From: Sulfurospirillaceae bacterium | GTDB lineage: Bacteria; Campylobacterota; Campylobacteria; Campylobacterales; Sulfurospirillaceae | Reading direction: 5' to 3' | Length of the DNA stretch: 64,000 bases | Assembly: GCA_028684065.1 (NCBI GenBank) | Contig: JAQUGO010000005.1 | Coordinates: 62,001 to 126,000 of the forward strand | Shown: positions 1 through 64,000 of the stretch, piece by piece | Layout: the number at the start of each line of letters is the position of its first letter | Position numbering within the stretch: the first letter of the stretch is position 1 | Made by a program: the position numbers and the translations under genes | The notes under the pieces: model-generated | Seen by the model: only the letters and a program-made list of their open reading frames with translations | Databases searched by the model: none | Told to the model about the DNA's origin: nothing

Positions 1-458
<458 letters not shown>

Positions 459-459
459 G

Positions 460-1167
460 ATGACAAAAATAGCTTCACTTCTTTTGCTGTGTGTCGCTTG
501 TATCAGTGCCAGAGAAAATCCATTTGAAATGACAGAATCTTCTACTATTGTAGGCAAAACAACTCAAATCGAAGGGAGCCGCACCAATTTTGAGAGCGCA
601 ACGCTTAAGCTTCCTAGTAGTGCTCGTATTCTTAAAAGCGTTTCTATCACCTTTCAAAATCTCGATGGGTCCATTAGTGAAGAAATTCAAAGTATTGACA
701 AAGATATTGATTGGCATCATTCACTTATCATTCAACCAGATAAAAACACATTCAATACACCACACAATGAAACACCTATTCCCCTTACCATAGTAGCACC
801 AGAATCTAAAAAAAATGAAATAACTTCTCATAAAAAAGAAAGTGTACTTACTAAAACACTTCAATCTTCTAATCAATTTGCCTTAAGTGATACGATTCTT
901 TTAGACATTAATGAAAATGCGTTAAAAATTCTTACACGAGATATTAAAGTGAGGGATTTTCTTATATCAGACCCTTATAAAATAGTGGTAGATTTTCAAA
1001 AAATAAGCACTTTTGCCACAAAAACTATTAGCTTGCAAAAATTACCATTTGTTTCAGCAACATTGGGAAATCATGACAATTTTTACCGTATTGCGATTGC
1101 CTTAGATGGACAATACCGCTATGACATTCAAAAAGTTGAAGAGGGATATTTAATTCGTTTAAAATAA
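460..1167 (+). CDS. Exported AMIN-domain protein
   Basis: A 235-residue protein with an N-terminal signal peptide (residues 1-17, hydrophobic LLLLCVACISA core). A low-complexity Ser/Thr/Lys-rich linker fills the middle. A C-terminal domain at about 145-235 has the pattern of an AMIN domain (LKILTRDIKVRDFLISDPYKIVVDF, later FYRIAIALDGQYRYDIQKVEEGYLIRLK). AMIN domains bind peptidoglycan or target periplasmic proteins to septa and secretion machines. Position after eno and an FtsB-like gene matches, from memory, the C. jejuni gene for a periplasmic glycoprotein (Cj1670c/CgpA). A wall-associated role is inferred. Start ATG 460 follows the GATAGGAGAAAATAAG ribosome-binding stretch inside the end of the upstream gene. 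Confidence 0.72.
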   Translation: MTKIASLLLLCVACISARENPFEMTESSTIVGKTTQIEGSRTNFESATLKLPSSARILKSVSITFQNLDGSISEEIQSIDKDIDWHHSLIIQPDKNTFNTPHNETPIPLTIVAPESKKNEITSHKKESVLTKTLQSSNQFALSDTILLDINENALKILTRDIKVRDFLISDPYKIVVDFQKISTFATKTISLQKLPFVSATLGNHDNFYRIAIALDGQYRYDIQKVEEGYLIRLK

Positions 1168-1169
1168 GG

Positions 1170-1201
1170 GTTACATGTAAAGAAAAATCCTTACATGTAA
1201 C
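1170..1201. terminator. Bidirectional hairpin built from two TTACATGTAA palindromes
   Basis: GTTACATGTAA at 1170-1180 and TTACATGTAAC at 1191-1201 form a perfect 11-bp stem with a 10-base loop. The element lies between the convergent ends of the AMIN-domain gene and gltA. There is no strong T-run on the plus side; on the minus side the hairpin is followed by CCCTTATTTT. It is probably a shared terminator. Confidence 0.7.
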
Positions 1202-1212
1202 AATAAAAGGCT

Positions 1213-2496
1213 CTATTTAGGGGTTCGCTCTAATGGTCCAAGATAGAGTTGGCGAGGACGAGCAATTTTCATATCAGGTTGTTCTTTCAATTCTATCCAC
1301 TGCGCAATCCACCCAGGTGTTCGACCAATCACAAAGATAACAGCAAACATCTCTTTTGGAATTTTAAGTGCTTGTAAAATCAAGCCTGAATAAAAGTCAA
1401 TATTTGGATAGAGTTTACGTTTGATGAAGTATTCATCATTAAGCGCAATTTCTTCAATTCTATGAGCAACAGCCATTAATTCACTGTCAATAGAAAGTTC
1501 ATTGACCAATTGTTTTTGAAGATTTTTTAGAATAGTTGCACGAGGATCAAAATTTTTATAAACCCTATGGCCAAAGCCCATCAATCTAAATGGATCATCT
1601 GGGTCTTTTGCTTTAGCAATAAATTTATCAACATTGTCAACACTACCAATAAGTTCTAGCTGACGAATAACCGATTCATTAGCACCACCGTGTGCTCTTC
1701 CCCAAAGCGCACCAATCCCCGCTGAAATAGCGGCATAAGGATGAGCATGAGTAGATGCAACGACACGAACGGCTGTCGTTGACGCATTTTGCTCGTGGTC
1801 TGCATGGAGCGTGAAAATTGTATCCAGTGCTTTTACTTCAATAGGTTTTAAATCAATATGGTGATGAGGATACCCTCTTAGCATGTACAAGAAGTTTTCT
1901 GTAAAGCCTTTATCAAGATCGGGGTAAATAATAGGAAGGCCTTGTGAATAACGGTATGAAAATGCAGCAATTGTAGGTATTTTTGCGATAATACGATGTG
2001 CCATTTCTTTCACTTCTTCAGGTGAGTCCATATCAAGATGATCAAAATAAAAGGTTGAAAGCGCAGAAACAGCGGAAGATAAAATTGCCATAGGATGAGC
2101 ATTATCAGGGAATGCATCAAAAAGTTTACGCATACTTTCATGAATAAAAGAGCGTTTTTTTAATTCATAGAGAAATTTTTTGTATTCATCTTTATGGGGT
2201 AGTTCTTTATGTAGTAATAAATAGGCTGTATCTAAAAATGATTTTCGAGTTGCAAGATATTCAATATCATATCCTCGATACATTAATTTTCCAAGGTCAC
2301 CATCGATATAAGTGATACGTGAGCGGCAACTTGCGGTGGATGTAAATCCTCTATCAAATGTGAACATTCCTGTATTAGCATAAAATGACGAAATATCAAC
2401 AACATCTTGCCCAATGGTTGGTGTTAAAATAGGAAATTCAAACTCTTTGCCTGTACGATTGTCTATGACAGTAACAGTCTCTTTACTCATACGCAT
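1213..2496 (-). CDS. gltA: Citrate synthase
   Basis: A 427-residue type II (hexameric, Gram-negative type) citrate synthase that condenses oxaloacetate and acetyl-CoA in the TCA cycle. Family motifs are visible: the N-terminal GFTSTASCRSRITYIDGDLGKL segment, LHADHEQNASTTAVR around residues 235-250 with the catalytic His, GFGHRVYKNFDPRA around 310 with the second catalytic His, and the C-terminal DFYSGL. GAL-GRAHGGAN carries further active-site residues. Length is normal. It appears monocistronic: the upstream 150 bases hold no gene and the downstream end meets the AMIN-domain gene at a shared hairpin. ATG 2496 follows an AAAGGATGCGT stretch. Confidence 0.97.
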   Translation of the reverse strand: MRMSKETVTVIDNRTGKEFEFPILTPTIGQDVVDISSFYANTGMFTFDRGFTSTASCRSRITYIDGDLGKLMYRGYDIEYLATRKSFLDTAYLLLHKELPHKDEYKKFLYELKKRSFIHESMRKLFDAFPDNAHPMAILSSAVSALSTFYFDHLDMDSPEEVKEMAHRIIAKIPTIAAFSYRYSQGLPIIYPDLDKGFTENFLYMLRGYPHHHIDLKPIEVKALDTIFTLHADHEQNASTTAVRVVASTHAHPYAAISAGIGALWGRAHGGANESVIRQLELIGSVDNVDKFIAKAKDPDDPFRLMGFGHRVYKNFDPRATILKNLQKQLVNELSIDSELMAVAHRIEEIALNDEYFIKRKLYPNIDFYSGLILQALKIPKEMFAVIFVIGRTPGWIAQWIELKEQPDMKIARPRQLYLGPLERTPK

Positions 2497-2650
2497 CCTT
2501 TAAAATTATTATTTTTTTATCACGTTACATCAAAGCATTATTATATCAGATTTGAATGTTCATAGCGATGACGAAATTACTAAATTGTAAGCATCTTTGT
2601 ATTAGTTTTACGAATAATTAAAAAGTTAGTTCGAAAGTTTAGATTAAAAT

Positions 2651-3043
2651 TTATTTTTTGCCACCACCATGACCACCCCCTCCGCTACCACCACTTCCTC
2701 CATGGCCAGAAGAACCACCACCACTACTCCCAGCACTATTAGAAGCTCCTCCTCGATCACTATTACCTGTTAAGGCATTAAGAGCATTATTGTTTTCTAT
2801 TTGTGTATTTTGCTGTTCTAATAATTCTTGTATCTTTCTTTCTCTTTTTTGTTGGTTAAGCAAGGCAGAGCGTTTTTTAATGGCATCAATATAAAGATGT
2901 CGGTATACTGCTGGGGCAAGCTGCATGCGTTCTATTAGCTCATCTGTACTCTTCGTTGTGTCAATGTCTGATTGTACAGAAAATTCATCAAAGGCAACAA
3001 GGAAGCTCCAAAAGAGTGTGAATACCAAGAAAAAATATTTCAT
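2651..3043 (-). CDS. Exported Gly/Ser/His-rich small protein of a two-component operon
   Basis: I do not recognise a named family. The 130-residue product begins with a signal peptide (KYFFLVFTLFWSFLVAF). A helical, charged section follows (about 30-85: IDAIKKRSALLNQQKRERKIQELLEQQN), then a tail of about 35 residues that is almost only Gly, Ser and His (SGGGSSGHGGSGGSGGGGHGGGKK). The gene overlaps the 3' end of the histidine kinase gene by four bases (ATGA at 3040-3043), so it is the third gene of a regulator-kinase-exported protein operon. The His/Gly tail could bind metal or act as a flexible linker; both ideas are inference. Being co-translated with the sensor suggests it is an accessory to, or a target of, the same signal. 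Confidence 0.75.
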   Translation of the reverse strand: MKYFFLVFTLFWSFLVAFDEFSVQSDIDTTKSTDELIERMQLAPAVYRHLYIDAIKKRSALLNQQKRERKIQELLEQQNTQIENNNALNALTGNSDRGGASNSAGSSGGGSSGHGGSGGSGGGGHGGGKK

Positions 3044-4089
3044 TCTATCTCCTGTATGGGAAGTACAAGTTCTACGGTAGTTCCTTGCCCAATATGACTC
3101 TGCAATTGGATACGAATCCCCAATGCGTCACACAGGTTTTTAACAATATTTAATCCAATCCCAAGTCCTCGTTCACTTTCTTTATAGTAGCGTTCAAACA
3201 CACGATTACAATTTTTTATGCCCTCTCCCGTATCTTTAATTTCTATTTTATTGTTACAATTGGTAAGCATGACGGTTCCATTTTTAGTATTGTATTTACA
3301 TGCATTGGCGATAATATTGTCAATAATTCGGCATAAAGCATGCTCATCGCTTATAATGTTATAGGGCATCACATCAAACACAAAGGTTAACTTAGGATAA
3401 AGTTTTTGAAACGGTAGAGCACTTTTACGTAAAAAAGCTGAGAGCTCTATACTTGTATTTGTGCGAATAAAACCGTGTTGCATTGCCTGAAGATTTTGGT
3501 ATAAGGAAGCAATACTTTTGGCTCCTAATTCAATATGTTCAAGCTCAGGAATTGTATGATGCTTTTTTATAATATGAACATTAAGTAAGATAGAAGTAAT
3601 GGGCGTATGAAGATCATGTACCATATCTTTAACAAATTCTTCCAATACAGTAAGAGCTTTTTTTAGAGGGTAAAGGGCGTATATAGAAGATAAAATGGAA
3701 AAGATAAAAATGATGACAAGCAAAAAGAGATAAAGACCAGTAATTTTCCAAAGAACAGAGGATAAGGCTTCATCAAATTTCTTTTGCGGCACAAAAACCT
3801 TGAATAAAGAGGTTGTTGAATTAGGAATAGTGAAATAACCACACATACCTCCATCACAAGGTTGTAAATTGAGTTCATCGTAGGCATCATCTTTAGGAAC
3901 AATGTCAACGTAAAATCGTTTTGAATCAAAATCATACGTAAAGTCTTTCATTTGTGTAAAGATAGATTCTTGTAAGAGATGTTTTTGCTCTTTAAAGTAG
4001 AAAAAAGTTAATAGACTGGTTAAAATGAAAAGAGAAAGAAAAAAGATGCCAAATGTTTTTAAAAAGGATTCTTTAACATATTTTTTCAA
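3040..4089 (-). CDS. Sensor histidine kinase
   Basis: A 349-residue inner-membrane kinase. TM1 lies at about residues 12-31 and TM2 at about 117-140, enclosing a periplasmic sensor of some 85 residues that contains a two-cysteine motif (QPCDGGMCGYF). The cytoplasmic part has the HisKA H-box (KDMVHDLHTPITSIL, phospho-acceptor His near residue 157), the N-box (NIIANACKYN), the G1 box (KDTGEGI) and the G2 box (GLGIGLNIVKNL), so the catalytic core is intact. No HAMP domain is evident between TM2 and the H-box. The gene overlaps the upstream response regulator gene by 17 bases and its end overlaps the exported protein gene. The signal is unknown; the cysteine pair suggests redox or metal sensing, which is inference. 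Confidence 0.92.
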   Translation of the reverse strand: MKKYVKESFLKTFGIFFLSLFILTSLLTFFYFKEQKHLLQESIFTQMKDFTYDFDSKRFYVDIVPKDDAYDELNLQPCDGGMCGYFTIPNSTTSLFKVFVPQKKFDEALSSVLWKITGLYLFLLVIIFIFSILSSIYALYPLKKALTVLEEFVKDMVHDLHTPITSILLNVHIIKKHHTIPELEHIELGAKSIASLYQNLQAMQHGFIRTNTSIELSAFLRKSALPFQKLYPKLTFVFDVMPYNIISDEHALCRIIDNIIANACKYNTKNGTVMLTNCNNKIEIKDTGEGIKNCNRVFERYYKESERGLGIGLNIVKNLCDALGIRIQLQSHIGQGTTVELVLPIQEIE

Positions 4090-4708
4090 GACGGTATCCT
4101 ATCCCTTTAATATTGGTGACATGTAAAGAAAAGCGTTTTTTTAAGGCATTCATATGCACCCTAAGAGCAATATCTGTGGGTTTTTCCATGACCTCAAAAA
4201 AAGTGTCTTTTTCAATGGTTTGAGACATATTACGCATCAACAAATCCAGTATTTCTTTTTCAACGGGTCCTAAATCAATTTCTTTATCACACCAGTAGAT
4301 TCTTTTGGTATGCAAACAATAACGTAGATTACCATAAATAATTTCGGGATTTTTTTTCACAAGATGCGCTTTAATACGAATCAAAAGTTCATCAAAATCG
4401 AAAGGTTTTTTAATGTAATCATCGCATTGGCTATCAAATGCTTTCGAAATAGTTGAAATATCTTTAAGGGCACTGATAAAAAAAGCAGGTGTATTATCGC
4501 CGTTATCACGTAAGAGTTTTAAAAAGTCAATGCCATTTAAAAGAGGAACATTAATATCTAATAGGTAGAGATCAAATTTTTGTGCATAACTCATTTCAAG
4601 GGCTTCTTCACCATCATTGGCATGTTCAACCTCAAAGCCCTCATCGTTTAGTAAAGTGATAAGAGCCGTGCTTAAAAGGTAGTCATCTTCAAGTAATAGT
4701 AGCTTCAT
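4073..4708 (-). CDS. OmpR/PhoB-family response regulator
   Basis: A 211-residue DNA-binding regulator. The N-terminal receiver carries the acidic pair (LLLEDDY), the phospho-acceptor Asp in FDLYLLDINVPLLNG (near residue 51), the conserved Ser (FFISALKD) and Lys (IKKPFDFDEL). The C-terminal winged helix runs from about residue 123 to 211 (LGPVEKEILDLLMRN, then VHMNALKKRF and IKGIGYRLE). It is the first gene of the operon with the kinase and the Gly/His-rich exported protein, and its start ATG at 4708 is preceded by a GAAGGAGAGATT site. It should be phosphorylated by the adjacent kinase; target genes cannot be read from this window. Confidence 0.93.
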   Translation of the reverse strand: MKLLLLEDDYLLSTALITLLNDEGFEVEHANDGEEALEMSYAQKFDLYLLDINVPLLNGIDFLKLLRDNGDNTPAFFISALKDISTISKAFDSQCDDYIKKPFDFDELLIRIKAHLVKKNPEIIYGNLRYCLHTKRIYWCDKEIDLGPVEKEILDLLMRNMSQTIEKDTFFEVMEKPTDIALRVHMNALKKRFSLHVTNIKGIGYRLEKIC

Positions 4709-4755
4709 AATCTCTCCTTCATGTCAAAGGATAGCATAACAGTGTTAAGGGAGTG

Positions 4756-5601
4756 TTAGGTGTGGCACTGCTTTGCTAGTGAATAACCTAATGCTTCAAT
4801 CATCTCCAAATCGTGTTGTGGAAGTTGCCCTTTGGTAGTAAGATAATCTCCAATGACTATTGCATTTGCACCAGCAGCAAAAATATCTTTTTGTTTGCTT
4901 TTAAAGGTGATTTCCCGTCCACCTGCAACCATCAACATTGTCTCCGGTAAGTTCTCACGTACTATTTGAATGATAGAAAGAGCCTCATTTTCGCTTAACG
5001 GTTTGGCCACTAAAGGAAGAGATGGGTTTGGATGGTAAAAATTGAGTGGCATTGTTTGAGGGTTTAGGGCTTTGACGCTTTGTATAAAAGAGATTCTATC
5101 TTCTTCATTTTCCCCTAAACCAAAAATGCCTCCACTGCATAAGAAAAGGCCTGCTTCTTTGACATTTAGACACGTTTGGTAACGCTCTTCCCAGCTATGC
5201 GTGGTGCAGATTTTTGCATAATACTCTTTGGAACACTCTAAGTTATGATTGTAAGAATTAACACCTGCTTCTTTAAGAACTTTTAATTGCTCTACCGTCG
5301 CTAAGCCATTACATGCAATGAGATGAATATCGGGGAGTTCTGCTCGTACAGCACGAGCCGCTTGCACAACAAAGGCCAACTTTTTTTCATCTAGTCCAAG
5401 ACCAGAGGTTACTAAGCAAAAACCAAGTGCACCATTGTTACTTGCATTTTTGGCTTCAAAGACAATTTGATCAATTGATTTATATTTATATCTGTCAATG
5501 TTGGCATGATGTTTAGCACTTTGGGTGCAAAATCCACAATCCTCAGCACAACTTCCACTAGAGATATTGCAAATGGAACATAAAAATATTTCTTTTTTCA
5601 T
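4756..5601 (-). CDS. bioB: Biotin synthase
   Basis: A 281-residue radical SAM enzyme that inserts sulfur into dethiobiotin to make biotin. The 4Fe-4S binding CxxxCxxC motif is visible near the N-terminus (GSCAEDCGFCTQSAKH), followed by KYKSIDQIV, YNHNLECSKEYY and SGGIFGLGENEEDR segments typical of BioB. It is shorter than the E. coli enzyme (about 346 residues) but I recall similar short forms in Helicobacter and Campylobacter. It lies 14 bases downstream of topA on the same strand, so it is likely transcribed with topA. Biotin made here would serve the AccB carrier encoded at 24 kb. Confidence 0.95.
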   Translation of the reverse strand: MKKEIFLCSICNISSGSCAEDCGFCTQSAKHHANIDRYKYKSIDQIVFEAKNASNNGALGFCLVTSGLGLDEKKLAFVVQAARAVRAELPDIHLIACNGLATVEQLKVLKEAGVNSYNHNLECSKEYYAKICTTHSWEERYQTCLNVKEAGLFLCSGGIFGLGENEEDRISFIQSVKALNPQTMPLNFYHPNPSLPLVAKPLSENEALSIIQIVRENLPETMLMVAGGREITFKSKQKDIFAAGANAIVIGDYLTTKGQLPQHDLEMIEALGYSLAKQCHT

Positions 5602-5615
5602 ATGAACACTATTCC

Positions 5616-7685
5616 TTAGGCATCAATTTTATGTTTGCATTTAATGCACTCATAAATTTCTTTTTTTCGAAGTTCTCGTTTAGACATACTATAATCACAT
5701 TCAGGACATTTTTTATCAGTCGGTTCGTAGTTTGAAATAAATTTGCATTTTGGGTAGTTCCCACAACCGTAGAATTTACCTCTACGTGAACTTCGCTCGA
5801 TAATAGGTCCTCCGCATTCTGGGCATGGAACAGATAGTGTGATTTTTTCTTTCTCGGGAGCGGCAGCTTTACTAAGGTTTTGCGTGTATTTACATGTAGG
5901 GTAGGTACTACATGCGATAAATTCACCAAATCGCCCTTTTCGTTTCACAAGCTCTTTACCACAATCAGGGCACATTTCACCTGTAAAAACAACGACTTTT
6001 TGACTTTCAATACCTGTCTTACCTTCGCTAACTTGTTTTTCAAAAGGTTCATAAAAGTTCCATAAAATAGCTTGCCAATCTTCTTTATCCTCAGCGATTA
6101 AATCAAGACGCTCTTCCATAGTAGAAGTAAAAGAGGAATCGACGATTTGAGGAAAGTGTTTTTCCAAAAGCTCGGTTACACTAAAGGCCGTTTCACTAGG
6201 GATAATTTGCTTTTTTTCAATTGTAATGTAATCGCGCGCCGTAAGAACCGAAATCGTCGGCGCATAGGTTGAAGGTCGACCGATACCAAGGCTTTCTAGC
6301 TTTTTAATCAAACTGGCTTCTGAGTAACGAGAAGGTGGCTCAGTGAAATGTTGGTTGGCTTCAATTTGACTCAAATCCACATTTTGCCCAAGGCTTAAGT
6401 CGGGTAGTAGTTTATCTTTGTCATTGTCCCCGTAAGCTCTGTAAAAACCATCAAATAGAAGTTTTCGGCCACTGGCTTTAAATTTGCCACTTTCACTTTC
6501 AAAGATAAGAGTTTGGCTTTCAAAACGTGCATTGTTCATTTGTGAAGCGATAAAGCGATTGTAAATCAGAGCATAAAGTTTTAGTTCATCAGGTTTGAGA
6601 TAGGTACTGGCAATGGCGGGTGTAAATTCCAAAATGGTAGGACGAATTGCTTCATGGGCTTCTTGCGCACCTTTGCTTTTGTTGGCATAAAAACGAGCTT
6701 TTTCAGGCAAGTAAGCTTTGCCATAGGTATTGAGTATTTGCTCACGGGCACTTTCAATCGCTTCTTTTGCGATATTGAGTGAATCTGTACGCATATAAGT
6801 GATAACCCCTTGCACGCCTTGATGCGTTTTGACACCTTCATAAAGTGTTTGTGCCAACATCATAGTTTTTTTAGGTGAATAGCCTAGAGCACTAGATGCA
6901 CTTTGTTGCAAGGTTGAAGTCATAAAAGCAGGGCTTGGAGAACTCTCACGCTCTTTTTTTTCAAGCAAAGCGACTTTGAAAATTTCTTTTGCCAATATTT
7001 CTTTAATATTTTGTGCGCGTTCACCTTCTGAAATGGTCATTTTTTCAATTTTACCCGCTTTAAATTCGACTAAAGAGGCTTCAATAGTTTTATTAAAAAG
7101 GGCATCAATGCTCCAAAATTCTTCGGCCTTAAACGCACGAATCTCTTTTTCTCTATCAACAACGATTTTAAGAGAAGAAGATTGAACGCGTCCTGCACTA
7201 AGCCCTTTTTGAATTTTTGAAGAAAGAAGTGGAGAGAGTTTGTACCCTACTATTCTATCAAGCAATCGTCTGGTTTGTTGAGCGTTAACACTACTAATAT
7301 CAAGAGTGCGTGGATTATCCAGCGCATGCATGATGGCATTTTTGGTAATCTCATGAAAAACGATACGAGGAACACTTTGTGGGTCTTTGCCAATAGCCGT
7401 TGCGATATGAAAGCCAATGGCTTCACCCTCTCTATCTTCATCGGTCGCGATAAAGACGTTGTCTGAAACTTTGGCTAAGTCCTTCAACTCTTTGACGATA
7501 CTGGCGTGATCTTTGGGCACACGGTACTCAGGGGTAAAGGTTTGATTTTCGATTTTGATTCCAAAACTGCTTTTTGGAAGGTCTCGTATATGGCCTTTGG
7601 AGGCGATGATGGTATAGTCTTTGCCTAGAAAATTCTTGATAGTTTTTGCTTTGGTCGGCGATTCGACAATAATTAAATTTTTCAC
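5616..7685 (-). CDS. topA: DNA topoisomerase I
   Basis: A 689-residue type IA topoisomerase that relaxes negative supercoils. The N-terminal Toprim domain starts at residue 1 (NLIIVESPTKAKTIKNFLG) and has the acidic ATDEDREGEAIG motif. The catalytic tyrosine lies in GVITYMRTDSLNIA (about residue 296). The C-terminus carries three Cys4-type zinc ribbons (CPDCGKELVKRKGRFGEF, CPECGGPIIERSSRRGKF, CPECDYSMSKRELRKKEIYEC). Length and architecture are normal for Campylobacterota. bioB follows at 14 bases. The 160 bases upstream hold the divergent flagellin promoter. Confidence 0.97.
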   Translation of the reverse strand: MKNLIIVESPTKAKTIKNFLGKDYTIIASKGHIRDLPKSSFGIKIENQTFTPEYRVPKDHASIVKELKDLAKVSDNVFIATDEDREGEAIGFHIATAIGKDPQSVPRIVFHEITKNAIMHALDNPRTLDISSVNAQQTRRLLDRIVGYKLSPLLSSKIQKGLSAGRVQSSSLKIVVDREKEIRAFKAEEFWSIDALFNKTIEASLVEFKAGKIEKMTISEGERAQNIKEILAKEIFKVALLEKKERESSPSPAFMTSTLQQSASSALGYSPKKTMMLAQTLYEGVKTHQGVQGVITYMRTDSLNIAKEAIESAREQILNTYGKAYLPEKARFYANKSKGAQEAHEAIRPTILEFTPAIASTYLKPDELKLYALIYNRFIASQMNNARFESQTLIFESESGKFKASGRKLLFDGFYRAYGDNDKDKLLPDLSLGQNVDLSQIEANQHFTEPPSRYSEASLIKKLESLGIGRPSTYAPTISVLTARDYITIEKKQIIPSETAFSVTELLEKHFPQIVDSSFTSTMEERLDLIAEDKEDWQAILWNFYEPFEKQVSEGKTGIESQKVVVFTGEMCPDCGKELVKRKGRFGEFIACSTYPTCKYTQNLSKAAAPEKEKITLSVPCPECGGPIIERSSRRGKFYGCGNYPKCKFISNYEPTDKKCPECDYSMSKRELRKKEIYECIKCKHKIDA

Positions 7686-7763
7686 TACATTCCTATTTAT
7701 ATGTAAACATTTTTGTGTATTCTATCTAAAAAAAGGCTCTTTTTAAAAATAGTGTTTTATCTC

Positions 7764-7790
7764 TAAAGTTTTTTAGTGCTATTCCGATTT
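7764..7790 (+). promoter_or_regulatory. Sigma28 (FliA)-type promoter of flagellin
   Basis: TAAA at 7764-7767 and CCGATTT at 7784-7790 are separated by 16 bases, close to the FliA consensus TAAA-N15-GCCGATAA. The elements lie about 57 bases before the flagellin start, as expected for a late-class flagellar gene. Confidence 0.75.
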
Positions 7791-7846
7791 ACTTTTCATC
7801 AAAGGCAAGGATGCCTGCGAAATACAAAAAGATAAAAGGATTTATC

Positions 7847-10261
7847 ATGGGTTTCAGAATTAACACAAACATTGCAGCACTTAATTCACATACAGCCGCT
7901 ACAATGAACAACAGAAATTTGGACAATGCATTGTCTAAATTGTCTTCAGGTCTTCGTATCAACAAAGCAGCAGATGATGCTTCTGGTCTTGCAATTGCAA
8001 ACTCATTGCGTGCACAAGCAAGCTCCCTTGGTCAAGCAGTATCTAATGGTAACGATGCGATTGGTTTGATTCAGACTGCCGATGGTGCGCTTAGCGAATA
8101 CTCTAACATTCTTGATACTATCAAGACTAAAGCAGTACAAGCAGCATCTGATGGTCAAAATACTTCTTCTCGTTTAGCAATCCAAAAAGATATTGATGCT
8201 TTGATGAAAGAATTAAACATCATTGCGAAAACAACATCTTTCAATGGTCAAAAACTTCTCTCTGGTACTTTCCAAAACAAAGAATTCCAGATGGGTGCAA
8301 ATGCTAACGAAAGTATTAAAGTAAGTATTGCTTCTGCTGAGACAAGTCAAATTGGTCAAACTTCACGTGCTGATTTAAATCTTGCAAGTGAGATGGGTGG
8401 AAATGTACAATTAACACTTAAAAGTGCTACCACAGGTAAAGAAATTACACTTAAGAATGTTGATATTCAGTACAACAACAATACACAGAATGGTATGGGT
8501 GCATTAGCAGATGAAATAAACCGTTATAGTGGTGATACAGGCATTACTGCAAAAGCCATTGTAAGTTCTTCTGCTGCAGCTGCTGTTAGTGCAGGAACAA
8601 CAGGAAGTGATTTTGCAATTAATGGTATTAATATTGGTGCTATTAATGTATCAGCAAACGACAATGACGGTACTCTTGTCAATGCAATCAACTCAAAAAC
8701 TACCCAAACAGGTGTGTCTGCTACTATGAGTACAGATGGTAAACTAACACTTACTAGTGATGGTAGAAGCATCAAAGTTGAGGGCGATATTGCAGGTGTT
8801 GCAGGTTCAACAGCTAGCCAAATGAGTACAGTTGGATATCTTGAACTAGTTCAATCAGGTTCTTCAGAGTTTCAAATTCAAGGAATTGGCACAGGAGCTG
8901 TAACTAATAAGTTTACGACGACTGCTGACACGACTACGGTAAAAGACTCTATTTTATCTGCAGGCTCAACAATTAAGTCAGGATCAACTTTAAAAGCGGG
9001 AACAGTTGTAGGCGGTAATGTTCTAGTAACAGCAGCAGCAGTTTCAACAGTCATCGATAGTACTCTTAAATCAGGAACAGTTCTAGGAAGTGGTTCAATT
9101 TTTAAAGCAGGTACACAAATAGGTGGAACGGTTACTACTGCAACGGCTACTCAAGCATTAACACAAGATGCACTTGTAAAAGCAGGTTCAACATTGAATG
9201 CTGGATCTACTCTTGGTGCTGGAACTGTTATTCAACAAAACTTTACAGATGGTACAACGGATTTTGTTAAAGGTCAAGTATTAGGGGCTGCGTTCACAAC
9301 TACAGCTGATTTAACACTCACTGCAGATATGACATTAAAATATAGCTCTACTGCGGCATTAAACTCAAAAATTGATGCAGGGACAATCTTACAATCAGGA
9401 TCTGTCTTGGGTGTAACTACAACACAAAATAGTACTACTGCCGTTACCTTGTCAGATGATATGACACTAAAGACAGGTAGTACATTAGGAATCAATACGA
9501 TTTTACAAGCAGGTAGTACAGTTGGTGGAGATTTTGTAACCAGTGGCGATAAAGTAACTTTCTTGCAAACAGATCTTAAAGCAGCAAGTACCTTGTTATC
9601 TGGAGCAGTCTTTAATACAGGCTCAACCATCGGCGGGGCTGTAACTACTGGTATTGCAGCAGGTAGCTTTAAAGAAGACATGATGGTTAAAGCTGGTAGT
9701 ACACTTGCTGTTGGAACAAAATTTGCAGCAGGCACCATTTTAAATCAAGATATGACAATTGCTACTATCAGTTATAAAGCGGGTGATGTACTTGAGCAAG
9801 ATCGTGCATTAGGTGCAGGCGAAGCTGTTACTTTAGCAACAGATATGGTTCTAAAAGGTAGTACAACTGCTGTCTTAGGTGCTGGTAGTGTTCTTCAAAC
9901 CAATACTGAGAATGCTGGAACCGTAGGACTTAGTAATTCTGAATTTACTAATCTTTCAAGTATTGATGTTACTACACTTGAAGGCGCTATGAAAGCTATT
10001 GATACACTTGGTGCTGCAATGACAAATCTTGATACAATTCGTTCAGGTTTGGGTTCTGTTCAAAATCAAGTTGTTAGTACTATCAACAATATTTCTGTAA
10101 CGCAAGTAAACGTTAAATCAGCGGAATCTAATATCCGTGATGTTGACTTTGCCGCAGAATCTGCAAATTTCTCAAAGTTTAATATTCTTGCACAATCAGG
10201 AAGTTATGCAATGAGTCAAGCAAATGCTGTACAGCAAAATGTACTTAGACTACTACAATAG
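7847..10261 (+). CDS. flaA: Flagellin with large repeat-bearing surface domain
   Basis: The major filament subunit, 804 residues from ATG 7847. I chose this start over the track start at 7811 because it follows AAAAGGATTTATC and begins MGFRINTNIAALNSHTAA, the canonical Campylobacter-type flagellin N-terminus. D0/D1 helices occupy roughly residues 1-175 and 700-804, ending ...ANAVQQNVLRLLQ. A Flagellin_IN motif lies near 240-305 (NGINIGAINVSANDND, then VNAINSKTTQTGVSATM). Residues about 360-687 are Thr/Ser/Gly-rich repeats of L-x-[AS]-G-[ST]-x hexads, described separately. At 804 residues it is well above the roughly 570-residue Campylobacter flagellins. Ser/Thr residues of the surface domain are likely pseudaminic acid attachment sites, made by the adjacent cluster. 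Transcription is from a FliA-type promoter and ends at a 13-bp hairpin. Confidence 0.96.
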   Translation: MGFRINTNIAALNSHTAATMNNRNLDNALSKLSSGLRINKAADDASGLAIANSLRAQASSLGQAVSNGNDAIGLIQTADGALSEYSNILDTIKTKAVQAASDGQNTSSRLAIQKDIDALMKELNIIAKTTSFNGQKLLSGTFQNKEFQMGANANESIKVSIASAETSQIGQTSRADLNLASEMGGNVQLTLKSATTGKEITLKNVDIQYNNNTQNGMGALADEINRYSGDTGITAKAIVSSSAAAAVSAGTTGSDFAINGINIGAINVSANDNDGTLVNAINSKTTQTGVSATMSTDGKLTLTSDGRSIKVEGDIAGVAGSTASQMSTVGYLELVQSGSSEFQIQGIGTGAVTNKFTTTADTTTVKDSILSAGSTIKSGSTLKAGTVVGGNVLVTAAAVSTVIDSTLKSGTVLGSGSIFKAGTQIGGTVTTATATQALTQDALVKAGSTLNAGSTLGAGTVIQQNFTDGTTDFVKGQVLGAAFTTTADLTLTADMTLKYSSTAALNSKIDAGTILQSGSVLGVTTTQNSTTAVTLSDDMTLKTGSTLGINTILQAGSTVGGDFVTSGDKVTFLQTDLKAASTLLSGAVFNTGSTIGGAVTTGIAAGSFKEDMMVKAGSTLAVGTKFAAGTILNQDMTIATISYKAGDVLEQDRALGAGEAVTLATDMVLKGSTTAVLGAGSVLQTNTENAGTVGLSNSEFTNLSSIDVTTLEGAMKAIDTLGAAMTNLDTIRSGLGSVQNQVVSTINNISVTQVNVKSAESNIRDVDFAAESANFSKFNILAQSGSYAMSQANAVQQNVLRLLQ
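8920..9906 (+). repeat. About eight degenerate ~38-residue repeats in the flagellin D2/D3 region
   Basis: Repeats begin roughly at residues KDSILSAGST, DSTLKSGTV, QDALVKAGST, ADMTLKYSST, DDMTLKTGST, QTDLKAASTL, EDMMVKAGST and ATDMVLKGST. Each contains three or four successive hexads of pattern [LIV]-x-[AS]-G-[ST]-x and usually ends in [VI]GG. The period of six with an aliphatic residue at the first position resembles left-handed beta-helix (hexapeptide) sequences. DNA-level identity between copies is low, so this is an old protein-level repeat rather than a recent tandem duplication. Confidence 0.8.
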
Positions 10262-10277
10262 TATTAGTCTTAAGCTC

Positions 10278-10305
10278 GTGAGGCCATCTTATAAGATGGT
10301 CTCAC
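10278..10305 (+). terminator. Flagellin terminator hairpin
   Basis: GTGAGGCCATCTT and AAGATGGTCTCAC form a 13-bp stem with one G-T wobble, with two bases of loop or fewer, followed by TCTTTTGTTAAATTTTTTT. The stop codon of the opposing PseE-like gene (10302-10304) lies inside the stem, so the two convergent transcripts share it. Confidence 0.88.
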
Positions 10306-12305
10306 TCTTTTGTTAAATTTTTTTCTATCACATCTATATACGCTGAAGCTATCTTCGTTATTTCATCTAAAACAATTTTATCAATTGCTTTGATATGGTT
10401 TTTTTCATTTTTAAGATTTGATGTATTAAATGTATCAAATAGAAAACTAAGAGAAATTTTAAAGTATTCGAGAAATATCTCTGCAATGTCAGATTTTTCT
10501 TCCTTATCCATTTCACAGATTTCTTGCATAAATGGAATCAGTTTTTTAAACAAATAATTATTGACTTCTTTTGATGTAACATGACGCATGTTATTACATT
10601 TATCTAATATATATTTTGCTTTTTCAAGTTGGTCTTGAATATTTTTTTTATCAATACTTCTGCATTCACAAGAGCTATTTTTCTGCAAAAAGTTACCAAA
10701 CGCTTTTTTTAATGAAAGACAATCTATAGTTTGTAAAACATTTTTTGAAATACTTTCTATTTTTAAAGGAATAGTTCCCTCTAAAAAGGCTCCATTGGAT
10801 AGATTATAAACGGTTTGGTCGGTTTGCTTATAATAAGCTAAGGCCTTAGCAAATTGAGTAATGGACAATCTAAAACTTGGTGTAGTAGGAATACTCTGTA
10901 TAAAATTTCCTTCTACATAACAAATTGATTTTTGAAACTGGATACTCTCTTCATTATTATCTGTTGCAAGTGTTTGATGTGCAATATGTAAATCAATATG
11001 GTCTTTCATTGTTGTAGGGTCTAAAGCAAGGTCTAAGCCTATAATATATACATTTTTTGCTCCTAAAATCAAAGGCAATATAGTAGCATACTCACCAATA
11101 CTTGGAAGATCAAAAAAACCATGGTTAGCTTTAAATGAAGTTGATTCTTCAATAAAAAAGAGTTTTTCTTTTTTGAGTTTATTTACGAGGTCTTGATGCA
11201 CATTGGAGCCCAAAATAAACATTGATGAATCAAAATATGACACATTAAGATTATCAAGCAAAAGAGTTGAATGTGCTTGTGGGTCTATATGAATAACGAG
11301 GTCAACACGAATGTTATGATACGATAAATGCCTGCATGATGATAAAACTGCTACGATAAAGAAGTTTTCTTGATTGTTTTTAATCCACTCTGTATTATGT
11401 TGAAGTGATGGACCTGAAGCTAAAACAAGAATAGGTTTTGTTGACAAAGGGGTATCGCAATAGGTTTTTGATATATCTAAAAAACAATAATTTTGAGTAA
11501 TTTTCTGAATCGTGCCCAAAGAGCGTGCCATAAATGCTTGATAGGGATAAGCTATACAGTTTTGGGACAAGGTAATACTTTGAAAAATTTTCAAATCTTC
11601 TTCGTAACTGTTACTAAAGGGTGTAAATTTAATATAGAGGTTATAGTTAAATGCTTCATTTAAAAAGTTAAAAAAAGAAGCTTGTGTGTCGCTGTAGTTT
11701 TGCATAATAGAAAAATAGCAGATACAATTTTTAGCCACTAGACTATAGTCTGTTATGAATAATGAAAGCCTAAATAATTCTAAATTATGTTCATGAATAA
11801 AAGCAACTTTAATATCGTGAGTTTCAATGATATCTTTTACATGTAAGCCTAATCCTACACCGAAAAAAATATATTTGTATAATTTCTCCATTTCAGAGTT
11901 ATCTTTAGGGGCAATTTTTGCATTATAATGAATAAGTTTGGCTGTGGCCCATAAGGAGCTATGAAAATTTTTAAAATTTCCAATTTCTTCTAATTCTTCT
12001 TCTTTAATAAGAAAACGTTGTTGTGCTTCAAAAACAGCACCTGACCTTTTCTTATCTACTGTCCGTAAAAGTTTTTCAGTATATTTGTTAGAGTTTTCTC
12101 CGTACAAAAAACAACCCGTAGATAATTCTTGCACGTCAAAATAACCTTCTTCTTTATATTCTAAAGCATAGTGTTCTTTGTATATTTCTTGAGATATGGA
12201 CGCTTCTAGCGTTATAATTCTTTTATAAAGTTCTGAATGGTTTTGTTCAAAATACAAAAGATTTGATTGATACGTTTGAAAGGCTACATTTTCTATGTTA
12301 TCCAT
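10302..12305 (-). CDS. Motility accessory factor, PseE/Maf-type (DUF115) flagellin glycosyltransferase candidate
   Basis: A 667-residue cytoplasmic protein of the Maf/PseE family, which contains the MptE-like DUF115 domain and is thought to transfer pseudaminic acid onto flagellin. The central domain shows PILVLASGPSLQHNTEWIKNN (about residue 290), VLSSCRHLSYHNIRVDLVIHIDPQAH, and VYIIGLDLALD. N-terminal and C-terminal regions are less conserved and helical. It is the last gene of the nine-gene pse cluster, joined directly to the methylase gene (0-base gap) and ending in the flagellin terminator. Its substrate should be CMP-Pse and its acceptor the flagellins on either side. pseE is the Campylobacter name; paralogues are common, so I leave the symbol open. 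Confidence 0.87.
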   Translation of the reverse strand: MDNIENVAFQTYQSNLLYFEQNHSELYKRIITLEASISQEIYKEHYALEYKEEGYFDVQELSTGCFLYGENSNKYTEKLLRTVDKKRSGAVFEAQQRFLIKEEELEEIGNFKNFHSSLWATAKLIHYNAKIAPKDNSEMEKLYKYIFFGVGLGLHVKDIIETHDIKVAFIHEHNLELFRLSLFITDYSLVAKNCICYFSIMQNYSDTQASFFNFLNEAFNYNLYIKFTPFSNSYEEDLKIFQSITLSQNCIAYPYQAFMARSLGTIQKITQNYCFLDISKTYCDTPLSTKPILVLASGPSLQHNTEWIKNNQENFFIVAVLSSCRHLSYHNIRVDLVIHIDPQAHSTLLLDNLNVSYFDSSMFILGSNVHQDLVNKLKKEKLFFIEESTSFKANHGFFDLPSIGEYATILPLILGAKNVYIIGLDLALDPTTMKDHIDLHIAHQTLATDNNEESIQFQKSICYVEGNFIQSIPTTPSFRLSITQFAKALAYYKQTDQTVYNLSNGAFLEGTIPLKIESISKNVLQTIDCLSLKKAFGNFLQKNSSCECRSIDKKNIQDQLEKAKYILDKCNNMRHVTSKEVNNYLFKKLIPFMQEICEMDKEEKSDIAEIFLEYFKISLSFLFDTFNTSNLKNEKNHIKAIDKIVLDEITKIASAYIDVIEKNLTKE

Positions 12306-12929
12306 TTAAAAACTTTTTTTCATTAAAAACCAGGTTGCATCACCTTGAGGGAAAACAGGATCACGATGATAAGTGAATCCATAATCTATTAATTCTAAAT
12401 CACTATAGATATCCATCATTTCTCCAGCAAAATCTCGTTTAAATAGTTTACCTTCATGGTTTCTATATGGTATCTCAACGGGCGTTGGATTATAGTATTC
12501 GACTAAGCAGATATATTTTTTTGATGAAGTATATATTTTTTCATAAACATTTTGAAGCTCATCCGGATTTATATGAATCAACACACCCTTTATTAAACTG
12601 AAATCTCTTTGATAGTCTGTTGTAAAGTCTAGAATTGATTGGTGATATATTTTTAAATTATCAATTTTCTTTAATTCTTTTACCGCATTGCTATTGATTT
12701 CTATAGCAGACAGCTCAACATTAGGCAATAAATTGCTAAGCGCATGTAAATTAAGACCAATATTGGACCCAAATTCTAAAATAGAGGTTACATTTTGTGT
12801 GCGAGATAAAATTTTTGAAAACATGACTATGTTAGAGGCTATAATTTTCTTTTCATTATTACGCAATATATATTCATCTCCAAATTGTCCCGCCCAAAAT
12901 TCTTCTTGTTCTGTTTTATAGTTTTTCAT
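12306..12929 (-). CDS. Pseudaminic acid biosynthesis-associated methylase
   Basis: A 207-residue class I SAM-dependent methyltransferase. The SAM-binding motif I is visible as ILEFGSNIGLNLHALSNLLP (about residues 53-72), followed by the acidic loop LSAIEINSNAV. The N-terminus (KNYKTEQEEFWAGQFGDEYILRN) is the signature of a methylase family that occurs in Pse operons. The product probably methylates a Pse-derived sugar or the glycoprotein; the exact acceptor is unknown. It sits between pseI (53 bases upstream) and the PseE-like gene (immediately downstream). Confidence 0.85.
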   Translation of the reverse strand: MKNYKTEQEEFWAGQFGDEYILRNNEKKIIASNIVMFSKILSRTQNVTSILEFGSNIGLNLHALSNLLPNVELSAIEINSNAVKELKKIDNLKIYHQSILDFTTDYQRDFSLIKGVLIHINPDELQNVYEKIYTSSKKYICLVEYYNPTPVEIPYRNHEGKLFKRDFAGEMMDIYSDLELIDYGFTYHRDPVFPQGDATWFLMKKSF

Positions 12930-12982
12930 GTTGTCCCTCTAGTTTTATTTGTAAAAAAAGCAATTCTAATTCCAAAGAAAGC

Positions 12983-14020
12983 TTAAAAAATGTCTTCTTC
13001 TTTGAGTCTTCCACCAAAAGGGATATTTCTCATTGAACATTTACCCAAAGTATTGTTTAGATGTTTTGGATGAAGGCCGTATCCTGGGCGAACGGAACGA
13101 ATATTTTCAAGCGTGAAGATTTCACCTTTTTTGATATCTTGCGAGGCGTAAAGGCTTCGTGAAAAAGCTCTACCTTTTATAACTTTTTCATCCATATTAT
13201 ATGTTGGTTTGCCAAGGAGTTTTTCGGTATCACGAACGGCTTGTACCATCTGTGTAAAGGCTTTAACATCAAGTGAAAAACTAGCGTCCGCTCCGCCTAT
13301 GGACGCATCCAAAATAAAATGTTTTTCGATGATTTTTGCACCCAAAGCAACTGCTGCGATGGGTGCTGTAATGCCTAGTGTATGGTCAGAAAATCCAGCG
13401 ATAACACCAAATTTTTGAGCTAAATCAGGTATTGTTAAAAGATTGGCACCCTCTAGTGGTGCTGGATAGGAGGAGGTGCATTGGAGCAAAATAATATTGT
13501 GGTTATGTTCCTCTTTACAAATGGCGACAACGTCTTTAATTTCTTGCAGTGTAGCGATGCCTGTGGAGATGATGATAGGTTTGTGTTTGGAAGCGATGTA
13601 TCGCACCAATTCATAGTCTGTTATCTCAAAACTTGCTACTTTGTAAGCAGGAGGATTGAGGGTTTCTAAAAAGTCCACAGCACTTTTGTCAAATGGAGTC
13701 GAAAAGCACAAAAGTCCCTCTTCTTTGGCAACCTCAAAAAGCTCTTTGTGCCACTCCCACGGCGTGTAAGCTTCTTGGTAGAGTGCGTAAAGGGTTTTGT
13801 TATCCCACAGCGTACCACCTTTAACGACAAAATCTTCTTTATCGCAATTAAGGGTCAAAGTATCGGCGGTGTAGGTTTGCAGTTTGATGGCATCAGCCCC
13901 CGCTTTTTTGGCAGCACGAATGGTTTCTTTGGCTATTTCTATATTATTCCCATGATTGGCGGAAAGTTCCGCGATAATGAGTGTTCGTGTCGTTTTTAAA
14001 TCAAAGTGACCTATTTTCAT
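12983..14020 (-). CDS. pseI: Pseudaminic acid synthase
   Basis: A 345-residue NeuB-family enzyme that condenses 2,4-diacetamido-2,4,6-trideoxy-L-altrose with phosphoenolpyruvate to give pseudaminic acid. The TIM-barrel part opens with TLIIAELSANHGNNIEIAKETI and includes AGADAIKLQTYTADT, CFSTPFDKSAVDFLE and GFSDHTLGITAPIAAVALGAKIIEKHF. A C-terminal antifreeze-like SAF domain occupies about 285-345 (FSRSLYASQDIKKGEIFTLENIRSVRPGYGL). Length is normal. It follows pseH by five bases in the cluster. Confidence 0.95.
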   Translation of the reverse strand: MKIGHFDLKTTRTLIIAELSANHGNNIEIAKETIRAAKKAGADAIKLQTYTADTLTLNCDKEDFVVKGGTLWDNKTLYALYQEAYTPWEWHKELFEVAKEEGLLCFSTPFDKSAVDFLETLNPPAYKVASFEITDYELVRYIASKHKPIIISTGIATLQEIKDVVAICKEEHNHNIILLQCTSSYPAPLEGANLLTIPDLAQKFGVIAGFSDHTLGITAPIAAVALGAKIIEKHFILDASIGGADASFSLDVKAFTQMVQAVRDTEKLLGKPTYNMDEKVIKGRAFSRSLYASQDIKKGEIFTLENIRSVRPGYGLHPKHLNNTLGKCSMRNIPFGGRLKEEDIF

Positions 14021-14025
14021 GTTTA

Positions 14026-14571
14026 TTAAATCCTATTGATTATTTTTTCTAAGTATGGACGTTTTTCAATCCATTCTTCATGTAAAATACCTAATAAAAC
14101 AACATCTACTCTTTTATTGTCTTTGATAATATTTTTTCTTTTTATTCCTTCAATAATAAAGCCAAATTTTTGATGGAGTTTAACTACTAATGGATTAGTT
14201 TCAAGAACTTCACAATTCAGTTTTATAAGTTTAAATGTATTAAAAATAAAATTCAAGAAATGATATTCTAAGGCAGCACCTAGGCCTTTATGGGAGAGAT
14301 AATTAGGGTTTAAATAAAAAGCCCAATCGGCAGTTGACCAGAGAGGTTTATAATTATTAAGTGAGACTAAACCAATTGGAATGTTATCATTAAAAGCAAT
14401 ATAAACATGATTTGTATGAGTTTCATGAAGCGAGGTTAGCCATTGATTATGTTCATCACTTGAAATGGTATGATCACTGTACATATTCTTTCTTATTTCA
14501 CTATGATTTCGCCAGTTTCTTACTTCTTGTTGAAGTTCAATAGGGCAAGATAAAATATTTTTAAATATCAT
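14026..14571 (-). CDS. pseH: PseH-type GNAT acetyltransferase
   Basis: A 181-residue GNAT-fold N-acetyltransferase, expected to acetylate the 4-amino group of UDP-4-amino-4,6-dideoxy-AltNAc, the third step of pseudaminic acid synthesis. The opening VRNWRNHSEIRKNMYSDHTISSDEHNQWL is typical of PseH, and the acetyl-CoA loop region is LSHKGLGAALEYHFLNFIFN. The C-terminal segment LNCEVLETNPLVVKLHQKFGF completes the fold. It overlaps the formyltransferase homologue by four bases (ATGA) and sits next to pseI. Confidence 0.9.
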   Translation of the reverse strand: MIFKNILSCPIELQQEVRNWRNHSEIRKNMYSDHTISSDEHNQWLTSLHETHTNHVYIAFNDNIPIGLVSLNNYKPLWSTADWAFYLNPNYLSHKGLGAALEYHFLNFIFNTFKLIKLNCEVLETNPLVVKLHQKFGFIIEGIKRKNIIKDNKRVDVVLLGILHEEWIEKRPYLEKIINRI

Positions 14572-15200
14572 GGTTCTACCTTTTCAATTTTAAGGGTATA
14601 TTTAATTTGATTTAATTCAAAGTAAGCAGGATAAAGCTCATTATCGCAAATTCGTAAAAGATTAAATTGTTCATAAATGCTTTTATGGATATCTAGTTTA
14701 TTATCAGAAGCTATGCGTTTGTGGTAATAGCTTGGACTACCTATTTGCGGATATGCTTTTTTGTAGATTGTATAATTTTGAATGAATTCTAAACACATTT
14801 GACTAACAAATTGCGCTTCCTTCTTTCTTAATTCATCATGCAATTCAAAGCCTGTCAGTGTCAGTATCCTTTGCATATAAATATCCCCATCATCTATGCC
14901 TTGAGAGGCTTCAAACATTGAAAAGGGAATCTCATTTTTACCTTCTAATATTTGCCAAAACATGGGTGCCCAACCTTTGCCTTTGGGTAATGCTGAAGCA
15001 TGTATGACGATGTTATGTTTGTGTTTTTGTAGGTATTCTTTTTCGATGAGACAGTGGTAACTCAAAATCAAAACGAGGGAATAATTTTCTTCTATTTCTT
15101 TATGATTAAAAAAGAGCTTAGAGCCTTGGATTGTTGTTTCAAGCTTTTGTGCATAAGGGACAAACCATTGATTTTGTGAGGTTAGAATTGCAACTTTCAT
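14568..15200 (-). CDS. Formyltransferase-fold protein of the pse cluster
   Basis: A 210-residue protein related to the N-terminal domain of methionyl-tRNA and sugar N-formyltransferases. The core shows NIVIHASALPKGKGWAPMFWQILEG followed by ASQGIDDGDIYMQRIL. The His of the family N-x-H signature and the Asp of the D-x-G-D motif are present, but the Asn position before the His is Val (V-I-H), so the usual N-H-D catalytic triad is incomplete. In a Pse operon such a protein could put a formyl or other acyl group on the sugar in place of an acetyl, or act as an inactive scaffold; this is inference. It is co-translated with pseG and pseH by four-base overlaps. Confidence 0.8.
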   Translation of the reverse strand: MKVAILTSQNQWFVPYAQKLETTIQGSKLFFNHKEIEENYSLVLILSYHCLIEKEYLQKHKHNIVIHASALPKGKGWAPMFWQILEGKNEIPFSMFEASQGIDDGDIYMQRILTLTGFELHDELRKKEAQFVSQMCLEFIQNYTIYKKAYPQIGSPSYYHKRIASDNKLDIHKSIYEQFNLLRICDNELYPAYFELNQIKYTLKIEKVEP

Positions 15201-16066
15201 TTTAAAAACCTTTTAACTTCATACTTGAATGTCGTAGCACTAAATCTTTCTAAGACATGATAATCATGTTGTTTTAAGTATTGGTACATATCGTCTTGAT
15301 TATCGGCAACTTTAATGGCGATAAAGGGTACTTCCATAAAGAGCACTTCGTGCACCATGACGCTGGGCGTTACAATAGCAAGGCGGCTTTGGTGTATCAG
15401 TTTGGCGACTTCATTAGAGTTGACATGTAAAGTAATATTAGGTTTATCATTACTGTAGTTTTGAAGCTCTTCTAAATGAGCATTAGAATGCGTTGTTAGA
15501 ACGCTAACATGCAAAGAGGTTGGTAATGTTTTTAAAATCTTCTGCGTGATATTAGAAGCATCGCTTCCGCCCATCGCAATCAAAACGTCGTAGATTTTTT
15601 CACGCTTACATTTTTTTTCTTCTCTAAATTCATCTCGAATAAGGGTGTAAAGACTGCCACAACGAAGTTCACAATGCAGTGGCACTAAATCTTTATAGCG
15701 TTTTTTATCGGCTGAGATATTATGATTGAGTAAAATATCGCAATAATGCGGTTGATAAGTATCATCAAAAGAGAGAATTTCGACTCCCGTAGCACTTTTG
15801 ACTTTTTGCTCAAAATGCACATCAATGCCATAATGGTCAATCACTAAAAGCTTTACATGTAAAGCTTTTATAAGGGCTATCAGTTCATTCGCATCATTTG
15901 ATTTTAAAATCTTGACTTCATAGGGAATGCTAGAGATGATATTGCCTTCTAAATTCTGGCATGCAAAAAAGACTTCACCCTCTAAATTTTTGGCTAACAC
16001 CAAATCGCGCATAATATGCCCAAGACCGATGGTGCTTGAACTATCAGCCCTTATAAGCGTTTTCAT
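15197..16066 (-). CDS. pseG: UDP-2,4-diacetamido-2,4,6-trideoxy-beta-L-altropyranose hydrolase
   Basis: A GT-B fold sugar-nucleotide hydrolase that releases UDP from the UDP-linked precursor before PseI acts. From ATG 16066 it has 289 residues; the track start at 16075 is a TTG and adds only MDC. The N-terminus MKTLIRADSSSTIGLGHIMRDL contains the G-x-G-H-x-x-R catalytic motif of PseG, and the C-terminal half shows VLIAMGGSDASNITQKIL and the nucleotide-binding IVTPSVMVHEVLFMEVPFIAI. It overlaps pseF by 23 bases upstream and the formyltransferase homologue by four bases downstream. A 26-bp perfect palindrome lies within its coding sequence. Confidence 0.95.
   Translation of the reverse strand: MKTLIRADSSSTIGLGHIMRDLVLAKNLEGEVFFACQNLEGNIISSIPYEVKILKSNDANELIALIKALHVKLLVIDHYGIDVHFEQKVKSATGVEILSFDDTYQPHYCDILLNHNISADKKRYKDLVPLHCELRCGSLYTLIRDEFREEKKCKREKIYDVLIAMGGSDASNITQKILKTLPTSLHVSVLTTHSNAHLEELQNYSNDKPNITLHVNSNEVAKLIHQSRLAIVTPSVMVHEVLFMEVPFIAIKVADNQDDMYQYLKQHDYHVLERFSATTFKYEVKRFLK
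15845..15870. repeat. 26-bp perfect palindrome centred on ACATGT (inside pseG)
   Basis: TAAAAGCTTTACA followed by its exact reverse complement. It is the longest copy in this window of the TTTACATGTAAA word described in the findings. In frame it encodes part of IKALHVKLL, so it contains the recurring Leu-His-Val. Confidence 0.9.
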
Positions 16067-16747
16067 GCAATCCAAGCGCTTTATACATAAACTCAGCCCT
16101 TATCCAATCCTCTGGGGTGTCAATGTCTTGTACTAAATGACGAGGCAAAAGAACGGCTGTGGAGTGTGGAGCAAAAATAATTTGAGCTTCCAACCATGCT
16201 TCTGGAGTGCCCCAATAAAACTGTCCTGCATCGTGGTAAGCCTCTTCTAACTCTTGGGAACGCACCGCAAAATTCTCAGGGGAAAACATCTCAACGCGAT
16301 CTTCTTTAGTCAAACGGATAGCACGTTGAATTGGGAAGGGAAAGCTGGTTGCACTAAAGGCATAGGAGGCTTTGGTCCGTTTAAGCTTTTCATACGCTTC
16401 TTTGATAAACATCGGGTGCACAAAAGGGGCTGTAGCATAGATGCAACAAATGGCTTCGAGCTGAGATAACTCAGGACATGTCGTGCGAATGGCATGCGCA
16501 ATGACAGGAATCGTTGTGGTATGGTCATCACTGAGTTCACGAGGACGCATAAAAGGAATGTCAGCACCATACCTCTTAGCAATTTCAGCAATTTCCTCAT
16601 CATCTGTGCTCACAACAATTTTATCAAAAAGCCCGCTTTGCTTGGCCGCTTCGATACTATAAGCAATCATGGGTTTACCACAAAATTCTTTAATGTTTTT
16701 GCGAGGGATACGTTTACTCCCACCCCTTGCAGGGATGATAGCGAGTC

Positions 16748-16751
<4 letters not shown>
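16044..16751 (-). CDS. pseF: Pseudaminic acid cytidylyltransferase
   Basis: A 235-residue nucleotidyltransferase that activates pseudaminic acid with CTP to CMP-Pse, the donor for flagellin glycosylation. The start is placed at ATG 16751 because MRLAIIPARGGSKRIPRKNIKEFCGKP is the canonical N-terminus of CMP-sialic acid synthetase-like enzymes; the 29 extra residues in the track (from 16838) are an out-of-frame translation of the end of pseC. Other motifs are VVSTDDEEIAEIAKRYGAD and the C-terminal LVQDIDTPEDWIRAE. The start overlaps the pseC stop by four bases (ATGA). Confidence 0.95.
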
Positions 16752-18885
<2,134 letters not shown>

Positions 18886-18909
18886 TTAAGCAATTTCGAT
18901 TCCATAAGT

Positions 18910-18938
18910 TTGAAATATTTACAGAATGGGTGTATAAT
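18910..18938 (+). promoter_or_regulatory. Sigma70-type promoter of the FlaC-like gene
   Basis: TTGAAA at 18910-18915 and TATAAT at 18933-18938 are separated by exactly 17 bases, close to the vegetative consensus. A start site near 18945 would give a leader of about 22 bases carrying the AGAAGGAGG ribosome-binding site. No sigma28-like pair with proper spacing was found here. Confidence 0.75.
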
Positions 18939-18966
18939 AAAACAGAACAATAAGAAGGAGGCTATT

Positions 18967-19686
18967 ATGCAAGTAGGCAGTAGTTTCAATACATCGGTTA
19001 GTAATTTTGTAAGCAATAATAAAACTGAGGCTGAAAAGGCATTATCTAAAATTGTAGCAGTCAAAGAGCTCACGGGTAAAGATAATGCAAACCTTATGAT
19101 TTCAGATTCATTGGCATCGCAAATTTCAGCACTGACCCAAGGTATTCAAAACAGTAACGATGCTATTGGTATGTATCAAATTGCAGATAGTTCCATCAAT
19201 GCACTCAGTATTGGAACCGACAAAATGAATGATTTATCGGTGCGTTATAATAGTGATGTGCTCAATGCCTCACAAAAAGATATGCTTAAAAATGAGTTTT
19301 CATCTGTAGCAAAAAGTATGCAAGATACACTTTCGCAATCAACCTACAATGGGCAAAATGTGCTCTCTTCAGCTTTAGGTCTTGAAGTTAAAGGGCTCGA
19401 TACACTTTCCATTGATAATCAACAAGGCATTACAGATTTTCAAGGAAACTTGACATCACTTAGTTCTGAGATAGGTTCAAAAATACAATTATATGAAGTT
19501 GGCATTACGAATGCACTTTCTGCCGTATCAAATCTTACCAGTGCTAATGCTCAAATATCCGAAACGCCAATGGACCAAAAGATAATGGATTTGGCACAAA
19601 GTCAAATCAAACTTGATAGCTCTATAATGGCACAAGTGCATCAAACATCTCTAATGCAACAACAAATCTCTACACTATTGGCCTAA
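18967..19686 (+). CDS. flaC: FlaC-like small flagellin homologue
   Basis: A 239-residue protein from ATG 18967, chosen over the track start (18880) because it follows AGAAGGAGGCTATT and begins MQVGSSFNTSVSNF. It keeps flagellin-type D0/D1 helices (LSKIVAVKELTGKDNANLMISDSLASQISALTQGIQNSNDAIG; QDTLSQSTYNGQNVLSS) but lacks a variable D2/D3 domain. Its C-terminus (TSLMQQQISTLLA) resembles the last helix of flagellins only loosely. C. jejuni FlaC, a 249-residue protein secreted through the flagellar apparatus that is reported not to be a main filament component, has the same size and layout. It differs from flaA here in using a sigma70-type promoter, and its stop overlaps the start of a methyltransferase gene (TAATG). 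Confidence 0.85.
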   Translation: MQVGSSFNTSVSNFVSNNKTEAEKALSKIVAVKELTGKDNANLMISDSLASQISALTQGIQNSNDAIGMYQIADSSINALSIGTDKMNDLSVRYNSDVLNASQKDMLKNEFSSVAKSMQDTLSQSTYNGQNVLSSALGLEVKGLDTLSIDNQQGITDFQGNLTSLSSEIGSKIQLYEVGITNALSAVSNLTSANAQISETPMDQKIMDLAQSQIKLDSSIMAQVHQTSLMQQQISTLLA

Positions 19687-20270
19687 TGCTCAATAACCAT
19701 ACGTTTTACTCTGGGGCGTACACAAAACACGGTGTTTCCCCTCAAGGTGTTAATTGGCACTCTCAGGAGACGCAAGAGATTCGTTTTCAAGTGATTGTTA
19801 ATCTGCTTAAAAATGAACTATATGAGAGTTCGATAGCCGACGCAGGGTGTGGTTTTGGTGATTTTTACCTCTTTTTACATGCCCAAGGTTTGGCCCCTAA
19901 ACATTATATTGGTATTGATGTAATGGAAGAGTTTTTAGAGGTTGCTAAAAAGCGTTTGGAACATGCAAGAGGATGTAGCTTTGCGTGTAAGGATGTACTC
20001 AAAGAACCATTACCTCGTGTAGATTGGTATGTGTGCAGTGGTGCACTCAATATTTTAAGTGATTTTAACACATGGCTTTTTATTGAAAAGATGTTACTGT
20101 ATGCTAGAAAAGGTGTTGTCTTTAATATTTTGCAAGGTAGGCGAGGTGGATCTGATTTTAATTATAAAGAGAAAGAAGAAATGGTCAATTTTCTTGAAGA
20201 AAAAGGGCTTGAATATGAGATTATCGAAGGATATCTCGAAAAAGATATGACCATAAAGGTAAAAGTATGA
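19686..20270 (+). CDS. Class I SAM-dependent methyltransferase
   Basis: A 194-residue protein with SAM motif I (SIADAGCGFGDFYLFLHAQG, about residues 49-68), an acidic ribose-binding position in YIGIDVMEEFLEVAKKRL, and motif IV-like VDWYVCSGALNIL. I cannot name its substrate. It starts inside the flaC stop codon (TAATG) and overlaps the next gene by four bases, so it is co-expressed with the small flagellin. A role in modifying a flagellar or cell-surface product is possible, but similar genes also act on small molecules. Confidence 0.82.
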   Translation: MLNNHTFYSGAYTKHGVSPQGVNWHSQETQEIRFQVIVNLLKNELYESSIADAGCGFGDFYLFLHAQGLAPKHYIGIDVMEEFLEVAKKRLEHARGCSFACKDVLKEPLPRVDWYVCSGALNILSDFNTWLFIEKMLLYARKGVVFNILQGRRGGSDFNYKEKEEMVNFLEEKGLEYEIIEGYLEKDMTIKVKV

Positions 20271-21061
20271 GAAAAGTTGTAATGCGTTTAGCATGGACGA
20301 TAAGTTTATTATATATCATAGCTATGGGCTACTTATACACGATGCAAGATGCTCTAGTGTTTAATGCTCAAGCTATCGAGAAACAAGACAAAGTGAGTGG
20401 CGTAAATATCGAAACTATAAGTTTACATGTAAGTGATGAAGCCATATTGGATGGCATCTATAAAAAATCTGAGAATGCAGGGGCTCCACTGATTATTTAT
20501 TTTGGTGGTAATGCTGATGATGCAACGCGTTTTGTTCTACATGTAGAGCATATCCGTGGATACGACATTGTTGCATTGAACTACCGAGGTTATCTAGGCA
20601 GTAGTGGAAAGCCAAGTGAAAAAGCCTTGTTTGAAGATGCCCTTAAAATTTATGATACCTATGCCAAAGATAAATCTGTTATCCTCATTGGTCGAAGTTT
20701 GGGCACAGGTGTAGCAAGTTACGTTGCTTCTCAACGGGACGTTAAAGGTGTCGTATTGATAACACCATATGATTCAATCGTCTCTGTTGCTAAACATCAA
20801 TACCCTTTTTTCCCCATAGAGGTGCTCTTAAAACATAAATTTGAAACACTCAATTATATACCTTCAATTAAAGCACCGATTGCAATTATTGAAGTTAAAA
20901 ACGATACAACAATTCCACGTTATCATTTAGAAAAATTATTGGAAAAACTACCTGCTACAACTCTACATGTAACACTTAACAATACAACGCATGGTAAGGT
21001 ATTAGAAGCGAGTGATTTTGAAAAAGAGCTTATCAATATTTTAGGAAAACTCAGTGAATAA
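20267..21061 (+). CDS. Membrane-anchored alpha/beta hydrolase
   Basis: A 264-residue protein with an N-terminal hydrophobic anchor (about residues 5-25) and an alpha/beta-hydrolase fold. The oxyanion region is PLIIYFGGNADDATRF, the nucleophile elbow is ILIGRSLGTGVASYVAS (G-x-S-x-G, Ser near residue 145), and a C-terminal catalytic His is likely in NNTTHGKVLE. It resembles the ABHD13/BEM46 group of predicted membrane esterases or lipases. Substrate is unknown. It is the third gene of a coupled run that starts with flaC and its end overlaps the RlmI-like gene by eight bases. Three Leu-His-Val codon triplets within it coincide with copies of the ACATGT palindrome. Confidence 0.82.
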   Translation: MRKVVMRLAWTISLLYIIAMGYLYTMQDALVFNAQAIEKQDKVSGVNIETISLHVSDEAILDGIYKKSENAGAPLIIYFGGNADDATRFVLHVEHIRGYDIVALNYRGYLGSSGKPSEKALFEDALKIYDTYAKDKSVILIGRSLGTGVASYVASQRDVKGVVLITPYDSIVSVAKHQYPFFPIEVLLKHKFETLNYIPSIKAPIAIIEVKNDTTIPRYHLEKLLEKLPATTLHVTLNNTTHGKVLEASDFEKELINILGKLSE

Positions 21062-22226
21062 ATGTTATGTCAAGCACGCTATCGTTTCCAAAATTAAGCG
21101 GTTCCATCCATGGATTTATGCCAATGAGATAGAGTCTTCGCTTGAAGAGTTTAAAAGCGGCGAATTGGTCGCTCTGTTTTCCAAGAAAGAGGGCTTTTTA
21201 GGAACAGCGTATGTGAATCCAAAATGCACGATTTTTGGGCGTATTCTTTGCTTTGGTAAAGAAGAGGTGAGTAAAGCTTTATTTGCCAAACGCATTGCCA
21301 AAGCGATAGCCAAACGCTCTTCATTGCTCACAAACACCAATGCGGTTCGGTTGATTCACTCTGAAGCGGATTTTTTACCAGGCTTGATTGTCGATAAGTA
21401 TGGCGATGCTCTTTCGATTCAAATCAACACAGCAGGCATGGAGGCTTATCGCCACAGTATCTTAGAAAGTTTACATCATGAACTGCACCCTTCGTGGATC
21501 ATTGAAAAGTCTGATAGTCATTCACGCAGTATTGAAGGGTTGGAAAATACCAATGGTACGATTTTTGGAGAGCCGCAAAAATGTTTTGTGGTAAAAGAAC
21601 AAGCCATCTCGTTTTTAGTCGATATCGAAGAGTCTCAAAAAACAGGCTTTTACCTAGATCAGCGTAAAAATAGAGCACTTTGTGCTAGCTATATTAAAGA
21701 AGGCGATACAGTGCTTGATTTGTGTTGTAATGTGGGTGGTTTTGGACTATACGCCTTGGCTAGTGGAGCGCACAAAGCAGTTTTTGTGGATATATCTGAA
21801 CCTGCAATAGCGCAAACCAAAGAAAATCTCAAAGCCAATGGTTTTAAACAATATGAAGCGTATGCGCAAGATGCTTTTGAGTTTATGAAAATACAAAAAT
21901 ACCGCGATATTTTTGATATGGTTATCGTCGATCCCCCTTCATTTGCCAAAACTAAAGAGCAAGCTAGAGGTGCTAAAAGAGGGTTCAAACATCTTCTCAT
22001 GGAATCCGTACGTGCGCTTAAAGATGGTGGTTTAGTCGCTCTTTTTTCCTGTTCATTTCACATCGGCAAAACCGAATTGATAGAGCTTGCCATGGAAGTA
22101 TCGCAAGATTTACGCGTACAATTCACCTTACTCGAAGAGATGCGCCAAGACAGCGACCATCCTTGTTTACTCAGTGCAAGTGCCTCATTTTATTTAAATG
22201 GGCTGTTGATGAGGGTTGAGAAGTAG
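21054..22226 (+). CDS. RlmI-like class I rRNA methyltransferase
   Basis: A 390-residue protein with an N-terminal PUA domain (KHAIVSKIKRFHPWIYANEIESS; ELVALFSKKEGFLGTAYVNP) and a C-terminal SAM methyltransferase domain (DLCCNVGGFGLYALASGAHKAVFVDIS, then the catalytic-type MVIVDPPSFAKTK). This is the architecture of RlmI, which makes 5-methylcytosine at position 1962 of 23S rRNA in E. coli. It overlaps the hydrolase gene. Specificity for the same nucleotide is likely but not provable from sequence alone. Confidence 0.9.
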   Translation: MNKCYVKHAIVSKIKRFHPWIYANEIESSLEEFKSGELVALFSKKEGFLGTAYVNPKCTIFGRILCFGKEEVSKALFAKRIAKAIAKRSSLLTNTNAVRLIHSEADFLPGLIVDKYGDALSIQINTAGMEAYRHSILESLHHELHPSWIIEKSDSHSRSIEGLENTNGTIFGEPQKCFVVKEQAISFLVDIEESQKTGFYLDQRKNRALCASYIKEGDTVLDLCCNVGGFGLYALASGAHKAVFVDISEPAIAQTKENLKANGFKQYEAYAQDAFEFMKIQKYRDIFDMVIVDPPSFAKTKEQARGAKRGFKHLLMESVRALKDGGLVALFSCSFHIGKTELIELAMEVSQDLRVQFTLLEEMRQDSDHPCLLSASASFYLNGLLMRVEK

Positions 22227-22228
22227 TA

Positions 22229-22684
22229 TTACACTACTTCAAAATTCCCCTTATCAATAAAATTTAAAAATTCCGCTTTAAATTTAGTACGGTTTTCTGG
22301 CTTTTGAATCCATTCTAGATGAATAGCGCGCTCTGCTTCGATGATAGGAAACCATGTTTTTTGTAAATCGGCATCGAGCATACATCGGTCATAAATAGAC
22401 TCTAAAAAATTCCATACGATGAAGGCATAGATGTCGTATTCGACTACTTGTTCTTCATTACGCATAAAATTTTTGCGTACGACGTGCGGTTTATTAAGGG
22501 CTTCTTTGAGAATCTCAAAATACATTTTATCGATCTCACCGTAATGGACTACTTGCATGGTTTTACGATAGGTTCGCATTGAATATAAAAGTGCAAAGAT
22601 AGCTAATGTGGTAGCAATAACTCCCATAATAGAGCTTAGAGCTGTCCAAAGGGTGTTATAGGTTTCGTTGAAAAAAATATCCAC
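22229..22684 (-). CDS. Hypothetical membrane-anchored protein
   Basis: I do not recognise a named family. The 151-residue product has one transmembrane segment near the N-terminus (about residues 12-35, LWTALSSIMGVIATTLAIFALLYS). A cytoplasmic helical, charged domain follows (IDKMYFEILKEALNKPHVV; YDIYAFIVWNFLESIYDRC; WFPIIEAERAIHLEWIQKPENR). The layout resembles DUF4760-like small membrane proteins. It is the last gene of a minus-strand group after the GNAT and dcd genes, nine bases from the former, and ends two bases from the convergent RlmI-like gene. Confidence 0.65.
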   Translation of the reverse strand: MDIFFNETYNTLWTALSSIMGVIATTLAIFALLYSMRTYRKTMQVVHYGEIDKMYFEILKEALNKPHVVRKNFMRNEEQVVEYDIYAFIVWNFLESIYDRCMLDADLQKTWFPIIEAERAIHLEWIQKPENRTKFKAEFLNFIDKGNFEVV

Positions 22685-22693
22685 AAGAGTTCT

Positions 22694-23332
22694 TTAAATA
22701 AGGTGCAGTGTCGTAGGTGTTTGTGCAAACATTTGTTCAATGCGTGAGTCGGTGCGTTCACATCCATAGACAAGTGTGTAAAGGGCTTCTACCCACTCTT
22801 TGAGCAGTTTTTTAGAGACATACTCTATGCTTGGATGGTAAACAAGTAACTCCATTAAAATAGGCGTTGGCGTAGCTTTAAGCCCTAAGAGATAAGTAAA
22901 TGGCTCAATTTTTCGGCATCCTAAATGACGGTAAAACATTTCTCGTTTAACACGCAAAGCATTTTCATTGGATGGTGCCTTTGTTGAATCAATTTCAATC
23001 AGTAAAGGTTTAGCACCTTTGGTATGAAAGAGATGTTTTAAGGCTACTGTAAAAAGATGTTGGCCTATGCCTCGACCTCTTTTTTCAGGGGCGACACCGA
23101 TGTATTCTAAGAGATAAAATGATTCTGTAAGAGGATGGTAAAGAATGGTAAATCCTACCATCTTCTCTCCATCATATGCTGCAAAAATCGTATAATTGAT
23201 ATTGTTACACATTGCATGCAACGCCTCTTTTGGTTTCTGCTCGGAAGAGGGAAACGAGAGGTTATAAATAGCATAAAATTCGTCAAAAGTAGCATTTTTA
23301 TCTAGATCAATAGGTATGATTGAAAGTGCCAT
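22694..23332 (-). CDS. GNAT-family N-acetyltransferase
   Basis: A 212-residue protein with a GNAT core: YTIFAAYDGEKMVGFTILYH (beta strands 2-4), EYIGVAPEKRGRGIGQHLFTVAL (acetyl-CoA P-loop, R-G-x-G-I-G), and MFYRHLGCRKIEPFTYLL. A C-terminal extension of about 50 residues follows. Substrate is unknown. It begins five bases downstream of dcd on the same strand. Confidence 0.8.
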   Translation of the reverse strand: MALSIIPIDLDKNATFDEFYAIYNLSFPSSEQKPKEALHAMCNNINYTIFAAYDGEKMVGFTILYHPLTESFYLLEYIGVAPEKRGRGIGQHLFTVALKHLFHTKGAKPLLIEIDSTKAPSNENALRVKREMFYRHLGCRKIEPFTYLLGLKATPTPILMELLVYHPSIEYVSKKLLKEWVEALYTLVYGCERTDSRIEQMFAQTPTTLHLI

Positions 23333-23337
23333 AGGGA

Positions 23338-23898
23338 TTACTTTAAGATGCGAGGCAAGGTAATACCTGTCTGCCCTTGGTATTTTCCTTTTTTATCCTT
23401 ATAGGTTGTTTCACATGGTGTATCTCCTTCTAAAAAGAGCACTTGTGCGATACCTTCGTTGGCATATATTTTAGCTGGAAGAGGTGTCGTATTGGATATT
23501 TCAATCGTAATATGACCTTCAAATTCTGGCTCAAAGGGAGTGACATTGACAATGATGCCGCACCTTGCATAGGTACTTTTACCCAAACAAATGGCTAACA
23601 CATTTTTAGGAATACGAAAGTACTCAACCGTACGTGCAAGTGCAAAAGAATTGGGTGGAACAATACAGATATCACCTGTAAAATCAATAACATTTTTATC
23701 ATCAAATTCTTTTGGATCAACAACGGTTGAATTGACGTTAGTAAAAATTTTAAACTCTCGACCTACGCGGATGTCGTAACCATAACTACTGACGCCATAA
23801 CTGACGACATCTTTACCAACTTGATCTTCACAAAATGGCTCTATCATTTTTTCTTTAAGTGATTTTTCACGTATCCAACTATCTGCTTTGAGTCCCAT
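23338..23898 (-). CDS. dcd: dCTP deaminase
   Basis: A 186-residue trimeric enzyme that deaminates dCTP to dUTP on the route to dTTP. The start is set at ATG 23898 ([14 protein letters not shown]) because this is the family N-terminus; the 16 extra residues in the track are not family-like. Motifs seen are [69 protein letters not shown] and QVLFLEG. It is divergent from accB, with about 75 bases between the two starts. Confidence 0.95.
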
Positions 23899-23974
23899 CT
23901 CTATCCTTAAGTGATCGTATATATTAGATATGGTATTATAACACACTTTAGAGCGCTTAAAAATAGGAGAATTT

Positions 23975-24433
23975 ATGGATAAGAATGAAATTAGGGAGTT
24001 AATGCGATTCTTTGATAAAAGTGATATTACAAAACTAAAAATTAAAGAAGGCGATTTTAGTATCGAGTTACAAAAAGGGTTTGAAAATGCTGTAAGCTAT
24101 GCGGCAACCCCTGTTATGACGGCTATTCCAACCCCACCACCAGCATCATCACCGACACCTGTTCTAGAAAGCACTACGAAGCCCATCATAGCAGGTCTTA
24201 CATTGCAATCGCCAATGGTAGGTACATTTTATAAGTCACCATCTCCTGGGGCAGAAGCCTTTGCCAAAGTAGGGGACATCGTTAAAAAAGGTCATCCTAT
24301 CGGTATCATAGAAGCGATGAAAATAATGAATGAAATTGAAGCGGAATATGATTGTAAAATTATAGAAAGCCTTGTGGATGATGGTCAACCTGTAGAGTTT
24401 GACATGCCTCTTTATGTGGTGGAGAAAGTTTAA
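23975..24433 (+). CDS. accB: Biotin carboxyl carrier protein of acetyl-CoA carboxylase
   Basis: A 152-residue carrier. The N-terminal domain ([32 protein letters not shown]) is followed by a Pro/Thr/Ala-rich flexible linker (about residues 47-70) and a biotinyl domain with the biotinylated Lys in [15 protein letters not shown]. The protein delivers carboxybiotin from AccC to the carboxyltransferase in fatty-acid synthesis. It overlaps accC by one base (TAATG), the usual accBC order. Start ATG 23975 follows AATAGGAGAATTT. Confidence 0.97.
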
Positions 24434-25764
24434 TGAAAATTGAAAAGATTCTTGTTGCTAATCGTGGTGAGATAGCCCTTCGTGCGATAAGAACCATCAA
24501 AGAGATGGGAAAGCAAGCGATTGCAGTCTATTCAGTTGCGGATAAAGATGCTTTGTATTTACAGCATGCAGATGCTAGTATTTGTATAGGTCCTGCAAAA
24601 TCGAGTGATAGTTATCTTAGTATTCCTTCAATCATTAGTGCTGCTGAAATCAGTGGTTGTGATGCTATTTTCCCTGGCTATGGCTTTTTGAGTGAGAATC
24701 AAAGTTTTGTGGAAATTTGTAAACATCACAATATTAAGTTTATTGGACCAAGTGTCGAATCAATGGTGTTGATGAGCGATAAATCAAAAGCAAAAGAAGT
24801 GATGAAAAAAGCGGGCGTGCCTGTTATCCTTGGAAGCGATGGTGCTTTAAAAGATATTGCCCAGGCCAAAGAGCTAGCCGTACAAATTGGTTTACCAATT
24901 ATCGTTAAAGCCAGCGCAGGTGGCGGCGGTCGCGGTATGCGTGTAGTTGAAAAAATGGAAGATTTGGAAAAATTATTTCTTGCGGCTCAAAGCGAAGCAC
25001 TCAGTGCATTTGGCGATGGCACATTGTATATGGAAAAATATATTAAAAATCCACGTCATATTGAAGTACAAGTGATTGGTGATGAACATGGCAATGTTGT
25101 GCATGTAGGTGAGCGTGATTGTTCAATGCAAAGACGTCATCAAAAATTGATAGAAGAATCTCCAGCGGTAGCTCTCGATGCAGAAACAAGAGAACGTTTA
25201 CTTAATGTCGCAGTCAAGGCTACAAAAGCAATTGGTTATCATAATGCGGGTACATTTGAATTTTTACTGGATGCTGATAAAAATTTTTATTTTATGGAGA
25301 TGAACACACGTCTTCAAGTGGAACATTGTGTCAGTGAAATGGTAAGTGGCATTGATATTATTGAATGGATGATTCGTGTAGCTGAAGGTGAAACCTTGTT
25401 TGATCAAAGTAAGATTCAGCTTAAGGGACATTCAATTGAATGTCGTATTACCGCAGAAGATCCTGTAAAGTTCATTCCAAGTCCTGGTAAGATTACCAAA
25501 TACATTGTTCCAGGAGGCAGAAATGTGCGAATGGATTCTCATGCCTACCAAGGTTATATTGTGCCTTCAACGTATGATTCAATGATAGGAAAGCTTGTTG
25601 TTTGGGGTGAAACAAGAGAACGAGCGATTAAAAAGATGAAACAAGCTTTGAGTGAACTTCAAATTGAAGGTATTAAAACGGTTAGGGATTTTCATTTAGC
25701 GATGATGGACAATCCAGACTTTATCGAAAATCATTTCGATACGAACTATCTTTCACATTACTAA
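24433..25764 (+). CDS. accC: Biotin carboxylase subunit of acetyl-CoA carboxylase
   Basis: A 443-residue ATP-grasp enzyme that carboxylates biotin on AccB. The N-terminal domain begins EKILVANRGEIALRAIRTIKEMG; the ATP-grasp glycine-rich loop is KASAGGGGRGMRVV; other signatures are ERDCSMQRRHQKLIEESP, FYFMEMNTRLQVEHCVSEMVSGIDI and GHSIECRITAEDP. Length is normal. The gene is followed by a GC-rich hairpin shared with the convergent SurA-like gene. Confidence 0.98.
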   Translation: MKIEKILVANRGEIALRAIRTIKEMGKQAIAVYSVADKDALYLQHADASICIGPAKSSDSYLSIPSIISAAEISGCDAIFPGYGFLSENQSFVEICKHHNIKFIGPSVESMVLMSDKSKAKEVMKKAGVPVILGSDGALKDIAQAKELAVQIGLPIIVKASAGGGGRGMRVVEKMEDLEKLFLAAQSEALSAFGDGTLYMEKYIKNPRHIEVQVIGDEHGNVVHVGERDCSMQRRHQKLIEESPAVALDAETRERLLNVAVKATKAIGYHNAGTFEFLLDADKNFYFMEMNTRLQVEHCVSEMVSGIDIIEWMIRVAEGETLFDQSKIQLKGHSIECRITAEDPVKFIPSPGKITKYIVPGGRNVRMDSHAYQGYIVPSTYDSMIGKLVVWGETRERAIKKMKQALSELQIEGIKTVRDFHLAMMDNPDFIENHFDTNYLSHY

Positions 25765-25773
25765 AAACTAAAA

Positions 25774-25797
25774 AAGGGCGTCACATGTAACGCCCTT
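25774..25797. terminator. accC / SurA-like bidirectional terminator
   Basis: AAGGGCGT and ACGCCCTT form an 8-bp stem enclosing CACATGTA, itself part of the recurring ACATGT word. On the minus strand the stem is followed by TTTTTAGTTTTTAG, a good T-run. Confidence 0.88.
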
Positions 25798-25811
25798 CAT
25801 TCTTCTTAGCT

Positions 25812-26663
25812 TTACGGAACTCTTATAACATTAATAGAAGCAGAAGCTTTGAGCTTTTCAAAATAATCATCAATTGCTTTTTTCTCATTAGTTTCAGCCA
25901 AACGAGAATAGATATAATTTTTAGCATCGGCAAAAGCAACTGTCTTAACATCATTTTTGTTTTTAACAAAAAACATCACAAAGGCATCGGCTGATTTAAC
26001 AATCGGTGAAAAATTTCCTTGAGGTGTTTTATTGAGCATTGTTGCGAGTTGAGGGTCAATTTTAGACGCTTCCAAAGTGGCATCTTTAAGGTCTGCATTG
26101 GTAGCAGGGCTCATAGGATTACTTTGAATGTTAGTAAGATTTTCTTTGACAGCACTGGTATAAACCGTTACATCAAAGGAGGCTGCTTGTGAAAATTCAC
26201 CAATATTTTCATTATAATAGGTTTGAAGTTCTGCATCACCCATTTGTTGCATTTTATTGCTGACAATTTTTTTATACAGTTTATCACGTTTGATTTTTGA
26301 TTTTAAATCTTCTTTATATTCTGCCACATCAATGTTTTTAGAACGAATCATATTTAAAAATTCATATTGAGAAACATTATTGCTAGTTGCGAGATTTTCA
26401 ATGTATTGATCTACTTCAAATGAATCAACAGAGATACCTTGATTTTTAATTTCAGAGTCTTCTAACTTTTGTCGGACTAAGATGTCTAAAGCTTCTTTTT
26501 TAGAAATATTGAAGCGCTGGGAGTATTTAAAAACATCATAAAGTGTGATAGGCTCCTTATTAATAATGATTGAAACGCCATCGAGTGTCCCAGCATTGAG
26601 AGTAGAAAAAAGTAAAGCGGCTGATAAAGTTACAAAAGTAAACACTTTCATTTTTATCTTCAT
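25812..26663 (-). CDS. SurA-like periplasmic chaperone (Cj1289 type)
   Basis: A 283-residue exported protein. A signal peptide covers about residues 1-24 (FTFVTLSAALLFSTLNA), then a SurA-type N-terminal chaperone domain (DGVSIIINKEPITLYDVFKYSQRFNISKKEALDILVRQKLE) and a shortened parvulin-like region in the C-terminal half (FDVTVYTSA ... GNFSPIVKSADAFVMFFVKNKNDV). It should assist folding of outer-membrane proteins. Its place between accC and gltX matches, from memory, C. jejuni Cj1289, a structurally characterised SurA-like protein. Prolyl isomerase activity is uncertain. ATG 26663 has an AAAGGA site six bases upstream. Confidence 0.87.
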   Translation of the reverse strand: MKIKMKVFTFVTLSAALLFSTLNAGTLDGVSIIINKEPITLYDVFKYSQRFNISKKEALDILVRQKLEDSEIKNQGISVDSFEVDQYIENLATSNNVSQYEFLNMIRSKNIDVAEYKEDLKSKIKRDKLYKKIVSNKMQQMGDAELQTYYNENIGEFSQAASFDVTVYTSAVKENLTNIQSNPMSPATNADLKDATLEASKIDPQLATMLNKTPQGNFSPIVKSADAFVMFFVKNKNDVKTVAFADAKNYIYSRLAETNEKKAIDDYFEKLKASASINVIRVP

Positions 26664-26856
26664 TAATAGTCCTTTGTTTTAAGAAAAATAGTTCTATAAT
26701 CATTTTGTATCAAAAATAGAGGCTACGAATGATAGCATTTTTTTTAGTAAAAAAAATTAAAAAGAACCTTTTCTACTCTTTTGGCAACAATTTTTAGCAA
26801 CTGCGTAACAAAATGATACATAATTTATACATAATTTAAAATAATGATGAAGGTTA

Positions 26857-28257
26857 ATGATGATTGTTACACGTTTTGCTCCAAGTCCAACAGGATATTT
26901 GCATATTGGAGGACTTCGAACAGCCCTATATAGTTTTTTATGGGCACGCAGAAATGGCGGAAAATTTTTACTACGTATTGAAGATACGGATTTAGCACGC
27001 AATTCAAAAGAAGCCGCTGAGGCGATTGTTGAAGCTTTTAAATGGGTGGGATTGACCCATGATGGCGATATTTTATATCAATCTGAGCGTTTTGATATTT
27101 ATAAAAGCTATGTTCAAAAACTTTTAGATACAGGTAAAGCATACAAATGTTACATGAGCAAAGAAGAACTTGATGCGTTAAGAGTTGAGCAGATGGCGAA
27201 AAAAGAGCGGACTCGTTATGATGGTAGATATCGTGATTTTACAGGGACACCTCCACTTGGCGTAGAACCTGTTATTCGCATTAAAGCACCGTTAGATGGT
27301 CAGATTAGCTTTGTAGACGGCGTTAAAGGTGAAGTGACATTTAATGCCAAAGATATGCTTGATGATTTTATCATTGCTAGAAGTGATGGGACACCTACAT
27401 ATAACTTTGTTGTCACGATTGATGATGCTTTGATGGGTGTAACTGAAGTGATACGAGGTGATGATCATCTTTCCAATACGCCTAAGCAAATTGTCGTTTA
27501 CGAAGCACTTGGATTTAAAATTCCTCGTTTTCATCATGTACCAATGATTCTTAATCCTGAAGGGAAAAAACTCTCTAAGCGAGACGGTGCGACGGATGTT
27601 ATGGAGTATCAAAAAGAGGGATACCTTTCTGAAACATTGTTAAATTTTCTCATTCGTTTAGGCTGGAGCCATGGGGACCAAGAGATTTTCTCATTAGAAG
27701 AGATGCAAGCATTTTTTGATCCATGCGATATCAATAAATCAGCTTCTGCTTACAATAAAGAAAAACTTTTATGGCTTAATACTCACTATATCAAAACACT
27801 TCCTGCTGAGCGTTTGATTAAAGAATTGAAATTTTTTGGTGTGGATATTAGTTTACATAATAAGAAGATAGAAATAATTGATGCTTTACGTGAACGAGCT
27901 AAAACAATTAAAGAATTTGCAGCTATGGTAGAACAAATTATAACAGTGCCACAAGCCTATGATGAAGGAGCTGTAGCTAAGTTTTTAAGTGGTAATGCAA
28001 TGGATATTTTAGAGATGTATCTTCAAGCGCTTCATAAAGAAAGTACAATAGAAAATGCAAGTGCTTTTGAGCAGTTTACTAAAGCATTTTTAGAAGAAAA
28101 AGGCTTAAAACTTAAAGATTTAGCACAATCGATTCGCATCGCGATGGTAGGAAGTGCTGTAAGCCCATCCATATTTGAAATATTAGCAATTATTGGTTAT
28201 GACAAAGTCAAACAAAGAATTCAAAAATTAATATCTTATAAAAGGAGTTTGAGTTGA
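26857..28257 (+). CDS. gltX: Glutamyl-tRNA synthetase
   Basis: A 466-residue class I aminoacyl-tRNA synthetase. The HIGH-type motif is PSPTGYLHIGGLRTALYS and the KMSKS-type motif is KLSKRDGATDVMEY; the anticodon-binding domain fills the C-terminal third. Campylobacterota usually carry two GltX enzymes that divide charging of tRNA-Glu and tRNA-Gln, so this may be one of a pair; the other is not in this window. Two consecutive ATG codons (26857 and 26860) follow a GAAGG site; the second has better spacing. The stop overlaps the malic enzyme start (TTGA). Confidence 0.96.
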   Translation: MMIVTRFAPSPTGYLHIGGLRTALYSFLWARRNGGKFLLRIEDTDLARNSKEAAEAIVEAFKWVGLTHDGDILYQSERFDIYKSYVQKLLDTGKAYKCYMSKEELDALRVEQMAKKERTRYDGRYRDFTGTPPLGVEPVIRIKAPLDGQISFVDGVKGEVTFNAKDMLDDFIIARSDGTPTYNFVVTIDDALMGVTEVIRGDDHLSNTPKQIVVYEALGFKIPRFHHVPMILNPEGKKLSKRDGATDVMEYQKEGYLSETLLNFLIRLGWSHGDQEIFSLEEMQAFFDPCDINKSASAYNKEKLLWLNTHYIKTLPAERLIKELKFFGVDISLHNKKIEIIDALRERAKTIKEFAAMVEQIITVPQAYDEGAVAKFLSGNAMDILEMYLQALHKESTIENASAFEQFTKAFLEEKGLKLKDLAQSIRIAMVGSAVSPSIFEILAIIGYDKVKQRIQKLISYKRSLS

Positions 28258-29531
28258 GTAATAAAGGAAAAGTAACTAAAGAAGAGTCTTTAGCCTATCA
28301 TATTGGTGGAAAGATTGAGATAACTGTAAAAACACGTTGTGACACAGCAAGAGATCTTTCAATGGCCTACACACCAGGTGTTGCTCACCCTTGTTTAGAG
28401 ATTGAAAAAGATAATGAATTAGCTTACGAATATACTAATAAGGGCAATCTTGTTGCCGTCATTACCGATGGTACGGCTGTCCTTGGACTTGGCGATATTG
28501 GTGCTGTTGCAGGGAAACCTGTTATGGAAGGTAAAGCAGTTTTATTTAAAAAATTTGCAGGTGTTGATGCGTTTGACATTGAGCTTGATGAACATGATGC
28601 TGACAAAATTGTTGAAATTTGTAAAGCACTTGCGCCTACATTTGGTGGCATTAATCTTGAAGATATTAAAGCGCCAAAATGTTTTGACATCGAAGAAAAA
28701 CTTCAAGCGGCTGTGAATATTCCCGTTATGCATGATGATCAACATGGCACGGCTATGATTACGAGTGCGGGTCTGATCAATGCACTTGAAATTAGCGGTA
28801 AAAAAATCGAAGACATGAAAATCGTCGTTTCTGGAGCTGGAGCTGCTGGTATTGCATGTGCCAAAATGTATAAACTCTTAGGTGCCAAAAACATCGTAAT
28901 GATTGATACTAAAGGCGTTATTCATTCTGGACGAACTGATTTGAACAAATATAAAGCTGAGTTTGCTTTTGAAACCAGCGATAGAACCTTAGAGGATGCA
29001 ATGAAGGGTTCAGACATGTTTCTTGGCCTCTCTGCCCCTGGCGTTGTGAGTAAAGAAATGGTACTTTCTATGAACCCTTATCCGATTATCTTTGCACTAG
29101 CCAATCCAATTCCTGAGATTTTACCAGAAGAAGTTCATTCGGTTAGAGATGATGTGATGATGGGAACAGGTAGAAGTGATTATCCAAACCAAGTCAATAA
29201 CGTTTTAGGGTTTCCTTTTATTTTCAGAGGTGCGTTGGATGTGAAAGCGACTAAAATCACAGAAGGCATGAAAATGGCTGCAGCCGTTGCTATGGCAAAA
29301 TTGGCTAAAGAAGAAGTGCCTGATTATGTTAAAGCAGCCTATCCAGGAGAAGACCCTAAGTTTGGTATTAATTATATCATCCCAAAACCATTTGATAGAA
29401 GGGTTTTTGTTTGGATTTCTTCAGCTGTGGCAGAAGCGGCGATAAAAGATGGTGTGGCACGAGTAACGGATTTTGATATAAATTTATACAAAAGAGACCT
29501 TCAAGCCATAATCGACGCGGAGAAAAAATAG
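28254..29531 (+). CDS. Malic enzyme (NAD(P)-dependent malate dehydrogenase, decarboxylating)
   Basis: A 425-residue short-form malic enzyme that converts malate to pyruvate, CO2 and NAD(P)H. Visible motifs are [87 protein letters not shown] and the Rossmann loop [16 protein letters not shown]. It lacks the C-terminal phosphotransacetylase-like domain of long MaeB forms. The start is TTG 28254, four bases into the gltX stop region and preceded by AAAGGAGTTTGAG. upp follows without a gap. Confidence 0.95.
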
Positions 29532-30161
29532 GTGGAAAACGTTCATGTTATAAAACATCCTTTAATTGAGCATAAGCTCTCCATTTTACGGGATAAAAAA
29601 ACGGAGCCATTTCATTTTAGACTGCTTGTTGATGAGATTTCATATTTGATGTTATTTGAAGCAACACGTGACTTACCATTGCGTGATGTCAAAATTCAAA
29701 CACCTGTTGCTTCGGCACATACTAAAAAACTCAATGCAAAAATCATGATCTGCCCAATTCTTCGGGCAGCTCTTGGTATGTTGGATAGTGTTTTTAAATT
29801 AATTCCCGATGCAAGTGTTGGTTTTTTAGGTTTTCAACGTAATGAAAAGACGCTTGAAGCTGAGTTTTATTATGCGAAACTTCCACCTGATCACGCTGAA
29901 CGAACCGCAATTATTATTGACCCTATGTTTGCAACTGGTGGAACAGCCATTGATGCCGTCAATTTTCTAAAAAGTAAAGGTGTGAAAGATATTCGGTTTT
30001 TAGCACTAGTTTCAGCGCCAGAGGGATTAGCACGATTTACTAAAATTCATCCAGATGTTCCTGTCTTTACAGCATGTATTGATGATGGACTGAATGAAAA
30101 TGGTTATATTGTTCCAGGTCTTGGTGATGCGGGAGATAGAGTCTTTAATACAGTCAATTAA
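29532..30161 (+). CDS. upp: Uracil phosphoribosyltransferase
   Basis: A 209-residue pyrimidine salvage enzyme that makes UMP from uracil and PRPP. The PRPP-binding loop is AIIIDPMFATGGTAIDAVNFL; other signatures are HPLIEHKLSILRDKKT at the N-terminus and GYIVPGLGDAGDRVFN at the C-terminus. The start codon is GTG immediately after the malic enzyme stop, with GCGGAG upstream. A 14-bp hairpin ends the operon. Confidence 0.97.
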   Translation: MENVHVIKHPLIEHKLSILRDKKTEPFHFRLLVDEISYLMLFEATRDLPLRDVKIQTPVASAHTKKLNAKIMICPILRAALGMLDSVFKLIPDASVGFLGFQRNEKTLEAEFYYAKLPPDHAERTAIIIDPMFATGGTAIDAVNFLKSKGVKDIRFLALVSAPEGLARFTKIHPDVPVFTACIDDGLNENGYIVPGLGDAGDRVFNTVN

Positions 30162-30191
30162 TGAAGAAGAGAGAATTTTCTCTCTTCTTCA
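30162..30191. terminator. upp / gdhA bidirectional terminator
   Basis: TGAAGAAGAGAGAA and TTCTCTCTTCTTCA form a perfect 14-bp stem around a two-base TT centre, between the convergent upp and gdhA genes. AT-rich sequence follows on both sides. Confidence 0.88.
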
Positions 30192-30196
30192 AATTA

Positions 30197-31558
30197 TTAA
30201 ACAGCACCTTGGTCAATCATTGAATCAGCCACCTTTCTAAAACCTGCGATATTAGCGCCTAGCATCAAATTTCCTTCATCTCCAAACTCTTTTGAAGTAT
30301 TGTACGAGAGATCAAAAATAGATTTCATAATGGTTCTAAGTTTACTATCAACATCTGCAAACGACCATTTTAGCATACTGGCATTTTGGCTCATTTCTAA
30401 TTGACTGGTCGCGACACCTCCTGCATTGGCAGCTTTAGCTGGCCCGTAAAACATTTTATTGGCTAACATAAAATTAATAGCCTCAGGCGTGCTTGGCATG
30501 TTTGCCCCTTCATTTACGAGGCGACAGCCATTTTTGTAAAGGTTTTTAATATCTTCAAGATTAAGTTCATTTTGTGTCGCACTTGGAAATGCAGCAAAAC
30601 AAGGAATACTCCAAACGGCATTGGTTCCAGTTGGATACTGATGAACAGGAATATAGGTGGCTTTTGGACGTCCTTTAAGGTATTCGCTTAAATCGGCTCT
30701 ACTTAGTTCTTTAACGGCACGGAGCGTGGTAAAGTCAATACCCTCTTTGTCGTAAATCATTCCCTTTGAGTCACTACATGTAACAGGAATTGCACCCATG
30801 TCGTAAAGCTTTTGAATCGTATAGATAGCTACATTACCTGAGCCTGATACGGTACAAATTTTACCTTTAAGGCTATCACCTTGTTTATTAAGAATGTTTT
30901 CTGCAAAATAGACAGAGCCAAAACCAGTCGCTTCAGTTCGTGCTAGTGAGCCACCCCAGTTGAGTCCTTTGCCGGTTAAAACACCTTCAAATCTACCTGT
31001 AAGACGTTTGTATTCACCAAACATAAAACCAATTTCTCGACCACCAACGCCGATATCACCTGCAGGGACATCTCTTGTTTCACCAATATGTTTCGAGAGT
31101 TCTCCCATAAAAGATTGGCAAAAGCGCATAATTTCACCTTCACTTTTTCCTTTTGGATCAAAGTTACTGCCCCCTTTAGCTCCACCAATAGCAAGTCCTG
31201 TTAAAGAATTTTTAAAAATTTGCTCAAATCCTAAAAATTTAATGATTCCTAGATTAACACTTGGATGGAAACGAAGTCCGCCTTTGTAAGGTCCGATAGC
31301 AGAGTTAAATTGTACACGGTAACCAATATTGGTTTGAATTTTACTTTGATCATCCATCCAAACAACACGAAAAAGAAGCTGGCGCTCAGGGATAACAATA
31401 CGCTCTAAAATATTGTATTGATCATACTTTGGTTCAGCTTTTAAAAGAGGTTCTAGTGACATAAGAACTTCTTCAACAGCCTGGTAAAATTCATTCTGTC
31501 CAGGTGTACTTTGTATTGTAGATTGTAATACTTTATCGATGTAATGTTTAACTGACAT
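30197..31558 (-). CDS. gdhA: Glutamate dehydrogenase
   Basis: A 453-residue hexameric glutamate dehydrogenase of the E. coli GdhA type, which fixes ammonium onto 2-oxoglutarate. The catalytic region is FNSAIGPYKGGLRFHPSVNLGIIKFLGFEQIFKNSLTGLAIGGAKGGSNFDPKGKSEGEIMRF, with the active-site Lys residues, followed by DVPAGDIGVGGREIG and the Rossmann loop CTVSGSGNVAIYTIQKL. It stands alone; upstream is a long AT-rich non-coding region. AAAGGAATTAAATG is its ribosome-binding context. Confidence 0.97.
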   Translation of the reverse strand: MSVKHYIDKVLQSTIQSTPGQNEFYQAVEEVLMSLEPLLKAEPKYDQYNILERIVIPERQLLFRVVWMDDQSKIQTNIGYRVQFNSAIGPYKGGLRFHPSVNLGIIKFLGFEQIFKNSLTGLAIGGAKGGSNFDPKGKSEGEIMRFCQSFMGELSKHIGETRDVPAGDIGVGGREIGFMFGEYKRLTGRFEGVLTGKGLNWGGSLARTEATGFGSVYFAENILNKQGDSLKGKICTVSGSGNVAIYTIQKLYDMGAIPVTCSDSKGMIYDKEGIDFTTLRAVKELSRADLSEYLKGRPKATYIPVHQYPTGTNAVWSIPCFAAFPSATQNELNLEDIKNLYKNGCRLVNEGANMPSTPEAINFMLANKMFYGPAKAANAGGVATSQLEMSQNASMLKWSFADVDSKLRTIMKSIFDLSYNTSKEFGDEGNLMLGANIAGFRKVADSMIDQGAV

Positions 31559-31642
31559 TTAATTCCTTTAGTATAATGATAGTATTTTTAAAACCAGAAG
31601 GCATTCGTAACTTAAAATAGCTTTAACCCTTATTGCTCCTTT

Positions 31643-31861
31643 TTACTTTATGTATAACTTGGCCATTTGAGATAATTCTTGATTTCTCAAGACGCGATTC
31701 CTTTTCCGTGTGTATTTTAGTAATATATAAAATAGTATTTCAAGATACTTTGTAAGGACATGTAGAAGATTTGTGTGAAATTTACTTATATATTTATATA
31801 AAAGTGTGCAAAATGTATAGAAGATTAAATTTAAAATGCTAGAGCTTTCTCCCAAAACCAT
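31643..31861 (-). CDS. Possible small hydrophobic protein (weak candidate)
   Basis: This lies in the 445-base space between gdhA and the sulfatase gene, which otherwise shows nothing certain. From ATG 31861 it would encode 72 residues (MVLGESSSILNLIFYTFCTLL...), hydrophobic in the first half with a Lys/Arg-rich tail. In its favour: an ideal AAAGGAG site five bases before the ATG and a TATAAT box (31886-31891) about 25 bases upstream on the same strand. Against it: the composition looks like translated AT-rich DNA and I recognise no homologue. The same promoter could instead drive a long gdhA leader. Confidence 0.3.
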   Translation of the reverse strand: MVLGESSSILNLIFYTFCTLLYKYISKFHTNLLHVLTKYLEILFYILLKYTRKRNRVLRNQELSQMAKLYIK

Positions 31862-32003
31862 ATATGCTCCTTTGGGTGGTTTTAAATTATAACCCCTCAA
31901 AACTTAAATGGATAAAAAATTTTTAGGTTAAGAGAGCCTTTAAGTATTGAACGTTTACCATATTGAGATACAATTACGCCATTCTCCCATACAAAGGTTA
32001 CGT

Positions 32004-33923
32004 ATGAAACAACTGTTTAATTCTCGTTTTAAGGTCTATTTTTTTGTTCTGGCAATTTTTTTAGCATATAATTTTTTAATACGTACAACATTATTATTAA
32101 TTTCATGGGATAAAGTTTCTCTTTCTTTTAAAGCATTAATTAATATTTACGGGAATGGTCTTTTCTATGATCTTATAAGCAGTTTTTACGCAACTATTGT
32201 AGTTGTTCTTTATTTGGTATTTGTGCCTAACAAACTCTATCATCACCCATTACATCGTTACATAAGCTATTTGTTTTTTATCGTTGTCTTTTTTGCCTTA
32301 GGATTTTTAGCGATTTCTGAACATGTTTTTTGGGAAGAATTTAGTGTACGCTTCAATTTTATAGCCGTAGATTATTTAGTCTATACGCAAGAGGTCATTG
32401 GCAATATTATGGAATCCTATCCAGTATGGCAAATTTTAGCTGTAAACTTGATCGTTTCCTTGGTTGTATTTTATTTTTTAAAAAGGTTTATTGATAGAGC
32501 CATTATGCCACAAACGCATTTTTCATACCGTGTAAAATATGGAGTAGTATTGCTGATATTGCCTATATTGGCCTATTTCTTTGTGATAGGCTCTAACGTT
32601 AAGTCTGACAATCAATATGAAAAAAATCTTTCATATAATGGTTTGTATCAACTTTTTTCTGCTTTTATTAATAATAAGCTTGAATACAGTGATTTTTACA
32701 CCACTATTGATGAAAAAGTAATGCTGAAAAATTATCGTACCCTTATGGAGCAGAGCAATTCAACATTTGTAGAAGCAAATATGGATAGCATGAAGCGTCT
32801 TGTTAAAGGCAGCGAGCACAAAACTGAAAAAAATGTAGTGATTATTTTAATGGAAAGTATGAGCTCTGAATTTATGGGTATTTTTGGAAATAAAGCAGGA
32901 CTTACCCCTAATCTTGATCGATTGGCGAATGAAGGTTTGCTTTTTACTAATTTTTTTGCGACAGGAACACGAACCGTGCGAGGCATGGAAGCGATTACTC
33001 TTTCTATTCCACCATTAGCGGGTCGTTCAGTTGTGAAACAACCCGATGGTGTAGATATGTTTTCTTCGGGATATCTTTTTAAAGAACATGGTTATCGTAC
33101 CTCTTTTATTTATGGTGGTCATGGGTATTTTGATAATATGAATGCCTTTTTTGCTGCCAATGATTTTAGTGATATTGTGGATAAGACAGAGATGAGTAGT
33201 GACGAAATTACGTTTTCGAATGTATGGGGTGTAAGCGATGAAAATCTTTTTGATAAAGCTATAAAAAAATATGATAGTGATTTTGCTGCACATCAAAAAT
33301 TTTTTAGTTTAGTCATGACAACGTCAAATCATAGGCCTTATACATATCCTGATGGAAAAATTGATATCCCTTCCCATTCTGGACGATCAGGAGCCGTTAA
33401 ATATGCCGATTTTGCTGTTGGAGAATTGATTAGAAAGGCACAAACAAAGCCGTGGTTTAATGATACAATTTTTGTATTTGTAGCAGATCATTGTGCCTCA
33501 AGTGCTGGGAAAACAGAACTTCCTATGCATAAATATAAAATCCCTTTGATTATCTATGCTCCATCTTTTATTACACCTCAAAAAGTCGATAAAATGGCAA
33601 GTCAAATTGATGTTGTACCAACATTATTAGGGGTCTTAGGTTGGGATTATGAAAGCCGATTTTATGGCAATAATATCTTAAGTGATAGTTTTATTCCACG
33701 CGCATTTATTGGAACCTACCAAAAGCTAGGACTTCTTAGAGATGATACGTTAACGATTCTTTTGCCTAATAAAAAAGTTAGAGAATATAAAATTATGAAT
33801 CAAAGTTATGAAGACTCCACGTATCGTTTGATTTCACCGCTTGAGAAAGATGCCTTAGATGCCATAACATATTTTCAAAGTGAATCCTATTTTCATAAGC
33901 ACCGATTGGATAGGGTACGCTAA
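32004..33923 (+). CDS. LTA synthase-like membrane sulfatase-fold phosphotransferase
   Basis: A 639-residue inner-membrane enzyme of the alkaline phosphatase superfamily (LTA synthase/phosphoglycerol or phosphoethanolamine transferase branch). ATG 32004 was chosen because AAAGG lies seven bases upstream; the track start is a TTG. About five TM segments fill residues 1-215. The extracellular domain has NVVIILMESMSSEFMGIFG (metal-binding Glu), TPNLDRLANEGLLFTNFFATGTRTVRGMEA with the probable nucleophile Thr, and FVFVADHCAS with Asp-His metal ligands. It may decorate lipid A, periplasmic glucans or another envelope glycan; the acceptor is unknown. It stands alone, followed 53 bases later by terC. 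Confidence 0.87.
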   Translation: MKQLFNSRFKVYFFVLAIFLAYNFLIRTTLLLISWDKVSLSFKALINIYGNGLFYDLISSFYATIVVVLYLVFVPNKLYHHPLHRYISYLFFIVVFFALGFLAISEHVFWEEFSVRFNFIAVDYLVYTQEVIGNIMESYPVWQILAVNLIVSLVVFYFLKRFIDRAIMPQTHFSYRVKYGVVLLILPILAYFFVIGSNVKSDNQYEKNLSYNGLYQLFSAFINNKLEYSDFYTTIDEKVMLKNYRTLMEQSNSTFVEANMDSMKRLVKGSEHKTEKNVVIILMESMSSEFMGIFGNKAGLTPNLDRLANEGLLFTNFFATGTRTVRGMEAITLSIPPLAGRSVVKQPDGVDMFSSGYLFKEHGYRTSFIYGGHGYFDNMNAFFAANDFSDIVDKTEMSSDEITFSNVWGVSDENLFDKAIKKYDSDFAAHQKFFSLVMTTSNHRPYTYPDGKIDIPSHSGRSGAVKYADFAVGELIRKAQTKPWFNDTIFVFVADHCASSAGKTELPMHKYKIPLIIYAPSFITPQKVDKMASQIDVVPTLLGVLGWDYESRFYGNNILSDSFIPRAFIGTYQKLGLLRDDTLTILLPNKKVREYKIMNQSYEDSTYRLISPLEKDALDAITYFQSESYFHKHRLDRVR

Positions 33924-33976
33924 GCCTTTTCACACACACTTTGCGCTAAAATACAAAAAAAACAAGGAAAAAGTGG

Positions 33977-34717
33977 ATGATAGAATCGTTATTTACCTTT
34001 GAGGCACTTGTTGCTTTGGCAACACTGACGGCCTTAGAGATAGTGCTTGGCATTGATAATATTATTTTTATTGCCATTTTAGTAGGTCGACTACCTGCGC
34101 ATCAAAGGGATAAAGGGCGTATTTTTGGGCTCGCTCTTGCGATGATGACACGTATTTTATTATTACTTTCTTTGTTTTGGATTATGAAATTAACCAATCC
34201 ACTTTTTACCATTTTTGCCCAAGAAATATCGGGACGTGATTTGATTTTGATTATAGGAGGATTGTTTCTTTTAGCCAAATCAACCACTGAAATTCATCAT
34301 GATATCGAAGAAGATGACGGTGAAGAGGCTGAGCTAAAAAAAAGCAAAGCTAAAGGTTTTATCAATATTCTGATTCAAATCGCCGTCTTAGATATTGTTT
34401 TTTCTCTTGATTCCGTCATTACGGCGGTGGGAATGGTCAACAATATTGTCATTATGATATTAGCTGTGATTCTCGCTGTTGGCGTGATGATGTTTGCTTC
34501 AAAAACCATTTCTGATTTTATTGAAGAAAATCCTACGATTAAAATGTTAGCGCTTTCTTTTTTAATTTTAGTGGGTGTTACATTGATTGCGGAAGGGCTT
34601 GATTTGCATATTTCAAAAGGGTATGTCTATTTTTCAATGGCATTTTCTTTAGCTGTTGAATCTATCAATATCTACACTCGAAAGAAAAAAGCCAAAAAAC
34701 ATGTGAAAGAGTTATGA
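33977..34717 (+). CDS. TerC-family integral membrane protein
   Basis: A 246-residue protein with about seven TM helices. The first carries the TerC signature LTALEIVLGIDNIIFIAILVGRLP and a second acidic helix reads AVLDIVFSLDSVITAVGMV. These paired Asp-containing helices are typical of TerC/Alx proteins, now associated with manganese export and metalation of secreted enzymes. A charged cytoplasmic loop (EIHHDIEEDDGEEAELKKSKAK) lies in the middle. Its last codon overlaps the start of the MreB-like gene (ATGA). Confidence 0.9.
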   Translation: MIESLFTFEALVALATLTALEIVLGIDNIIFIAILVGRLPAHQRDKGRIFGLALAMMTRILLLLSLFWIMKLTNPLFTIFAQEISGRDLILIIGGLFLLAKSTTEIHHDIEEDDGEEAELKKSKAKGFINILIQIAVLDIVFSLDSVITAVGMVNNIVIMILAVILAVGVMMFASKTISDFIEENPTIKMLALSFLILVGVTLIAEGLDLHISKGYVYFSMAFSLAVESINIYTRKKKAKKHVKEL

Positions 34718-35715
34718 TGCTTCTCCCCCATAAATATTTTGCTATTGATTTAGGAACCAATAATACTTTAGTCTATGAATCCAAACGAGGGATTATTTTT
34801 GACGAACCCACCTCCATCTCCTTCGATAAAAAGAGATCTTCCTATTTTGATTTTGGGTTGTCGTCTAAAAACATGTATGGTAAAAACCCAAAACATATTG
34901 AAGTTTTACAACCCTTATCCAAAGGGGCAATTGCTAATATAACGGTTGCAAAGGCGTATATTAAAAATTTGATAGGATCTATTACAAGACACTCTTTGCT
35001 TAAGCCTGATATCGTTGTGAGCGTTCCCTCCGACCTTAATGCAATGGAGCGTCATGCAGTGATTGAAGCAGGCAAAGAAGGTGGTGCTCGCAATGTCGTC
35101 TTGCTTAAAGACCCTTTTGCTGCGGCTATTGGCTCTTTAAAAGATATTTCTTATTCTAAGGGTATTATGGTGCTTGATATGGGTGCTGGTGTAAGCGAAA
35201 TAACACTTCTATCCTGTAACGGCATTGTCATGTCAAAATCTTTACGCATTGCAGGCAATGACCTTGATGAGGCCATTGTTGAGTATTTTAAAGCAACAAA
35301 GCGTATTCAGATTGGGTTGCTAGATGCTGAAATATTAAAAAAAGAGTTGGCATGTTTGGATACGAGTGAAGAAAAAATGATGCAAATCAGTGTAAAAAAC
35401 CTTATGACGCGCATGCCTGAATACTGTACTATCTCATCAAATGATATTACAAAGGCTGTTCTTCCCCTTATTGATCGTGTGGTTACATTAGTGTATACGC
35501 TACTTTCTCAGCTTCCAGCTTCTTTTGCCAATGATATCTATGATAATGGTATTTTACTCACAGGTGGTTCTTCTTTGCTGAAAGGCTTTGACACCTATCT
35601 TTCTCAAAAATTAGATATCGTGACACATATTGTTGATACACCTTTACAAAATATTATTTTAGGGACAGGTCGTGTAATGGAAGATAAGCAGTATAGCTCT
35701 TTACTTAGTAAGTAA
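34714..35715 (+). CDS. Divergent MreB-like actin homologue
   Basis: A 333-residue actin-fold ATPase. Phosphate-1 is FAIDLGTNNTLVYESKRGIIFDEP, phosphate-2 is GIMVLDMGAGVSEITLLSC, and the adenosine motif is GILLTGGSSLLKGFDTYL. These match MreB closely in order and spacing, yet many normally invariant positions differ (TNNTL for TANTL, GGSSL for GGGAL, and an altered 40-60 region). It is not next to mreC or other rod-shape genes but is translationally coupled to terC. It may be a second, specialised MreB-family filament (as MamK and other paralogues are) or the organism's only MreB; I cannot tell from this window. No N-terminal amphipathic helix is obvious. Confidence 0.85.
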   Translation: MMLLPHKYFAIDLGTNNTLVYESKRGIIFDEPTSISFDKKRSSYFDFGLSSKNMYGKNPKHIEVLQPLSKGAIANITVAKAYIKNLIGSITRHSLLKPDIVVSVPSDLNAMERHAVIEAGKEGGARNVVLLKDPFAAAIGSLKDISYSKGIMVLDMGAGVSEITLLSCNGIVMSKSLRIAGNDLDEAIVEYFKATKRIQIGLLDAEILKKELACLDTSEEKMMQISVKNLMTRMPEYCTISSNDITKAVLPLIDRVVTLVYTLLSQLPASFANDIYDNGILLTGGSSLLKGFDTYLSQKLDIVTHIVDTPLQNIILGTGRVMEDKQYSSLLSK

Positions 35716-35788
35716 TTTTTTCTTTATCATCTGGTTGTTAGTCCAACTATGTTACTATTTTTACTTTATTTTACACTAAAGGGTTAGT

Positions 35789-37126
35789 ATGCATGGTGAA
35801 CGTTTTGGTCGTATGGGTTTTATTTTAGCTTCTGCAGGAAGTGCCATAGGCCTTGGAAATATTTGGAAATTTCCTTATATGACGGGAGAAAATGGTGGTG
35901 GCGCCTTTGTGATTATTTATCTTCTTACGATTACGTTTATTGGTCTTTCTCTTTTTTTAGCAGAAGTCGTGATGGGTAGGTTATCGCGTTCTGATGCTGT
36001 CTCTGCCTTTGAAGTTTTAGCACCACGTCATGCAGGTCTTTGGAAATATAGTGGTTTTATGATTTTTACAGGCGTATTGATTTTAGCATTTTATACGATT
36101 GTTATTGGTTGGATATTTAAATATATTTATATTTCTGCTTTTTCGCTTCCTGCCAGTGTTAAAGAAGCAGGAGCTTCATTTGGTGGAATGGTTACTACTG
36201 AGACATTACCTCAAATTTTTTATTTTACATTGGCATTTGTACTGACTTTTTGGATTGTCTCCAAAGGTGTCAAAAAAGGAATAGAGAAGGTTAATGTTAT
36301 ATTGATGCCATTGCTCATCATTATTTTACTTCTTTTATTTGCCTATGCTATGAGTTTAGATGGTTTTAGTAAAGCAGCTTCTTTTTTATTTTCTCCTGAT
36401 TTTAGTAAGATTCAATCAACTTCTATCCTAGCTGCCGTAGGGCATGCTTTTTTTACGCTCTCTTTGGGTATGGGTAGTATTATGGCATATGCGGCATCAC
36501 TACCTAAAGATGAAAATATTGCAAAGGCATCGTTTATGGTTGCCTTTCTTGATACCGCCGTTGCTTTGGTTGCAGGGATGGTTATTTTTACTTTTATTTT
36601 TCATTTTGGAGCAGAGCCTTCACAAGGGCCTGGGCTTGTCTTTATCTCTTTGCCCCCACTGTTTTATCAGCTTGGTTTGGTAGGAAATATTATTGGTGTT
36701 CTATTCTTTGTTGCACTTGCTTTTGCAGGGATTACATCAGCTGTTTCAATTGTAGAGCCAACAGTTATGTATATGACTAATCGTTTTAAAATAAGTCGTA
36801 AAAAAGCACTTATTACCTTAGGAAGTATTGTTTATGTGTTTGGACTATTGGCTTTGATATCAAATATCGAAGCTCTTAAAGAGTATGTTACATTCTTTGG
36901 AAAAGGGTTCTTTGATATTTTAGATTTCACAAGTTCATCTATTTTATTACCATTAGGCGGTATGGTGATTGCAATCTTTGTAGGATTTGTGATTGATCGC
37001 ACAAAGTTATATGGTTTGCTTAGACCATTTATGAGTGATACTCTCTTTGCCCTTTGGTATTTTTCGATTAAGTTTATTACACCAGTGGGTGTTTTTACCG
37101 TGATGGTCAATAAACTGTTCTTCTAG
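35789..37126 (+). CDS. Neurotransmitter:sodium symporter (NSS) family transporter
   Basis: A 445-residue transporter with 11-12 TM helices. TM1 carries the family motif GFILASAGSAIGLGNIWKFPYMTGENGGGAFVIIYL, with unwound-region residues for Na+ and substrate, and TM6-TM8 include AVGHAFFTLSLGMGSIMAYAA and FFVALAFAGITSAVSIVEP. Bacterial members carry amino acids such as leucine, tryptophan or tyrosine with Na+; the substrate cannot be read here. It is a single gene, ending at a hairpin made from the ACATGT word. Confidence 0.94.
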   Translation: MHGERFGRMGFILASAGSAIGLGNIWKFPYMTGENGGGAFVIIYLLTITFIGLSLFLAEVVMGRLSRSDAVSAFEVLAPRHAGLWKYSGFMIFTGVLILAFYTIVIGWIFKYIYISAFSLPASVKEAGASFGGMVTTETLPQIFYFTLAFVLTFWIVSKGVKKGIEKVNVILMPLLIIILLLLFAYAMSLDGFSKAASFLFSPDFSKIQSTSILAAVGHAFFTLSLGMGSIMAYAASLPKDENIAKASFMVAFLDTAVALVAGMVIFTFIFHFGAEPSQGPGLVFISLPPLFYQLGLVGNIIGVLFFVALAFAGITSAVSIVEPTVMYMTNRFKISRKKALITLGSIVYVFGLLALISNIEALKEYVTFFGKGFFDILDFTSSSILLPLGGMVIAIFVGFVIDRTKLYGLLRPFMSDTLFALWYFSIKFITPVGVFTVMVNKLFF

Positions 37127-37142
37127 GAAAGAGTGTTCTGAA

Positions 37143-37181
37143 AGCTTTGCATGTAGGGATATAGTCTTTACATGTAAAGCT
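37143..37181 (+). terminator. Hairpin after the NSS transporter gene
   Basis: AGCTTTGCATGTA and TACATGTAAAGCT pair over 13 bases with one G-T wobble and a 13-base loop. The second arm contains the 14-bp palindrome CTTTACATGTAAAG (37166-37179). No T-run follows, so termination is likely but weak. The remaining bases to 37364 are AT-rich with no gene visible. Confidence 0.5.
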
Positions 37182-37364
37182 CAACGTTGATATTGATACG
37201 AAGTCATACTAATATCCATTTCTAATTATAAATAAAGTCCAATAAATTTAGGAAAATCTAAAGTGATTTATCCAAGAAATAAGCTTTGATTTGTTTGATA
37301 TAAAAAAATGTATTATATTTAAAAAAAGATGTAAAAAAATTGTTTGAAAGTTTTTGTTAAAGAA

Positions 37365-37449
37365 TGGTGCGGATAAAGAGACTCGAACTCCCATGCCTCT
37401 CGGCACCAGATCCTAAGTCTGGCGTGTCTACCAATTTCACCATATCCGC
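37365..37449 (-). tRNA. tRNA-Leu (anticodon TAG)
   Basis: Minus strand. Acceptor GCGGATA pairs with TATCCGC, discriminator A, and CCA is encoded. The anticodon stem CCAGA/TCTGG encloses CTTAGGA, giving TAG. A short variable arm (GTGCCGAGAGGCAT) fits a class II leucine tRNA. It is the last tRNA in the five-gene transcript. Confidence 0.95.
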
Positions 37450-37494
37450 ACACAACAGTAGTAAATTTTGCGAAGCTAATGCTCCGTCTTAAGG

Positions 37495-37571
<77 letters not shown>

Positions 37572-37591
37572 ATCTTCTCTCGGTTTAGGGT

Positions 37592-37668
37592 TGGTGCGCC
37601 CGACAGGAGTCGAACCTACAACCTACGGATCCGAAGTCCGTTGCTCTATCCAATTGAGCTACGAGCGC
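37592..37668 (-). tRNA. tRNA-Arg (anticodon TCG)
   Basis: Minus strand, GCGCTCGTAGCTCAATTGG at the 5' end, anticodon stem ACGGA/TCCGT with loop CTTCGGA, T-arm GTTCGACT, acceptor partner CGGGCGC, discriminator A and encoded CCA. It shares its D-arm sequence with the neighbouring tRNA-Arg (TCT). Confidence 0.95.
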
Positions 37669-37689
37669 ATGCAACTGCTCTTTTTAGAA

Positions 37690-37767
37690 TGGGGTGAGTG
37701 ATGGGGATCGAACCCACGACCCTCAGAACCACAACCTGATGCTCTAACCAACTGAGCTACACCCACC
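37690..37767 (-). tRNA. tRNA-His (anticodon GTG)
   Basis: Minus strand. Acceptor GTGGGTG pairs with CACTCAC and is preceded by the extra G-1 opposite discriminator C that identifies histidine tRNA. Anticodon loop TTGTGGT, T-arm GTTCGATC, encoded CCA. Confidence 0.95.
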
Positions 37768-37788
37768 ATCATTTTTAACATTTTAACA

Positions 37789-37865
37789 TGGTCGGGGCGA
37801 AAGGATTCGAACCTTCGACCCCCTGGTCCCAAACCAGGTGCGCTACCAGGCTGCGCTACGCCCCG
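37789..37865 (-). tRNA. tRNA-Pro (anticodon TGG)
   Basis: Minus strand. Acceptor CGGGGCG/CGCCCCG, anticodon stem CCTGG/CCAGG with loop TTTGGGA, T-arm GTTCGAAT, discriminator A and encoded CCA. It is the first tRNA after the operon promoter. Confidence 0.95.
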
Positions 37866-37900
37866 ACTTTTTCAAACAAGACTAAAGTTTAGCCTATTTG

Positions 37901-37931
37901 AAGGCTGAAATTGTACACAAATTTCAGCCTT
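37901..37931 (-). terminator. Hairpin after thiG, embedded in the tRNA promoter
   Basis: AAGGCTGAAAT at 37901-37911 and ATTTCAGCCTT at 37921-37931 form a perfect 11-bp stem with a 9-base loop, 25 bases past the thiG stop. It has no T-run. Its arms overlap the spacer and the -10 box of the tRNA promoter, so it could also be an operator. Confidence 0.65.
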
Positions 37932-37938
37932 TTGTCAA
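37910..37938 (-). promoter_or_regulatory. Strong sigma70-type promoter of the tRNA operon
   Basis: On the minus strand TTGACA (37938-37933) and TACAAT (37915-37910) are separated by exactly 17 bases. The predicted start near 37903 precedes tRNA-Pro by about 38 bases. This is the best match to the vegetative consensus in the window. Confidence 0.85.
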
Positions 37939-37955
37939 GGAAATTACTGGTGTGC

Positions 37956-38744
37956 CTATTTCGCTTGAAATTCAATGAGCCCCTCAGTAGGTGAACTTGC
38001 CGTAGCAAAAGGTTTTTTAGCGATTCTTCCTGCAAGAAAGCTGGCGCGTCCAGCCATAACAGCGTATTTCATAGCCTCTGCCATCAAAATAGGATTTCTT
38101 GCTTGTGCGATAGCTGTATTGGTTAAAACTCCATCAGCACCTATTTCCATTGCAATAGCGGCATCACTAGCACAACCGATACCTGCATCGACAATCACAG
38201 GGATATTAACGGCTTCTTTGATAAACAGTACATTGTAGCGGTTTTGAATACCAAGGCCACTACCAATGGGTGAAGCTAAAGGCATTACTGCAGCACTTCC
38301 TGCATTTTCAAGTCTTTTTGCCATAATTGGGTCATCATTAGTGTATGTCATAATAGTAAAGCCATCGCGTGCTAAAACTTCACACGCCTTAAGGGTTTCC
38401 ATGACGTCAGGATAAAGTGTCTTTGCAGTATCGCCTATGACTTCAAGTTTGATAAGATCGATGCCTGTTGCCTCTCTCACCATCCTAAAAAGCGTAATGG
38501 CATCTTCTGCTGTTGTACATCCTGCAGAGTTAGGAAGCATTTTGATGTCAGTGCCTTTGAAATAATCAAGCAAATTCTCTTCTTTAGGGTTGGTAATATT
38601 AACCCGCCTTACAGCTACTGTAATCAATTTTGAACCACTCGCAATAGTGGCATCTTTGGTTGTTTGAAAATCTGGGTATTTTCCGCTACCGACAATTAAT
38701 CGACTTGCAAACTCTATATTGCCTACTTTTAAACTATCTGTCAT
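37956..38744 (-). CDS. thiG: Thiazole synthase
   Basis: A 262-residue TIM-barrel enzyme that builds the thiazole ring of thiamine from deoxyxylulose phosphate, dehydroglycine and ThiS thiocarboxylate. Family segments are [21 protein letters not shown], the Schiff-base Lys in [32 protein letters not shown] and [31 protein letters not shown]. It overlaps purN by 11 bases and is the last gene of the operon that starts with tig. ThiS and other thiamine genes are not in this window. Confidence 0.96.
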
Positions 38745-39324
38745 TATTTCTCCTATTCAATAAATTAATAACTGTTTCTGGGAGCAAAGTATGCTCTAAA
38801 GCATGGATTTTTTCTTCAAATTCTTCGTAACTCATTGACTCAGTCTTAGTAAAACTGCGTTGTGCAATAATCGCTCCACCATCTAATTCTTCGCTGACGT
38901 AATGCACGCTAATTCCAGCAATTTTAATGGGTGAAGCAAAGCTTTCTTTGATTGCATCACTTCCTTTAAACAAAGGAAGGAGTGAAGGATGGAGATTAAT
39001 AGCTTGGATATGATGTGTAAAATAAGGGGTTAAAAAACGCATAAATCCTGCCAAGACAGTTAGTTCAGCGCCACTATCTTGTATGGTTTTAACCAATGCT
39101 TTATCAAAAGAGTCTCTATCTGTAAATGTGGTATGATCAATAATAATAGGTTCAATGCCAAAAGCACGAGATTTTTCAATGCCTTCTGCAAGAGGTCGAT
39201 TGCAAATAGTGCATGCTACTTCTATCGTACAATGTTCAAATGTTTGGTGGTGTAAGTTTTGGAGCAATTTCTCAAGATTGCTGCCCGTCCCACTAAACAA
39301 AATAGCGATTTTTTTTATAACCAT
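38734..39324 (-). CDS. purN: Phosphoribosylglycinamide formyltransferase
   Basis: A 196-residue enzyme of purine synthesis that uses 10-formyl-THF to formylate GAR. The N-terminal nucleotide loop is [14 protein letters not shown], the catalytic N-x-H is in [19 protein letters not shown], and the catalytic Asp is in [13 protein letters not shown]. Length is normal for short bacterial PurN. It overlaps both the nnr gene (10 bases) and thiG. Confidence 0.95.
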
Positions 39325-40712
39325 TTTAACCCTTTACATAAATCAATTGGTGTTAGCGCATAGTTGTTACATGTTGTTTTTTTAGCAACCAAAGAATGTG
39401 CCAAAGAGGCCTGAATAGCAGCATCTTTGAGAGCGTAGCCTTGAGCGATTAATGCTCCTATCATTCCTGAAAGGACATCACCACTTCCTCCTTTTGAGAG
39501 GGCAGATGTTCCATAAGTATTGATAAAAAGCTCATTTTTATATGCAATAATAGTATTTGCTCCTTTAAGAACAAGCACAACATGAGGAAAATGTGCACAG
39601 AATTGTTTAGCATAATAAAAACGATTTTCTTGAATGGCATCAACAGTAGCCGAGATATTACAAGTGAGTGAAAGCACTGCACTGAATTCTTTAGGATGAG
39701 GTGTTAAAACAAGAGGTTTTTGTGCGTTAAGAATGATAGGCAGTAAAGTGTGCTGGCATAAAGAAGCATCAATCACAAGAGGTAAAGGATTGTTTAACAA
39801 AAGAGATTGCAATGTATTTACATTGAATTCACCTTCTAGTCCCATTCCTGCGACAATAACATTAGCGTTAGAAGGAAGTGTATTAGTGTGCATTAAATAA
39901 GCAGGAATGCGTTTAATTTTTGTTCCCAAGATACTGACAAGACCTGCACCAAAGTGAAATGCCGCCATCCCTGCAAGAGTACATGCGCCTTCTTTTTTTC
40001 CCCGTACAATAACAACATGGCCAAAAGAGCCTTTATTTGTATTTTTTGTGTTTCGATAAGGAAGCTTCATATCTTTTTTTTGCAATAAAAAAGTTTCACT
40101 CGGTAATTCGTAGATTGTACGAGAAATACCCAAATTAGCAACTCGAATTTTTCCTACAAAATCTTTGGCAAAATCGTGAAATAAAGTGCATTTTAATGCC
40201 CCCATAGTAATGGTTTCATCTGCCTTAAAGACGCTTGTGATAAGATGTGTTTGTTGCATAAGACCACTAGGAATGTCGCAAGCGATTTTATAGCCTTCTC
40301 GAGTATTGAGTGTGTCGATCAGTGTACGGCTTTTTGGATTAAGCACACGTGACAATCCAGAACCAAAGAGAGCATCGACATAAATATCAGCTTCTTCTAA
40401 ATCGGTAACACAAGGTACATCTACTTTTTGGGCACGTTCAAATTGTATTTTCGCAAGCTCTGATTTAAGTGCCGTTGGTATAAAGAGCGCAACACGGTAT
40501 GTGGGGTGAAGAAGGCGTGCAGCGACTATACCATCAGCACCATTGTTCCCAGAACCACAGATAAAGAGAACTTTTGCTTGAGATGTAAGTTTTTTTTTCA
40601 CAGCATTTGCTAGTGCTAATCCTGCATGTTCCATTAAAATTTCTGGGCTTAAAGTAAAAAGATCATAACAGCGTTTATCTAAACTTTCACTCTCTTCATA
40701 GATATAGTGCAT
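39315..40712 (-). CDS. Bifunctional NAD(P)H-hydrate repair enzyme (epimerase + dehydratase)
   Basis: A 465-residue fusion that repairs hydrated NAD(P)H. The N-terminal YjeF/NnrE epimerase domain (residues 1 to about 205) has FICGSGNNGADGIVAARLL and IYVDALFGSGLSR. The C-terminal ribokinase-like NnrD ADP-dependent dehydratase starts near 220 (GSFGHVVIVRGKKEGACTLAGMAAFHFGAGLVSIL), followed by LVLTPHPKEFSAVL and LSKGGSGDVLSGMIGALIAQG. This fusion is the common bacterial form. It lies nine bases after comM. Confidence 0.93.
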   Translation of the reverse strand: MHYIYEESESLDKRCYDLFTLSPEILMEHAGLALANAVKKKLTSQAKVLFICGSGNNGADGIVAARLLHPTYRVALFIPTALKSELAKIQFERAQKVDVPCVTDLEEADIYVDALFGSGLSRVLNPKSRTLIDTLNTREGYKIACDIPSGLMQQTHLITSVFKADETITMGALKCTLFHDFAKDFVGKIRVANLGISRTIYELPSETFLLQKKDMKLPYRNTKNTNKGSFGHVVIVRGKKEGACTLAGMAAFHFGAGLVSILGTKIKRIPAYLMHTNTLPSNANVIVAGMGLEGEFNVNTLQSLLLNNPLPLVIDASLCQHTLLPIILNAQKPLVLTPHPKEFSAVLSLTCNISATVDAIQENRFYYAKQFCAHFPHVVLVLKGANTIIAYKNELFINTYGTSALSKGGSGDVLSGMIGALIAQGYALKDAAIQASLAHSLVAKKTTCNNYALTPIDLCKGLKWL

Positions 40713-40721
40713 GATGTTCTC

Positions 40722-42260
40722 CTAACGTCGACGAAAACTTAGAGCTTCTAAAAGATGCTCTTTGGCAAGGTATTTAGCCCCTGCAAGATCAGAAATTGTC
40801 CGGGCTACACGTAAAATCTTATGAATACTTCGTTGGCTAAGACCAAAACGTGGTATGGCAATATCAAGTGCTTCTTGTGCCGCTATTTCTAGCATGCAGT
40901 ATCGCACAACATCATTTTCATTCATTTTACCATTTAACTCTTTTTGTCCACGTTCTTTTTGCATTTTAAAAGCTGCAATCACAAGATTAAACATTTGAGT
41001 TGAACTCAATCCTATTTCTTGTGAGCTTTCTTCTGCCATTTGAACATATAAATCCAAACGGTCCATCATAGGTTCAGAAATACGATTTTTATAGCGTAAA
41101 AGTTCTGCATCTGAACATCGACATTCATGGCTTGTACTTAATAAATTGCCACATGGACAAGGATTTTGTGCGGCAGCAAAGAGAAACTTAGTCTCGTAGC
41201 AGACTTTCGTATGGACTCGTGAGATAAGCACTCGATGGTCTTCCAAAGGTTCCCTCAGACTCTCTAAAACGGTTTTAGAGAAATTAGTAAATTCATCAAA
41301 AAACAATATGCCATGGTGTGCTAAAGCAATTTCACCTGCAGAGGCATGAACACTTCCGCCTCCAAAAATACTGGGTTTACTTGATGAGTGGTGAGGCGAA
41401 CGAAAAGCACGAAGTGCGCTTAATGTGTCATCCTCAGAGGAAAGTGACTGATATGCATTGGATTCAAGAATTTCATCCATGTTTTGAGGTGGTAAAATAT
41501 AGCGAAGCCGTTTAATACTCATACTTTTACCACACCCTGGACTTCCCTCCAAGAGGATATTATGCATGCCAGCAGCACTTATTAAAAGAGCCCTCTTTGC
41601 ACGTGTTTGTCCCAATACTTCTTTAAAATCCAAAGGAAAATGACCATAGTAAAAGTAAGGTTGGTTGTTAATAATAAGATGATGTTCAAAAAGTGTTAAC
41701 GGTTCCAGTAAAGGTAGCGGGTTTTCATAGCGTTTTTCTCTAAAAAAAAGGAGAGCTTCCTCTAAAGAACTAATTCCATAGGCTGTAATACCAGGAATTT
41801 GTCGTACTTTTAATAAGACGTCATTGGGAACAATTACTTTGAGAGAATGGTGTTTTTTTGCGAGAGAAAGGATAATAGGAAAAATAGTTGCTGTTTTTTT
41901 GACATACCCATCAAGGCCAAGTTCACCAAAAATAAAAAAGTCTTTACATGTAAGCCTCTCTTTTTGCAAAGCGATTAAAAGAGCGATGACTAAATCGAAA
42001 TGGCTACCTTCTTTTTTGAGATCTGAAGGGGAAAGATTAATGGTTATTTTTTGAGGAGGAAATTGGAAATTAACACTGGCAAGAGCAGACTTAATACGTT
42101 CACGGGATTCTTGAATAGAAGCGTCTGCTAAGCCAACAATTGAGAAGCCAGGAAGAGCACGTACAAAAGTTGATTCAACATCCACTTCAAAAGCTTGGTT
42201 GGCAAATAGGGTAGCACATTTGGCATGTTTAACTTTGGGTAGCGCCGTTGGCTCTTCCAC
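40722..42260 (-). CDS. comM: YifB/ComM-family Mg chelatase-like AAA+ ATPase
   Basis: A 512-residue helicase-like protein. ComM promotes branch migration during natural transformation in several genera. The N-terminal Lon-protease-like ChlI domain (VEVDVESTFVRALPGFSIVGLADASIQESRERIKSAL) is followed by the AAA+ core: Walker A ILLEGSPGCGKSMSIKRL, Walker B GILFFDEFTNFSKTVLESLREPLED, and AAQNPCPCGNLLSTSHECRCS with the zinc-type Cys cluster. The C-terminal Mg chelatase domain ends FRRR. It sits two bases after def. Its presence hints at DNA uptake but many non-competent bacteria carry it. Confidence 0.93.
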   Translation of the reverse strand: MEEPTALPKVKHAKCATLFANQAFEVDVESTFVRALPGFSIVGLADASIQESRERIKSALASVNFQFPPQKITINLSPSDLKKEGSHFDLVIALLIALQKERLTCKDFFIFGELGLDGYVKKTATIFPIILSLAKKHHSLKVIVPNDVLLKVRQIPGITAYGISSLEEALLFFREKRYENPLPLLEPLTLFEHHLIINNQPYFYYGHFPLDFKEVLGQTRAKRALLISAAGMHNILLEGSPGCGKSMSIKRLRYILPPQNMDEILESNAYQSLSSEDDTLSALRAFRSPHHSSSKPSIFGGGSVHASAGEIALAHHGILFFDEFTNFSKTVLESLREPLEDHRVLISRVHTKVCYETKFLFAAAQNPCPCGNLLSTSHECRCSDAELLRYKNRISEPMMDRLDLYVQMAEESSQEIGLSSTQMFNLVIAAFKMQKERGQKELNGKMNENDVVRYCMLEIAAQEALDIAIPRFGLSQRSIHKILRVARTISDLAGAKYLAKEHLLEALSFRRR

Positions 42261-42262
42261 AA

Positions 42263-42778
42263 CTATTTACCTGCTTTTTGCTGTTTTTTCCAATCTTTTT
42301 CAAACTTTTTACGTTTTAGATAAGAGAGTTTTTCAATAAAGAGATGTCCACGAAGATGATCCATTTCATGCTGAACAGCAATTGAGATAAGTCCTGTAAA
42401 CTCTTTGATATGTTGAGAACCATGACGGTCGTAATAACTTACTTTGATATGTTCGGCCCGCTCTACATCGTCATAGTATCCAGGGACACTTAAACAGCCC
42501 TCTTGATACGTTGTGAGACCATCTTTTTCAAGTATCACGGGGTTAATGATTTCATGTAGATTTTCAAACTTCTGAAAGCCTTCTTCATCAACTAAATTAA
42601 TAATCAGAACATTATCTTGTACCCCAATTTGAATCGCTGCTAAACCAATACCCTCTTTATGAATCATCGTATCATACATGTCATCTAAAAGTTGATGCAG
42701 CTTCTCATCAAAAACGGTAACATCGTGTGATTTTTCACGTAAAATTTTATTTGGATAGACAAGAATTTCTCGAATCAT
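42263..42778 (-). CDS. def: Peptide deformylase
   Basis: A 171-residue metalloenzyme that removes the N-formyl group from nascent proteins. All three motifs are present: GIGLAAIQIG, EGCLSVPG and QHEMDHLRG (metal-binding Cys and two His). It overlaps the GGDEF gene by four bases upstream and is followed two bases later by comM. Grouping with tig and clpP makes this a nascent-protein processing operon. Confidence 0.97.
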   Translation of the reverse strand: MIREILVYPNKILREKSHDVTVFDEKLHQLLDDMYDTMIHKEGIGLAAIQIGVQDNVLIINLVDEEGFQKFENLHEIINPVILEKDGLTTYQEGCLSVPGYYDDVERAEHIKVSYYDRHGSQHIKEFTGLISIAVQHEMDHLRGHLFIEKLSYLKRKKFEKDWKKQQKAGK

Positions 42779-43857
42779 TGGTCCTCTTCGTTCTGATTAT
42801 CTTCAATTGTACATACAATGTAAGGCATTAATTTTTTTCCTGTTTTACTTAATGCTTCCAAGGGGAGTGCTAAAAACTCTTCTATGCTATGGTCGGCATC
42901 AAGAGCGATAATGGCAAGTTCTATATCGGTTTCAATTTCAGAAGTTCCAACAAAAAAACTAGTAGCATATACAAGGTCGCTAATACGATCGCAGGCTTTT
43001 TTTGCACTGCTCAAATCGGTATGTTTAAGAACCATTCCAAAAATACCATCGCCAAAATGTGCAACAACATCACTTCTTCTAGAAGTTTTTAAAAGCAGTT
43101 TAGCAACATTGCGTATGACGGTTTCTTTATCTTTTTTATTGATGATTTGTTCAAGTGAATGTTCTTTAACTTTAGCAAGAACAAGACTACTTGCATGTGA
43201 ATAATTAGCGATTAATTTAAGTTCATCTGTGATTGATTTCAGTAGGTAGCGTTTATTATACACACCAAATCTAGCGTCAAAAATAGAATTATTTTCAACT
43301 TCATGTAAAATCGAGGTTGTTTTTTGGTAGTAATCTTTGAGTAATTCAATCTGTTTTGAGGTCAGAGTAAACATTTTTTTAAGATCATCGCCCAAAGAGG
43401 CAATAATGTTTTGAACGGCAAGTTGATTAGGATTGATTTGCAATTCAGAAGACCTCTTCTTCACAATTTCCTGCATCACGTTGAGATTTTTATAGATAGT
43501 TGAGATCACTTGCATAATATTTTTAATTTGTGCAAAGCCTTCTTTAACCTCTTTTTCAATACGTGCATGGTTTTCATCGTTATTGGTGACTTCCAGTTCT
43601 AAGAATTCATTAATACGCTTTTTAAATGGCGCAGGTTTGTTTTCTAAGAGTTTGTCAAAATAAATTTGAAAATTTGAAGGTGTTGGAGGGATATTTTCAT
43701 CCCCCAAAACCTTGAGTACAAAAGCAGAAAATTTTTCCAATTCGCTATTAGATGGCTGAGGTATTGATATAGGCTCTTGAATAGGTGTTTCTATTTCATC
43801 TTTGACATCAATTGAGTAAACACCCGTTTTCCCTTTTTCTTTATTAAAACGAACCAT
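42775..43857 (-). CDS. Degenerate GGDEF-domain protein
   Basis: A 360-residue soluble protein. The N-terminal 185 residues are mostly helical with no TM segment. A GGDEF-type fold follows from about residue 195 (NSIFDARFGVYNKRYLLKSI; ETVIRNVAKLLLKTSRRSDVVAHFGDGIFGMVL). The active-site GG[DE]EF is replaced by FGDGIF, so diguanylate cyclase activity is unlikely; the R-x-x-D motif before it is kept. Such proteins may bind GTP or c-di-GMP, or act through contacts. It is inserted in the tig-clpP-def operon, 23 bases after clpP, and overlaps def by four bases. An N-terminal role cannot be assigned. Confidence 0.83.
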   Translation of the reverse strand: MVRFNKEKGKTGVYSIDVKDEIETPIQEPISIPQPSNSELEKFSAFVLKVLGDENIPPTPSNFQIYFDKLLENKPAPFKKRINEFLELEVTNNDENHARIEKEVKEGFAQIKNIMQVISTIYKNLNVMQEIVKKRSSELQINPNQLAVQNIIASLGDDLKKMFTLTSKQIELLKDYYQKTTSILHEVENNSIFDARFGVYNKRYLLKSITDELKLIANYSHASSLVLAKVKEHSLEQIINKKDKETVIRNVAKLLLKTSRRSDVVAHFGDGIFGMVLKHTDLSSAKKACDRISDLVYATSFFVGTSEIETDIELAIIALDADHSIEEFLALPLEALSKTGKKLMPYIVCTIEDNQNEEDQ

Positions 43858-43880
43858 CTAGTATTCCTTACTGCTTCTGT

Positions 43881-44471
43881 TTATTTAAAACTTTTTTCTA
43901 GGACTTTATCGATTAAACCATATTCACAAGATTCTGATGCACTCATAAAAAAGTCACGTTCAGTATCTTTAATGATTTTTGGAAGTTTCTGAGAACAATT
44001 TTTTGCCAAAATTTCATTAAGCACTTGTTTCATTCTCAAAATTTCTTTAGCTTGGATTTCAATATCCGTTGCTTGACCTTGTGCGCCACCCAGTGGTTGG
44101 TGAATCATAATACGTGCATTGGGAAGAGCATAACGTTTGCCCTTCGTACCTGCACTAAGTAAGAAAGCACCCATAGAAGCTGCTTGACCAATACAGATGG
44201 TGCTGATATCAGGTCTAATGTAATTCATCGTATCATAAATACTAAATCCACTGGTGATAACACCGCCTGGAGAGTTGATATAAATATAAATATCTTTTTC
44301 AGGATCTTCAGCTTCTAAAAAAAGAAGTTGAGCAACGATAGAAGATGCAACTGCATCATTAATTTCGCCGCTCAGCATAATGATTCTGTCTTTTAAAAGG
44401 CGTGAATAAATATCGTAGCTTCGCTCACCGCGTCCTGTTTTTTCAACGACGACAGGGACATAATAACTCAT
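43881..44471 (-). CDS. clpP: ATP-dependent Clp protease proteolytic subunit
   Basis: A 196-residue serine peptidase that forms the double-heptamer chamber served by ClpX or ClpA. N-terminus [28 protein letters not shown] is typical; the catalytic Ser is in [16 protein letters not shown] (near residue 97), the His in [16 protein letters not shown] and the Asp in [13 protein letters not shown]. The start overlaps the tig stop by one base (TAATG), the standard tig-clpP order. Confidence 0.97.
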
Positions 44472-45766
44472 TATTTTCCTTTTGAAAATAGTTGTGTAAA
44501 GAGTCGTTCTTCAATGATTGACATCTTAATGGCAGGAAGAACGCCTTGTTTTTCATAATATTCTAGATATTCTTTAGGGTTAGCACCTTGTTGCATTGCT
44601 TCAAAATAGATCATTTGAAGAACTTCTTGGTCGGTGACAACGATTTTTTCTTGTTTTGCTAATTCGTCAACAATAAAGGTTAATTTAACACTTTTTTGTG
44701 CATCATCTCTAAATTCTTCGCGCTTAGCATTAATTTTTTCAGGATTGCCTGAGTATTCTTTAATCTCTTCTTCACTCATCTTACCAAAGATACCACGAAC
44801 TTGAAGGTCAATTTCTTGCTCAACAATGCTCTCTGGTAAATCAAGCGTAATTTTTTCTAAAATGGCATCAATGAACTTTGGTTTTACTTCATCATTAAAG
44901 AGTTTGGTTAGTTTTTCATTACGAATTTCTTCTTCAATTTGTTTTTCTAAGGTTTCAAGTGTTGGGTTTTCATCGCCTGGAAGTAGACGTTTTAAAGCTT
45001 CTGCATCAGGAGTTTTTTGAACATCTTTTACTTGAATTTCTTTAAGAAGAATTTTAAAAGTAGTTGGTTGTCCTGCTAACTCTTTATTGCCATAATTTTC
45101 TGGGAATGTTACTTCGATGTCTTTACTCTCACCTGCTTTTAATCCAACGATACCATCTTCAAAGCCAGGGATAAATGAATTGCTACCAATTTCAAGGGTA
45201 TAAGCTTCTGCTTTTCCACCTTCAAAAGGCGTGCCTTTTAAGAAGCCTTCAAAATCAATGACAACAAAATCGCCTTTTTCAACTGGGCGCACTTCTTCAA
45301 TAGTTTTAAGACTAGCAGTCAATTTAAGCATTTTTTCTAATCGCTCAGCAATTTCTTTTTTAGTCACTTTTGGTGTTTTGTACTCAGGTACGCACTCTTT
45401 GTATCCTTCTACATTAACACTTGGTCGCAATGAAATTTTCATTGAAAGCTCAATAGCTCCCTCTTTTTCTTCAAATTTAGTGATAGCAGGCTCTCCTACA
45501 ACAAGGTCTGGTTTAATACCCAAATCTTCTAAAGCCTTTGTATAAAGCTCTTTCAATGCTTCATTCTGAGCATCTTCTTTAATCTGTTTTCCAAATCGTG
45601 TTTTAACAATATGTGCAGGTACTTTTCCTTTTCTAAAACCATCCACTTTCATATTGGAAGCGGCAGATGTAAGCATCTTGTCCTCTTTTTTTTGTAAGAG
45701 TGCTGCTGATATGGTTCCTTCTACGGCAGCATTCGCACTATTAAGTTGTTCAACTTTAATTTGCAT
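44471..45766 (-). CDS. tig: Trigger factor
   Basis: A 431-residue ribosome-associated chaperone. The N-terminal ribosome-binding domain has the signature region [19 protein letters not shown] (G-F-R-x-G-K-x-P). The FKBP-type prolyl isomerase domain lies near 150-245 ([51 protein letters not shown]). The C-terminal helical arms complete the usual architecture. It is the first gene of the eight-gene minus-strand operon ending in thiG and is divergent from folE. Confidence 0.96.
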
Positions 45767-45905
45767 AAAATCCCTTTTCGAGTTAAAATTTTTCTCAAAT
45801 ATAGCAAATTTTTGCTTTATATCCTATTTAAGAGCTCTTTTATTCAGCAGAAAGCAAAAAAAAGGTAGAATATTTCTTTACAATTTAAATAGAAGTGAAT
45901 ACAAA

Positions 45906-46481
45906 ATGCATCGACAAGAAGAGTTTGAACAAGCCGTTAAAACTATGCTGGAAATCATTGGGGAGAATACCTGTAGAGAAGGTCTTTTAAAGACCCCAAC
46001 GCGTGTATTTAAAGCCTATGAATATATGACAGAGGGATATCATAAATCACCTAATGATGTTTTAGGCGAAGCACTTTTTGAGAGTGAAAATAATCAAATG
46101 GTAATTATTAAAGATATCGAGTTTTACTCTATGTGTGAACACCATCTTTTACCTATTATTGGTCGCGCGCATGTAGCGTACATTCCTAATGGTAAGGTCG
46201 TTGGACTTTCCAAAATTCCTCGCATGGTTGATATCTTCGCTCGAAGACTACAAATTCAAGAACAACTTACTGAACAAATTGCTAAAGCGATAGATGATGT
46301 CATTGCCCCTAAAGGTGTAGGCGTTGTGATTCAAGCGCGCCACATGTGTATGGAAATGCGTGGTGTTGAGAAAACACACTCCAATACAACGACATCAGCT
46401 TTACGCGGATTGTTTTTAAAATCGGATACACGAAAAGAATTTTTTGATATTATCAATGCCCCACAGGCCAATCGTTACTAA
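45906..46481 (+). CDS. folE: GTP cyclohydrolase I
   Basis: A 191-residue enzyme that opens GTP for folate synthesis (type IA). ATG 45906 ([11 protein letters not shown]) was chosen; the 84 extra residues in the track run antisense through tig and are not family-like. Signatures are [27 protein letters not shown], the zinc Cys/His in [34 protein letters not shown], and [13 protein letters not shown] with the second zinc Cys. Its stop overlaps fliI (TAATG), as in C. jejuni (from memory). Confidence 0.96.
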
Positions 46482-47772
46482 TGTCACTTAATCGTTTTCG
46501 AGAAAAATTAAAAAACAAGAGCCTTTCGCCTATGTTTGGTACGATTACCAAAATAAGTTCAACAACGATTGAGGCATGTGGACTTCGACCCAGTATTGGG
46601 GATATCATAAAAATTGTCTCACTGCATGGAGATAAAAGTGAATTGGGTATGATTACCGAAGTTAACCGTAATACTTTTTTTATCTCGCCTTTTGGTTTTA
46701 TCGAAGGGTTTAAAATAGGTGATAAGGTTTTCATTAACGAGCAAGGTATGATGATACCTGTGGGTGAAGCACTTTTAGGACGCGTTGTTGATCCTTTTAT
46801 TCGCCCAAAAGATGGCAAAGGAGCGATAAATGCATTAGCATTTTCACCCATCATGAAAGCGCCGTTGGATGCTATGAAACGAGGGCTCATTACAGAGCCC
46901 TTTCATGTGGGTGTACGCACGATTGATGCTCTTTTGACATGTGGGAAAGGTCAAAAAATGGGTATTTTTGCAGGTAGTGGGGTTGGAAAATCAACCTTGA
47001 TGGGCATGATTGTCAAAGGTAGTGAAGCTTCTATTAAAGTCGTTGCACTGATTGGTGAGCGTGGCCGTGAGGTTCCTGAGTTTATCGAGAAAAATCTTGG
47101 AATACTGTGATTGTTGTAGCTACGAGTGATGATTCGCCTCTGATGCGCAAATACGGTGCATTTAGTGCGATGAGCATCGCTGAGTATTTTAAAAATCAAG
47201 GTAAAGATGTTTTATTTATGATGGATTCCGTGACACGCTTTGCGATGGCACAGCGTGAAATTGGTCTTGCTTTGGGTGAACCTCCAACGTCTAAAGGGTA
47301 TCCACCATCTGTTTTGGCACTGTTGCCGCAACTTATGGAGCGCGCGGGAAAAGAAGAGGGAAAAGGTTCAATTACAGCGTTCTTTACAGTGTTGGTTGAA
47401 GGTGATGATTTAAGTGACCCAATAGCCGATCAATCCAGAAGTATTTTAGATGGTCACATTGTACTGAGTCGTGAGCTCACCGATTATGGTATTTATCCTC
47501 CGATTAGCATTCAAAACAGTGCTTCAAGGGTTATGGGTGATGTTATTGATGTGGAACACAAAAAAGCAGCCATGCGTTTTAAACGACTCAACTCTATTTT
47601 GAAAGAAAATGAGGTTTTAGTACGCATAGGTGCATATGAAAAAGGTAACGATAAAGAACTTGATATTGCCATTGCTAAAAAAGAAAAAATGAATGGTTTT
47701 TTACAACAATTTCCTGATGAGATATTTGATTTTGAAACAACTATCAATGATTTAAAGCAAATAGTATCGTGA
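46481..47772 (+). pseudogene. fliI: Flagellar export ATPase FliI, split by a frameshift
   Basis: Two adjacent ORFs together encode FliI, the ATPase of the flagellar type III export apparatus. ORF 46481-47110 carries the N-terminal domain and Walker A (GIFAGSGVGKSTLMGM) and ends ...REVPEFIEKNLGIL. ORF 47107-47772, in another frame, starts at GTG and continues VIVVATSDDSPLMRKYGAF with Walker B (VLFMMDSVTRFAMAQ) and the C-terminal domain. At the junction, CTTGG is joined directly to AATACTGTG, where the family has about four more residues between KNLG and NTVIVV, so some 13 bases appear lost. A GTGA overlap could allow re-initiation, but a P-loop ATPase cut between Walker A and B is unlikely to work. 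A sequencing or assembly error is the main alternative. A hairpin with T-run follows at 47780. Confidence 0.85.
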
Positions 47773-47779
47773 GCAAAGG

Positions 47780-47817
47780 CTTCTTTTCTATCTAAAGAAA
47801 GAAGTAAAATTTTTTTA
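47780..47817 (+). terminator. fliI terminator
   Basis: CTTCTTT (47780-47786) and AAAGAAG (47798-47804) form a 7-bp stem, followed by TAAAATTTTTTTA. It is a typical intrinsic terminator shape, though the stem is AT-rich. Confidence 0.6.
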
Positions 47818-47859
47818 GTATATTTTAAACTATAAAATAATAGTATTCAAAAAAAGAAT

Positions 47860-47878
47860 TAGGATAAACTTTATCCTA
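47860..47878. promoter_or_regulatory. 19-bp palindromic operator candidate before nifS
   Basis: TAGGATAAA-C-TTTATCCTA is a perfect inverted repeat 24 bases before the nifS start, downstream of AT-rich -10-like sequence (TATAAAATAATAG at about 47831). Position and symmetry suggest a repressor site. A near copy lies at 54375. Confidence 0.5.
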
Positions 47879-47884
47879 TTATGA

Positions 47885-49093
<1,209 letters not shown>

Positions 49094-49119
49094 TTAAAAA
49101 TATAGAACAAGGATAAAAA

Positions 49120-50109
49120 ATGGCAAAAGATAGTTTAATTGGCGGCTCCATTTGGGAAGCGTATAGCCAAAAAGTACAAGATTTAATGAACAACCCACAA
49201 AATATGGGACAATTAACCGAAGAAGATGCTAAAAAATTGGGCGGAAAGCTAATTATTGCTGATTTTGGTGCTGAGAGTTGTGGTGATGCTGTGAGACTTT
49301 ATTGGATTGTGGATGAAGCAACGGAAGTGATTAAAGAGGCAAAATTTAAAAGTTTTGGTTGTGGTACAGCCATTGCTAGTTCAGATACAATGGCAGAGCT
49401 TTGTAAAGGTAAAACCGTTTCTGAAGCAGTTAAAATCACGAATATTGATGTTGAACATGCGATGCGTGATAACGAAGATACTCCTGCGGTTCCACCTCAA
49501 AAAATGCACTGTTCGGTTATGGCATATGATGTTATTAAAGCTGCAGCTGCTTCATTTAAAGGTGTTGATGCGGCCTCATTTGAAGATGAAATTATCGTTT
49601 GTGAATGTGCGCGTGTTAGCCTTGGAACGATTAAAGAGGTGATTAAAATTAACGACCTTAAAACCGTTGAAGAAATTACCAATTACACTAAAGCAGGTGC
49701 ATTTTGTAAATCTTGTATTAAACCTGGTGGACATGAAGTACGCGAGCATTATTTGGTTGACATTTTAAAAGATACTAGAGCTGAAATGGAACATGACCAT
49801 TTATTGGCCATCTCTAATTCTAAAATCGATGGTACAAGTACTGTTAGTTTTGAAGAGTTAACGGTTGTCAAAAAACTTAAAGAAATTGAAGCGGTTATTG
49901 ATGAAAATATCCGTCCAATGCTTATTATGGATGGTGGTAACCTTGAGATTTTGGATATTAAAGAGAGCGAAGATAAAATGATAGATGTATATATTCGCTA
50001 TTTAGGGGCTTGTCATGGATGTGCTAGTAGTTCAAGTGGTACTTTATATGCTATTGAAGCCGTATTACAAGAAAAATTAAGCAAACTTATACGAGTATTA
50101 CCTATTTAA
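49120..50109 (+). CDS. nifU: NifU iron-sulfur scaffold protein
   Basis: A 329-residue three-domain scaffold. The N-terminal IscU-like domain (about 10-140) has GKLIIADFGAESCGDAVRLYW and FKSFGCGTAIASSDTMAEL with two of the cluster Cys, and MHCSVMAYDVI with the third. The middle domain (about 165-205) is a Bfd/2Fe-2S type (IIVCECARVSLGTIKEVI; AGAFCKSCIKPGGH). The C-terminal Nfu domain ends LGACHGCASSSSGTLYAIEAVL. It forms an operon with nifS and ends at a 12-bp hairpin. Confidence 0.95.
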   Translation: MAKDSLIGGSIWEAYSQKVQDLMNNPQNMGQLTEEDAKKLGGKLIIADFGAESCGDAVRLYWIVDEATEVIKEAKFKSFGCGTAIASSDTMAELCKGKTVSEAVKITNIDVEHAMRDNEDTPAVPPQKMHCSVMAYDVIKAAAASFKGVDAASFEDEIIVCECARVSLGTIKEVIKINDLKTVEEITNYTKAGAFCKSCIKPGGHEVREHYLVDILKDTRAEMEHDHLLAISNSKIDGTSTVSFEELTVVKKLKEIEAVIDENIRPMLIMDGGNLEILDIKESEDKMIDVYIRYLGACHGCASSSSGTLYAIEAVLQEKLSKLIRVLPI

Positions 50110-50111
50110 AA

Positions 50112-50138
50112 CATTTGGGAAGGTTCCCTTCCCAAATG
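50112..50138 (+). terminator. nifSU terminator
   Basis: CATTTGGGAAGG and CCTTCCCAAATG form a perfect 12-bp stem around TTC, directly after the nifU stop. No long T-run follows, but stem quality is high. Confidence 0.85.
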
Positions 50139-50166
50139 CTTCATAATATGTAAACAAGGAATAAGT

Positions 50167-50388
50167 GTGGCAAAAGTAGAATTTTTAGGGCCCATTAGTC
50201 GGCCGAGCATTGATGTCAATATCTCCAATCTTCAAGAATTAAAAACCCATTTTAAAGACGACCAACAACTACAAGAGTGGCTTGCTATTTGTGCGGTTGC
50301 CGTGAATGACACGCTCATTTGTTCTCTGGATACCCCTATAAATCCTAATGATAAAATCTCTTTATTGCCTCCTGTTTGTGGAGGTTGA
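50167..50388 (+). CDS. moaD: Molybdopterin synthase small subunit
   Basis: A 73-residue ubiquitin-like sulfur carrier ending in the required Gly-Gly (LLPPVCGG) that becomes a thiocarboxylate. The start is GTG 50167, preceded by AACAAGGAATAAGT. It is followed two bases later by moaE and belongs to a moaD-moaE-moeA operon for the molybdenum cofactor. Confidence 0.93.
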   Translation: MAKVEFLGPISRPSIDVNISNLQELKTHFKDDQQLQEWLAICAVAVNDTLICSLDTPINPNDKISLLPPVCGG

Positions 50389-50390
50389 GC

Positions 50391-50837
50391 ATGCTAGAAC
50401 TTCATAATGAGCCTTTACATGTAGAGGCAATTCTTGCTGCGTGGTACACGCAAATGAAAGATAAAAATTATGGTGCCTTTATCCCTTTTGTAGGCATTGT
50501 TCGCGATGAAGACGGCATCGAAGGTCTTAGTTTTGACATTTACGAGCCTATTTTAAATAGCTGGTTTAGTGCATGGCAAGAGAAAGCAAAAGCACAAAAT
50601 GCTTATCTTTTAATGGCACACTCTCGTGGCGATGTACCTAATCACACGTCAAGTTACATTGCAGCTGTTGTTTCTCCAAAACGAAAGGTAGCCCTAAAAA
50701 TGATTAATGATTTTGTTGAAGATTTTAAAGCCAATGCGCCTATTTGGAAATATGACTTAGTAGATGGGAAACGTGTGTATGCTAAAGAGCGGTCTCATTT
50801 ACTGAGTGGCTCGGGTCTTTTAAAGGCAGATGTATGA
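50391..50837 (+). CDS. moaE: Molybdopterin synthase large subunit
   Basis: A 148-residue catalytic subunit that converts precursor Z to molybdopterin. ATG 50391 is chosen because GGAGG lies six bases upstream (inside the end of moaD); the track start at 50376 adds five residues from the moaD end. Visible segments are YGAFIPFVGIVRDEDGIEGLSFDIYEP, ARSRGDVPNHTSSY-type LMAHSRGDVPNHTSSYIAAVV, and PIWKYDLVDGKRVY with the active-site Lys. It overlaps moeA by four bases. Confidence 0.92.
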   Translation: MLELHNEPLHVEAILAAWYTQMKDKNYGAFIPFVGIVRDEDGIEGLSFDIYEPILNSWFSAWQEKAKAQNAYLLMAHSRGDVPNHTSSYIAAVVSPKRKVALKMINDFVEDFKANAPIWKYDLVDGKRVYAKERSHLLSGSGLLKADV

Positions 50838-52045
50838 GCCAATTTCCTCCGTTTGATGAAACGCTACAAGCGTTAGAAAAATCTATCACAAATGAGTTCG
50901 GTATTGAAAACGTGTTTATTGGCGAAGCGCTCGGACGTTTTCTTGCTGTTGATATTATCGCATGTGAGAACAACCCAACCCATGCAACTTCTTCAATGGA
51001 TGGTTATGCCATTCGTTTTGTTGACCAACAATTAGGGTCTCTTAGATTGAGTGACTTTGTACCAGCAGGAAGTGAAGCACACGGCATCGTTCGAGAAGGT
51101 GAATGCATTAAAACTTTTACAGGTTCTTTGATGAGTGATGGAAGTGATACACTTATTCCTATCGAGAATGTAGAGGTCAAAGAAGGGATGGTCTATATCA
51201 CATCGGCCGTTCCTCAAGGTTTTTCAGTTCGACCGATTGGTGAAAACTATCGTGCAGGTGAAGTCCTTATCCATAAAGGCACTAAGATTAGTTTTGCTGA
51301 GATTGGTGTGATGGCTGAACTGGGTATGGTGCAAGTCGAAGTCTTTATAAAGCCTCGTGTAGCTATTCTCTCTACAGGCAATGAGATTTTAGATTTTGGT
51401 GAATTAAAAACCTCACACGCACAAATTAGAAGTTCCAACCATGTGACGATAGAAGCTATTTTACGTCAGCTCGGTTGTGAAACAATGCGTTTTAAACTCA
51501 TCAAAGATGATAAAAAGTTGATTGAACAGCAATTACTTCAGGCCCTTCGTTGGAGTGATATTGTTATCACAACAGGAGGCGGCAGTGTTGGGGATTTTGA
51601 TTTTATTCAAAGCATTCTTACGGATATGAAAACCGAAAATATTATTGATGGTTCCTATATGAAACCAGGTCGCCACATTCGTGTGGTTAAAGCTGATCAC
51701 AAATACATTTATGCACTTCCAGGCTTTCCTTACAGTGCATCTGTCTGCACTTTTTTATTTATTGCGCCACTACTTCGAAAAATGAACGCACAGCAATTTG
51801 CATTGCCAACGATTAAAGCAAGAATGGGCGAGTTTTATAAAAAACGTTCCAAATTTGTTGAGTTTACCGCATGTAATCTTCGTTATGTCGAAGGGCAATT
51901 GATCGTTGATTTGGACAATAAAAAAGAGGGAAGTAGTGCTATTCTTAACAATCTTTTAGGCTCACCTGTGCTTTTGCGCGTTGAAAAAGAGGTGCAAAAA
52001 CTTGAAAAAGGTGAGATGGTTGATGTAGTTTTACTTGATGTATAA
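50834..52045 (+). CDS. moeA: Molybdopterin molybdenumtransferase
   Basis: A 403-residue enzyme that inserts molybdate into adenylated molybdopterin. It shows the N-terminal ATSSMDGYAIRFVD motif, GENYRAGEVLIHKGTKIS, the MoCF-biosynthesis core VAILSTGNEILDFGE ... IRSSNHVTIEAILRQLG ... DIVITTGGGSVGDFDFI, and the C-terminal domain with YALPGFPYSASVCTFLF. Last gene of the moa operon, ATGA overlap with moaE. Confidence 0.95.
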   Translation: MSQFPPFDETLQALEKSITNEFGIENVFIGEALGRFLAVDIIACENNPTHATSSMDGYAIRFVDQQLGSLRLSDFVPAGSEAHGIVREGECIKTFTGSLMSDGSDTLIPIENVEVKEGMVYITSAVPQGFSVRPIGENYRAGEVLIHKGTKISFAEIGVMAELGMVQVEVFIKPRVAILSTGNEILDFGELKTSHAQIRSSNHVTIEAILRQLGCETMRFKLIKDDKKLIEQQLLQALRWSDIVITTGGGSVGDFDFIQSILTDMKTENIIDGSYMKPGRHIRVVKADHKYIYALPGFPYSASVCTFLFIAPLLRKMNAQQFALPTIKARMGEFYKKRSKFVEFTACNLRYVEGQLIVDLDNKKEGSSAILNNLLGSPVLLRVEKEVQKLEKGEMVDVVLLDV

Positions 52046-52086
52046 ACGTAAGTAAAAATTGATTTACTAATTAAAGGATGGTTTAT

Positions 52087-52335
52087 ATGCGTTATATGGT
52101 TATTGTTTTAGTCATGTTCTTGATGGTAGGATGTTCGAATTTAAGCAAAGCAAATTATGACAAAATTGAAATGGGTATGGCTTATACAAAGGTGATTGAT
52201 ATTTTGGGAAAAGCTGATAAATGTGATGCACTAGCGGGTATGAGTCATTGTACATGGGGCGATGAAAAACACTTTATCAAAGTTCAATTTATTGCTGATA
52301 AAGTTATATTGATGCAGTCACAAGGCATAGAATAA
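52087..52335 (+). CDS. Small outer-membrane or periplasmic lipoprotein
   Basis: An 82-residue protein from ATG 52087 (the track start at 52078 sits on the AAAGG site and is less likely). A signal peptide with lipobox (VLVMFLMVGC) gives a lipidated Cys near residue 17. The mature part (YDKIEMGMAYTKVIDILGKADKCDALAGMSHCTWGDEKHFIKVQFI) has the G-M-x-Y-x-x-V-x-x-I-L-G pattern of small SmpA/OmlA-like (BamE-fold) lipoproteins. Two cysteines flank DALAGMSH and could pair. Function is unknown; it follows moeA by about 40 bases but need not be related. Confidence 0.8.
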   Translation: MRYMVIVLVMFLMVGCSNLSKANYDKIEMGMAYTKVIDILGKADKCDALAGMSHCTWGDEKHFIKVQFIADKVILMQSQGIE

Positions 52336-52378
52336 GTTAAAAAGAGGGAGGTGGCTTTTATCTTTACATGTAAAGTTC

Positions 52379-52609
52379 TCAACCTTCTTTATGCCTTTTC
52401 CCATTAAACAAAAAAATCGTATGCAGGTTAATTTTTTTTCCGCCTTTTAAAACCAAAAACTCTTCATACTCTATCATCATTAATTCTCTAACTACGCTTT
52501 TAATAGTCGCTTTTTGTCCGTTCTCAAGATAGACAATGGTGGAGGGAATTTTGCGTTGAATGGCAACCATCAACTGGTCGTAAAATTCGCAGGATATTGG
52601 CGTGTTCAT
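52379..52609 (-). CDS. Rof-like (Rho-binding antiterminator family) small protein
   Basis: A 76-residue Sm-fold candidate. The sequence follows the pattern of E. coli Rof: PISCEFYDQLMVAIQRK at the start (compare PINCDDYDNLELAC), then alternating strands with ENGQKATIKSVVREL and a closing YEEFLVLKGGKKINLHTIFLFNG (compare EYLVV...LRLDKI). If the match holds it would inhibit Rho-dependent termination. The assignment is from memory and pattern, without alignment. The gene overlaps the YqaA gene by four bases, as third gene of the MFS-YqaA-Rof-like operon. Confidence 0.65.
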   Translation of the reverse strand: MNTPISCEFYDQLMVAIQRKIPSTIVYLENGQKATIKSVVRELMMIEYEEFLVLKGGKKINLHTIFLFNGKRHKEG

Positions 52610-53028
52610 TGTGTTAGGGCCAAGAAACCAAGATAAATAAAACTATAACGTGCTATTTTGGCGAAGCTGACTATGACTAAAAATTTCCACCAACGATAGT
52701 GTAGTATGCCTGCCACTAAAGTGAGTGGGTCACCGATGATAGGCGCCCATGAAAAGAGTAAGCTCCACGCACCGTATTTTTCAAAGAGGATTTGTGCTTT
52801 ATCTATTTTTTCCTCAGAGATATACTGTTTTGAGCGTGCAAAGTTTACACCATATACGCCCAAGAGATAGTTAACATAGGAGCCAAGAATATTGCCAATG
52901 GAAGCACTTGCTATCAAGAGTAAGGGCTGATACTGTTCACTTAGAAGATAAAGAAGTAAAGCTTCGCTACCACCAGGTAAAAGTGTGGCGGAAGCAAAGC
53001 TGGTTAAAAAAAGGGTCGTAAAAATCAC
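52606..53028 (-). CDS. YqaA-family membrane protein
   Basis: A 140-residue protein with about three or four hydrophobic segments and the DedA-related (SNARE-associated/VTT) pattern of YqaA: FASATLLPGGSEALLLYLL near the N-terminus, ASASIGNILGSYVNYLLGVYG, and LLFSWAPIIGDPLTLVAGILHYRWWKF. DedA-type proteins are implicated in envelope homeostasis and lipid flipping. It starts one base after the MFS gene stop and overlaps the Rof-like gene. Confidence 0.85.
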   Translation of the reverse strand: MIFTTLFLTSFASATLLPGGSEALLLYLLSEQYQPLLLIASASIGNILGSYVNYLLGVYGVNFARSKQYISEEKIDKAQILFEKYGAWSLLFSWAPIIGDPLTLVAGILHYRWWKFLVIVSFAKIARYSFIYLGFLALTQ

Positions 53029-53029
53029 G

Positions 53030-54346
53030 TTATTGAAGAACGGCTAAAATAGTCTCTTTATCAGTGGTTTTTGAATCATATTTTACGATGAGAATCTGTT
53101 CACTTTCATTGCGATACCACTCAATAATACCTTTAACGTTCATCAGATGTTCAGCACGGCTCATGTTGATTGTATCATAGGCTAAGTAAAGATTTTTGTT
53201 GATACCTGGATTTTGTAAAGAAGCGATAAGTCCAATCCAAAAGATAGATAGTGTAAAAATAACCCATGAAATTTCCATAATGCCAAAGTGTTGTAAAAAG
53301 TAACCACCAAAGACACCACCCACAAATGTTCCTGCATAACCAAATGAGTTAAAAACACCAAGCGCGGCACCTTTTTGATGCACTTTGGCATATTTACTTG
53401 CCATAGATTGCATCAGAGGTTCATGCACGTTAAAGCCGATAAAGAAGATGACAACACCTGCGATAAACCATGCTGCACTGTGTGCGTATCCCATCAACAG
53501 ATAACTGATTGCAAAAAGGGCAACGCCCACCATGAGCATTTCTTTGGCTTTATGCTTTTTTTCACCAATGATAGCGGAAGGTGCCATTGCTAAGACACCA
53601 AAAATCATTGCTGGAAGATAAACCATCCATAGCTCTTTTTTTTCATAACCATATGTTTGAATCATAATGATAGGAATAACCATAAAGGCCAACGTCATCA
53701 TCCCCTTTTGAAGAAGGTTGGTGATATTCATCTTCATAAGATTTTTATCTTTAAGAATGTGTTTAATTTCTGTTTCATCGGCACCATAGTGGTGAATAAT
53801 TTTAGGAGGATTGGGTACTTTTGTGTACAAAAGGATAATCGCAAAAACAGAGAGTGCTGCGGTAATAAAAAAGAGTTTATCAGCGCCATAATACCCACCT
53901 ATGACTGAGCCTAGCATCATGGAAAGTGCAAAACTAGCGGCAATGCTACCACCCATAATCGCCATCGCTTTAGCGCGCACTTCTTCTTTAACCATATCAC
54001 TAATCATGGCCGTGCCAACAGCACCAATAGCACCAGCACCTTGTAAAAAGCGTCCAAACATCAGTGTATAAATATGTTCGCTAAAACCACATACTATAGA
54101 ACCTGCTATAAAGATAACCAGCCCAATTAAAATGGTAATTTTACGACCAATTTTATCAGAAAGAATGCCAAAAGGGATTTGTAAAAGCATTTGTGTAATA
54201 GCATAACCACCGATGGTGATACCTACTAAAAATTCGCTTGAACCTTTTAAATTTAAGGCGTAAATAGAAAGTACAGGTAAGACAATAAAGAGACCTAAAA
54301 ACCGTAAAGAGATAATGATACTAAGGGGGAGAATCGTTTTAAGCAT
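53030..54346 (-). CDS. MFS transporter with C-terminal YAM-like domain (YajR type)
   Basis: A 438-residue major facilitator with 12 TM helices to about residue 385. Motif A is visible in the 2-3 loop (FGILSDKIGRKITILIG), and GRFLQGAGAIGAVGTAMISDMV follows in TM4. A soluble C-terminal domain of about 55 residues (MSRAEHLMNVKGIIEWYRNESEQILIVKYDSKTTDKETILAVLQ) resembles the ferredoxin-like YAM domain of E. coli YajR. The substrate is unknown. It heads the MFS-YqaA-Rof-like operon and is divergent from the 54-aa membrane protein gene; an operator candidate lies between them. Confidence 0.87.
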   Translation of the reverse strand: MLKTILPLSIIISLRFLGLFIVLPVLSIYALNLKGSSEFLVGITIGGYAITQMLLQIPFGILSDKIGRKITILIGLVIFIAGSIVCGFSEHIYTLMFGRFLQGAGAIGAVGTAMISDMVKEEVRAKAMAIMGGSIAASFALSMMLGSVIGGYYGADKLFFITAALSVFAIILLYTKVPNPPKIIHHYGADETEIKHILKDKNLMKMNITNLLQKGMMTLAFMVIPIIMIQTYGYEKKELWMVYLPAMIFGVLAMAPSAIIGEKKHKAKEMLMVGVALFAISYLLMGYAHSAAWFIAGVVIFFIGFNVHEPLMQSMASKYAKVHQKGAALGVFNSFGYAGTFVGGVFGGYFLQHFGIMEISWVIFTLSIFWIGLIASLQNPGINKNLYLAYDTINMSRAEHLMNVKGIIEWYRNESEQILIVKYDSKTTDKETILAVLQ

Positions 54347-54374
54347 GAGATAACTAGTCCTAGGTTGATTTAAT

Positions 54375-54393
54375 TAGGATAAATTTTACCCTT
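54375..54393. promoter_or_regulatory. Second copy of the nifS-type operator candidate
   Basis: TAGGATAAATTTTACCCTT repeats the left half of the palindrome at 47860 exactly (TTAGGATAAA) and matches its right half with one change (TTTACCCT for TTTATCCT). It lies about 30 bases upstream of the MFS gene start and about 60 bases before the -10 of the divergent 54-aa gene. Confidence 0.4.
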
Positions 54394-54451
54394 GTTAAAC
54401 TTTAAAAATACTATGAAGTTATAAAAGCTTAAGTCGTGAAAGTTTATTTTA

Positions 54452-54460
54452 TGCTATAAT
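54452..54460 (+). promoter_or_regulatory. Extended -10 promoter of the 54-aa protein gene
   Basis: TGCTATAAT is an extended -10 box about 29 bases upstream of ATG 54489. No good -35 is present, as is common for extended -10 promoters. Confidence 0.55.
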
Positions 54461-54488
54461 TTACTCAATAACGTATAAAGGAGTCATT

Positions 54489-54653
54489 ATGGAAATTTTA
54501 CATGTACTCGGATTTTTGGCTGGAGTTACCATCTATTTTGTAACGCTTTATTATATTGGACTTAATCGATGGTTAGTTGCAGAACATACTAAAATTTATG
54601 GTGAGTTTAAAGCCATTAAAGATGAATTGGCAACCCTTAGAAAAACAGCTTAA
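54489..54653 (+). CDS. Small membrane protein (54 aa, not in ORF track)
   Basis: MEILHVLGFLAGVTIYFVTLYYIGL... encodes one hydrophobic segment (about residues 5-25) followed by an amphipathic, charged tail (KIYGEFKAIKDELATLRKTA) that looks coiled-coil-like. I recognise no family. Support for it being real is strong for its size: AAAGGAG six bases before the ATG, an extended -10 box, an uninterrupted frame with ordinary codon use, and a perfect 11-bp terminator directly after the stop. A small regulatory or scaffold membrane protein is plausible; its neighbour across the divergent promoter is the YajR-like transporter. Confidence 0.78.
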   Translation: MEILHVLGFLAGVTIYFVTLYYIGLNRWLVAEHTKIYGEFKAIKDELATLRKTA

Positions 54654-54661
54654 AACATAAA

Positions 54662-54693
54662 AAACTTAGGAGGTATGGTTATCTCCTAAGTTT
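54662..54693 (+). terminator. Terminator of the 54-aa gene
   Basis: AAACTTAGGAG and CTCCTAAGTTT form a perfect 11-bp stem with a 10-base loop, nine bases after the stop codon; CCTTCAAAACTTTTT follows. Confidence 0.85.
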
Positions 54694-54724
54694 CCTTCAA
54701 AACTTTTTAATTCAATGGATATAA

Positions 54725-55798
54725 ATGCGATATTTGTTAACATCTTTAAAGTGTCTTAGTCTTTTAGTGTGGCTTGGCGGTTGCGCCTCACAAGAGCCAA
54801 ATCTCCCTTCAAGCGAAATATTATCACCTGCTTCTTTACCTCTAGATCATTTTGGAAATATGGGTCAAAATGAGAATTTTGATGAACTTTTAACACTCTT
54901 TCGTCAAAATTGTGAAGCAACAGCCACAAAACAAGTATACGCCACTGTATGTGAACAGGCTTTACATGTCAAGGATGCAAAGACTTTTTTTAGAGATGCG
55001 TTTGAGCTCAAAAAGATAGAACCTAATGAACAGCGCTCTATGCTCACAGGTTATTATGAACCATTGTTGAAAGGTAGTTTGGTGAAAACTAAACGTTATG
55101 CATATCCTATCTATGCAAAACCTAAAGATTTAGTGGTTATGGACAGTAAAGATGGTGGTAAAAAAATACGTGGTCGTTTAGAAAAAGGAAAACTAGTCCC
55201 TTATTTTACACGTGCACAGATTAATAAGCGAAAACTAAATGCTGAGGTTTTGTGTTATGTCGATGATAGAATTGATCGCTACTTTTTAGAAGTACAAGGC
55301 TCTGGGCGTGTAAAATTTGAAGATGGTCGAATGCTTTACATTGGCTATGCTGATAAAAATGGACATTCATACCACTCGTTAGGGCGAGAAATGATTAATC
55401 AAGGCATATTTGCAACTCCTGAAGAGGTTTCTTTACAAAGCATTAAAGCGTGGTTAGTGAAACATCCAGAACGTATTGATACTTTACTGAATGCTAATCC
55501 AAGTTATGTTTTTTTTAGGAAGATGGAGCAAACAGCCACAGGTAGTTTAGGGCTTGTTTTAACGCCTGAACGCTCTGTTGCTGTGGATAAACGCTTTATT
55601 CCTTTAGGTTCATTGCTTGCTATTCGTAGCCATTCCTCAGTTTATGATGTTGAAAAATTTGTTTTTGCACAAGATACAGGAGGCGCCATTAAAGGGCCAA
55701 ATCGTGCTGATATGTTTATGGGTTATGGTGAATATGCCGTAAAGGTTGCTGGAGAGCTTAAAGCACCATTGGAAGTATGGATGATGTATCCAAAATAA
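54725..55798 (+). CDS. mltA: Membrane-bound lytic murein transglycosylase A
   Basis: A 357-residue lipoprotein. The signal peptide ends in a lipobox (LLVWLGGCASQ). The MltA domain shows RSMLTGYYEPLLKGSLVKTKRYAYPIY, FLEVQGSGRVKFEDGRMLYIGYADKNGHSYHSLGREMI and NPSYVFFRKM, and the C-terminal 3D domain has LGLVLTPERSVAVDKRFIPLGS and FAQDTGGAIKGPNRADMFMGYG with the conserved Asp residues. It cleaves peptidoglycan with formation of anhydro-muropeptides at the outer membrane. Confidence 0.95.
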   Translation: MRYLLTSLKCLSLLVWLGGCASQEPNLPSSEILSPASLPLDHFGNMGQNENFDELLTLFRQNCEATATKQVYATVCEQALHVKDAKTFFRDAFELKKIEPNEQRSMLTGYYEPLLKGSLVKTKRYAYPIYAKPKDLVVMDSKDGGKKIRGRLEKGKLVPYFTRAQINKRKLNAEVLCYVDDRIDRYFLEVQGSGRVKFEDGRMLYIGYADKNGHSYHSLGREMINQGIFATPEEVSLQSIKAWLVKHPERIDTLLNANPSYVFFRKMEQTATGSLGLVLTPERSVAVDKRFIPLGSLLAIRSHSSVYDVEKFVFAQDTGGAIKGPNRADMFMGYGEYAVKVAGELKAPLEVWMMYPK

Positions 55799-55866
55799 GG
55801 TAGCAATTTTTAAACAAAAAGTAGATACAATTTTTTAACAAGCCTTATTTTATAAGAAGGAAAAAA

Positions 55867-56457
55867 GTGAAAATTATCTTAGCCACATCCAATAAAGGCA
55901 AAGTTAAAGAGTTTCAAGCATGGATACATGAGTATGATGTCCATCCTTTTAGTGATATGATGGAGCCTTTTGAGATTGAAGAAAATGGTGCAACTTTTAA
56001 GGAAAATGCGCTTATTAAAGCGCGTGCTGTTTTTGAAAAATTGGATGATAAATCCGCTATTGTCCTCAGTGACGACAGTGGTATTAGTGTACCATTTTTA
56101 GAGGGAGAACCTGGCATTTATAGCGCTCGGTATGCGGGAGTAGGTGCAAGCTCACAAGCTAATCTTGACAAGTTGATACAAACTCTTAAGGATAAACAGG
56201 TTCAGCGTACACCGGCTTTTTATACCGCTGCCATTGCTTTGGTGTGTGATAGAGGAGAGTTTTGTGTGCATGGATGGATGCATGGCGAGGCAATTAGCGA
56301 AGCAAGAGGCCATAATGGATTTGGGTATGACCCTATGTTTATACCTGAGGGCTTTACTCATACATTAGGTGAGCTTGATGAAAATGTGAAAAAAAAATTA
56401 TCGCACCGGGCACGCGCTTTAGAGCTTGCGCGTTTAGTGCTTAAAAGTTTGCAATAA
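55867..56457 (+). CDS. rdgB: XTP/dITP diphosphatase (HAM1/RdgB)
   Basis: A 196-residue housecleaning enzyme that hydrolyses non-canonical purine triphosphates. Signatures are [60 protein letters not shown] and [38 protein letters not shown]. The start is GTG 55867, with AGAAGGAAAAAA upstream. Fifty bases separate it from the next gene. Confidence 0.96.
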
Positions 56458-56508
56458 AAAAGTAATTTTTATTGGGCATAATAGTAGTTTAAAATATAAA
56501 GGATAGCA

Positions 56509-57723
56509 ATGGCAAGAGTTTTAATTATTGGAGCGGGTGGCGTTAGTCGTGTTGTGACCAAAAAGTGCGCGATGAATAGTGAAGTTTTCTCACATATCGT
56601 GTTAGCCAGTCGAACAAAATCAAAGTGTGATCAAATAGCCAATGAAATTAAAGAGTCTTTACATGTTGATATTGAAACCGCTGCGATTGATGCAGATGAT
56701 GTAAGCGCTTTGGTCGCTTTGATTGAAAAAGTAAAACCTGCATTAGTGCTTAATATTGCGTTGCCGTATCAAGATTTAACCATAATGGATGCGTGTATCA
56801 AAACAAAAGTACCTTATCTTGACACTGCAAACTATGAACATCCAGACCTTGCAAAATTCGAGTATAAAGAGCAGTGGGCCCGTGATAATGCTTTTAAAGA
56901 TGCAGGAATTATGGCGCTTCTTGGTAGTGGCTTTGACCCAGGTGTAACCAATGTTTTTTGTGCATATGCACAGCAGTATCTTTTTGACAGCATCGAAAGT
57001 ATTGATATTTTAGATTGTAATGCAGGAGATCACGGCTATGCCTTTGCGACGAATTTTAATCCCGAAATCAACCTTCGAGAAGTGAGTTCTAAAGGGCGTT
57101 ATTGGGAAAATGGAAAGTGGATTGAGACGGAACCCGTTTCGGTTAAAATGGTTTGGGATTATCCAGAAGTTGGACCGAAAGACAGTTATTTGCTGTACCA
57201 CGAAGAGTTAGAATCTTTGGTTCAAAACATCAAAGGGCTTAAACGTATTCGCTTCTTTATGACCTTTGGGCAAAGCTACCTCACACATATGAAATGTTTG
57301 GAAAATGTGGGAATGCTTCGCATTGATGAAGTAGAACACAAAGGGATGAAAATCGTACCGATGGAATTTCTAAAAACCCTTCTTCCCGATCCCGCAAGTT
57401 TAGGAGCACGTACCGTAGGTTTTACGAATATCGGTTGTGTTTTTGAAGGTATAAAAGATGGCCAAAAACGAAAAATCTATATCTATAATGTGTGTGATCA
57501 TCAAGAATGCTACCGTGAAACCGGCGCTCAAGCAGTGAGTTACACGACAGGTGTGCCTGCAATGATTGGTGCAAAAATGATGTTAGAGGGTAAATGGTCT
57601 GGTAAGGGTGTATTCAATATGGAACAATTCGACGCTAAGCCTTTTATGGATGAGCTCAATACACAAGGGCTTCCTTGGAAAATTATCGAAATGAAACCCG
57701 AAGAGACATACGAAGTTAAATAG
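56509..57723 (+). CDS. Carboxynorspermidine/carboxyspermidine dehydrogenase
   Basis: A 404-residue saccharopine dehydrogenase-like enzyme. The Rossmann loop is VLIIGAGGVSRVVTKKCAMN, followed by LVLNIALPYQDLTIMDACIKTKVPYLDTANYE, LGSGFDPGVTNVFCAYAQQY and DCNAGDHGYAFATNFNPEINLREV. The length and these segments match the Campylobacter enzyme that reductively condenses putrescine with aspartate semialdehyde in the alternative spermidine pathway (known from C. jejuni Cj0172c). Its partner, carboxyspermidine decarboxylase (nspC), is not in this window. A lysine-degrading saccharopine dehydrogenase is unlikely in this lineage. Confidence 0.88.
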   Translation: MARVLIIGAGGVSRVVTKKCAMNSEVFSHIVLASRTKSKCDQIANEIKESLHVDIETAAIDADDVSALVALIEKVKPALVLNIALPYQDLTIMDACIKTKVPYLDTANYEHPDLAKFEYKEQWARDNAFKDAGIMALLGSGFDPGVTNVFCAYAQQYLFDSIESIDILDCNAGDHGYAFATNFNPEINLREVSSKGRYWENGKWIETEPVSVKMVWDYPEVGPKDSYLLYHEELESLVQNIKGLKRIRFFMTFGQSYLTHMKCLENVGMLRIDEVEHKGMKIVPMEFLKTLLPDPASLGARTVGFTNIGCVFEGIKDGQKRKIYIYNVCDHQECYRETGAQAVSYTTGVPAMIGAKMMLEGKWSGKGVFNMEQFDAKPFMDELNTQGLPWKIIEMKPEETYEVK

Positions 57724-57733
57724 GGCTTTCAAA

Positions 57734-57846
57734 AAAGAGGTTTGTGATAATCCTATCTCAAGAAGAGTTATCCACGATAGGTGCCCCAAAGCTTTGCTTT
57801 GACCCAACGGGATAAATTCTTTCGTACGGATTACACAAACCCCTTT
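57734..57846 (+). other. Long inverted repeat, candidate structured RNA leader
   Basis: GGTTTGTGATAATCC (57739-57753) and GGATTACACAAACC (57828-57841) pair over 14 bases with one bulged A; AAAG/CTTT extend the stem past one mismatch. Inside are CCTATC/GATAGG (57752-57757, 57776-57781), CAAAG-containing CAAAGCTTTGCTTTG, and CCC-AAC-GGG. The element lies between the dehydrogenase stop and the dsrE start. I cannot match it to a known riboswitch class. Confidence 0.4.
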
Positions 57847-57867
57847 CTTTACATGTAAAGGATTACC

Positions 57868-58206
57868 ATGTCAAAAAAAGCTAAAATTCTCTGGACAACC
57901 GACAACAAAGAAACCGCCTTGCATATGGTCTGCCTTTATGCGCACAACGCCATTTTAAAAGGTTGGATGGATGAGGTTGAAGTCCTTGTTTGGGGCGCCT
58001 CACAACGACTTATTGCTGAAGATGCAGAGGTGCGAGCTAAAGTTGAAGCAATGATAAAAGATGGTGTAAAAGTCGTTGCATGTCTTAAATGTGCTGATAC
58101 AATGGCGATAACTGACCCGTTGCAAACTTGCGGTATTGATGTTTTTTATACAGGCGAATTTTTAAGTGCATGGATAAATTCGGGTGAAACAGTTATTAGT
58201 GTATGA
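57868..58206 (+). CDS. DsrE-family protein
   Basis: A 112-residue protein with the DsrE/DsrF-like fold: ILWTTDNKETALHMVCLYAHNAILKGWMDEVEVLVWGAS, then VKVVACLKCADTMAITDPLQTCGIDVFYTGEF. The two or three cysteines in the C-terminal half (ACLKCAD, QTCG) are at positions often involved in sulfur handling in this family, but the specific reaction is unknown. It is preceded by a CTTTACATGTAAAG palindrome whose AAAGGA end acts as its ribosome-binding site, and it overlaps the SDR gene by four bases. Confidence 0.85.
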   Translation: MSKKAKILWTTDNKETALHMVCLYAHNAILKGWMDEVEVLVWGASQRLIAEDAEVRAKVEAMIKDGVKVVACLKCADTMAITDPLQTCGIDVFYTGEFLSAWINSGETVISV

Positions 58207-59030
58207 GAACGATTTTAATCACAGGCTGTTCTAGCGGTATCGGTGAATACTGCGCTAAAGCCTTACATGTAAACCCAAAATACCAAGTATTTGCTACATG
58301 TAGAAAAGAAGAAGATGTTCAAAAGCTCCAAGCCGAAGGGCTTAATGCTTTTAAACTTGACTTGTGTGATACCCAAAGTATGCACGATGCGCTTTCGTGG
58401 ATGCTTTCTCAAACACAAGGGCGCATCGATGTTCTGTTCAATAATGCCGCTTATGGGCAACCTGGTGCTGTAGAAGATTTACGGCGTGATGTTTTACGTG
58501 AACAATTTGAAACGAATGTTTTTGGAACACAAGAACTTACCAATCTTATTATTCCTTACATGCGACAACAAAAAAGCGGTCGTATCATTTACAATAGCTC
58601 TATCCTTGGCTTTGTAGCGATGAGCTACAGAGGCGCTTATAATGCGAGTAAATTTGCCATTGAAGGCTTAGCGGATACACTCAGACTAGAACTTTATGGA
58701 AGTGGTGTGGATGTCATTTTAATAGAGCCAGGACCTATCCGAAGTAATTTTCGCAAAAATGCACTCTCCAAATTTTTAGAACACATTGATTATCAACATT
58801 CGGCACATTACGCAATTTATACTCAAACGTTAAAGCGTCTTCAAAAAGAAGGTGATACCCCTTTTACCCTAGGGTCAGAAGCAGTTTTGGACGTTCTTCT
58901 CAAAGCTATGGAATCCAAAAGACCAAAAGCAAGATATGCAGTAACTTTTCCTACGAAACTTTTTAAGGTGCTAAAACGTATTTTACCTACGTATATTATG
59001 GATGTTATCGTGCGAAAAGTTGGAGGGTAG
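58203..59030 (+). CDS. Short-chain dehydrogenase/reductase
   Basis: A 275-residue classical SDR. The cofactor loop is ILITGCSSGIGEYCAKAL, followed by VLFNNAAYGQPGAVEDL and the catalytic Ser-Tyr-Lys set in IYNSSILGFVAMSYRGAYNASKFAIEGLADTLRLEL. A C-terminal stretch with a basic, hydrophobic end (FPTKLFKVLKRILPTYIMDVIVRK) suggests membrane association, as seen in SDRs acting on lipids or retinoid-like substrates. The substrate is unknown. It is co-translated with dsrE and ends at a hairpin shared with the chemoreceptor gene. Confidence 0.87.
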   Translation: MRTILITGCSSGIGEYCAKALHVNPKYQVFATCRKEEDVQKLQAEGLNAFKLDLCDTQSMHDALSWMLSQTQGRIDVLFNNAAYGQPGAVEDLRRDVLREQFETNVFGTQELTNLIIPYMRQQKSGRIIYNSSILGFVAMSYRGAYNASKFAIEGLADTLRLELYGSGVDVILIEPGPIRSNFRKNALSKFLEHIDYQHSAHYAIYTQTLKRLQKEGDTPFTLGSEAVLDVLLKAMESKRPKARYAVTFPTKLFKVLKRILPTYIMDVIVRKVGG

Positions 59031-59049
59031 AGACCTCGAAAGAGGCCTC
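59030..59049. terminator. SDR / chemoreceptor shared terminator
   Basis: GAGACCTC and GAGGCCTC pair around GAAA with one A-C mismatch (a G-U wobble when read on the minus strand), just after the SDR stop and before the end of the convergent chemoreceptor gene. Confidence 0.65.
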
Positions 59050-59054
59050 GTTTA

Positions 59055-61184
59055 TCAGGTTCTAAACTTATTGAGAATAGCGTTTAGTTTTTCGGTAATG
59101 CCATTGAGATGTTCACTGGCTCCTGCGATTTCTTCAACACTACGAGTATTATCAGTTGAGAGGGTATTAATTTCTTCAATTTTAGCAACGATATTATCAA
59201 TTTTATGACCTGTTTGAACATAGTCCGTAACCGTTTTATCATTCAAATTGGTGACGATATTCATCATATCAACAGTCGTGTTAATTTTAATTTCTACCTC
59301 TTTTGCGATGGATGTTAGTTCTTGAACTTCAGCAGAATTACGATTCATCTGATCACTGCTATCACTAATTGCTTGAACAATGACATTGATGGTTGCATTG
59401 ATTTCTACTAGACTTTTTTGTGTGCGTTCTGCAAGTTTTCTCACTTCATCGGCTACAACAGCAAACCCACGACCATGTTCTCCAGCACGTGCTGCTTCAA
59501 TGGCTGCATTCAATGCTAAAAGGTTCGTTTGATCCGCAATATCACTGATGACAGTTAGAACACTTTTCACTTGTTCTGCATCATTACTAAGTTGTTGGAT
59601 ACGGTGTGCTAGTTCCATTTCTGTGGCTGCACTACTTTCAACTTTACTACCCAACTCTTGGATAAAGTGACGTGCACCTTGTAGCTCTTTATTAGCTTTA
59701 AGAACTTCATCTTTAGATTTTTTGGCCTCTTCAACAGAGTCAACAATTTCTTGTTTGATAATGTGTGACATAGAAGTTGCTTGCGTAATGATATTGGTGG
59801 ATGATTCTACGCGTTTACCAACCTCAAGTGTCGTTACTGAGAGCTCATGGGCGATAGAAGCATTTTCACTGCTGGTGGTTTTTGCTAACGCAATCGTTGA
59901 GCGAACTTTTTCAATAAAATTGTTAATTTCATGCGAAGCATTGCCAATTTCATCATGACTGGTAATATCCAATTTTTTGGTTAAGTCACCATCACCTTCA
60001 GCTAAGTTATAGGCTTTATCTTTGAGGTTAATCAAAGGTGCTACGACCATATGGTTGAGAAGAAAATAGATAACCGCTACAGCCAATAATGCTACTAATG
60101 AGCCATAAAGCATCACTTGTTTCATCATATATGAAATATTACCTGAGATATGCTCTTTTTGAGTTTTTGTAAAAGCGGCAATACCATCAAGATAAACACC
60201 TGATACAATAATCCAATCCCACTCTTTAAAGTATTTAGCATAAGCTATTTTATCTTCATTCTGCTTGCTAATAGGGTGTTTCCAATTGTATATTACAAAA
60301 GCACCTTCTGCTATATTTTTGACAGGAGCTTCAAGTAACTCTTTTCTAAAAGGTCTATCTTTAGCATCTTTTTCATCTGCCTTGATGACTTTTCCTCTTT
60401 TAGTAGGCTCTGCACCATGAAAAGCGTATTCGTAACCGCCTTTATCATTCTTCTTCATAGCGTAAAAATAGCCATCTTCGGCATAGCGAAGTTTTTCTAA
60501 AACTTTAATGGCCTCATTTTGATAAAATTCTTTAATGCTTGAAGCATAATCACCTGTTCCAAAAACAACATCTAAAGGTTCGAAATAAAAGCTATAAGAA
60601 ATTTTAGGTTCGTCTTGTTTGGTTTTAGGGTTAGGATAGATAAATTTAGATAAGCCAGTACCATCTTTGGCAGCTTTGAGTAAATCGCGAATAAAGTAGG
60701 TTCCATCTTTATCTTTAGCATCAAAAAGATTTTTACCCACTAACGAAGGGTTAATGGCGTGCTGAACATTGACACCTTCTTTGGTATAACCAAAGAAGTA
60801 ACCGATACCATTATTGTAGCGATACCCGTTGGCGACACTGAAAATAAGGGCTCGTAGTTCATCTTTAGAGAGTTTATCTTTATTGGTGGTATAAACATCA
60901 TCAATAATTTTCTTAAAAGCGAGGGCATCGTCTTTAACTTTTTGGCCTATATTTTTATCTAAAGTCATTTCATAAAAGGTTGAGATAGCTTTTTCTGCCA
61001 TTAAAGTGTAAGCTTTGAGCTCTTTCTTACTATTGTCCATAATAAGTGTTTCTTCATCTTGTAGTTGGACTTCTCCAAAGGTACTTGTTTCATAGTTGGT
61101 AATCAGTAGGGATACTCCAGATACAAGCATAATAGATACAATGAAAAGAATAAGTGTTTTAATCTTGATACTTAACGTATTCAT
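59055..61184 (-). CDS. Methyl-accepting chemotaxis protein with tandem Cache sensor
   Basis: A 709-residue chemoreceptor. TM1 is at about residues 8-28. The periplasmic region (about 30-350) holds two related Cache-type halves, each with a G-Y-F motif ([28 protein letters not shown] and [21 protein letters not shown]). TM2 is near 352-375, followed by a HAMP domain ([23 protein letters not shown]). The cytoplasmic signalling tip is present in full ([35 protein letters not shown]). The ligand is unknown; Cache domains often bind small organic acids or amino acids. It lies 35 bases after the pseudo-receiver regulator and is probably co-transcribed with it. Confidence 0.95.
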
Positions 61185-61219
61185 ATATTTAATAACTCCT
61201 TGAATGTTTTAACTCGAAA

Positions 61220-61933
61220 TTACGCAGAGACGAATTGTCGCGTATTTTTAACTTCTTGTAAAATGAAGTTATTAGGAGTAGTGATATTATAGCGAAATAT
61301 ATAGCCAGCATCGACAATGGTATCAATGCAATCATAAGGGATTTTTTGACGTAAACGTCGTATAAGAGAGCGTATGGAATCAAGGCTCGCGCCTTCACCT
61401 TCCCAAACAACAGATTTGATAGTTTCAAAAGAAACAAGAGTGTTTTTATTGCTAAAGAGGATATTGAAAAGTAAGCTTTCTTTGCGAGAAAAATGTTTTT
61501 CTGTCGTTCCTATTTGCAGCATATTCGTTCTAAAATTGAATTGGCATTTGGCATTTAAGCGTACAACATCATTACGAATATGACACAATTTTTCAATTTT
61601 GGCTTCTAGTTCATCCATCGAGAAAGGTTTCTTGATAAAATCACTACATCCATACATGTAAGCGTTTTTAAGTAGTTTTAATTCACACTCCTCATGTACG
61701 TTCATCATGATAACAGGAGTTTCTGGGTAATAAGCACGAATTTTTTGAAGTATATCCATACTTTGTGAGGCATGTGTATTCAGCGATAAGATAAAACAGG
61801 TATATCCTTCATCAATGGCTTCAAGCGCCTCTTTTTCATCTACAAAGGCATCAATTTTATAACCTTTTGCAGTAAGTTTTTTAATAATAGCAGTATGAAT
61901 ATAAAAATTATTTTCTAAGAGCAAGATCCTCAT
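61220..61933 (-). CDS. OmpR-like regulator with degenerate receiver (pseudo-receiver)
   Basis: A 237-residue protein. The N-terminal half has the receiver fold but lacks key residues: the acidic pocket reads LLLENNFY (Asn-Asn) and the phospho-acceptor strand reads CFILSLNTHASQSMD, with Ser/Asn where Asp should be; the Lys is kept in DFIKKPFSMDELEAKI. The C-terminal winged helix is intact (FSRKESLLFNILF ... SLIRRLRQKIPYDCIDTIVDAGYIFRYNI). It should bind DNA without needing phosphorylation, or respond to another signal. It precedes the chemoreceptor gene on the same strand, an unusual partner for an OmpR-type regulator. Confidence 0.88.
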   Translation of the reverse strand: MRILLLENNFYIHTAIIKKLTAKGYKIDAFVDEKEALEAIDEGYTCFILSLNTHASQSMDILQKIRAYYPETPVIMMNVHEECELKLLKNAYMYGCSDFIKKPFSMDELEAKIEKLCHIRNDVVRLNAKCQFNFRTNMLQIGTTEKHFSRKESLLFNILFSNKNTLVSFETIKSVVWEGEGASLDSIRSLIRRLRQKIPYDCIDTIVDAGYIFRYNITTPNNFILQEVKNTRQFVSA

Positions 61934-62053
61934 AATTAACCTTTATGTATAGTGGTTTCGTCAGCATTTTGCTTTATCGTAACATTAAAGTCTGTCTCAA
62001 ACCTTGCAAAGGCTTAGACCGATAATCTTTTGACAATAAATGCTATTGAGTTC

Positions 62054-62434
62054 TTAAAGAAGGATATTTTCTGTATCAAATTCAGTACCATTTTTAGTAT
62101 GTAGATTTTCATCCCACTCTTTTGCCCGAACTGTACGCGTACCTTCAAAATGACCTTTAGCCTCAATGATAAGCATAAAACTTTTGATAGTGCCATGCAG
62201 GTATCCATTGGCCATAATTTTTACAAGGTCACAATCAATTTCGCCATGGGTATTTCCTCGAATAAGCAGCGTTGGAGCGTTGATTGTGCCAGTAAATGTG
62301 GCTCCATGTTCTATGATAACGGTCTCAGAAGAGTGTATTTCCCCTTCCATGGTGCCATAAAGATGCAGTTCATTCTGCATTTTTAAAGTACCTTCGATGT
62401 GTGTTCCTGCAGCGATACGTGTTTGGCGAAGCAT
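62054..62434 (-). CDS. Bactofilin (polymer-forming cytoskeletal protein)
   Basis: A 126-residue protein with the repetitive beta-helix pattern of bactofilins: TRIAAGTHIEGTLKMQNELHLYGTMEGEIHSSETVIIEHGATFTGTINAPTLLIRGNTHGEIDCDLVKIMANGYLHGTIKSFMLIIEAKGHFEG. Bactofilins polymerise without nucleotide and shape cells or localise envelope enzymes. A short disordered C-terminus follows. It stands 120 bases upstream of the pseudo-receiver gene. In Helicobacter relatives a bactofilin (CcmA) supports cell curvature; the same role here is inference. Confidence 0.9.
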   Translation of the reverse strand: MLRQTRIAAGTHIEGTLKMQNELHLYGTMEGEIHSSETVIIEHGATFTGTINAPTLLIRGNTHGEIDCDLVKIMANGYLHGTIKSFMLIIEAKGHFEGTRTVRAKEWDENLHTKNGTEFDTENILL

Positions 62435-62487
62435 TATAAAACCTTACAAGACATTTGGCCCAAAAGTGCCGTCGTCTGTCATTAAAC

Positions 62488-62521
62488 TAAAGTAAGCTGA
62501 TACGTATACCAGCTTACTTTA
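62488..62521 (-). terminator. cstA terminator
   Basis: TAAAGTAAGCTG and CAGCTTACTTTA form a perfect 12-bp stem with a 10-base loop, 22 bases past the cstA stop on the minus strand. Only a short T-rich stretch (TTTAGTTTAATG) follows. Confidence 0.75.
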
Positions 62522-62543
62522 TATTTTTACATGAGCACTCTAC

Positions 62544-64000
62544 TTAAGCAAGCGCTTCTTTTTTGCGTGAAAAATTTAACTTTAGTATGAAAAGGAAAAC
62601 AATAAGACCTGTTACAAGGCCACTGTTGACAGCGATACTATGGCTTAAGCCAAAAGGGAACTCTTTAGCGGTTAGAATATAGCCAACTAAAGTACCTGTG
62701 AGTAATGTTCCTGGAATAGCAGTCATCCAGATACTACGTCCGTGGTGGTAAAGATACGCTGTACCTGTCCAAAGAACAAAGGCTGCTAACATTTGATTTG
62801 AGAATGTAAAGTATTTCCAAATGGCAGCAAAACCAATTTGTGTGATAAAGAAAGCAATAATAAAAATAGGAACTGAAATCATCAATCTGTTTTTAGTGGC
62901 AATTTGTGAGATATTAAATCTATCTGCAATGGTTAAACGAATTGCACGGAATGCTGTATCACCTGATGTGATAGGAGCAGCGATAACACCTAAAATCGCT
63001 AATAATCCACCAAAGACACCAAGATAACCAACCGTAATTTCATTAACCACTAAACCTGGTCCACCTTTTGCAAGAACAGCACTTAAACCTTGGATGCCAT
63101 CAGGGAAATATGCCATACCAACACTTGCCCAAATCATAGCAATAACTGCTTCAGTAATCATCGCACCGTAAAATACTGTACGACCTTTGCTTTCTGATTT
63201 AAGAGTACGTGCCATTAATGGAGATTGTGTTGCGTGGAAACCACTAAGTGCCCCACAACTAATAGTAAAGAAAAGTCCTGGCCAAATAGCAAGTCCCTTA
63301 GGATGCGCAAAATCAGCCCAACTGGTAATCTCTGGAATGGCGAGACCGTGGAATAACATGGCTCCTGCAACACCAAATGCCATAAACATTAGTACCGCAC
63401 CAAAGAAAGGATAGAATCGGCCAATGATTTTATCAATTGGAAAAATAGTAGAAGCAAAATAGTAAGCAAAAATAGCAGCAATCCAAAATGTTTTACTTGC
63501 AAACATTGTACCTGCAAATACACCAGGGCCACCTGTTTCAAATGTCAAGTTAGCCATCAATGCTGCAGGGCCTACGATAAAGACAACACCTACGAATAAA
63601 AGAAGCATAATACTGACAAAAAGCATTGCATAACGACTGGTCTCACCAAGGTATTCTCCAGTCAACTCTGGAAGACTTTTACCTTTATTGCGTACAGACA
63701 TCATACCTGCCATATAATCGTGAACGCCACCAGCAAAGATTGAACCTAAAATAATCCAGAAAAAAGCAACGGGTCCATAAAGGGCACCCATGATTGGTCC
63801 ATAAATTGGTCCAAGTCCAGCAATATTTAGAAATTGGATAAGAAAGACTTTTCCTGTACTCATAGGTACAAAGTCAACACCATCAGCTTGAGTAGTTGCA
63901 GGTGTTGGGCGGCTATCGTCCATGCCAAATGTTTTTTCGACATATTTACCATAAGTAAAATAAGCAACGACCAGTAAAACCAGTGCACAAAGGAATGTAA
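62544..64000 (-). CDS. cstA: CstA/BtsT-type transporter, 5' end outside window
   Basis: A carbon-starvation/pyruvate-type peptide transporter homologue, open to the end of the window. The track start at 63923 is internal: the frame continues upstream as FLCALVLLVVAYFTYGKYVEKTFG before MDDSRPTPA, matching the CstA N-terminal TM helix. Family signatures are VDFVPMSTGKVFLIQFLNIAGLGPIYGPIMGALYGP, GGVHDYMAGMMSVRNKGKSLPEL, LFFTISCGALSGFHATQSPLMARTLKSE and TSGDTAFRAIRLTIADRF. At 480 or so residues it is the short form, lacking the C-terminal extension of E. coli CstA. CstA/BtsT proteins take up pyruvate or peptides. Confidence 0.93.
   Translation of the reverse strand, partial: TFLCALVLLVVAYFTYGKYVEKTFGMDDSRPTPATTQADGVDFVPMSTGKVFLIQFLNIAGLGPIYGPIMGALYGPVAFFWIILGSIFAGGVHDYMAGMMSVRNKGKSLPELTGEYLGETSRYAMLFVSIMLLLFVGVVFIVGPAALMANLTFETGGPGVFAGTMFASKTFWIAAIFAYYFASTIFPIDKIIGRFYPFFGAVLMFMAFGVAGAMLFHGLAIPEITSWADFAHPKGLAIWPGLFFTISCGALSGFHATQSPLMARTLKSESKGRTVFYGAMITEAVIAMIWASVGMAYFPDGIQGLSAVLAKGGPGLVVNEITVGYLGVFGGLLAILGVIAAPITSGDTAFRAIRLTIADRFNISQIATKNRLMISVPIFIIAFFITQIGFAAIWKYFTFSNQMLAAFVLWTGTAYLYHHGRSIWMTAIPGTLLTGTLVGYILTAKEFPFGLSHSIAVNSGLVTGLIVFLFILKLNFSRKKEALA

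Follow-up and report, generated by a model that had tools for sequence, protein, structure and literature searches.

The flagellin encoded at this Sulfurospirillaceae locus has a long central region between its conserved ends, and the locus raises the question of what this region folds into and how it relates to the flagellin glycosylation genes that lie beside it. Surface domains of flagellins vary widely, and for few of them has a fold been assigned. An initial annotation of the window, by which we mean the whole 64,000-nucleotide stretch of DNA analyzed here, had predicted from the sequence that the region is a beta-solenoid built of six-residue repeats.

In this study, we document by computation a hexad repeat and its fold family, the retention of the flagellin D2 domain, a patchy spread among relatives, swapping of the central domain between species, and its co-occurrence and co-variation with a neighboring Maf-type glycosyltransferase. 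The best explanation overall, which we consider probable, is that a left-handed beta-helix (LbH) rod follows D2, is swapped together with a co-varying Maf, and constitutes a glycosylated outer coat.

Results

Domain plan of the flagellin

The coding part of the flagellin gene spans 7847-10258 on the forward strand; its start was set at MGFRINTN, the start in all relatives, and the list of open reading frames begins 12 codons earlier. The product is a bacterial flagellin by virtue of PF00669 (155 bits) and PF00700 (102 bits), one at each end. In its own 2.67-Mb genome there is one match to a full-length filament flagellin, and two weaker matches are partial. The gene and its parts are as follows.

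7764-7788, forward strand: putative sigma-28-like flagellar promoter TAAAG...CCGAT, the sole pattern match upstream of the flagellin gene
7847-10261, forward strand: flagellin gene, 804 aa, PF00669 and PF00700
7847-8356, forward strand: D0/D1 N-terminal core, residues 1-170, PF00669; 84-99% identity among long-form congeners (see below)
8357-8881, forward strand: D2, residues 171-345, with two Flagellin_IN motifs (PF07196), placed by alignment with Campylobacter jejuni FlaA
8912-9910, forward strand: predicted LbH domain, residues 356-688, 53 hexads, about 17.7 turns, placed by periodicity, Pfam, PDB profiles, AF2 and indel phase
9968-10258, forward strand: D1/D0 C-terminal core, residues 708-804, PF00700

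The solenoid had been thought to take the place of the usual D2/D3, and in this respect the prediction has to be revised. The alignment to C. jejuni FlaA reaches residue ~350, so that D2 is kept (residues ~171-345) and the LbH domain, which comes after it in the D3/D4 position, stands for what lies beyond D2. FlaA (PDB 6x80), from the same bacterial order, is of the same D0/D1/D2 type and also has an extra central part beyond D2, but it is 576 aa long and its post-D2 part aligns weakly with the window flagellin. Residues about 408-460 of FlaA hold a GSGFSRGSGFSVGSG stretch with a six-residue step, which may be a short or degenerate relative.

The window also contains a short flagellin-like gene (18880-19686, forward strand) that has Flagellin_N only (PF00669) and resembles the Campylobacter FlaC type; in congeners it is about 244-257 aa long, and most genomes of the genus have it.

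A hexad repeat in the central region

The repeat region that had been placed at 8920-9906 corresponds to residues 358/359 to 687, as claimed, and the whole protein has 19 instances of the motif [LIVMF]-x-[AS]-G-[ST], 16 of these between residues 370 and 682. A period of six was recovered as well: over residues 341-690 the power of LIVMF residues was 17.2 at a period of 6.1, a value reached by 0 of 1000 shuffles in which the same residues were permuted, and the same LIVMF power test gave no period-six signal in the rest of the flagellin outside 341-690. The estimate of about eight repeats was confirmed. Most consist of two 18-residue turns plus small insertions, those at 444-496 and 614-666 have three turns, and the last has one; the [VI]GG endings attributed to them were found four times. 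The repeats, delimited by the hexad register, are listed here.

8954-9064, forward strand: repeat 1, residues 370-406
9065-9175, forward strand: repeat 2, residues 407-443
9176-9334, forward strand: repeat 3, residues 444-496, three turns
9335-9466, forward strand: repeat 4, residues 497-540, with a 6-residue insertion that is partly helix in the AF2 model
9467-9574, forward strand: repeat 5, residues 541-576
9575-9685, forward strand: repeat 6, residues 577-613
9686-9844, forward strand: repeat 7, residues 614-666, three turns
9845-9910, forward strand: repeat 8, residues 667-688, the last turn

The register itself, of 53 hexads and 17.7 turns, was derived from the alignment of relatives, with residues 497-508 placed by hand as one hexad plus an insertion so as to keep the phase; the model has a short helix there. 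Among 27 proteins, the exact-length hexads (42 of the 53) have LIVMF at position i in 86% and Ser, Thr or Ala at i+4 in 69%. When the 333-aa domain was scanned alone, Pfam Hexapep matched with 40.1 bits (cut-off 27), and none of five composition-matched shuffles of the domain gave an LbH-family match. Chance or composition as the source of the repeat was rejected on the shuffles in the period test and the Pfam scan.

Assignment to the left-handed beta-helix fold

The left-handed parallel beta-helix that had been proposed is backed by Hexapep/LbH matches, PDB profiles, AF2 strands and an 18-residue indel phase. Hexapep (PF00132) is over its cut-off in the window protein and reaches E <= 0.1 in 9 of 11 relatives. 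Profiles of the domain built from relatives matched 21 PDB sequences at E<=0.1, a number that rises to 64 at E<=1; the matches listed are all LbH proteins (for example LpxD, LpxA, GlmU, QdtC, gamma-carbonic anhydrase and eIF2B-epsilon), with neither bactofilin nor any other right-handed helix among them. Structure prediction of the 804-aa protein by AF2 with 27 relatives gave a short strand per six residues from 362 to 683, with pLDDT mostly 80-94 in the LbH domain; overall pTM was 0.46, confidence was low at the hinges 346-350 and 689-693, and the single sequence gave a mean pLDDT of 36.6. Against the explanation, the best 50 PDB matches listed by Foldseek for the whole-chain model were all flagellins. 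The model had no convincing match among viral proteins, and a search of viral contigs did not turn up the LbH domain.

Insertions and deletions among relatives fell in 10 of 10 class-C hexads and in 3 of the 18 that belong to classes A1 and A3; the 25 hexads of classes B, D and A2 had none. The hexad phase is compatible with an unbroken three-step cycle across the 53 hexads. Because the register runs 1-2-3 throughout and class C is always on the same side, the variable loops are expected to line up as a ladder on a single prism edge, about every second turn. We regard the assignment of the domain to the LbH fold as very likely; that its strand crossing is left-handed is presumed from the relatives. 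An LbH rises 4.8 A per turn, and the central surface part would be a continuous LbH with some 17-18 turns and a length of roughly 8 nm, inserted as a rod behind a normal D2. Such a rod has widely separated ends, but the chain of a flagellin must run out and back, which counts against the explanation and raises the structural question of how a rod with distant ends is fitted into an out-and-back chain.

The hexapeptide LbH proteins (PF00132; LpxA, LpxD, GlmU and QdtC), solved members of which are matched by the window domain profile, resemble the window domain in their aliphatic i, small i+4, 18-residue turns and corner loops. Unlike the LbH enzymes, the window LbH sits in a flagellin, is without the catalytic His, and has more turns; a typical LbH enzyme has fewer than the window's ~17.7. 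Residues 356-688 include just one Arg and are devoid of His, Cys, Trp and Pro. Since the acyltransferase catalytic His is thereby missing, an enzyme function as a hexapeptide acyltransferase was rejected. The metallopeptidase domain (HExxH) of a flagellinolysin was likewise rejected, NF033876 scoring 18 bits (cut-off 205) and matching the N-terminal core only.

The central region had also been singled out as a Ser/Thr-rich target for glycosylation. The richness is real (94 of 333 residues), but its reading as sugar sites does not hold for the largest share, which lies at the inward i+4: in regular hexads, 25 of 65 Ser/Thr are at i+4 and 19 of 65 at i+5. Position i+4 faces the interior in the LbH fold. 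The Ser/Thr richness of the LbH is largely structural, and the i+5 Ser/Thr and the loops are possible, and plausible, acceptor sites.

Patchy distribution among relatives

The hexad pattern is present in flagellins of related genera, patchily across Sulfurospirillaceae, Sulfurimonadaceae and MAGs of other phyla, and the LbH flagellin form is not unique to the window genome. Within the genus Sulfurospirillum, a long form with the LbH (804-813 aa) occurs in 13 of 24 genomes and a short form (481-493 aa) in at least 9 of the 24, at the same locus beside topA. Long and short forms are intermixed on the topA tree, where the short forms make up two separate groups. The short flagellins share the D0-D2 plan and the topA-side locus with the window flagellin but are without the LbH, and their genomes are without a Maf of the window type. 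Outside the genus, 4 other Sulfurospirillaceae genomes carry the domain (17 in the family), and so do 13 of the 228 Sulfurimonadaceae genomes, where it frequently comes as tandem pairs. It is also present in 13 of 345 genomes from the phylum to which a MAG titled Deltaproteobacteria belongs, and in 2 of 5 genomes around a MAG titled Nitrospinota. All LbH carriers with readable ends are flagellins or flagellin-like, and the size of the LbH is constant, at about 340 residues, in the Campylobacterota members. Seven LbH flagellins of 930-1200 aa (L086, L097, L098 and L108-L111), from MAGs titled Deltaproteobacteria or Nitrospinota and relatives, have an enlarged central part that is partly tandem.

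The adjacent Maf gene and the pse cluster

A Maf gene is convergent with the flagellin gene across a gap of 40 bases, and its product carries the MptE-like and Maf N-terminal domains (PF01973, 97.8 bits; PF20157, 52.5 bits). It is followed by the pse cluster, whose completeness had been noted at the outset and is borne out, pseB, C, F, G, H and I all being there.

10302-12305, reverse strand: Maf-type flagellin glycosyltransferase, proposed partner of the LbH, PF01973 and PF20157
12306-12929, reverse strand: pseudaminic acid biosynthesis-associated methylase, TIGR03587
12983-14020, reverse strand: pseI, pseudaminic acid synthase, TIGR03586, over cut-off
14026-14571, reverse strand: pseH, TIGR03585, over cut-off
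14568-15200, reverse strand: formyltransferase-like gene inside the pse cluster, PF00551
15197-16075, reverse strand: pseG, TIGR03590, over cut-off
16044-16838, reverse strand: pseF, TIGR03584, over cut-off
16748-17869, reverse strand: pseC-type aminotransferase, PF01041
17866-18855, reverse strand: pseB-type dehydratase, PF02719

From its family and the pse cluster, the Maf would be expected to transfer nonulosonic acid to flagellin Ser/Thr. The formyltransferase-like gene (14568-15200) and the Pse-associated methylase (12306-12929) hint at a modified pseudaminic acid.

Exchange of the domain and co-variation with Maf

The window LbH is 56-64% identical to the versions in G588, G595, L061 and L068, the last two being Sulfurimonadaceae-group flagellins; toward versions from other genera and another family the figure is 58-64%, and LbH versions with the same turn number are 36-64% identical to it. 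Its identity to congeners is 37-42%, whereas that of the core is 87-93%; for the nearest genome by topA (G022), the core is 93% identical, the LbH 41% and the Maf 38%. Among congeners the LbH is therefore distant while the core is near, which indicates that the LbH has been exchanged independently of the core.

In the genus, a Maf (E<=1e-15) is present in 13 of 13 LbH genomes and in 0 of the 11 others, two of the latter being incomplete assemblies without a readable full flagellin; PseI is present in 23 of the 24. Across the family Sulfurospirillaceae, the 17 LbH genomes are the same 17 that have a Maf of >=37% identity, and the two genes are always adjacent. Identities of LbH and Maf are correlated, with r 0.75 over 25 genomes and 0.83 in the genus, and the partial Mantel r(LbH,Maf|core) is 0.705 for all 25 and 0.813 within the genus, with p=2e-4, the lowest value that 5000 permutations allow. 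The C-terminal core lies between LbH and Maf, and its third-position r in the genus is 0.12 with Maf and 0.18 with LbH but 0.61-0.66 with the N-terminal core; D2 and Maf correlate at 0.25-0.45. The C-terminal core goes with its N-terminal counterpart rather than with Maf or LbH, which favors, without proving it, a match of enzyme to acceptor over simple co-transfer. We judge it likely that the co-variation of LbH and Maf exceeds linkage, although part of it may be linkage of neighboring genes. The adjacent Maf, by co-occurring and co-varying with the LbH, backs the link to glycosylation more strongly than the Ser/Thr content does.

The LbH-Maf link is looser in Sulfurimonadaceae. There, a close Maf was found in 10 of 13 LbH genomes, and G461, G477, G218 and G485 have a close Maf with no LbH flagellin detected, although these are draft assemblies. 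At two loci (L143 and L145, of G461 and G218), the close Maf adjoins HisF/HisH-like genes, with no flagellin in view.

Discussion

The results suggest that the LbH and its cognate Maf are an exchangeable surface module, and that flagellar coats are traded as a set of rod plus glycosylation. The LbH would coat the whole filament, since the genome yielded no second filament flagellin; it is traded among species on a filament core and D2 that remain in place, and the neighboring Maf varies along with it. We infer that Maf glycosylates the LbH domain and that enzyme and acceptor fit each other, this Maf adding pseudaminic-acid-type sugars to the outward Ser/Thr of the LbH version beside it. We see an even chance that the stronger form of this proposal is right, namely that the LbH and the adjacent Maf are an acceptor-enzyme pair that moves between genera and families as one functional unit, with Maf reading the beta-helix and sugaring its outer faces in a serotype-like switching. 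Such a swappable glycosylated coat would alter what phages, predators or surfaces meet and leave filament assembly untouched. The selective cause is a matter of speculation, escape from phages or predators being one example.

The same observations have other possible readings. The LbH may be real and its association with Maf a matter of physical linkage, both lying on the same transfer tracts while Maf acts elsewhere on the flagellin or indifferently. The convergent genes are close neighbors in LbH genomes and 40 bases apart in the window, as this would require; it nonetheless appears unlikely, because the C-terminal core between them tracks the N-terminal core and because the D2-Maf correlation is just 0.25-0.45. 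It is highly improbable that the domain is some other beta-structure, such as a right-handed helix or small beta-sandwich repeats of 38-45 residues, that merely resembles hexapeptide repeats. Repeat units of 36-53 residues, a left-handedness taken from relatives and a pTM of 0.46 would accommodate such a structure, but the PDB matches listed include no right-handed helix, the AF2 strands recur every six residues throughout, and the phase of the 53 hexads accords with a constant three-step cycle.

Two further readings concern what the LbH is for. A main role in thickening or stiffening the filament, as for other long flagellins, is quite unlikely: sister species have 481-493-aa flagellins without the LbH at the same locus, and stiffness needs no rapid swapping of versions, even though the LbH is of constant size in Campylobacterota members and giant flagellins form thick filaments in other bacteria (PMC6248924). 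A specific binding task, such as adhesion to minerals or cells in which the loop ladder serves as the binding face, would account for the surface position and for a scaffold that is regular apart from variable loops in a single hexad class. No ligand and no conserved loop motif were found, and an identity of 36-64% at equal turn number is more in keeping with a surface that diversifies than with a single conserved ligand, which makes this task very unlikely. The reading we favor remains a swapped LbH rod glycosylated by a co-varying Maf.

If true, an LbH of about 18 turns is a new type of flagellin outer domain, and solved flagellins are absent by sequence from the PDB profile matches to it. 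No description of a beta-helix or hexapeptide domain in a flagellin was found in the literature searched; of the 61 domains that Eckhard et al. report in flagellin central regions, the ten commonest are given in the main text and do not include the LbH, and the supplements may list one (PMC5595980). Flagellinolysins, the subject of that study (Eckhard et al. 2017), likewise have a foreign domain in the central flagellin and are scattered over phyla, a scatter read as lateral transfer, but the inserted domain is a metallopeptidase and that of the window an LbH. The giant Domain-Extension flagellins (Thomson et al. 2018, PMC6248924) also have an enlarged central surface part with repeats; they are set apart by its description, as an Oceanospirillales-type DE region that is not described as hexapeptide. 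The exchange of flagellar surfaces in environmental bacteria is here traceable at the level of domains, and the matched Mafs supply about 25 naturally occurring pairs of enzyme and acceptor with which to ask what Maf glycosyltransferases recognize.
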